DNA of 25,267 nt. It comes from a virus. The position numbers were made by a program, and so were the translations under genes. Positions 1-25,267 of the stretch are shown one piece after another. The stretch's first letter is position 1. Each line of letters opens with the position of its first letter. The notes below the pieces were generated by a model. That model was given only the letters and a program-made list of their open reading frames with translations, was not told the origin of the DNA and did not search any database. The stretch is from IMG/VR virus record IMGVR_UViG_3300027712_000138, positions 1 through 25,267 of that record; one strand, given 5' to 3'.

Positions 1-213
1 GGCCACGATAAGGCCACACTCAAAGGCTGACCAGGTGCCGTCCTCGCGCTCGCCAAGCATTGACTCAAGGGCCACAACTTGCCAGTCGTCAAGGATCAAG
101 CCAGCGCTCGCGCTGAGGTCAACGACCTCGGCGATCGCGTTAGAGCTAGACGGTGGGACGACGAGAGCGCGCGGCTTCGGCGCGACGGCTCTCACGACGG
201 TCGGAGATTTCAT
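1..213 (-). CDS. terL: Terminase large subunit, N-terminal fragment (runs off the window)
   Basis: This is the start of the ATPase/nuclease motor that packages phage DNA into the prohead. Only 71 codons are inside the window, read from ATG 213-211 down to position 1 with no stop. The visible part has a short basic leader and then LILDDWQVVALESMLG, DGTWSAFECGLIVA, which is the typical segment just ahead of the Walker A region in actinophage terminases (usual form LDDWQ, GERxDGxW, FEVGLVV). The Walker A and B motifs and the nuclease domain lie outside. The start overlaps the 3' end of the preceding small gene by 68 nt. I am confident of the family; the exact start could be different because no strong ribosome site is visible inside the overlapped gene. 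Confidence 0.88.
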   Translation of the reverse strand, partial: MKSPTVVRAVAPKPRALVVPPSSSNAIAEVVDLSASAGLILDDWQVVALESMLGEREDGTWSAFECGLIVA

Positions 214-406
214 CGACGGGGCTGGCCTTTCCGGTAGGCACGCGGTCGACTGCCTCAATGGCGGCCACTAACTGGCGCGCGATCGCGGCGGCTTCGTTGT
301 CACTTGCACGCTCAAGACGTTGGGCCAAGTTGTCGCGGATCGCCTCAAGGGCTTGGGTCTTGGTGCCCGTATTCACGACCTCGCTCAGGCTCGGCGTCGG
401 TGTCAT
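146..406 (-). CDS. Small terminase-like / pre-terminase protein (86 aa)
   Basis: This short, helical, charged protein sits directly ahead of the large terminase gene. The position and the opening TPSLSEVVNTGTKTQALEAIRD resemble small proteins placed before terL in many actinophages and often labelled terminase small subunit. The open frame reaches a TTG at 430, but ATG 406 is the better start: GGAGG lies about six bases upstream, and residues from there match the family pattern. The C-terminus is very basic (RRESRRAEAARSRRP), consistent with nucleic-acid contact. Residues 15-50 look like an amphipathic helical hairpin. No HTH is obvious, so a true small-terminase role is inferred from position only. 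Confidence 0.65.
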   Translation of the reverse strand: MTPTPSLSEVVNTGTKTQALEAIRDNLAQRLERASDNEAAAIARQLVAAIEAVDRVPTGKASPVDEISDRRESRRAEAARSRRPTV

Positions 407-626
407 CAGGCCCTCCAAGTGGTCGGTCAATTTTCGCGATGCTCGGAGAGCGCCTAGAACTTGTCATCGGACAACTTCACCACGGTCGCACGAGGCTGAA
501 GCCGTGACGGCGATCCTGCGGGCGCTGAAGATGACCACCGCGAAGGCCGTGGGCTTTGGAGAGAAAAAAGAAGCCTGCGGGGTCGTCCGTATGCGCCTAT
601 TTTCGACTTTTCCACTACCCCCACCC
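407..626. other. 220-bp gap between HNH and terminase genes; candidate cos/packaging region
   Basis: No convincing gene is seen on either strand. In HK97-like phages with an HNH gene beside the terminase, the packaging site normally lies next to the terminase genes, so this gap is the natural place to look. It contains a run of six A on the plus strand (565-570) and a GC-rich block near 575-588. I cannot identify the cut site from sequence alone. Confidence 0.3.
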
Positions 627-935
627 TCACCAAGGCCGGCTCGGTCGCACTGCCGAAGCATTGGGTGACCGTCGAGGGTCGACCTTGTCCTGCTTGGAGC
701 TGTTGCAACCGTGATGGGCACCGGCAAGGTTCCCCACGTCGTAGACATCGCCGCCGGCATTGACGGGCACGATGTGGTCAACGGTGGACGCCCATCGCGT
801 TCGCGCTGGAGCGGTGGGATCAAGGGGCAAGCCACACAGGTGGCAGTCTTGGGATCGGGCAAGGATGTACAGGCGCAGGGCCTGCCACTTCCTAGTCTTG
901 CGCCAGTCAGGCGACGAGCTCACGGTTGGCTTCAT
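627..935 (-). CDS. HNH endonuclease
   Basis: A small HNH nuclease of the type found beside terminases, where it assists cleavage of concatemeric DNA at the packaging site. The beta-beta-alpha-metal fold is easy to read: a zinc knuckle CHLCG near residues 33-37, the core STVDHIVPVNAGG near 51-63 (catalytic His of the DH pair), then NLAGAHHGCNSSKQDK near 69-84. The basic N-terminus WRKTRKWQALRLYIL is typical. The ORF opens with TTG followed by ATG; I use the ATG at 935. The start lies inside the 3' end of the 47-codon gene upstream, suggesting coupled translation. There is no clear Shine-Dalgarno sequence. Confidence 0.9.
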   Translation of the reverse strand: MKPTVSSSPDWRKTRKWQALRLYILARSQDCHLCGLPLDPTAPARTRWASTVDHIVPVNAGGDVYDVGNLAGAHHGCNSSKQDKVDPRRSPNASAVRPSRPW

Positions 936-1050
936 CAAGTAGGCGATCTATTGCACGGGCGAAGACTTCAATGTCTTGGCCGGCGGCTTCGGCTTTGCGC
1001 TTGCTTTCGAGTGCATGCTCTAGGGCTGTGGTGATCTCGGGATCAAGCAT
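907..1050 (-). CDS. Small hypothetical protein (47 aa), helical
   Basis: A short gene from ATG 1050 to TGA 907. The product is almost entirely helix-forming and charged: MLDPEITTALEHALESKRKA, then a second helix ending in LLDEANRELVA. A GAGGCGG ribosome site lies just ahead of the ATG, and the stop overlaps the start of the HNH nuclease gene by 29 nt, as expected for a coupled pair. The amino-acid content and codon use match neighbouring genes. I do not recognise a family; position suggests a partner of the packaging module. Confidence 0.6.
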   Translation of the reverse strand: MLDPEITTALEHALESKRKAEAAGQDIEVFARAIDRLLDEANRELVA

Positions 1051-1074
1051 TAGCTGACCGCCTCGCAATAGACA

Positions 1075-1100
1075 AGCCCCAAGCGTTTGGGCTTGGGGCT
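1075..1100 (-). terminator. Stem-loop at end of early operon, possible terminator
   Basis: A perfect 10-bp inverted repeat (AGCCCCAAGC / GCTTGGGGCT) with a 6-base loop lies between the last early gene and the packaging genes. On the minus strand it is followed by only a weak T-rich stretch (TTGTCTATTG), so termination efficiency is uncertain. Its position marks a natural border between early transcription and the HNH/terminase genes. Confidence 0.5.
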
Positions 1101-1153
1101 GTTTGAGGGCGCACTTATCTAGTGGCGTTTCATTGTGACACAGGTCTGAGACA

Positions 1154-1387
1154 TTACCTTGGGGCGGTGTCGAGCCAAGCGGTCAACACTAACTCGGTGA
1201 TCTCCTGGTAGTAATCGGTGAAGAACTCCTCGGCCTCATCGAGGTCGGTGTTCAAGGTGACGGCGCGCACGACGCGGTTGATGATGGCCACCGTGGCACT
1301 CCATCCGGTTTCCATTTCGGTGACGATGACGTAGCCGTTGCGCCGGCTGAGGTGGTGCATCTCGACGCCGACTTGGGTCATCTTCAT
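1154..1387 (-). CDS. Hypothetical protein (77 aa)
   Basis: A small protein at the end of the early operon. The ATG at 1387 overlaps the upstream stop as ATGA, so the pair is coupled. An alternative ATG occurs two codons later. The sequence suggests a short beta sheet (GYVIVTEMETGWSATVAI) followed by an acidic helical region (TDLDEAEEFFTDYYQEITEL). No known motif, signal peptide or membrane segment is seen. The hairpin at 1075-1100 follows. Confidence 0.7.
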   Translation of the reverse strand: MKMTQVGVEMHHLSRRNGYVIVTEMETGWSATVAIINRVVRAVTLNTDLDEAEEFFTDYYQEITELVLTAWLDTAPR

Positions 1388-2118
1388 GCGCTGGCCTTGG
1401 CAAGTTCGAGCAGGTCGGCGAGGTCGTAGAGGTGACGCGCGCGATCACCTTTGCCAACGGTGTGGACTTTGCCTCGTTGCACCCATTTGCGGATCGTGGC
1501 CGGCGTGATGGTGTAGCCAAGGTCGTGGAGTCGCGCGCTGGCAACGTAAGCGTCAACGGGGCCGACAGGGTCGCATCCCAGCAGGAGTCCAAGGCGTGGC
1601 CACGTGTCGGCTTCCCACGTGGTGGAGCACACCTTGCAGGAGATGGAGCGCTCAAGGGTGGTGACCATGAGCACGCCAGTGCAGGGGCTGCCATCGGTCA
1701 GGGTGCCAGGGCAGGTTCCGATGGTCAGGGTGGGCTCGCGCTGGACGAGGGCTCGGTGGCAGCCTTCGATGGCGTCGTCGACTTCGTTGAAGAGCTCGTC
1801 GATGAAGGGCTGGTCAAGGAGCCAGGGCAGGTGCTTGGTGAGGTAGCGCGCGACGGCTTTGAGGTTGGCCTTGGGTAGGGCGATGCCTTGGTCTTCGCTG
1901 ACGATGCGAGCCCAGCCAACGAGGACACTTTCGAGCTGCACGCGCGCGTTGGCGATCTCTTCACGGTAGGGAAGTGGGTAGGAGCGCGAGGCGCTTCGTG
2001 TGGATGACTGGCCAGTGCCGTCGTTGGGTAGTCGGGCCAGTAGTTGCTCGACGAGGAAGTCGACGTCGGTGAGGTGGCTTTCCAGTGTTGCGATGTCTTC
2101 ACCGCGAAGGACGCTCAC
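1384..2118 (-). CDS. Zinc-ribbon and helix-turn-helix DNA-binding protein
   Basis: A 244-residue protein with two recognisable parts. A zinc ribbon sits at about residues 134-170, with C136 and C146 paired with C161 and C164 (TCPG...PCTG, then SCKVC). A C-terminal MerR-like/HTH_17 helix-turn-helix spans about 187-240 (DAYVASARLHDLGYTITPAT, IRKWVQRGKV, then RHLYDLADLLEL). The N-terminal 120 residues are helical and unassigned. Proteins of this layout are common in actinophage early operons and are annotated only as HTH DNA-binding proteins. The likely role is regulation or replication accessory work, but the target is unknown. The start is GTG 2118, the first available, with a poor ribosome site. 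Confidence 0.8.
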   Translation of the reverse strand: MSVLRGEDIATLESHLTDVDFLVEQLLARLPNDGTGQSSTRSASRSYPLPYREEIANARVQLESVLVGWARIVSEDQGIALPKANLKAVARYLTKHLPWLLDQPFIDELFNEVDDAIEGCHRALVQREPTLTIGTCPGTLTDGSPCTGVLMVTTLERSISCKVCSTTWEADTWPRLGLLLGCDPVGPVDAYVASARLHDLGYTITPATIRKWVQRGKVHTVGKGDRARHLYDLADLLELAKASA

Positions 2119-2236
2119 AGCGTCGCCGAATCACTTGTTTGAAGCCAAGCCATGTAGCCGTCGGCTGCGGCTTCAGGCCTGCGCCTCAGGCTAACATGGT
2201 GTGTCAACTGAGGCTCTGTGCCTGACCTGTTTGGAT
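2119..2236. other. 118-bp intergenic region with hairpins
   Basis: This gap separates the helicase gene from the zinc-ribbon/HTH gene and is one of the few breaks in the early operon. On the minus strand it can form GCCTG/CAGGC and a longer GAAGCC/GGCTTC pairing enclosing a small AGCC/GGCT stem. There is no T tract. It might hold a processing site or secondary promoter; nothing decisive is visible. Confidence 0.3.
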
Positions 2237-3811
2237 TCATCGGTCAATCTCCCATTGGTTGAGGGGGGCGATTTCGTTCGCGGCGTTGTACTTGTTGATG
2301 TGGGTGTAGCGGGTGTGACCGAGGTCGTTTGTTGCCTGCGAGATGAAGCCTTCTTTGACGAGGGCGTCGATGGCGTTGTGGATGGCTTGGGCTTGGAGCC
2401 ATCCCTTGTTCTTGTCATAGGTGTCTTTGATGGCGTTGACGAGTTTGGTCTTGGACAGGTTTTGCTTGGGCGAGCTGGCGAGGATTTCGCTGGCCGCTTC
2501 CATCAGTGAGGTGGGCCGGCTCGGGTCGAAGGCGTCCTTGTCGATGTAGGCCACGATCGTGCCGTCGGGGGCGGTGGAGTCCAGGCGGAAGGTGCCAAGG
2601 TTCCCGCTGGGCGCGTGCGCTCGCACTCCACCTGGGCGGTCTTTGGTGACCTTGAGCGCGATCTTGCCGTGCATACCTGGGGCGGGGATGGCGATGGCAC
2701 TGGCGTGGAGGTAGAGACCGTTGACGATGCGCTTCTTGGCGATGCCACCGATCGCGTAGCCGGTGTTTCCGTTTGTCGTTTTGGGTAGGTGGTCAATGGT
2801 CAGCACGGCGGTGCGCTCGGCGACCATTGGCATCAGGACGGTGCGATAGGCGTGGGAGATGTCGTCGTTGGAGTTGGAGTCCAAGCCGAGCATGGGCACG
2901 AGCTCACCGATGGAGTCGATGACCAGGTAGTCGGGGCAATAGTCCACGATTTGGTCGCGCACGATGCGCAACTCGGGCGGGGACTCGGGTGCGTAATACC
3001 TGAAGCGGCTCGGGTCGCCGAGCACTGTGGGGTCGGCCCCAAGTTTGCGGAACCGGTCGACGGTGTCGATGTCGCCGTTGTGGTCGATGTCGATCAGGGC
3101 AACGCTGCCCCCATCGTTGAACACTTGGGTCGCGATGTGCATCGCCAGCCACGTCTTGGCCGTTTCGGGGTCGCCATAGATGCCGTTGACTTTGCCCCGA
3201 TAAAGGAGGGGCACACCATCGAAGCGCGAGCCCAGGCTTGGCTTGGTGGGTTCACGCCTTTCACCGCGCGCGACCCAGGAAAGGTCGACGTGGGCGGGGC
3301 CTTCGGGTTCGGCTTCGGGTTCGCCTTGGTCTTGTCCACCTTTGGCGGCGTTGTCTGGGTCAAGGCCGAGGTCTTTGAGTAGCCGCAGGCTGACGGTGGC
3401 CGGTAGGCCAGGCGTGGGGTCAGCGTTGAAGGCGGCCAGCGCGCTGATCTCTTCACGCGGTGGCACGATGCGCGGGGAGTCCCTACCGGTGCGCGCCGAG
3501 GCAAGGGTCGCCTCAATCTCGCGGTCATCTAGGCCGATGGTTTTGGCCACTGCGCTCAGCTGCTGCTCGACCTCACCGGCGTCAAGTTCACCGGAGCCGA
3601 CGAACTGGTTGAGCACGAAGGCGGCCTTGTTGAGGGCATGGTTTCGACCACCTTCACCGGTTGCACCAAGTTCTTGGAGTTCACCGCGCACCGCCGCCGC
3701 GACGTAGGCACTGTGGTCACCTTCGCGCGCGGGCAAGTTGTCCAGGTCAAGGATGGCGCCACCTCGCGCGGGCTTGGTGGCGAGCATGTCAACGAGCCAG
3801 TCAAGGCTCAC
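2237..3811 (-). CDS. RecA/RepA-type replicative helicase-like ATPase
   Basis: A 524-residue P-loop ATPase, probably the replicative helicase working with the adjacent prim-pol primase. An N-terminal helical region (about 30-115) resembles the domain that in other phages links prim-pol to helicase. A Pro/Glu/Gly-rich linker follows near 155-175. The RecA core begins near 200: Walker A is GDPETAKT at 213-220, in which alanine replaces the usual glycine before Lys-Thr, as in the RepA/AAA_25 group. Walker B is LVIDS at 296-300. LTIDHLPK marks a later core strand. The C-terminal 90 residues look like a winged helix (LSKTKLVNAI, AIHNAIDALVKEGFI). Start GTG 3811 overlaps the upstream stop as GTGA, which fixes it. 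Confidence 0.87.
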   Translation of the reverse strand: MSLDWLVDMLATKPARGGAILDLDNLPAREGDHSAYVAAAVRGELQELGATGEGGRNHALNKAAFVLNQFVGSGELDAGEVEQQLSAVAKTIGLDDREIEATLASARTGRDSPRIVPPREEISALAAFNADPTPGLPATVSLRLLKDLGLDPDNAAKGGQDQGEPEAEPEGPAHVDLSWVARGERREPTKPSLGSRFDGVPLLYRGKVNGIYGDPETAKTWLAMHIATQVFNDGGSVALIDIDHNGDIDTVDRFRKLGADPTVLGDPSRFRYYAPESPPELRIVRDQIVDYCPDYLVIDSIGELVPMLGLDSNSNDDISHAYRTVLMPMVAERTAVLTIDHLPKTTNGNTGYAIGGIAKKRIVNGLYLHASAIAIPAPGMHGKIALKVTKDRPGGVRAHAPSGNLGTFRLDSTAPDGTIVAYIDKDAFDPSRPTSLMEAASEILASSPKQNLSKTKLVNAIKDTYDKNKGWLQAQAIHNAIDALVKEGFISQATNDLGHTRYTHINKYNAANEIAPLNQWEIDR

Positions 3812-3969
3812 GTGATCGGGTGGGCGCTGTAAAGGATGGTGGATCCGTCGGCTAGTTGCGCGCGGTAGTAGCCGGCAAGGTAGCCGACGAGCTCCTTGAC
3901 GATGGTGGCGTCTTGACCGTGCCAGGTGACCGCGTCACCGATGTCAGGCCCACCTTGCTGGCCACTCAT
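3808..3969 (-). CDS. Small hypothetical protein (53 aa)
   Basis: A gene of 53 codons between the prim-pol partner gene and the helicase gene. Its ATG (3969) overlaps the upstream stop as ATGA, and its own stop overlaps the helicase GTG as GTGA, so it is framed on both sides by coupled junctions. The product (MSGQQGGPDIGDAVTWHGQD, then a VKELVGYLAGYYRAQL stretch) is neutral, rich in Gly and Tyr, and ends in SAHPIT. The pattern GDAVTWHG...A looks like a small beta-barrel-type fold, but I recognise no family. Confidence 0.75.
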   Translation of the reverse strand: MSGQQGGPDIGDAVTWHGQDATIVKELVGYLAGYYRAQLADGSTILYSAHPIT

Positions 3970-4199
3970 GGGGTGCCCTCGCCGTCTTCGTTGTCATCAA
4001 AGGAAGCACGTCGGGCTTGTTGCATGTTGTAGTCCTCGATGAACGTGGCGATGCGTTCAATGGTCGCGTAGGCGGCGATGGCGTAGGTGTCTTGCGTGCG
4101 TGTTCGGTTGCACTCCGGATGGGTTCCGTCGCAGTCGCACAGGAAAGCGAACGGTGTGAAACGGTCACGGATGAGGTAGGGCAGGTCGTGGATGTTCAT
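3966..4199 (-). CDS. Hypothetical protein between primase and helicase (77 aa)
   Basis: A small acidic-tailed protein. ATG 4199 overlaps the prim-pol stop (ATGA) and its stop overlaps the next start in the same way. A Cys/His cluster FLCDCDGTHPEC near residues 19-30 may bind a metal. A helix (TYAIAAYATIERIATFIEDY) follows, then an acidic end (DDNEDGEG). The location inside the replication cassette suggests an accessory role in primase/helicase work, inferred from context only. Confidence 0.72.
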   Translation of the reverse strand: MNIHDLPYLIRDRFTPFAFLCDCDGTHPECNRTRTQDTYAIAAYATIERIATFIEDYNMQQARRASFDDNEDGEGTP

Positions 4200-4819
4200 G
4201 CCGCGACCTTGAGCGCGTTCCAGTGCTCGATGAGGCGGGTGGGTGTGTTTGACCACCGGTAGATCGAGCCGTTGGGGTGGCGTGATGGCGGGGCCACGAT
4301 GTAGCCGTTGGCTCCTCGGGTGTCGGTGCCGGCGCCAAGTTTGCCGGCGCTGTTCTTGATCCCGATGACGGGCAGGATGATGTGGCGACCGCGACCGGTG
4401 ATCGACATCGCGAGCATGTCGTCCACGAGTCGCTCTTGCATGGCGAGCATCGACTCGAAACCGTCGGAGCCGTCGAAGTCGATGACGTCGAAGGTGCGAC
4501 CGGTGGGGATGCCGATGTTGGCTTGTGGTGTTTTGCTCCACCACGCGCGCACGGTGTCGATGTCGCTTGTGGCGATCTCGAGCCACTTGCCCAGTGGCTG
4601 GTTCTTGGTGCCAGGGGCGAGCGGGAAGATGTCCACGCCAAGGCTGGCGTAGTAGAGCGCGTAATCGGTCAGCGCGGTGGGCGATGCAAGCTTGGTGTCG
4701 CGTTCTTGGTCTTCTTGGTCTAGTTGCGCGAGGAAGGCGTCCTTGTCACTGGCGGCGTCGTAGGCCGCGAGCAGGTCAAGGTCGTCTCGGTCGCGCCATA
4801 GTGGTGATGTGTTCGGCAT
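4196..4819 (-). CDS. Bifunctional primase-polymerase (archaeo-eukaryotic primase, prim-pol domain)
   Basis: This 207-residue protein is a stand-alone prim-pol domain that would make primers, and possibly extend them, for phage replication. The three AEP motifs are present: DVIDFDG with catalytic D114 and D116; TGRGRHIIL at 141-149 with H146; and GTDTRGANGYIVAPPS at 164-179, the third catalytic region with D166/R168. The first 45 residues are an extra charged helical extension ahead of the usual LxxALxYASLGVxIFPLxPGxK opening. The helicase normally found on the same chain is encoded two genes later. A ribosome site (AAGGGG) lies seven bases ahead of ATG 4819. The gene follows a long hairpin at 4874-4921. 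Confidence 0.93.
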   Translation of the reverse strand: MPNTSPLWRDRDDLDLLAAYDAASDKDAFLAQLDQEDQERDTKLASPTALTDYALYYASLGVDIFPLAPGTKNQPLGKWLEIATSDIDTVRAWWSKTPQANIGIPTGRTFDVIDFDGSDGFESMLAMQERLVDDMLAMSITGRGRHIILPVIGIKNSAGKLGAGTDTRGANGYIVAPPSRHPNGSIYRWSNTPTRLIEHWNALKVAA

Positions 4820-4873
4820 TGGTTGACCCCTTCGGTCGGTGTCGAGCAGGTGGATGGTCGCGCTGTGGGGTTC

Positions 4874-4921
4874 GGTGACCGGCTCGCCTTGACTGAGAGG
4901 TAGCGAGACGAGCCGATCACC
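4874..4921. other. Long hairpin upstream of the prim-pol gene
   Basis: Two 13-base arms (4874-4886, GGTGACCGGCTCG, and 4909-4921, CGAGCCGATCACC) pair along their whole length except for one wobble, with a 22-base loop. This is the main content of the 113-bp gap between the ssDNA-binding-like gene and the prim-pol gene. No T tract follows on either strand, so a simple intrinsic terminator is unlikely. A regulatory RNA structure, a processing site or a replication-origin hairpin are possible. Confidence 0.6.
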
Positions 4922-4932
4922 GAGGGGGTGCG

Positions 4933-5319
4933 CTAGAACGGAGCAGCAATCTCCGGTTGCGCCTTCAGGTAAGCCCTGGCCAGTGTCTTGTCGGCCTCGG
5001 TGCTATCGGTGATAATCCAAGCGCCCTTCGCCCCTGGCTTAGATGGCGGAAGCTGACCGACTCGGCCCAAGACCATCCCGCCGATCTTCGGCTTGAGCTG
5101 TGGTCGTAGCCCCTTGCCGAAGATCAAGATGTCGTCAAAGGTCTGGCCCTTCAGGTCACCATCGAGCACGGCGACGTTGGCGCGGATCGCATTGGTCACA
5201 CCATGCACGGTGACCATGTCTATCTCTTCGCCTAATACGTCGACGAGGATCAAGCCGCCGTTGAGTTCGTTCCAGTCCACTCCGGTAAATGAGGCTGGAT
5301 TTGAGAATTGGTCGGTCAT
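4933..5319 (-). CDS. ssDNA-binding-like early protein (128 aa)
   Basis: The sequence resembles a conserved group of actinophage early proteins with an OB-fold-like beta content: NELNGGLILVDVLGEE, TVHGVTNAIRANVAVLDGD, FDDILIFGKGLRPQL, GGMVLGRVGQ, then WIITDSTEADKTLARAYL. These are commonly found beside exonuclease and primase genes, and I infer a ssDNA-binding or replication accessory role. The group is often left as hypothetical, so function is tentative. ATG 5319 overlaps the upstream stop as ATGA. The gene ends just before the hairpin at 4874-4921. Confidence 0.72.
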   Translation of the reverse strand: MTDQFSNPASFTGVDWNELNGGLILVDVLGEEIDMVTVHGVTNAIRANVAVLDGDLKGQTFDDILIFGKGLRPQLKPKIGGMVLGRVGQLPPSKPGAKGAWIITDSTEADKTLARAYLKAQPEIAAPF

Positions 5320-5663
5320 GCGCTTCTTCCTTCTTTTGTTTTGACCTCAGGCTCCGGTCGGATCGAGGTGGTATGCACCTGCTCGCACTGTTTGCAGCGG
5401 ACAGGTTTCTCGCAGTGGTGTGCTGCGAAGATTGGATAGCCGTGCAGTTCGTTCAGCATCGGGCGCTCCTTGTATTGCTCGCCGCGTCGCTCGAAGAACG
5501 GGCCGGTCAACTTCTCGCCGATGCGCACCGGCTCGGGGAATAACTCCCAGACGAAAATCGGGCCATTGGGTTCGGTGGCGACCTGGATGGTGGGCTGACC
5601 GCAGCGCTGGCACTTTGATGGCTTGCCCACGATGCCGGCGTTGACTGCTTGCCTGCCGGTCAT
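5316..5663 (-). CDS. Zinc-ribbon hypothetical protein (115 aa)
   Basis: A small protein with two metal-binding half-sites: KCQRCG near residues 17-22 and HHCEKPVRCKQC near 81-92. Between them is a beta-rich stretch (TIQVATEPNGPIFVWELFPE). The C-terminus is charged and probably disordered. ATG 5663 overlaps the upstream stop as ATGA, and its stop overlaps the next gene the same way. It lies between an exonuclease and an ssDNA-binding-like protein, so a nucleic-acid role is plausible, but no family name is certain. Confidence 0.72.
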   Translation of the reverse strand: MTGRQAVNAGIVGKPSKCQRCGQPTIQVATEPNGPIFVWELFPEPVRIGEKLTGPFFERRGEQYKERPMLNELHGYPIFAAHHCEKPVRCKQCEQVHTTSIRPEPEVKTKEGRSA

Positions 5664-5794
5664 GGCGTGACCTCGGTGACTTCATACAAGTCAGCGCGAC
5701 ACTGTGGGCAGAAGGGCACCTCTTCGCCGGTGTCCAGGGTGAGCCAACCGTCGGCGGTGTCCTTGCACGCCGAGCACTTCAGCAGCCGACTCAT
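5660..5794 (-). CDS. Small zinc-ribbon protein (44 aa)
   Basis: A 44-codon gene with ATGA overlaps at both ends (5794 and 5663). The product carries two CxxC knuckles, KCSAC near residue 6 and FCPQC near residue 28, separated by an 18-residue beta hairpin (TADGWLTLDTGEEVP). This is a minimal rubredoxin-like or zinc-ribbon fold. Such one-ribbon proteins are frequent in phage replication operons; the partner is unknown. Confidence 0.78.
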   Translation of the reverse strand: MSRLLKCSACKDTADGWLTLDTGEEVPFCPQCRADLYEVTEVTP

Positions 5795-6576
5795 GCGCCC
5801 CACGCCTTGACCAAAGACTTCGAGCCAGCACGTGCAGCTCGCACTTCGCGCGCGAGTTCGCAGAGCAGGCCGGCGGCGCCGATGTTGACTTCGTAGACCT
5901 TCGTCTTGCCTTCACCGCGTGGGATGTGGATCAAGATCGCGGTGGAAAGGTCAGCGCCAAGGGGTGAAGTTTCGCCGGTCTTGATGTCGTAAAGTTCGGC
6001 GCCGGCGTAGCACGCCAACTGGATCGCGGTCGACAGTGGCCGCAACGTGCCGGTCTTCTTATCGCCGACGAGTTGGCGGCCTTGTCCGTCGATGTAGAGG
6101 TGGTCGAAGGTGCCGGCGACACCTAGTTCATGGTTGACCACGAACTGCTCAGTGGCCGCGACCACGAGACCGGCGTCTTGGATGGCGCGGTGATAGGAGT
6201 CCACGTCGTCGCGCATGTGCTCGGGGGTGTGGTGATCCTTGCCTGGCTCAGTGAAGCGGTGGATCGCGGTGCCATAGTCGGCTTTGATGTTGAGCATCGC
6301 GGCATCGGCGGCGCGCTCCACGACCTCGTTCAAGCCTTTGTCGGCGTATTCCATGCCCACGATCAGGTCGCACAGTTCACGGCGCGCAGCCAAACCAAGG
6401 GCGACGTGCTTGGCTTTCCAGGTGGCCAGACCACCACCATCGTCCAAGGTTGAAGCGAAGGTCGAGATGCGGGTGTAGCCCTGCACTTTGCCGGTGCTCG
6501 GGTTGAGGATCATGGGTCGGCCCCAGCCGTCGCGCTCGATGTCAGCGTCCACACTCGTGAACTGGTCGTCGGTCAT
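5791..6576 (-). CDS. PD-(D/E)XK family exonuclease (Cas4/RecB-like)
   Basis: A 261-residue nuclease of the phage recombination/replication type. Visible core: GTAIHRFTE with H106; EQFVVNHELGVAGTFDHLYI with E143 and metal-binding D158; LVGDKKTG with D172 and K174, the D-x-K of the active site; and the trailing QLACYAGA helix (Q186, Y190) that follows the site in RecB-type nucleases. The family cuts DNA ends for recombination or repair. The next genes encode a zinc ribbon and an ssDNA-binding-like protein, which fits a recombination set. ATG 6576 overlaps the upstream stop as ATGA. Confidence 0.88.
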   Translation of the reverse strand: MTDDQFTSVDADIERDGWGRPMILNPSTGKVQGYTRISTFASTLDDGGGLATWKAKHVALGLAARRELCDLIVGMEYADKGLNEVVERAADAAMLNIKADYGTAIHRFTEPGKDHHTPEHMRDDVDSYHRAIQDAGLVVAATEQFVVNHELGVAGTFDHLYIDGQGRQLVGDKKTGTLRPLSTAIQLACYAGAELYDIKTGETSPLGADLSTAILIHIPRGEGKTKVYEVNIGAAGLLCELAREVRAARAGSKSLVKAWGA

Positions 6577-6761
6577 GGCGTGCCCTCTTCCTTTTGTGTT
6601 GACTCTTTGGTCAGGTGCTTGGTGAGGGTCAGCAGGCTCTCGGCGATTGACATCAGCGCGAGGACTTGGGCGCTCGCGAGGGTCTCGGCCTTGACGAGGC
6701 GCGACATCGTCTCGGCGACGTTCAGGAAGTCCTTGGCGTCGGTTTCGTACATGGTGGTCAT
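6573..6761 (-). CDS. Hypothetical helical protein (62 aa)
   Basis: The gene starts at ATG 6761, overlapping the stop of the membrane protein gene (ATGA), and its stop overlaps the exonuclease ATG. The product is one long predicted helix region (FLNVAETMSRLVKAETLASA, QVLALMSIAESLLTLTKHL) with a charged tail. The regular hydrophobic spacing suggests a dimeric coiled coil or helical hairpin. A longer frame starting at 7121 exists but runs over the membrane protein gene and is not supported. No family recognised. Confidence 0.7.
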   Translation of the reverse strand: MTTMYETDAKDFLNVAETMSRLVKAETLASAQVLALMSIAESLLTLTKHLTKESTQKEEGTP

Positions 6762-6982
6762 GCTTCCCCTGCTTCCTTGTTGGTTGAGCGGTAAAGGTTC
6801 AGCGCATAGAGCGCGAAGTAAGCGGTGAAAAGCAACGCGAGGGCGCCTTGGTCGATCGCTGCGCACCACGCGATCCATGCGAGCTCGGTGATGGTCAAGA
6901 TCAGCCAGCCGAGCCACGCGGTGCGTGAGACGAGAAACAAGCCGGTCAGTGAGATCGCCGCGAGGACGTAAGAGAGGGCCAT
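6758..6982 (-). CDS. Small multi-pass membrane protein (74 aa)
   Basis: From ATG 6982 the product is nearly all hydrophobic and has about three membrane segments (residues 2-18, 22-44 and 46-67), ending in a short polar tail (STNKEAGEA). The Trp-rich middle (WLGWLILTITELAWIAW) and the ALYALNLYR end resemble small PnuC-like membrane proteins often seen in actinophages, but no transport function can be claimed. The stop of the transglycosylase gene lies two bases ahead of the start; the stop overlaps the next ATG (ATGA). An earlier in-frame ATG at 7018 lies inside the upstream gene. Confidence 0.7.
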   Translation of the reverse strand: MALSYVLAAISLTGLFLVSRTAWLGWLILTITELAWIAWCAAIDQGALALLFTAYFALYALNLYRSTNKEAGEA

Positions 6983-6984
6983 GG

Positions 6985-7518
6985 TCAGTACCAGCCGACG
7001 GCTTCGGAGTGCGCCCACGCGCCACAGGGCACGCCGTAGCGGTGTTCGATGTAGGCAAGGCCGTGGTCAACTTGGACAAACGGGTCGGTGCTGGTTTCAC
7101 CGTGCAGCTGGGCGATGCCAAAGTGCGAACCGGTGCGCGATCGTGGTGACCAGCCAGACTCGCGCGTCCAAAGCTTGTACAAGCAAGGCCATTGGGCGGG
7201 TGCGATCAAGGTCACGGCGTAGCGCATCGAGGGGGTGCGCGGGGTGAAGGTGCTGGTGTACTTGGTGGCCGTGGGTCGCACGTAGGAGCGCGAGGTGGCC
7301 TTGACCCTTGGCGAGGCTTTCGCGCTGACCTTTGGTGCCGGCTTGGCTTTGACCGTGGGCTTAGTTGTGGCGCTCGGGCTTGGCGCAGGCTTGGCTTGCT
7401 CCACCTGGATGGGCCGGTTGTTGAGGTGACCCACGAGTAGGATGAAGATCAGGTTCAGCACCGCCAAGACGGTGATCAAGTACAGCTGCCACGCCTTGAT
7501 CTCGATGATGTCCCTCAT
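6985..7518 (-). CDS. Membrane-anchored lytic transglycosylase-like protein (177 aa)
   Basis: The start ATG 7518 overlaps the WhiB stop (ATGA). The protein has one N-terminal membrane anchor (about residues 10-30, LYLITVLAVLNLIFILLVG), a long Pro/Ala/Lys/Thr linker (40-95), and a C-terminal domain of about 80 residues. In that domain WPCLYKLWTRESGW carries the likely catalytic E120 (pattern L-W-x-R-E-S-G-W), then GSHFGIAQ, DPFVQVDHGLAYI and HRYGVPCGAWAHSEAVGWY. This matches the actinobacterial transglycosylase-like domain that cleaves peptidoglycan glycan strands. It would sit on the outer face of the membrane. It is encoded in the early operon, not beside the holin and endolysin. Confidence 0.82.
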   Translation of the reverse strand: MRDIIEIKAWQLYLITVLAVLNLIFILLVGHLNNRPIQVEQAKPAPSPSATTKPTVKAKPAPKVSAKASPRVKATSRSYVRPTATKYTSTFTPRTPSMRYAVTLIAPAQWPCLYKLWTRESGWSPRSRTGSHFGIAQLHGETSTDPFVQVDHGLAYIEHRYGVPCGAWAHSEAVGWY

Positions 7519-8000
7519 CGGTTCGCCCCCACTACCGAGACGTAGGTGCCGAACGGGGCCTTGACGCCGGCGCGCATGAAGCACTTCTCGATGGCTTGCA
7601 GCGACTTGCCTAGGCTTTGGCTGATGTCCTCGCGGGTCATGCCCTGATCCCACAAGTGGAGGACTTCTTGCACCGTTTCCTTCGAGGACAACGAGTTGCG
7701 AGTGTTGCGAGTGTTGTGGACGTTGCGAGGTTGAGCGATCGAGTCCGTCCGAGGTGGCCGGCTCATCTCGCGCCGTTCCTTGCCGGTCAAGCCGCCGAAG
7801 ATGCCATGGACATCGCCCAGGCGGATGGCTTCTTGAAGGCAGGCCGCGATGACGGGGCAGTCGTTGCAGATCGCCTTCGCGACGCGGACATTGAGTCGGG
7901 TCGCTTCGGCCACGCGCGGGTCACCGCTACTCAATGGGAAGAAGATGTCGGTGTCCATGCCAGCGCAGGCCGCATCGTCGCGCCAGTACGTGGCCGTCAT
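7515..8000 (-). CDS. WhiB-family iron-sulfur regulator with C-terminal HTH
   Basis: A 161-residue protein with the four WhiB cysteines C12, C45, C48 and C54 (pattern C, then CxxC, then C after five residues) that would hold a [4Fe-4S] cluster, followed by GDVHGIFGGLTGKERRE, the turn and basic tail that contact the sigma factor and DNA. WhiB proteins are restricted to Actinobacteria and their phages. After a low-complexity linker built on a 9-nt repeat, residues 112-155 form a second helix-turn-helix-like segment (TVQEVLHLWDQGMTREDISQ, SLGKSLQAIEKCF), resembling sigma region 4-type HTHs. ATG 8000 overlaps the upstream stop as ATGA; the longer frame from 8096 is upstream-gene shadow. Confidence 0.9.
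   Translation of the reverse strand: MTATYWRDDAACAGMDTDIFFPLSSGDPRVAEATRLNVRVAKAICNDCPVIAACLQEAIRLGDVHGIFGGLTGKERREMSRPPRTDSIAQPRNVHNTRNTRNSLSSKETVQEVLHLWDQGMTREDISQSLGKSLQAIEKCFMRAGVKAPFGTYVSVVGANR
7695..7730. repeat. Four tandem 9-nt repeats in the WhiB linker
   Basis: Four head-to-tail copies of GTTGCGAGT-like units (the third degenerate) encode the Asn/Arg/Thr-rich linker joining the WhiB part to the C-terminal HTH. Because the unit is a multiple of three, copy-number change would lengthen or shorten the linker without shifting the frame. Confidence 0.75.
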
Positions 8001-8335
8001 GACCAGCACCACGCGGTCAGCAGTTCTAGGAAGGTGGTGCCGTCCATGACGACATACCCGTCGGCGGGTGAACCTTTCCCGCGACGTTTGATCCACGCGA
8101 CGCCCACGTCGGCGTTGGCGTTGTGCGCTTCGACGATGGCTTGATCGAGGAACTGCGCGAGCGGGATCGTCTTGGTGTTCTTGGCTTCGATGACCACGCC
8201 AGGGATGCCCGTGATGTCACCCTTGTCGAGGGTGCCGGCAAGAGCTCGACGCTCAGCCATCACGAAGCCCTGCTCGTTGAGGTAGGTCACGATCGCGGAC
8301 TCCCAGCGCGTGCCTTTCGCGCGCGCGGCACTCAC
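7997..8335 (-). CDS. Holliday junction resolvase-like PD-(D/E)XK nuclease
   Basis: A 112-residue nuclease of the archaeal-Hjc/VRR type. The pattern KGTRWESAIVTYL supplies E12, RALAGTLDKGDI supplies D40, and GVVIEAKN supplies E50-x-K52, together forming the metal site. The later FLDQAIVEAHNANADVGVAW and ADGYVVMDG segments match the phage subfamily. Such enzymes resolve four-way junctions or cut branched DNA before packaging. The start GTG 8335 overlaps the upstream stop as GTGA, and its stop overlaps the WhiB ATG. Confidence 0.85.
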   Translation of the reverse strand: MSAARAKGTRWESAIVTYLNEQGFVMAERRALAGTLDKGDITGIPGVVIEAKNTKTIPLAQFLDQAIVEAHNANADVGVAWIKRRGKGSPADGYVVMDGTTFLELLTAWCWS

Positions 8336-8439
8336 CGCTGACCCTTGAAGTAGTCGGCGATCTCGTCAAGGCCGACGAAGGCGAGGAGCAAGGTGGTGCC
8401 CGTCAAAATCAGGGTCAGCCACGACATCAGTGGGCTCAT
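8332..8439 (-). CDS. Single-pass membrane microprotein (35 aa)
   Basis: A 35-codon gene: MSPLMSWLTLILTGTTLLLA, then FVGLDEIADYFKGQR. One membrane helix (about residues 5-23) is followed by a short charged tail. ATG 8439 overlaps the previous stop as ATGA, and TGA 8332 overlaps the resolvase GTG as GTGA. Both coupled junctions make it likely to be a real gene despite its size. Function unknown. Confidence 0.72.
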   Translation of the reverse strand: MSPLMSWLTLILTGTTLLLAFVGLDEIADYFKGQR

Positions 8440-8564
8440 TTCCAAGCGCCTTTCGTGAAGAGTTCCCAGGTGGTCTCGTGCCTTTTGTGTTGGCGTTTAG
8501 CGATGACCTGCTGGATGGTTTCGACAACTGCGAGTCCGATGAGGAAGCACACGATTGCGATCAC
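8436..8564 (-). CDS. Single-pass membrane microprotein (42 aa)
   Basis: From GTG 8564 (GTGA overlap with the upstream stop) to TGA 8436 (ATGA overlap with the next gene). One N-terminal membrane helix, VIAIVCFLIGLAVVETI, is followed by a basic amphipathic tail (KRQHKRHETTWELFTKGAWK). The tail would face the cytoplasm by the positive-inside rule. Together with the next 35-codon gene it forms a pair of tiny membrane proteins. No family recognised. Confidence 0.7.
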   Translation of the reverse strand: MIAIVCFLIGLAVVETIQQVIAKRQHKRHETTWELFTKGAWK

Positions 8565-8917
8565 GCGCGATCACCGTGCTCTTCGACGATGGAGCAAAGC
8601 GCGGAGTGCATGGTGCAAAGGTCGGGGGCGCTGTCGTGGCAGTCATCGCACAAGCCGACGGCTTGGGAGAGTTCGTCCCATGAGGTGAGTGCTTGGAGTT
8701 CTTCCACGAAGTGCCACTTGCTCACGCCGGTCTTGGCGGTGGTTTCGGGCACTGAGCCGATGGGCCAGATGACCTCGACCGCGCCGACTCGACGAAACTC
8801 TTCACCGGTCACCGAGATCACGCCGGTGCGCTGGACGGTGCCCACTTCGGGGGTCACGCCAGAGGCGAGGCGAACGCGGTCGCCGACCTCAAGCGGGGCG
8901 GTGGTGGTGTCAATCAT
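8561..8917 (-). CDS. Hypothetical protein with SH3-like start and Cys-rich end (118 aa)
   Basis: The first 60 residues look like a small beta barrel (LEVGDRVRLASGVTPEVGTV, VTGEEFRRVGAVEVIWPIG), a pattern common to small phage DNA-handling proteins. The second half is helical, with a Cys cluster LCDDCHDSAPDLCTMHSALC that could bind a metal. ATG 8917 overlaps the upstream stop as ATGA. Function is not recognised. Confidence 0.72.
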   Translation of the reverse strand: MIDTTTAPLEVGDRVRLASGVTPEVGTVQRTGVISVTGEEFRRVGAVEVIWPIGSVPETTAKTGVSKWHFVEELQALTSWDELSQAVGLCDDCHDSAPDLCTMHSALCSIVEEHGDRA

Positions 8918-9174
8918 CGGTGATTCAACAATTTTTTGATCGGCAGCTGGGTATGCGTCCCTAGCGATTGGTTCGCTTTGTCCCTGCGAATTTTTTGCAG
9001 TTGTAGAAACAACTGGTCTGCCATTTCGTCTGTGAACCAGACGATTTCTTTAACGCTGTTTGATTTTCTGCGTATGAGAATTGCATGTGTGTATCCGTCG
9101 CCGTCGTCGCTGATGGGTGCAATGGACATGTCGGCGGCTTTGACCGCGTACAGTGTTTGCCTTCCTTTGACCAT
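8914..9174 (-). CDS. Hypothetical early protein (86 aa)
   Basis: A basic small protein with strands and one helix (GYTHAILIRRKSNSVKEIVW, FTDEMADQLFLQLQKIRRDK). A good ribosome site, AAGGAG, lies eight bases before ATG 9174. Its coding region is more A/T-rich than its neighbours (AAT, AAA and TTT codons are frequent around 8925-9070), which hints at recent acquisition. Its stop overlaps the next start as ATGA. No family recognised. Confidence 0.7.
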   Translation of the reverse strand: MVKGRQTLYAVKAADMSIAPISDDGDGYTHAILIRRKSNSVKEIVWFTDEMADQLFLQLQKIRRDKANQSLGTHTQLPIKKLLNHR

Positions 9175-9192
9175 TTTGTTTTTCTCCTTGGC

Positions 9193-9420
9193 TTAGGCGA
9201 TGCGCGCGATGGCGCGGCTGGAGGTGAAGCGGTTGACCTCGGTGGCGGTGATCCGCATCCGTGGGCGGGGCGAGGCGGAGGTGGAGACGTCGATGGGGTT
9301 CAAGTCGCCGGAGCCGATGAGGGCGTACACGGTTTGGCGAGATACCGAGAGGAGCTGGGCCACCTGGGGGATGGTGTAGATGGCGATGGCTTCGGCTTCT
9401 GGTGCAGGGTCTTTAGTCAC
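9193..9420 (-). CDS. Excisionase-like / early HTH protein (75 aa)
   Basis: A MerR-type HTH_17 DNA-binding protein: IYTIPQVAQLLSVSRQTVYA then LIGSGDLNPIDV and a winged segment RMRITATEVNRFTSSRAI. It is the first gene of the early operon, read away from the repressor, which is where excisionase or Cro-like proteins are placed. It could bend attP DNA to direct excision or repress lysogeny genes. Start GTG 9420 has no ribosome site, but a promoter with 17-bp spacing ends just ahead of it, so the message is probably leaderless. Confidence 0.82.
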   Translation of the reverse strand: MTKDPAPEAEAIAIYTIPQVAQLLSVSRQTVYALIGSGDLNPIDVSTSASPRPRMRITATEVNRFTSSRAIARIA

Positions 9421-9428
9421 GAGATGGA

Positions 9429-9457
9429 ACGATAAAGGCTAGTGCTTAGTACCACAA
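9429..9457 (-). promoter_or_regulatory. Early leftward promoter
   Basis: On the minus strand TTGTGG (9457-9452) and TATCGT (9434-9429) are 17 bp apart, and the expected start of transcription falls at or next to GTG 9420. Operator-like CTAGTGCTTA sequences lie inside the spacer and over the -35 box, so a bound repressor would block it. Confidence 0.55.
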
Positions 9458-9468
9458 GCACTAGTGCT
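9439..9468. promoter_or_regulatory. Operator-like sites O1/O2
   Basis: CTAGTGCTTA (9439-9448) and the palindrome AGCACTAGTGCT (9457-9468) share one half-site in opposite directions. They overlap the early promoter. A third inverted copy, TAAGCACTAG, occurs at 9575-9584. These are the best candidates for repressor binding sites. Confidence 0.55.
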
Positions 9469-9492
9469 CAAGTCGTGCCTGAGCGCCGGCGT

Positions 9493-9530
9493 GTCTAATA
9501 CCGTCTAATGGTGTCCGAGGGTGTCCAAAG
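9493..9530. repeat. 38-bp repeat, switch copy
   Basis: A 38-bp segment matching 31 of 38 positions with 11704-11741 beside attP. It contains two GTCTAA-type units. It lies between the two operator groups of the divergent control region. It may be a binding site for excisionase, integrase or repressor shared between the genetic switch and attP. Confidence 0.6.
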
Positions 9531-9565
9531 TTCGGTCAAAGGTAGGTCAAGGATTCGCGGACACC

Positions 9566-9594
9566 TTGACCTCCTAAGCACTAGGCTGAACACT
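9566..9594 (+). promoter_or_regulatory. Probable repressor promoter with operator O3
   Basis: TTGACC (9566-9571), a 17-bp spacer and a weak AACACT -10 (9589-9594) lie ahead of the repressor gene. The operator-like TAAGCACTAG (9575-9584) fills the spacer, suggesting self-control. The -10 box is poor, so the exact promoter is uncertain. Confidence 0.4.
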
Positions 9595-9650
9595 GAGGGC
9601 ACAGGTTTGGAAGGATGTCAAGAAAGGGCACTCGGGGGGAGTGAGGACTT

Positions 9651-10055
9651 ATGGAATACGACATGGCACGGCTCGGCCAAGCGGTGGCCGATGCCCGCCA
9701 GGGTTTGGGTTTGAGCCAGCGAGAGCTCGGCGACCTCAGTGGGGTCAACTCCGACCGCATCTCGCGCATCGAGCGGGCCCATGCCGCCGAGACAAGCCCA
9801 CGCTGGAACGCCAGAGGCTGGGTCAACTTGGAGACCTCCCTTGGATGGGCTGTCGGTTCAGCCAAACGCATCGCCCTGGGTGGTGAGCCAGTGCTGGCCG
9901 CGAACGTGAACTACGGGACGCACTTCGTCGAAGGCGATGCCCAAGCCATCGTCGCGGGCCCTAAGGCCGCGCGCGAAGCCCTCGCCTTTGAGTTGATGAG
10001 GCAAGCCGAGCAGCTGCTGGCCGAAGCCCGACGTCTACGGGCCCAGAACGACTAG
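9651..10055 (+). CDS. Immunity repressor-like HTH protein (134 aa)
   Basis: An XRE/Cro-C1-type DNA-binding protein transcribed opposite to the early operon, the classic position of a prophage repressor. The HTH covers about residues 8-42 (LGQAVADARQGLGLSQRELG, then DLSGVNSDRISRIER). An unusual Trp-rich stretch (RWNARGWVNLETSLGWAVG) follows, and the C-terminus is a long helix (AAREALAFELMRQAEQLLAE, ARRLRAQND) that could dimerise. There is no LexA/CI-type protease domain, so induction would not be by RecA-stimulated self-cleavage. ATG 9651 has GAGG four bases upstream; ATG 9663 is an alternative start. Confidence 0.85.
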   Translation: MEYDMARLGQAVADARQGLGLSQRELGDLSGVNSDRISRIERAHAAETSPRWNARGWVNLETSLGWAVGSAKRIALGGEPVLAANVNYGTHFVEGDAQAIVAGPKAAREALAFELMRQAEQLLAEARRLRAQND

Positions 10056-10100
10056 ACACCAATCTAGGAAAAGGACTAGACGTTGTCGGTGTCTAGCCTT
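10052..10100 (+). promoter_or_regulatory. Mutually exclusive hairpins after the repressor gene
   Basis: CTAGACACC (10052-10060) is a perfect complement of GGTGTCTAG (10088-10096), while the same right-hand segment can instead pair as AAGG(A)CTAGAC (10071-10081) with GTCTAGCCTT (10091-10100). The two folds exclude each other. No T tract follows. They could act as an attenuator or processing switch for the downstream gene and integrase, or simply be DNA operator sites. Confidence 0.45.
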
Positions 10101-10169
10101 AGTGTCGCAATTCACACCCACTAGGCCAATAGGGGAGAACCACGTGAGCGTTCAGGACTCTCGTATTGC

Positions 10170-10181
10170 GGGGGGGGGGGG
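10170..10181. repeat. Homopolymer of 12 G, possible phase-variation tract
   Basis: A run of exactly 12 G lies between a strongly served GTG start (10144, preceded by AGGGGAG) and the ATG (10188) of the small gene in front of integrase. With 12 G the GTG frame ends after 15 codons, its TGA overlapping the ATG as ATGA. With 10 or 13 G the GTG would be in frame with the whole gene. It could be a contingency tract or a sequencing artefact. Confidence 0.75.
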
Positions 10182-10187
10182 CAACGG

Positions 10188-10436
10188 ATGACCATCATCT
10201 TGAAGTGCTCCTTGACCGCCGGCTCCGGTGTTGTGACCATTGAGAAGGACGACCTGCTCCTGATTGTGATTTTGATGGATACCCCGACCATGACGGCGAT
10301 CAACCTCGTCCAGGGTTTGGTCAAGCGCAAGCACGTCGCAGCGGTCAATGAGCAGTGCAGGCAGTGGATGGTCTATGCCGACGCTAAGGCGATCGCGCTG
10401 GCGTCCCACGACTTACTAGTTGAGACGGCGATGTAG
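10188..10436 (+). CDS. Small gene between repressor and integrase (82 aa), with alternative GTG start
   Basis: The reading frame uses typical high-GC codons and ends in TAG directly before the integrase ATG, so the two genes are co-translated. The product starts MTIILKCSLTAGSGVVTIEK and is beta-rich (DDLLLIVILMD), followed by a helical stretch (TMTAINLVQGLVKRKHVAAV, NEQCRQWMVYADAKAIALAS). No family is recognised. The ATG at 10188 follows the 12-G tract, which itself may imitate a ribosome site. A GTG at 10144 has a better ribosome site but is one base out of frame at this G count. Its position suggests a role in lysogeny or in setting integrase level. Confidence 0.65.
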   Translation: MTIILKCSLTAGSGVVTIEKDDLLLIVILMDTPTMTAINLVQGLVKRKHVAAVNEQCRQWMVYADAKAIALASHDLLVETAM

Positions 10437-11489
10437 ATGTATCTAAGGCAACTCCCCTCAGGCTCGTGGCGGGCAACCGTCAGGCTGCCCGATGGCACAC
10501 GGCGCGAACGCAGCCACAAGGTCAAGTCCATCGTCAGGGGCTGGGCGCTGGCGCTGGAAGGCGACATCGCCTCGGGCAACTTCGTCGACCCTGACCGTGG
10601 CAAGTTGACCCTGAACGCCTGGCATGAGCGCTGGAGCGCCGCGCGCGTAGTCACCGAAGCCACCCGCCGCAACAATGCCTCGGTGTGGTCGTGCCACGTC
10701 GCCGACCAGTGGGGCCAGCGCGCGATCGGCTCCATCACCCGCTTGGAAGTCCAAGAGTGGGTCAGTTCGTTGGCCAAGGATTACAGCGCGAGCATCACGC
10801 ACAAGTCCTACACGTTGCTCGCTTCAATGATGAGGGCCGCCGAGGCTGAGCGGTTGATCAGCGCCAGCCCTTGCGTATCTATTCGGCTGCCCCGCGAGAA
10901 GAAGGGCAACTTGCGCTTCATCACCAAGGAAGAGGCGGCTCGACTATTGGCCGAACTTGATGAGCCCTACCGAACCCTTGTCGAGCTTGGCCTGCACTCC
11001 GGCCTTCGGATGGGTGAACTCACCGGCCTCGATGTCAAGAACGTGGACTGGCTCAATAAACAGGTGACCGTCACCCAAGTCATGACCCGCCACGAGGGGC
11101 TCAGGGACTACCCCAAGACCAAGAACAGCCGGCGCGTCGTTCCGGTACCGACCCACGTCATCGAGGCGATGTCGCGCCTAGTCAAGGCCGAGTCCCGCCA
11201 CACTGGCCTGCTCTTCACGGCGCCCGAGGGTGGCCCTATCCACGACCTGCTCTTCGCTCGGCGGGTATGGAAACCCGCGCTGGAGCGTGCCGGCATTGAA
11301 CACTGTGGGGCTCACACGATGCGCCACACTGCCGCCTCGTGGCTTGTCCAAGACGGCGTTGACCTGTACAGGGTCAGCCAGATGCTTGGGCACGAGTCGC
11401 TCAATACCACGATGAAATACGCGCACCTTCACCCAGGCGCTCACGATGACATCCGTGCAGCGTGGGATCGCATGAACGGCGTCCGCTGA
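10437..11489 (+). CDS. int: Tyrosine-recombinase integrase
   Basis: A full-length (350 aa) phage integrase that recombines attP with the host attB. The N-terminus (MYLRQLPSGSWRATVRLPDG) is an arm-binding-type domain; residues 55-140 are the SAM-like core-binding domain (LTLNAWHERWSAARVV, ITRLEVQEWVSSLAKDYSAS). The catalytic domain has R191 (SGLRMGEL), a Lys near 227-229 (YPKTKNSRR), H293 and R296 (HTMRHTAASWL), H319 (LGHESLNTT) and nucleophile Y328 (KYAHLHP). All key residues are present. The start directly follows the stop of the small upstream gene. A run of eight T (11490-11497) follows the stop. attP lies immediately downstream. Confidence 0.95.
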   Translation: MYLRQLPSGSWRATVRLPDGTRRERSHKVKSIVRGWALALEGDIASGNFVDPDRGKLTLNAWHERWSAARVVTEATRRNNASVWSCHVADQWGQRAIGSITRLEVQEWVSSLAKDYSASITHKSYTLLASMMRAAEAERLISASPCVSIRLPREKKGNLRFITKEEAARLLAELDEPYRTLVELGLHSGLRMGELTGLDVKNVDWLNKQVTVTQVMTRHEGLRDYPKTKNSRRVVPVPTHVIEAMSRLVKAESRHTGLLFTAPEGGPIHDLLFARRVWKPALERAGIEHCGAHTMRHTAASWLVQDGVDLYRVSQMLGHESLNTTMKYAHLHPGAHDDIRAAWDRMNGVR

Positions 11490-11506
11490 TTTTTTTTGCC
11501 CAGTTG

Positions 11507-11526
11507 TGACGCACGTATGACGCACG
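11507..11526 (+). repeat. Left arm-type sites (two TGACGCACG copies)
   Basis: TGACGCACG occurs twice, at 11507-11515 and 11518-11526, eleven bases apart, i.e. about one helical turn. The same pair is found on the other side of the tRNA-derived core. This is the usual layout of high-affinity integrase arm sites. Confidence 0.75.
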
Positions 11527-11565
11527 CCCGTGCTTCGGCGCTAGTGATTATCTCCAGAAAAGGCG

Positions 11566-11592
11566 CGGAGCCCTTACAGAATAAGGGCTCCG
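11566..11592 (-). terminator. Terminator carried with the tRNA 3' end in attP
   Basis: A perfect 11-bp stem (CGGAGCCCTTA paired with TAAGGGCTCCG, loop CAGAA) followed on the minus strand by CGCCTTTTC. It lies directly behind the CCA end of the tRNA fragment, as a tRNA gene terminator would, so the phage may carry host tRNA plus terminator in its core. Confidence 0.7.
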
Positions 11593-11593
11593 A

Positions 11594-11637
11594 TGGTGGG
11601 CGATACAGGACTTGAACCTGTGACCTCTTCCGTGTCA
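11594..11637 (-). other. attP core: 3' part of a tRNA-Val (GAC) gene
   Basis: Read on the minus strand, this is the 3' portion of a tRNA gene: anticodon loop with GAC, the 3' anticodon stem GGAAG, variable region, the T arm with GGTTCAAGTCC, acceptor strand and a templated CCA. The 5' half of the tRNA is missing: the base pairs before the loop no longer fit (CCGGA where CTTCC is needed). This is how an attP that rebuilds the host tRNA on integration looks. Phage genes lie on both sides, so it is attP and not a prophage junction. Identity with the host may extend through the terminator at 11566-11592. Confidence 0.85.
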
Positions 11638-11703
11638 GTCCGGTTCACCGCTAGTTTGAGGCTAGTGTTTAAGCGGTTCTCCCAGTGTGGGCGCGGGGTC
11701 GTT

Positions 11704-11741
11704 GTCCAATAACGTCTAGTGGTGTTCGATGGTTTCCAAAC
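11704..11741. repeat. 38-bp repeat, attP copy
   Basis: The partner of 9493-9530 (31 of 38 positions identical). It ends three bases before the right-hand TGACGCACG pair, so it lies within the right arm of attP. Confidence 0.6.
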
Positions 11742-11744
11742 TCC

Positions 11745-11764
11745 TGACGCACGTTTGACGCACG
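11745..11764 (+). repeat. Right arm-type sites (two TGACGCACG copies)
   Basis: TGACGCACG at 11745-11753 and 11756-11764, again with an 11-bp period and the same orientation as the left pair at 11507-11526. Together they bracket the tRNA-derived core and define an attP of about 260 bp. Confidence 0.75.
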
Positions 11765-11773
11765 AAACGGACA

Positions 11774-11816
11774 TTGAAAGAAGCCCCGCCGGCACCGTTT
11801 CGGGTGCAAGCGGGGC
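11774..11816 (-). terminator. Terminator of the late operon
   Basis: On the minus strand GCCCCGC and GCACC pair with GGTGC and GCGGGGC around a CGAAAC loop (12 bp, one 2x2 internal loop), followed by TTCTTTC. It stands a few bases after the stop of the metallopeptidase gene, so it closes leftward late transcription before attP. Confidence 0.82.
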
Positions 11817-11822
11817 AGATGT

Positions 11823-12149
11823 TCAGTCGTTGGCGATGAGGTACTCGATGACCTCGGGGTTGTCCCGAAGGCACGCCAACAGGGGGCCGGTCATCGCGGC
11901 GACAGCTGCTTCTTCTTGGTCATCGTCCAGGTGTGGATCGCTGGAGCGGATGCAGGCGTGCAGGATTTCATGGAGCAGGGTCGCGCGCGCGTAGTCTTCG
12001 GCCTTACCAGGGTCGACGGCGATGGTCATGGACTCCAGGTCGCAGGCCCCGCAGGCGTCCCCGTTGGGGTGCAGGCTGAGCACCACTTGGCGTGACCACT
12101 TCACGCGCCACAGGTAGGGGCTGATCTTGACGGTTTTGGGTCGGATCAT
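11823..12149 (-). CDS. HEXXH zinc metallopeptidase-like protein (108 aa)
   Basis: A short protein with the zinc-protease motif HEILH near residues 73-77 (ATLLHEILHACI), the two His and the Glu all present. It opens with a beta-rich region (VKISPYLWRVKWSRQVVLSL) and a GDACGACD segment, and ends in an acidic helix. Similar small phage proteins resemble ImmA/SprT-type metallopeptidases. The substrate is unknown; ImmA-type enzymes cleave repressors, but that is only a family analogy. ATG 12149 has AGGAG six bases upstream and overlaps the upstream stop as ATGA. It is the last gene of the late operon. Confidence 0.75.
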   Translation of the reverse strand: MIRPKTVKISPYLWRVKWSRQVVLSLHPNGDACGACDLESMTIAVDPGKAEDYARATLLHEILHACIRSSDPHLDDDQEEAAVAAMTGPLLACLRDNPEVIEYLIAND

Positions 12150-12931
12150 CGAGCGCTCCTGGTCACCGTGGTGGTCAGTGATCGGCTGGCCCGTGACCAC
12201 GCGCCACAGGCCACGCACTTGAGCCTTGCGTAGGTGGAGGTGGTGGTGCTGGCGGTGCCGTCAGCGATCAACTCAGTGCCCCCACAGCGGAAGCAGGAGC
12301 CCGCCTGGCCGGTGTAGATGCCGTGGTGTGGGTGGCTGGAGATGTAAGCCCCGAGCCGGTCGTAGAGGGCCTCACACAGGACGACGTCGGCCTTGCAGTA
12401 GCGCTTCATTTTGGCGCACGCCTTGGGGTCGCCGGCCATGACTTTCGTCCACAGCTCATGCCCCTCGTGGTGGACTTTGTTGCCAAGGCCAAGCTGCTGG
12501 CACACGTGGTCGAGCTTGTTGGATGCGAAGCGGAACTGCTGGCGGATCGCCTTCAGGGTGCAGACCGTCTTGAACGGTGAGGGTGGTGTCAGGCCAGCGA
12601 GGAGGAACTCGCGCTGGAGATGTTTGATGTCGAAGGTGGCATTGTGGGCGACGATGACGTCGGCCTCGTTGAACAGGTGCCAGGCGGCCTCGATCATGGC
12701 TTCATGCCCGTGCTCATCTTCGGAGAAGAACAGCACCTTCTTGGAGCCGTGCCACTTCGCCGCGAAGCACAGCACCCGCGAGACTTCGTGGACTTGGTTC
12801 AGGCCGACCCGAAGCGATGGCGCGTTCAGCTGCCACACGTCCACGCGGTTCGGGCTGCACTCGATGTCGAGGGTGAGGATGCGCGCGCGGGTCTTCGGTG
12901 GCCCCTTGCGTGCCTCTTCGGCGATACTCAC
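12146..12931 (-). CDS. DnaQ/RNase H-fold 3'-5' exonuclease with C-terminal zinc ribbon
   Basis: A 261-residue nuclease. The exonuclease motifs are visible: ILTLDIECSP (Exo I, D-x-E), VIVAHNATFDIKHL (Exo II, NxxxD) and YCKADVVLCEALYDRL (Exo III, D). The layout matches the predicted exonuclease group related to family-B polymerase proofreading domains. The C-terminus carries a zinc ribbon (SCFRCGG, then LKCVACGAW). The GTG start at 12931 overlaps the upstream stop as GTGA; the longer frame from 13012 is not supported. It is unexpectedly downstream of the lysis genes and not in the replication operon. Confidence 0.85.
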   Translation of the reverse strand: MSIAEEARKGPPKTRARILTLDIECSPNRVDVWQLNAPSLRVGLNQVHEVSRVLCFAAKWHGSKKVLFFSEDEHGHEAMIEAAWHLFNEADVIVAHNATFDIKHLQREFLLAGLTPPSPFKTVCTLKAIRQQFRFASNKLDHVCQQLGLGNKVHHEGHELWTKVMAGDPKACAKMKRYCKADVVLCEALYDRLGAYISSHPHHGIYTGQAGSCFRCGGTELIADGTASTTTSTYARLKCVACGAWSRASRSLTTTVTRSAR

Positions 12932-13056
12932 GACGCCCCGATGAGTGCGTCGGTGACGATGCCAACGATGACGTGGGGCAGTGTCGGCAGGGTGTAGTTG
13001 AACTGTGCCCACAGCGCGTGGCAGGCGGCCTCGATTTGTGCATCGGTGAACGTCAT
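12928..13056 (-). CDS. Small hypothetical protein (42 aa)
   Basis: A 42-codon gene from ATG 13056 (ATGA overlap) to TGA 12928 (GTGA overlap with the exonuclease start). The product reads MTFTDAQIEAACHALWAQF then a hydrophobic LPHVIVGIVTDALIGAS. The same frame extends far upstream but that part is a shadow of other genes. The opening (FTDAQIEAACHAL) recurs in small actinophage proteins of unknown role. Confidence 0.7.
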   Translation of the reverse strand: MTFTDAQIEAACHALWAQFNYTLPTLPHVIVGIVTDALIGAS

Positions 13057-13316
13057 GCCGCCCCGCCTTCGTTGACGATGCGCCGGTAGACCTCGACGTA
13101 GCCAGCCAGGTCGTGGATGGAGTCCTCGTCGGTGGGGCTTTGGATCAGGCGCGCGACTTTGACCAAGGCCATCATCATCGCGGCCTGCTCGGGCTTGACT
13201 TCCGTCTGGAGGTAAGCGCTCCACAGGTTCGCGATGCGGGCGTGGTTGACCGCTGGCGAGCCATAACGCTGCCCGCGCGTTGCGAGCAAGTCGTCGATGT
13301 CGGGTTCGTTGATCAC
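13053..13316 (-). CDS. DUF6378-like small protein (87 aa)
   Basis: The sequence matches a conserved phage family: LLATRGQRYGSPAVNHARIA, NLWSAYLQTEVKPEQAAMMM, ALVKVARL and DEDSIHDLAGYVEVYRR. The fold is all-helical and no enzyme activity is assigned; the E/D-rich helices recall MazG/dUTPase-like all-alpha proteins, a weak analogy. GTG 13316 overlaps the upstream stop (GTGA) and has GAGG just upstream, so it is preferred to an ATG at 13343. Confidence 0.75.
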   Translation of the reverse strand: MINEPDIDDLLATRGQRYGSPAVNHARIANLWSAYLQTEVKPEQAAMMMALVKVARLIQSPTDEDSIHDLAGYVEVYRRIVNEGGAA

Positions 13317-13561
13317 AGCACACCTCGACGCTGACAAGCGCACCCGCCACGGCGGTGAGTGTTGACCGTGTAGTTGGCGATCGGGTACCCGTTTTCGGTG
13401 AGAAGGTCGGCGATCGCCACCGAACCCCAGCGCGAGTCGGTGAGCATCGCCCGCAACGCATCGCCCTCGACGCTGTCCAAGGTGGACAAGATCAGGGCGA
13501 TGGTGCAGGTGGCGCCTCGCTTACGTGGTGGGCCTTGCTTGAGTGCTTTGCTGATGTTCAC
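13313..13561 (-). CDS. Small HTH-like regulatory protein (82 aa)
   Basis: A basic N-terminus (KALKQGPPRKRGA) is followed by helices fitting a DNA-binding fold: CTIALILSTLDSVEGDALRA, MLTDSRWGSVAIADLLTENG, then YPIANYTVNTHRRGGCAC. The end, with recognition-helix-like YTVNTHRRG, is typical of short actinophage HTH proteins. The start is GTG 13561 with AAGGGG six bases ahead. A role in late gene control is possible. Confidence 0.72.
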   Translation of the reverse strand: MNISKALKQGPPRKRGATCTIALILSTLDSVEGDALRAMLTDSRWGSVAIADLLTENGYPIANYTVNTHRRGGCACQRRGVL

Positions 13562-13587
13562 GGAATCCCCTTCCGTTTGCAGGATTA

Positions 13588-13983
13588 CTACTTGGTCTTT
13601 GCCACGGGCAAGGCAATGGAGCCTTGGTGGTCAGTCCAGCCGGCGTACTTCAGGCGCCACTTCTTCTCGATCGTGGCGATGGTGACTAGGTCAACGCGAC
13701 CAGCGCGCAAGATGTCGGTGGAGTAGATGCGGCCACCGCCGGCGCTGAAAGTGGCGTGACCGTATTGACCGCCGAGGAAGTACACGAGCGCGCCAGCCGG
13801 TGGGTAGCGGTCGTGAAACTGGTGCTTCGGGTTTTGCGCAAGCCATGCGGCCTTTGCCGATGGATAGCCTGGGTTGATGTCCCAGCACGAGCGGGCGAAC
13901 TTTTGGCACAGGCCAGACCAGCGGGCAACTCCTCGGCGGCGCTCGTTCTCAGCGAAGGCCAAGGCTTGAGGCAGCGTCCTCAT
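13588..13983 (-). CDS. Endolysin-like CHAP/NlpC-type peptidase (131 aa)
   Basis: A compact cell-wall hydrolase following the holin. It has the Cys-His pattern of CHAP/NlpC-P60 peptidases: WSGLCQKFARSCW with nucleophile C26, PPAGALVYFLGG, then YGHATFSAGG with H76 and RIYSTDILRAG with D90 as candidate third residue. No cell-wall binding domain follows, so the whole protein is a single catalytic domain, short for an endolysin. It might work together with the early-operon transglycosylase. ATG 13983 overlaps the holin stop as ATGA. Confidence 0.8.
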   Translation of the reverse strand: MRTLPQALAFAENERRRGVARWSGLCQKFARSCWDINPGYPSAKAAWLAQNPKHQFHDRYPPAGALVYFLGGQYGHATFSAGGGRIYSTDILRAGRVDLVTIATIEKKWRLKYAGWTDHQGSIALPVAKTK

Positions 13984-14234
13984 GACTCAGAGTCGCCGGC
14001 AGTGTCGGGGAAAGTGTTCGAGGTTGAAGCTGAGCCCACGCCGTATTGCGCGGTGAAGGGTGTGATGTAGGTGGCGAAGACGGCGATGAGCGCGCCAGCC
14101 ACTGGCACCAAAGCCGTGGGCACGTGCGCGAGGACGACGTCCTGGTTGGCCAAGGCGGCGGTGATGACTGCGCCCACGAGTATGAGCACGAAGTGGCGAA
14201 GCGCGGGCGATAGTGAGTCCAAGATTCCGGACAT
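13980..14234 (-). CDS. Holin (84 aa, two membrane segments)
   Basis: Start ATG 14234 follows a strong GGAG ribosome site. Two membrane helices are clear, about residues 12-30 (LRHFVLILVGAVITAALA) and 40-60 (TALVPVAGALIAVFATYI), with a polar Ser/Thr/Asp-rich tail. The position directly ahead of the endolysin gene, with an ATGA overlap, makes holin the natural assignment. A longer frame from 14309 exists, but it runs through the upstream RNA structure and lacks a ribosome site. Confidence 0.83.
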   Translation of the reverse strand: MSGILDSLSPALRHFVLILVGAVITAALANQDVVLAHVPTALVPVAGALIAVFATYITPFTAQYGVGSASTSNTFPDTAGDSES

Positions 14235-14285
14235 GGTGATCTCCTTCTTATTGGTGGTGCGTTGAGGTGCTTCTTGCACGTTGAA

Positions 14286-14373
14286 GGTGGGCAGGCATAG
14301 ATCGCGCAACTCGGCGCGGAAGGGGTATCGCGGGTGGCGATCCGGCTACCGGAGGGCCTTTTGCCTGCCCACC
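14286..14373 (-). ncRNA. Structured RNA candidate upstream of the holin
   Basis: A perfect 12-bp closing stem (GGTGGGCAGGCA / TGCCTGCCCACC, 14362-14373 and 14286-14297) encloses about 64 nt that hold three further hairpins: TCCGG/CCGGA (14341-14353), ATCGC/GCGAT (14327-14341) and CGCGC/GCGCG (14303-14318). The first two share one base. The element ends about 50 nt before the holin start. It has no open reading frame. It may be a 5' leader that controls lysis genes, a processing site, or an independent small RNA. The plus strand would fold equally well. Confidence 0.65.
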
Positions 14374-14376
14374 GGT

Positions 14377-14688
14377 CTAGGGGTGGGACTCGTCAAGCAA
14401 GTCGAGGATGTGAACTTGGCGCTCCTCGATGCGCTGAACCCGCTGGCATAAGTCGGCCAGCAGCTCGTCTCGTTTGATGGAGGCGGTGATGGAGTCACGC
14501 CATCGGGTGGTCAGCCGCCCGATGCCGAAGCCGATGGAGCCAAGACCGACGAGCAAGGTGACCACGAAGGTCAAAGTGTTCGAGACGTTGTCGGTGGTGA
14601 AGATGATCGCGGTGATCACGGGCGCGCCACTAGCGAGCGCGCCGGCCACTGATAGGGCGATGGTGGCTTCGCCTTTGTCGTTGCTCAT
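14377..14688 (-). CDS. Membrane protein with coiled-coil tail, possible second holin (103 aa)
   Basis: Two membrane helices (about residues 9-30 and 38-59) followed by a charged helix with heptad-like spacing at 70-99 (KRDELLADLCQRVQRIEERQ, VHILDLL). This form is common among proteins located between minor tail and holin genes of actinophages, some annotated as holin or DUF2746-like. It may be a second holin or an antiholin. ATG 14688 overlaps the stop of the tail gene (TGATG). Confidence 0.7.
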   Translation of the reverse strand: MSNDKGEATIALSVAGALASGAPVITAIIFTTDNVSNTLTFVVTLLVGLGSIGFGIGRLTTRWRDSITASIKRDELLADLCQRVQRIEERQVHILDLLDESHP

Positions 14689-16499
14689 CAGCCGGTCGGG
14701 GATAGATCAAGGGTCAAGGTGTAGTTGTTCACGCTGGCGTTGAGCGCGTAGCCCTCGACGATGGCATCGCGCGTGGTGGCCCCCAACTGGCTGGGCAAGT
14801 TCGTCAACCGGATGCAGTCCAAGGGCACCAAGGAGATCGCCGAACTCTTCGAGACACTGGTCGCGGTCATCAAGTCGACGGTGACTTGACCGATGCGTGG
14901 CTCGGTGCCCAGGCGCGCGGTCAAGCGGTTCATCGGTGGGTCAGTGGCACCGGTCAACGATGTCGAGATGCACGACCACGACTCGGAGATGATGCCCAAG
15001 GTGGCGATCGAGGTGGCGTCCTCGGCGATGTAGGAACCCGCTGGCCCGCTGGCCAGGATGCGGTTTGCGAAGGTGGAGTCGTCAGCGATCAAGGTGCAGT
15101 CACTGAAGCCGTCAAGGTCAGCTAGTGCGTCGAAGGTCAAGGAGTAGGCAGCGCTTCGAGCGGTCGAGCCCCTGAACTTGATCCCCCCAAGGCGGTCGAC
15201 GTAGACCACGCCGCGCTCGGTGTCGGCGATCTCGTTCAGCGCGGTCAAGACGTTCGCCCCGCCAGTGGACTGACCGGTCAAGGTGATCGCTGAGGTGTTG
15301 GCGATGGCGATGCTCGGGGTGCCCGAAGGGTAAAGGCATTTCAGCAGGTTCTGGGTTCGGGTGGTGATGGTGTCGCCGTTGTCGCCCTTGATGATGGCGT
15401 TGTGGATCATTGTGCCGTTGGCCAGCGCGGTGCTGGTCACGCCGATCGTGGACAAGTAGCCGATCACACCGGAGCCGCCCAAGGTGGTCACGCCGAAAGT
15501 GTTGCGCCGACCCGAAGATGAGATCGTCCAGGTGGTCGCGCTTGAGGTTGAGCCTTCGTTGGCCGCGTCGATGTACAGCGTGACGGACTTGCCCGTGGCG
15601 GAGAAGATCAAGGCGAAAGAGTGCCAGCCGTCATCGTTGAAGTTTGAGCTCGTTGAGGTGATCGAGTACGCGGTGCCACTGGCGGGCTGCATCGACAAGT
15701 AGACCTTGCCGTTGGCGCCGTTGATGTAGAGGAAGACGAACTGCCCCAAAGCCGACGACCTGTCCATGTAGTACAAGGTCGAGAAGTGGGAGGTCTTGTC
15801 ACTCGTACGGAAAGCCCCGAAGATGGTGCCACCGGTGGAGATGTCCACCGTCTGGGGAACGTTCACGCCGCAGCCGTTGCTGGAGGTGTCGTCAGCGATA
15901 CCGTGGAAGGAGCCTGAGCCAAAGGGTGGCGCCTCGGTGGCGAACTCCCACTGGCCAGCAGCCCCCACACCGTTGACGCTCAAGGCGCCAGCCGAAGAGT
16001 CACGCCAAGCGGAGAACTGCGCGGTGGTATCTGCGCCAACACTTTGGGCGAGGGGATAGACCACGCCAGTGGTGCCCACGATTTGCTTGCACCGCTCCAC
16101 ACCATAGGCGGCCAAGGGGTTCGTGCCCAAGAACTTCATCGCGTCGGAGGCCACCACCGTGGTCAAGCACTCACCACTTGAGGAAACAGCCGCCGACCAT
16201 GAGTCCACGAAACCGGTGAAGACTTGGACGGAGTCGATGGTCACGCGCACCGGTTGGTTCTTGATCGCCCAGTCGCCGTATCCGGCGAACGCGCTGGATG
16301 AGTTCGCGGGGGTGAAGTTGCCGGTGAAGTTATCCAACACAAAGGAGCAGGTACCCACGCCCGAAGTGTCGAAACGTGTCCCGCGCCCGCGCTTGATTGA
16401 GACGCCCTGGTCAGTCATCAGGTAGGACGAGACGTCAGTCCACAGGGAATAGGTCGGGGTGTAGAACTCGACTTGGATGTTGGGCATCGCCGTGGTCAT
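14688..16499 (-). CDS. Minor tail protein with LamG-type lectin domain (603 aa)
   Basis: A large tail-tip protein. The first 140 residues resemble the N-terminal domain of phage hub proteins (VEFYTPTYSLWTDVSSYL, FVLDNFTGNFTPAN, FTGFVDSW). An inserted jelly-roll covers about residues 145-365: RSSALGQFVFLYINGANGK, DGWHSFALIFSATGKSVTLY, which is the standard LamG/concanavalin pattern and suggests sugar binding. The last 240 residues return to hub-like sequence. The domain could recognise host cell-wall glycans. It follows the tape measure directly; its ATG shares its first base with the preceding stop. Confidence 0.82.
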   Translation of the reverse strand: MTTAMPNIQVEFYTPTYSLWTDVSSYLMTDQGVSIKRGRGTRFDTSGVGTCSFVLDNFTGNFTPANSSSAFAGYGDWAIKNQPVRVTIDSVQVFTGFVDSWSAAVSSSGECLTTVVASDAMKFLGTNPLAAYGVERCKQIVGTTGVVYPLAQSVGADTTAQFSAWRDSSAGALSVNGVGAAGQWEFATEAPPFGSGSFHGIADDTSSNGCGVNVPQTVDISTGGTIFGAFRTSDKTSHFSTLYYMDRSSALGQFVFLYINGANGKVYLSMQPASGTAYSITSTSSNFNDDGWHSFALIFSATGKSVTLYIDAANEGSTSSATTWTISSSGRRNTFGVTTLGGSGVIGYLSTIGVTSTALANGTMIHNAIIKGDNGDTITTRTQNLLKCLYPSGTPSIAIANTSAITLTGQSTGGANVLTALNEIADTERGVVYVDRLGGIKFRGSTARSAAYSLTFDALADLDGFSDCTLIADDSTFANRILASGPAGSYIAEDATSIATLGIISESWSCISTSLTGATDPPMNRLTARLGTEPRIGQVTVDLMTATSVSKSSAISLVPLDCIRLTNLPSQLGATTRDAIVEGYALNASVNNYTLTLDLSPTG

Positions 16500-18163
16500 C
16501 AGGCACCCATGAAAGCAAGCCGGCCACCGCGTCGGTGGTAATCGTTCAGCGCCTTGACCATCGCGCGCGCCATCGCGTCCTCAGTACCTGGCAGGACGTT
16601 CGGGGCGATGTTGATGGTGGTGCCCGATGAGCTGAAAGCGTTGGAGCCACGCAAGGGGACGATGGCCTCGGGGCCAGCCTCACCGATCAGGGCCATCGTC
16701 GGGGACGAAACGATTCCACCGGCAGCCAAGCGTGGGATGTCGGGGAAGATGTCGTCGATGTTGATGCCCTTGCCACCGACCACGGGCACCCAGTCAGGGA
16801 TCGAGATGTGGATGCCGAAGTCGAGCGAGTTCCAGGCGTCGATGAGGAAGTCAATCATGGCGACGAAGCCGGACTTGAAGCCGTTCCACAGTGTCTTCAC
16901 GGCGTTGGTGATCTTGGCCGGCAGCTTCTTGAAGAAGTCGACCAGCGCGTTGAACTTGTCCGTGATCCAGTCGACGGCGATCTTCGCGCCCGCTTTGATC
17001 TTGTCCCAGTTCTTGGCGATGAGGATCACGCCGATCAGGAAGGGAGCAAGCAAGGCCACAAGGATCAAGGGCCAGTTGTGCTTGACCCAGTTCCAGACCT
17101 TCTTGACCGCGTCAAGCACAGCGTGGAAGGCACCGTCGACGATTTTGCGGAACGTCTCGGACTTCTTGTAGGCGATGATGATCGCCGCAACAAGGGCGAC
17201 CACTCCCAGCACGATCCAGGTGATCGGGTTCGCGAGGAAGGAAAGGTTCAGCAAGTTCTGGGCAACCCACCAAGCCATCGTCATGGCGCGCACGACTTGC
17301 ATCACCTTGACGAAGGTGTAAAGCCCGCCCACGAAAACGATGAGGACGCCGGCCAAGATTTGCACGAGGGCCTTGTGAGAGTCCATCCAGCTCACGACCG
17401 CCTTGATCGCTGGCACGACGTTATTGGTCAAGAAGGTGACGAACTTCTCCACGATTGGCAGCAAGTTCTTGCCGATGCTGATCTGCAAGCCCTTGATGGA
17501 CTCGGCCATCTTTCGCTTGTTCAAGGTGGCTTCCTTGACGGCGTCGGCGTCCTTGCTGTTCAAGGTCGTGCCAAGTTTGTCGGACTCTGCGGTGAGGGCC
17601 TTGATGCCAGCCGAGCCCTTGTTCAAGAAGGGCATCATCGACATCCCAGCGCGCCCGAAGAGCTTCAGCGCTAGGGCTGTCTTCTCGGGGCCGGATTGCA
17701 TCTTGGCGAACTTGTCGGAGATTTGCGGGAGCAGTTCAGACATCGGCTTCAGGTGGCCGTTCTGATCCTTCAACGCGATACCCAGCCCCTTGGCGGCCTT
17801 ATCACCGGCAGCCAAGTGCTTGGACAAGATACCCAAAGACTTTGCGCTGGTCTCCGAGTCGATGCCGGTCATGGTGAAAGCGTGACCAAGACGGGAAGCA
17901 TCCTCGATCGAGCCGCCCATGTAGCGCTGCATCGTCAGGGCAGCCCTGCCAGAGGTCTCGAACGCGTCGACAGACTTGGCACCAAAGGCGACCAAGGCAC
18001 CGCCAGCAGCCGCAGCGCCGACCCCACCCAAAGCCCCGCCCAAACCCTTGAGCGAGCCCTTGCCGTCTTGGGCCATGTTCTTAGCGGCCTTGCCAGCGTG
18101 CTCGAACGCCTTGGACAGGCTGACGTCTTGGCCGAAGAGCTTGTATGTCATGGAGTCAGCCAT
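16499..18163 (-). CDS. Tape measure protein (554 aa)
   Basis: The long protein that sets tail length and passes into the cell during DNA injection. Residues 60-240 carry the TP901-type core (SGRAALTMQRYMGGSIEDAS, IGKNLLPIVEKFVTFLT). Three hydrophobic segments lie near 265-290, 312-332 and 364-384. The end has the common C-terminal motif RLAAGGIVSSPTMALIGEAG, PEAIVPL. At 554 residues it is short for the family; at about 0.15 nm per residue a tail near 80 nm would be expected. AAAGGAGAG lies eight bases before ATG 18163. The start overlaps the end of the frameshifted chaperone frame. Confidence 0.93.
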   Translation of the reverse strand: MADSMTYKLFGQDVSLSKAFEHAGKAAKNMAQDGKGSLKGLGGALGGVGAAAAGGALVAFGAKSVDAFETSGRAALTMQRYMGGSIEDASRLGHAFTMTGIDSETSAKSLGILSKHLAAGDKAAKGLGIALKDQNGHLKPMSELLPQISDKFAKMQSGPEKTALALKLFGRAGMSMMPFLNKGSAGIKALTAESDKLGTTLNSKDADAVKEATLNKRKMAESIKGLQISIGKNLLPIVEKFVTFLTNNVVPAIKAVVSWMDSHKALVQILAGVLIVFVGGLYTFVKVMQVVRAMTMAWWVAQNLLNLSFLANPITWIVLGVVALVAAIIIAYKKSETFRKIVDGAFHAVLDAVKKVWNWVKHNWPLILVALLAPFLIGVILIAKNWDKIKAGAKIAVDWITDKFNALVDFFKKLPAKITNAVKTLWNGFKSGFVAMIDFLIDAWNSLDFGIHISIPDWVPVVGGKGINIDDIFPDIPRLAAGGIVSSPTMALIGEAGPEAIVPLRGSNAFSSSGTTINIAPNVLPGTEDAMARAMVKALNDYHRRGGRLAFMGA

Positions 18164-18751
18164 CGCGTTTGCTCTCCTTTATGTAATCGTCGGCAGCTCT
18201 AGCGAAGTAGAGCCACACGTCAGCGGATAAGTCCCACACGTTGAAGGGTGAGATGGAAGGCCACAGGTGGCAGATAGTTGTCAGTCGCTCAAAGACGTGG
18301 GACTCGATGTCATCGAGCACGCCGTAGTTCGAGGTTCGTGTTTTGCGCCCGCCACGAAAGCCGGCGGGGCTTATTTTGGGTCAGCGGAAACCACCGGCTC
18401 GTCGCCCTCTTCTTCAATGAAAGCCAACTCGTCGAGCGGAAAGTCGCACGCTTCCTCAAAGCTCACGCGCTCACCGTTTCGGCGGCGCACTAACCAAACG
18501 AAAGCCCCGAGCGCGATGAGATGCTCGGGGCTGTCGAAGATCGCGGAGGCGGATGACTGCTCAGCGGCAGCGGTTTCCTCAGGTGTGGCGTTATCTGGCG
18601 CGGGTGTGCCAAGGTTAGACAACTCGGACAACTTCGTCTCCAAGTCGCCCAGGCTCATGCCCGTCTGCTTCTTCATTTCCAAGGTGTCAAGCAAGGTGGC
18701 CTTGCCAAGAGAGTCGGCTTCGTACTGCCGACCGGAGATGCTGATCTTCAT
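18156..18751 (-). CDS. Tail assembly chaperone G-T fusion made by -1 frameshift (198 aa)
   Basis: Ribosomes that slip back one base at CCCAAAA (18380-18374) read on past the stop of the upstream frame. The joined product is the 126 residues of the short protein plus 72 more (ISPAGFRGGRKTRTSNYGVL, DDIESHVFERLTTICHLWPS, then FNVWDLSADVWLYFARAADD). The second frame has no start codon of its own and ends at 18156, eight bases inside the tape-measure gene. This is the lambda gpG/gpGT arrangement required for tail assembly. A 6-bp GC hairpin (CCCGCC/GGCGGG) starts five bases after the slippery site. Confidence 0.88.
18348..18380 (-). promoter_or_regulatory. Programmed -1 frameshift signal
   Basis: Slippery heptamer C-CCA-AAA at 18380-18374, directly ahead of the in-frame TAA, a five-base spacer and a hairpin made by CCCGCC (18368-18363) and GGCGGG (18353-18348). 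The open -1 frame that follows runs 72 codons into the tape-measure start. Confidence 0.88.
18371..18751 (-). CDS. Tail assembly chaperone, short form (126 aa)
   Basis: The unshifted product. It opens ISISGRQYEADSLGKATLLD and continues with an acidic, Ala/Glu-rich middle and the helix FDSPEHLIALGAFVWLVRR, then an acidic tail ending VVSADPK just at the slippery site. This size, acidity and place between major tail protein and tape measure are typical of gpG-type chaperones. AAGGGG lies about eleven bases ahead of ATG 18751. Confidence 0.88.
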   Translation of the reverse strand: MKISISGRQYEADSLGKATLLDTLEMKKQTGMSLGDLETKLSELSNLGTPAPDNATPEETAAAEQSSASAIFDSPEHLIALGAFVWLVRRRNGERVSFEEACDFPLDELAFIEEEGDEPVVSADPK

Positions 18752-18774
18752 GATGTGGAACCCCTTCGTAGGTA

Positions 18775-19365
18775 TTACAGCGACAAGGACTTCTTGGCCT
18801 CATCGACAGCGGTGTGGATGGCATCGGTGACGAGCTTGTGGTTCTTCTCAATCACGGAGCCGAAGTAGGGCCGCCCCTTTTGCGGTATCCATTTCTGGGT
18901 ATCGCGCGCGTGCTGAACCATGCCCGAGGCTCGTGCGCTTGACCCCATCGCGCGATACGTTGCCGCGCTTGTTTTGGCCTTGCTGATCTTGCGGTCGAAG
19001 ACTGGATGGCGCCAGCCCTTGGCGCTGTTGTACTTCTTGACGAGCTTCTTCTGGTCGGGTGGCAGGGCCGAGGAGTCCACCTTCACGATGGCCCCGACGT
19101 TCTTGCCAGTGACTGACATCTTCACCCCAACGCCCGAGGCGATCTTCGCGCGAAGACCGCGAGACCTTGGCTTCCGAGCGCCTCGGTGCGGTTGGAGTGG
19201 TGGCTTCTTGACTTCGTACTGAACCTTTAGAACTAACTCCTCGCCGGCCAGTTTGATCTCTTTGCGAAGTTTTGTCTTTAGCTTCGGGGCGAGTTCGGAT
19301 GTCTTGCCGAAGAACTTCACGAAGTCCTTCTCGTCTGCTGACATCTCAACCGGTGGGCGGGCCAT
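18775..19365 (-). CDS. HK97 gp10-like tail completion protein (196 aa)
   Basis: A very basic protein. The C-terminal part has the marks of the HK97 gp10 group: GWRHPVFDRK, then TQKWIPQKGRPYFGSVIEKN and a final helix VTDAIHTAVDEAKKSL. These proteins help join head and tail. The first 60 residues are helical and charged. In most related phages this gene precedes the major tail gene; here it follows it. The start ATG 19365 comes three bases after the major tail stop. Confidence 0.72.
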   Translation of the reverse strand: MARPPVEMSADEKDFVKFFGKTSELAPKLKTKLRKEIKLAGEELVLKVQYEVKKPPLQPHRGARKPRSRGLRAKIASGVGVKMSVTGKNVGAIVKVDSSALPPDQKKLVKKYNSAKGWRHPVFDRKISKAKTSAATYRAMGSSARASGMVQHARDTQKWIPQKGRPYFGSVIEKNHKLVTDAIHTAVDEAKKSLSL

Positions 19366-19368
19366 TAC

Positions 19369-20385
19369 TTAGAGGGCGGAGTCGGCGGTGCGTAGGACAA
19401 TCCACAGGGGTTGCGCGGCGCTTTGACCGTCGAGCACGCTGAAGGAGTAGTCCGTCTCGATGACTTCGCCGCCGTTGACGTTTGGCGTCTCGGGCTCAAG
19501 GCGTGCCAGGGGGATCGCGATCTGGAGGGTGGCGAAACCGGTGGACAGGGCCTCGGTGCTCGTGAACGTCAAGACGATCGAGACGTCGGTGTCATTGAAC
19601 GCGGCGTCGCGCAGGACGGTGTCGGTGTAGATCACTTTGATCTTGCCGTTGATAGCGTCCAAGCGGTCGCCTGGGCGAGGTGAGGTGGCACGCTTGCCGG
19701 CGGAGCCGTAGGTGCGCATCCCGCCGGTGATCTTGTTCTCGCCCTTGATGGAGAACTCAGTGACGTTGGCCACGACGGTGGCGCTGCTGGCCAGTGCTGT
19801 GGTGGTCGGGGCGGTGAAGGCTCCCGTGGTCAGCGCGCCCTGGGTGAAGGTGAACAAGGAAGGCGCGGTCGGGTATGAGGGGGCGGTGTAAGCCGTCGAG
19901 GTGGACACTCCACCACTGCAGTCAAAGTTGAACGACATCGTGACGATGTCATCCTTGGCGCTAGTGATCTCCCACTCGGTGACCACGCACCCGCTGAAGG
20001 TGTAAGGGGTGACGGTGCCGTCTTCTTGGACGAGACCCTTTTGCGCAGTGAAAGGCGTGAGGGTGTCGCCGATGGTGAAGTTCTGCTGGTAGGTCGTGCC
20101 ACTGACCAAGGTCGAGGTGCCAGTTCCCAAGGCACCCTTGAGCAACAAGCCCAAGCCCTTGGAGACCGCTTCGAGCTTGATCTCACCATTAGCCTCTAGG
20201 CCGGTGGTGACGCGCTTATTGGAGCGACCAAGGCGACCACCTACGCGCAAGCCCTTGCCCTGCTTTCGCATCGGCTTGAACTCGAACTTCTCATCGGTGA
20301 ACTCGTACCAGCGGGTCGGGGTGATCGAGGTGCCGTAGGTGGACTCGACGCCGAAGCCGACGCTGGAGTCTTGTGTCGTTGCCAT
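19369..20385 (-). CDS. Major tail (tube) protein (338 aa)
   Basis: The sequence has the usual start of actinophage tube proteins (TTQDSSVGFGVESTYGTSIT, PTRWYEFTDEKFEF) and many beta strands, as needed for the stacked hexamer ring of the tail tube. A later piece, VSIVLTFTSTEALSTGFATL, and C-terminal NGGEVIETDYSFSVLDG are also family-like. The gene stands just before the chaperones, as expected. ATG 20385 follows the previous stop by three bases. Confidence 0.85.
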   Translation of the reverse strand: MATTQDSSVGFGVESTYGTSITPTRWYEFTDEKFEFKPMRKQGKGLRVGGRLGRSNKRVTTGLEANGEIKLEAVSKGLGLLLKGALGTGTSTLVSGTTYQQNFTIGDTLTPFTAQKGLVQEDGTVTPYTFSGCVVTEWEITSAKDDIVTMSFNFDCSGGVSTSTAYTAPSYPTAPSLFTFTQGALTTGAFTAPTTTALASSATVVANVTEFSIKGENKITGGMRTYGSAGKRATSPRPGDRLDAINGKIKVIYTDTVLRDAAFNDTDVSIVLTFTSTEALSTGFATLQIAIPLARLEPETPNVNGGEVIETDYSFSVLDGQSAAQPLWIVLRTADSAL

Positions 20386-20388
20386 GTT

Positions 20389-20598
20389 CTAGCCTTCCTG
20401 GGCTGTATTGCCCGAAGCGGGCTTGGTGGTCTTGGTGGATGTGGCGGTCTCAAAGTTGCCGACCTGGTCGAGCAAGGCGTTGGCGATCTCGTCACTGACC
20501 TCGAACTCTTCGCCCGCGCGCAAGCAGTTCTCGCCTTGGCGGTTGATGATCGGCAGGTCAATGTCGCCGAGCGGGTTGATGTTCTTCAGCGTTGCCAT
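20389..20598 (-). CDS. Small acidic protein before the tail tube gene (69 aa)
   Basis: A short acidic protein (NINPLGDIDLPIINRQGENC, then FEVSDEIANALLDQVGNFET) with a Thr/Lys/Ala-rich end. Its place between tail terminator and tail tube, and a beta-rich start that resembles short proteins in the same position of other siphoviruses, suggest a head-tail joining or tail-tube partner. The function is not known. GGAA lies ten bases before ATG 20598. Confidence 0.7.
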   Translation of the reverse strand: MATLKNINPLGDIDLPIINRQGENCLRAGEEFEVSDEIANALLDQVGNFETATSTKTTKPASGNTAQEG

Positions 20599-20670
20599 GG
20601 AGTGCAGTTCCTTTCGGGCATGACGGATCGCCGCCCCGATAACCTCGGGACGGTGTAGGTGGTGGGTGGA

Positions 20671-21117
20671 CTAGATGCGCGTCTTGGCGCGGATGGTGAT
20701 AGCGAGCTCGGCGTACCGGCCAGCGGTTAGGTGCTCCACGTCAGTCTCGGACAGTTGCCAGTCCGTGACCTCAGCGAAGCGACAAGCCCCTGCGATCGTT
20801 GGCTCATCGCGCAGGCTTTGCTCCAAGGTGGCCATCGAGTCGAAGACGAACTCGGAGACCAGCTGCTGGCTATTGGTGCCACGCCAGGAGGAGATCAGGA
20901 CGCCGACCTCGATGACTTCCTCGCGGGTACGGTTGCCCAAGGTGGCGATGCTTTGACTGCCCTGCTCACCGGCAGCCGTGCCAGCGTCAACGATGGCGAC
21001 AATGTCGTCAGGCTCATCAAGGGCTGGCAAGCCGTAAGTGACCGTGGCAGTGGGATACAAGGACAGGCACAAGGTGTACAGGTTCGCCTTCAAGGCTTTG
21101 CCCCTTGAGGTGGCCAT
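20671..21117 (-). CDS. Tail terminator-like protein (148 aa)
   Basis: A mid-sized protein ahead of the tail tube gene. The pattern KANLYTLCLSLYPTATVTYG, then DIVAIVDAGTA, EEVIEVGVLISSWRG, FDSMATLEQSLRDEPTI and AELAITIRAKTRI alternates strands and a long helix as in phage tail-terminator/minor tail U-like proteins that cap the tube. Only position and overall layout support this. ATG 21117 overlaps the connector stop as TAATG; the larger frame from 21258 is not supported. Confidence 0.68.
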   Translation of the reverse strand: MATSRGKALKANLYTLCLSLYPTATVTYGLPALDEPDDIVAIVDAGTAAGEQGSQSIATLGNRTREEVIEVGVLISSWRGTNSQQLVSEFVFDSMATLEQSLRDEPTIAGACRFAEVTDWQLSETDVEHLTAGRYAELAITIRAKTRI

Positions 21118-21989
21118 TAGCCCACCGCCGGCGTGGACTTGCCTGTCGGGTCGAGCATCTCCACGACGCGGCGCGGGATGGCATAGCCCTGGGGAGTGAC
21201 CTGCATCGAGTCTTGGCCACCAAAGGAGGGGCGGTAGCCACGCTGGCCGATTGACCAAAGGTGCGAGACGATGGCGCGCGCGGCAAGGATCACCCGAGGG
21301 CTGATCGTCGACGAGCCCCAGGTGTAGGTGACTTGCACAGGGCCACGCCAGCGGTAGGGGATGCCCGAGATGCGGCGCACGATGATGCCCGTGGCCTGCT
21401 CGTAGGTGTAGGAGTCGCCGGCGGCGTTAGGTGTGGCCGAGTAGGGGATCGTGATCGAAGCGGTGCCCACGTACTCAATGACCGAAGTCGGTGTCGGGTT
21501 AGGGCGACGGCGCAAGACAACTTCAGCGCCGGCAGGTTCGTGATCCTCCACGCGCACCGTCGGCAAGACGGCGATGCCCAAAGGTATGCAGATGTCGACA
21601 AGGATTTCGGTGGCCGCTGCGATGTACAGGCGCAGCTCGTCATCGCTGGCCGTTTCAGTGGCGGCAAGGTTCAGTTCAGCGCGCGCATCCCCGAGCCCGA
21701 TAACGAAGGCAGGGTCAGCGGGCCACACGTCGGCGACGTCAGTGTAGGGAAAGCCCCCAGCGTTGGCCCCTGTGGCCGTCCAGGTGGCACGGTGGCGACC
21801 GGCTTGGCTGGAAGCCAAGACTGCCGAGTAGGTGCCGGTGGATAGTTTGGTCACGCTGGCACTGGTCGTCGTCCCATCGGGCAACGTGATGGTGCAGGTG
21901 GGCAAGGTACCGGTGTCAACCAAGGTGCCGTTGGAGTCTTTAACACTGACCGAGAAGGTGAGCGTCTGGCCGATTTCGTAAGTGCTCAC
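21117..21989 (-). CDS. Head-tail connector with N-terminal Ig-like domain (290 aa)
   Basis: The C-terminal half (about 95-290) resembles gp6/connector proteins: LGDARAELNLAATETASDDE, LRLYIAAATEILVDI, and a late ILAARAIVSHLWSIGQRGYR, the helix typical of connector adaptors. The first 85 residues form an extra beta domain (FSVSVKDSNGTLVDTG, CTITLPDGTTTSASV, GTYSAVL, GRHRATWTATG) like bacterial Ig-type folds, which may show on the capsid neck. Start GTG 21989 overlaps the upstream stop as GTGA. Confidence 0.75.
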   Translation of the reverse strand: MSTYEIGQTLTFSVSVKDSNGTLVDTGTLPTCTITLPDGTTTSASVTKLSTGTYSAVLASSQAGRHRATWTATGANAGGFPYTDVADVWPADPAFVIGLGDARAELNLAATETASDDELRLYIAAATEILVDICIPLGIAVLPTVRVEDHEPAGAEVVLRRRPNPTPTSVIEYVGTASITIPYSATPNAAGDSYTYEQATGIIVRRISGIPYRWRGPVQVTYTWGSSTISPRVILAARAIVSHLWSIGQRGYRPSFGGQDSMQVTPQGYAIPRRVVEMLDPTGKSTPAVG

Positions 21990-23236
21990 GCGCGACTCAC
22001 TCTCGTCTCGTTTGGGTTAATTCGTGCCACCGATGGTGAAGAAGCCAAAGCGGTCACGGTTGAGGCCGTTGCCAAAATTCCGACCGCGCCAGCGGCTGAC
22101 GCCGTGATCGTTGAAGTCGCTCCCACCTTCAAGCCTTGCAACAAGACGGCGGTGCCGGTGGCCGTGATGCTTGAACTGGCGGTGGCCGAATAGGTCAAGT
22201 TTAAGGCTGCCGTGCCCGACGCGGTGATGCTCGAGGTCGCGGTGATTGCAATGGGCGAGGTTGTGGAAGCCGCTGCCGTGCCGGTTCCGGTGATGCTTGA
22301 GGTGGCGGCTAGGGCCTGCGTGCTTGATGCCGCAGCTGTACCGGTGGCGGTGACCGTTGCCGAGGCGGTGATACCGACGGTCTTGGTCGCCGCTGCCGTA
22401 CCCGTGGCGGTAATGCTCGATGAGGCAGCGGCGTTCGCGGTGTAGGTCAGCGAGCCGGTGCCGGTCGCGGTTTCTGTTCCCGTTGCTGAACCCGTCAGGG
22501 TTTTGGCTAGGGATGCTGTACCTGTCGCGGTGATCGTGCTAGTACCTGACGCGGTATACGCGGTACCAGATGAGGCAATCTTCACCTCAAGGACAACATA
22601 ACCCCAAGCAGCGGAACCAGCAGCAGCAGAATCAAGGTTCGCTGTGTAGTTTCCAGCAGTGGTCGCTGATTTCCAACCAACTAATGCAGATCCGCTAGCC
22701 AAAGCATAAGCCGTATAGGTAAGGTCCGATGATGAGGGTGCGCTAGCAGATCCACCATCAACACCCGAAGCATAAACATAAGCGTTCGCGTTAGTGGTAG
22801 TGAGTGTGGAAGTTGTCAGATTGTTTGTGGTACTGGTTCCAGAAAGTTTTGCACCAATAGGTGATGACGTATTATGTCCCGTGACTTTGGCAACTGTTAA
22901 CCCAACAAACGCACCGTAGGAACCGTCAGAACCACCGGGTAAGGTGACTGAACGTGAAGAACCAGTTGATGTGACAGCAACAGTCCAAGCCTGTGTGATT
23001 GGATCACCGAAATAACCTGAACCAGAAGAAATACCGAGGTCGGTTATGGTTCCCCAAGCCGAGTCTAAGGTGGGTGGCCCAGCACCGATTGCAGATTGAT
23101 CCCCAGCAATGTCGGCCACTGTTGCCGTGACGATCAGTAAATCGCCAGAAGAAAGAGAAAGCCCAGAAACAACAGGTGAACCTGCATAAGATGTTGCTTC
23201 AAACTTAGCACCAAGACCTGTGAAAGCAAGAGCCAT
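21986..23236 (-). CDS. Repeat-rich fibre-like structural protein among the head genes (416 aa)
   Basis: The first 220 residues form a beta-rich domain (GLSLSSGDLLIVTATVADIA, SRSVTLPGGSDGSYGAFVGL, AAWGYVVLEVKIA). After residue 225 the protein is an Ala/Thr/Ser/Gly low-complexity array in which SITATGTA-like units recur every 20 residues (GT at 239-240, 259-260, 279-280, 299-300, 319-320, then slightly shifted). This looks like a beta-helix or fibre stalk. It may decorate the capsid or form a head fibre. The N-terminal part is distinctly richer in A/T than its neighbours, pointing to recent transfer. No named family recognised. Confidence 0.72.
   Translation of the reverse strand: MALAFTGLGAKFEATSYAGSPVVSGLSLSSGDLLIVTATVADIAGDQSAIGAGPPTLDSAWGTITDLGISSGSGYFGDPITQAWTVAVTSTGSSRSVTLPGGSDGSYGAFVGLTVAKVTGHNTSSPIGAKLSGTSTTNNLTTSTLTTTNANAYVYASGVDGGSASAPSSSDLTYTAYALASGSALVGWKSATTAGNYTANLDSAAAGSAAWGYVVLEVKIASSGTAYTASGTSTITATGTASLAKTLTGSATGTETATGTGSLTYTANAAASSSITATGTAAATKTVGITASATVTATGTAAASSTQALAATSSITGTGTAAASTTSPIAITATSSITASGTAALNLTYSATASSSITATGTAVLLQGLKVGATSTITASAAGAVGILATASTVTALASSPSVARINPNETRVSRA
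22024..22570 (-). repeat. About nine 60-bp coding repeats
   Basis: The tandem array encoding the 20-residue units of the fibre-like protein. Units are degenerate at codon level, so they are old or under selection for the protein pattern. They keep a nearly exact 60-base period over five to six copies and drift by one or two codons after that. Confidence 0.72.
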
Positions 23237-23239
23237 CAG

Positions 23240-23539
23240 TTAGCCCCCGTTCTGGTCAATGATCTCCTGAAGAACCTGCGACACAGACAACGAAGTATCC
23301 GCATACTGTTGCTGGTATCCCTTCAAGATGCGAAGCAACGTGTCAGTTGTCGCACTACGGCGCATCGTCAACAAAGCGTTCATAAACTCTTGGGCATCAG
23401 CGGTTTGATGAATAACCAAACCAGTGATCTCAACAACGGCCTGAGCAGCCGAAGGAGAAACCTCGGCAACAGTTGTCGCGGTGTCATCAATGACTGAGGC
23501 AACATAAGCCTCAATCTGGGCAGTGCTCACCTCAGCCAT
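23240..23539 (-). CDS. Hypothetical protein (99 aa)
   Basis: An all-helical protein (STAQIEAYVASVIDDTATTV, QEFMNALLTMRRSATTD, LLRILKGYQQQYADTSLSVS) with a polar end. Codon use is A/T-leaning, like the first part of the next gene, so the two probably arrived together. ATG 23539 follows the previous stop by two bases; a GTG three codons later is possible. It could be a chaperone or trimerisation partner of the fibre-like protein; this is inferred from context only. Confidence 0.65.
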   Translation of the reverse strand: MAEVSTAQIEAYVASVIDDTATTVAEVSPSAAQAVVEITGLVIHQTADAQEFMNALLTMRRSATTDTLLRILKGYQQQYADTSLSVSQVLQEIIDQNGG

Positions 23540-23541
23540 GA

Positions 23542-23928
23542 CTAAACCGCAATCGGTGTCAGAGCCAACGTCAGTGAGGTCAGCTGGAGCGAGTCACCGC
23601 TGACGACAGACTTGCTTGCAGTCAAAGCCACCGACCACAAGAACGTCGTGCCGGCGCTGTCCCAAAGGCTGATGTGGGTGATCGTCTCAGTCGCGGTCAT
23701 TGACCACGCCGTTGGCGACGACGACAAAGCCATCGAGCCAGCCGAGGCTGCCGCGAAAGTTAGGGACTGCTTCGTGGTGTTTGATGAAGCCGCAGTCGTA
23801 CCCGACGCGCCTGGGTCAGCGGTGTGGATGGCGACCTTCATCGTCCCAGCCGTAAACGTGGTGCCGGTACGACCAAGGGTTTCAAGCAACTTGTTAGCCG
23901 TGTTAGCGGCGGATAATCCGACGGTCAT
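23542..23928 (-). CDS. Phage structural protein of the tail-fibre/decoration type (128 aa)
   Basis: The sequence belongs to a widespread group of short phage proteins with the pattern NKLLETLGRTGTTFTAGTMK, VAIHTADPGASGT and THISLWDSAGTTFLWSVALT, ASKSVVSGDSLQL. They are beta-sandwich proteins found near head or tail-fibre genes and usually labelled structural. Position near the capsid gene suggests a decoration or head-fibre role. ATG 23928 overlaps the upstream stop as ATGA. Confidence 0.72.
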   Translation of the reverse strand: MTVGLSAANTANKLLETLGRTGTTFTAGTMKVAIHTADPGASGTTAASSNTTKQSLTFAAASAGSMALSSSPTAWSMTATETITHISLWDSAGTTFLWSVALTASKSVVSGDSLQLTSLTLALTPIAV

Positions 23929-24026
23929 ACCGTTTCCTCATTCTCGATAGTTTGTGCAGGGATGACATCCATCGAAGCCTCGGCAACGATGGACGCGATA
24001 ACTTGAAACTCGTTTGGGTCAGACAT
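23925..24026 (-). CDS. Small hypothetical protein (33 aa)
   Basis: A 33-codon gene: MSDPNEFQVIASIVAEASMD then VIPAQTIENEETV, an acidic amphipathic helix. Its start overlaps the upstream gene by eight bases and its stop overlaps the next ATG as ATGA. The ribosome site is weak. The overlaps suggest it is real, but its size keeps confidence modest. Confidence 0.5.
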   Translation of the reverse strand: MSDPNEFQVIASIVAEASMDVIPAQTIENEETV

Positions 24027-24210
24027 CGGCGGCCGTCGCCTTCTTGCGGACGCGCTTAGCAGCTGACGGGGCGCCAGTGGTCTCAACTTCGGGAGCCACT
24101 CCAAGGGCGGCAAGTTCTGCCTGGATAGCCGCGATGATGTCGCGCTTGCCTGAGCGTTCGGCTCCGGCCAGTTCGCGCTTGTACGCCTCGATGAGCGTGG
24201 CGTTGTCCAT
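24019..24210 (-). CDS. Small charged protein after the capsid gene (63 aa)
   Basis: ATG 24210 has a strong AAGGAG site eight bases upstream. The product begins with a helical hairpin (NATLIEAYKRELAGAERSGK, RDIIAAIQAELAALG) and ends in a basic tail (AAKRVRKKATAADV). Short helical proteins of this pattern follow the capsid gene in many actinophages, with no assigned role. The ATG at 24288 lacks a ribosome site. Confidence 0.72.
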   Translation of the reverse strand: MDNATLIEAYKRELAGAERSGKRDIIAAIQAELAALGVAPEVETTGAPSAAKRVRKKATAADV

Positions 24211-24302
24211 TGAGTGCTCCTTGTAGTTCGGGGCTTGGCGTGCATACCCACCCACCGGCTTGAGCCGATGGGTGAGCAAACTCGTCAAGAGTTAGGTGGC
24301 GA

Positions 24303-25267
24303 CTAGAAGGTTGGCGTGGCCAAACCGGTGCCGGTGATGAGTCCGATTGACTTGGGGTAGCGCTCGGTGATGATTGCCGCGTAGTTGTACAGGCGGAAGA
24401 GCACGGAGAGCTGGTCGGCCTTTGTCTCGCGGAAGGCTTCGGCGCGCTGTTGACCCTCAAAGAGGAACAAGTCGGAGAAGCGTGCAGCGATGATCGTGTC
24501 TTGGTTTGTGCCAGCGCCCGAGTTCGTCGGGATGTTGGCGTCAACGTAGACAGGCAATCCAAGCAAGGTGCCAACTGAACCTTCGCCGACGACGTCGGTC
24601 GAGAGTGCGGTTCCGTTGTAGATGCCTTGGGCGGTAGGAACCACCAAGGGGCGGTTGCTTGAGTCCAGGGCAGCCAAGAAGAAGCCCCAGCGGCGTGGGT
24701 GCATGACGATGGCGTCGGCCGGCAGGTAGCGGTTGCTTGCGATCTGCTGGAGAACGTCGGCGATCTTTGGGTATGCCTCGGCCACTGTTGGGCTGGCGTC
24801 GGTGTAGGTGCTGGCCGACGTTGAGGACACGTTCAAGATACCCTTCTTGCCGGTGGCGTTGTTGCTCAAGCAGTACACGTCCAAGCGGGCGGCGTAGTCA
24901 GCGGCCAAGTCGGCGAGGATCACTTGGTCAAGGTTGACCGGTGACTGCTCAACGAGCTGGACGGAGACGACCTGCTGGCCGGCGATGGTTGAGACGTTGC
25001 CAACGACAGAGCTGGAAACGACGTCGGTGTTGCTGACGGAGCTGTTTTGTGAGGACTGGGCAGCCGTTGACGTACCGGTCGTAATTTGTGGCAGGTTGAT
25101 GCTGTCGGTGCCGGTCGGCAGCGGCATCTTGCTGAACAAGTCAGCCGTCACGCGACCAGCGCGCGCGAGCTTGACGTAGTCCTGAACCATCCACAGCGGT
25201 GGCACGAACTCGCCGGCGCCGCCGTCGGTGGTGGAGATGGCGCGAACTTCAGCGTCAGAGCGCAGCA
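24303..25267 (-). CDS. Major capsid protein, HK97 fold (5' end outside the window)
   Basis: The reading frame is open through the right edge (LRSDAEVRAISTTDGGAGEF, VPPLWMVQDYVKLARAGRV), so the start codon is outside. The core has the family marks: DSINLPQITTGTSTAAQS, a long spine helix (LADLAADYAARLDVYCLSNN), AIVMHPRRWGFFLAALDSSN, then LLGLPVYVDANIP and the late FLFEGQQRAEAF strand. It forms the icosahedral head. At least 321 residues are visible. A protease and portal gene would be expected upstream, outside the window. Confidence 0.9.
   Translation of the reverse strand, partial: LRSDAEVRAISTTDGGAGEFVPPLWMVQDYVKLARAGRVTADLFSKMPLPTGTDSINLPQITTGTSTAAQSSQNSSVSNTDVVSSSVVGNVSTIAGQQVVSVQLVEQSPVNLDQVILADLAADYAARLDVYCLSNNATGKKGILNVSSTSASTYTDASPTVAEAYPKIADVLQQIASNRYLPADAIVMHPRRWGFFLAALDSSNRPLVVPTAQGIYNGTALSTDVVGEGSVGTLLGLPVYVDANIPTNSGAGTNQDTIIAARFSDLFLFEGQQRAEAFRETKADQLSVLFRLYNYAAIITERYPKSIGLITGTGLATPTF

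Follow-up and report, generated by a model that had tools for sequence, protein, structure and literature searches.

The stretch of DNA analyzed here (the window) is an IMG/VR virus record of 25,267 bases, for which a prediction had been made from the sequence alone. It probably represents a temperate actinobacteriophage with an actinobacterial host, as suggested by the presence of a WhiB gene (PF02467, E 1.3e-18 in a family search) and by the kin of its integrase, which are found in Gordonia phages and in actinobacterial genomes. The lysogeny cluster runs rightward in the order repressor-like gene, leader, 82-codon gene, integrase, and arm-like repeats flanking a stretch that resembles a tRNA 3' end (Table 1). 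The repressor-like protein weakly resembles immunity repressors of Gordonia phages (30% identity across 92%), and no consensus -35/-10 promoter was found for the cluster. The inverted repeat between the repressor-like gene and the leader could be an operator. A further inverted repeat, CTAGTGCTT/AAGCACTAG, lies at 9436-9587, such that the two repeats bracket the repressor-like gene; both may be operators. The integrase has in its neighborhood the repressor-like gene, an excisionase-like gene and the arm-like repeats 3' of its own gene. The region 11507-11764 is probably attP, with a core that is recognized by eye only: the stretch 11590-11640 looks like a tRNA 3' half on the minus strand, and neither ARAGORN nor Rfam reports a tRNA there.

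Table 1. Features of the lysogeny cluster in the window, and poly-G tracts in methyltransferase genes of three other viral contigs.
Feature	Position	Strand	Remarks
Divergent excisionase/HTH_17 gene	9193-9420	-	HTH_17 E 1.8e-9; phrog_66 excisionase E 1.9e-6; begins leftward lytic genes
XRE-type repressor-like gene, 134 aa	9651-10055	+	HTH_3 E 3e-5; opens rightward lysogeny cluster
Inverted repeat CTAGACACC ... GGTGTCTAG	10052-10096		Perfect 9-nt arms, 27 nt apart; between repressor gene and leader
Shine-Dalgarno-like AGGGGAG for GTG 10144	10131-10137	+	-7.2 kcal/mol against 16S tail
Leader ORF at 12 G, 15 codons (VSVQDSRIAGGGGNG)	10144-10191	+	N-terminal extension of the 82-aa protein at 10 or 13 G
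12-G homopolymer	10170-10181	+	Candidate slippage site, also Shine-Dalgarno-like for ATG 10188; -9.7 kcal/mol
82-codon gene	10188-10436	+	Codon score +0.35; no homologue found; ahead of integrase
Tyrosine integrase, 350 aa	10437-11489	+	PF00589 E 4.6e-29; phrog_1 E 1e-66
Paired TGACGCACG repeats	11507-11526 and 11745-11764		Flank tRNA-3'-end-like stretch near 11590-11640
Methyltransferase poly-G tract, 15 G	L192:6688-6702	+
Methyltransferase poly-G tract, 12 G	L200	-
Methyltransferase poly-G tract, 14 G	L243	-

The start of the integrase lines up with the starts of four homologues, and the catalytic residues of tyrosine recombinases (R191, H293, R296, H319 and Y328) are invariant in the alignment. 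The 82-codon frame ahead of it is, by its codon usage, very probably a real gene: it scores +0.35 bits per codon versus -1.46 and -0.81 in the other plus-strand frames, and its third-position GC is 0.83. As the original prediction had it, the two genes touch, the TAG at 10434-10436 being followed directly by the integrase ATG at 10437-10439. No relative of the 82-aa protein was found in viral contigs, GTDB genomes, phages, plasmids, Pfam, PHROGs, NCBIfam, PADLOC or PDB, and a single-sequence AlphaFold2 model (pLDDT 51) was too poor for use.

The same prediction placed a run of 12 G between a GTG at 10144 and the ATG of the 82-codon gene, and every one of these coordinates is correct; the run comprises exactly 12 G, and no other run of G or C in the window is longer than 6. 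It also credited the GTG with a strong ribosome site, and the AGGGGAG is indeed separated from the GTG by a six-base spacer. Likewise exact is its arithmetic for 10, 11, 12 and 13 G. Read directly from the sequence at the observed length, the GTG frame encodes VSVQDSRIAGGGGNG and then meets a TGA (10189-10191) that overlaps the ATG as ATGA. With 10 or 13 G the GTG frame enters the gene in frame, giving 96 or 97 residues, and with 11 or 14 G it stops after 32 or 33 codons at a TGA (10241-10243) located 53 bases beyond the ATG. The locus thus has the change of frame looked for in a phase-variable locus, and it also has the homopolymer length, since a first-order Markov estimate gives 0.0046 runs of at least 12 G expected in the window. 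The run is therefore not an accident of base composition, and it probably slips during copying.

Runs of this length are very rare among relatives of the phage. In loci of capsid and early-gene relatives (918 kb), runs of G or C reach at most 7 bases. The surroundings of 160 related integrases (1.08 Mb) contain three runs of at least 12, none of which is located where a gene preceding the integrase begins. One of the three (L307) follows closely upon a stop codon, a second (L379) is found toward the 3' end of an HTH gene, and the third (L328) is 47 bases away from the end of its contig; none has a layout like that of the present locus.

A miscount by the metagenome assembly would make the locus quite ordinary: were there in truth 10 or 13 G (or fewer), the gene would start at GTG 10144, with neither overlap nor switch. 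Homopolymer lengths that differ between two sequencing methods have been reported (PMC10877375), many viral poly-G runs lie at contig ends, as artefacts would, and no second copy of the locus was found to confirm the count of 12. However, this run lies ~10 kb inside its contig, and the sequences that flank it are unique: a ribosome site precedes it and a codon-biased gene follows. In addition, a separate IMG/VR contig (L005) shares 99.96% identity with 2461 bases of the window, although it spans only 22807-25267 and not the tract. By its sequence L005 is a close relative of the phage that was assembled a second time. We regard a miscount as unlikely, while giving it appreciable weight.

Capsid relatives of the phage are plentiful. 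In the collections searched there is no second sequence of the locus and no other record with this stretch, and a pattern search of viral contigs (in which the record of the window itself was perhaps not included) returned no other tract length with the same flanks. In the syntenic relative L093 the flanking genes are conserved, and the corresponding interval (4105-6012) is occupied by small unrelated genes; neither the repressor, nor the 82-aa protein, nor the integrase has a match there, and a homologous tract is absent. This comparison suggests that the lysogeny cluster can be exchanged as a module.

The energies of the ribosome sites bear on what the run may do. Computed with a generic 16S anti-Shine-Dalgarno tail, which may differ from that of the host, they are -9.7 kcal/mol for ATG 10188, -7.2 kcal/mol for GTG 10144 and -2.7 kcal/mol for the integrase; 1.25% of random start codons of the window reach the first value and 4% the second. 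Six bases separate the end of the G-run from ATG 10188, for which the run itself is the strongest Shine-Dalgarno match, and the energy at this ATG is identical for every length from 8 to 14 G. The proposal of two starts therefore stands insofar as both are credible, but it had overlooked that the run is the ribosome site of the second. Another gene of the phage, starting at 23236, also has a GGGGG-type Shine-Dalgarno sequence (-8.6).

As a general feature of gene starts in viral contigs, poly-G runs were rejected: where an ATG follows at 3-9 bases, as it does in 62 interior viral poly-G tracts, it opens a long ORF in 35% versus 29% in the background (p 0.16), and this lack of enrichment indicates that poly-G is not, as a rule, positioned to act as a ribosome site. 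An RNA switch in the leader was likewise unsupported. The fold of the leader is no more stable than that of shuffled sequence (z -0.8), so that a structural switch is not indicated, and it has no Rfam match.

The flatness of the energy from 8 to 14 G would also be expected if the run were a neutral expansion within an ordinary G-rich ribosome site, its length irrelevant and the GTG frame incidental, and the other long poly-G runs near related integrases, which follow stop codons or sit near gene or contig ends, have no evident role. Neutrality must nevertheless accommodate the rarity of such runs in the phage's relatives, and must treat as coincidence a GTG with a good Shine-Dalgarno sequence in the same leader; we consider it unlikely.

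The original prediction went further and took the tract for a switch, in which GTG 10144 is the true start, the number of G decides whether the gene is read, and the integrase coupled to it, and with it lysogeny, vary stochastically between particles. The ribosome site of the GTG is good, phase-variable genes usually have their tract placed between the start and the main frame, the integrase has a weak site of its own and abuts the gene, and Campylobacter phages are known to carry hypermutable polyG tracts, as cited in PMC10877375. Against this, ATG 10188 has a stronger ribosome site that is formed by the tract and does not depend on its length, the leader stop overlaps that ATG at the observed length and so favors restart, and neither a variant nor a relative with the tract turned up in the collections searched. 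A literature search under several such phrases found no paper on a phase-variable integrase or phase-variable lysogeny. What holds of the proposed slippage switch is the exactness of the frames and the fact that long G runs are known slippage sites; an on/off switch of the gene is not supported, off-states being doubtful when the ATG keeps a site of -9.7 kcal/mol at 8-14 G. We judge such a switch improbable. Also considered was slippage during transcription, or frameshifting by the ribosome, at the run; either would yield mixed products from one genome.

The explanation that we tentatively prefer is that the run is a real, slippage-prone homopolymer whose changes in length would alter the N-terminus of the protein and moderately tune output, without turning the gene or the integrase fully on or off. 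The run would then serve as the Shine-Dalgarno sequence of ATG 10188 and at the same time as glycine codons for the frame from GTG 10144, and ribosomes could begin at either start. With 12 G, those that began at the GTG would end at the TGA overlapping the ATG and could restart there; with 10 or 13 G they would make the same protein plus an N-terminus of 14-15 residues that contains glycine; and with 11 or 14 G they would overrun the ATG out of frame. Slippage would thus mainly add or remove these 14-15 residues and alter the flow through the leader. Since ATG 10188 keeps its own ribosome site at all lengths, the 82-aa protein is expected at every length.

The weak ribosome site of the integrase, together with its abutting the 82-codon gene, makes translational coupling between the two plausible, as the original prediction supposed, yet in the energy calculations with the generic 16S tail no state of the tract clearly silences the integrase. 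Stochastic control of lysogeny is accordingly unsupported, as the site of the ATG should provide the 82-aa protein, and flow downstream of it, whatever the number of G. That the phage hedges genetically between lysis and lysogeny, such that slippage of the tract alters a small regulator and the integrase coupled to it and leaves a fraction of particles with a different propensity to integrate, seems to us very unlikely.

Known systems put the locus in perspective. Hypermutable polyG tracts have been described in Campylobacter phages (Sorensen et al., 2021, Cell Rep 35:109214; cited in PMC10877375, PMC9311878 and PMC11868660). As far as the title and these citations tell, the resemblance consists of a phage genome, a long G homopolymer and a predicted change of frame by slippage; unlike the present locus, which is known by its sequence, the title reports variation and phenotypic diversity, and here the tract belongs to a lysogeny-cluster gene whose start codon, located after the tract, has a ribosome site of its own. 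Variation of G-tracts is also documented in actinobacteria, for glpK (PMC11898584) and for pglX of S. coelicolor, which is phase variable (PMC4365076). In pglX, too, the length of an actinobacterial G tract sets the reading frame of the gene (PMC4365076), but that is a host defence gene with a tract of 8 G and measured switching, whereas here a phage gene has 12 G. In the 5'UTR of M. tuberculosis espR, the gain of one G in a poly-G tract changes translation (PMC11898584). Both loci have an actinobacterial G tract that precedes a start codon and by its length could alter translation; however, the espR tract lies 144 bp upstream, was modelled via leader folding and was tested with reporters (PMC11898584), whereas the present tract is 6 bases from its ATG, resembles a Shine-Dalgarno sequence and lies in a leader of unremarkable fold. 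Because hypermutation of phage polyG tracts and actinobacterial G-tracts (pglX, glpK, espR) are already known, the locus is best described as a candidate of a known phenomenon in a new place. In M. smegmatis, indels of 1-2 bases have been shown not to be repaired by NucS (PMC11551767). If the tract varies, a hypermutable G tract would be situated among the lysogeny genes of an actinobacteriophage whose hosts leave small indels uncorrected by mismatch repair, and stochastic control of integration could be tested directly. Even if its length is constant, the locus illustrates that poly-G beside a start codon can be the ribosome site of that codon, and that frame arithmetic alone is no proof of phase variation.

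A separate observation concerns C5 cytosine methyltransferases (PF00145), which in three viral contigs have poly-G at the same site, directly after the PCQDIS motif. The reading frame of the enzyme is kept at the lengths in L192 and L200; at that in L243 it is broken, and the front half is joined to an overlapping long frame. From sequence this looks like a phase-variable phage methylase, and because the site is shared by three contigs, with lengths both in and out of frame, its tract is a more promising candidate for phase variation than the locus in the window. A second long frame (MSWLFSQALVEE..., L192:6443-7297 on the plus strand and L200:2437-3147 on the minus strand) overlaps nearly the whole methyltransferase and crosses the G tract.
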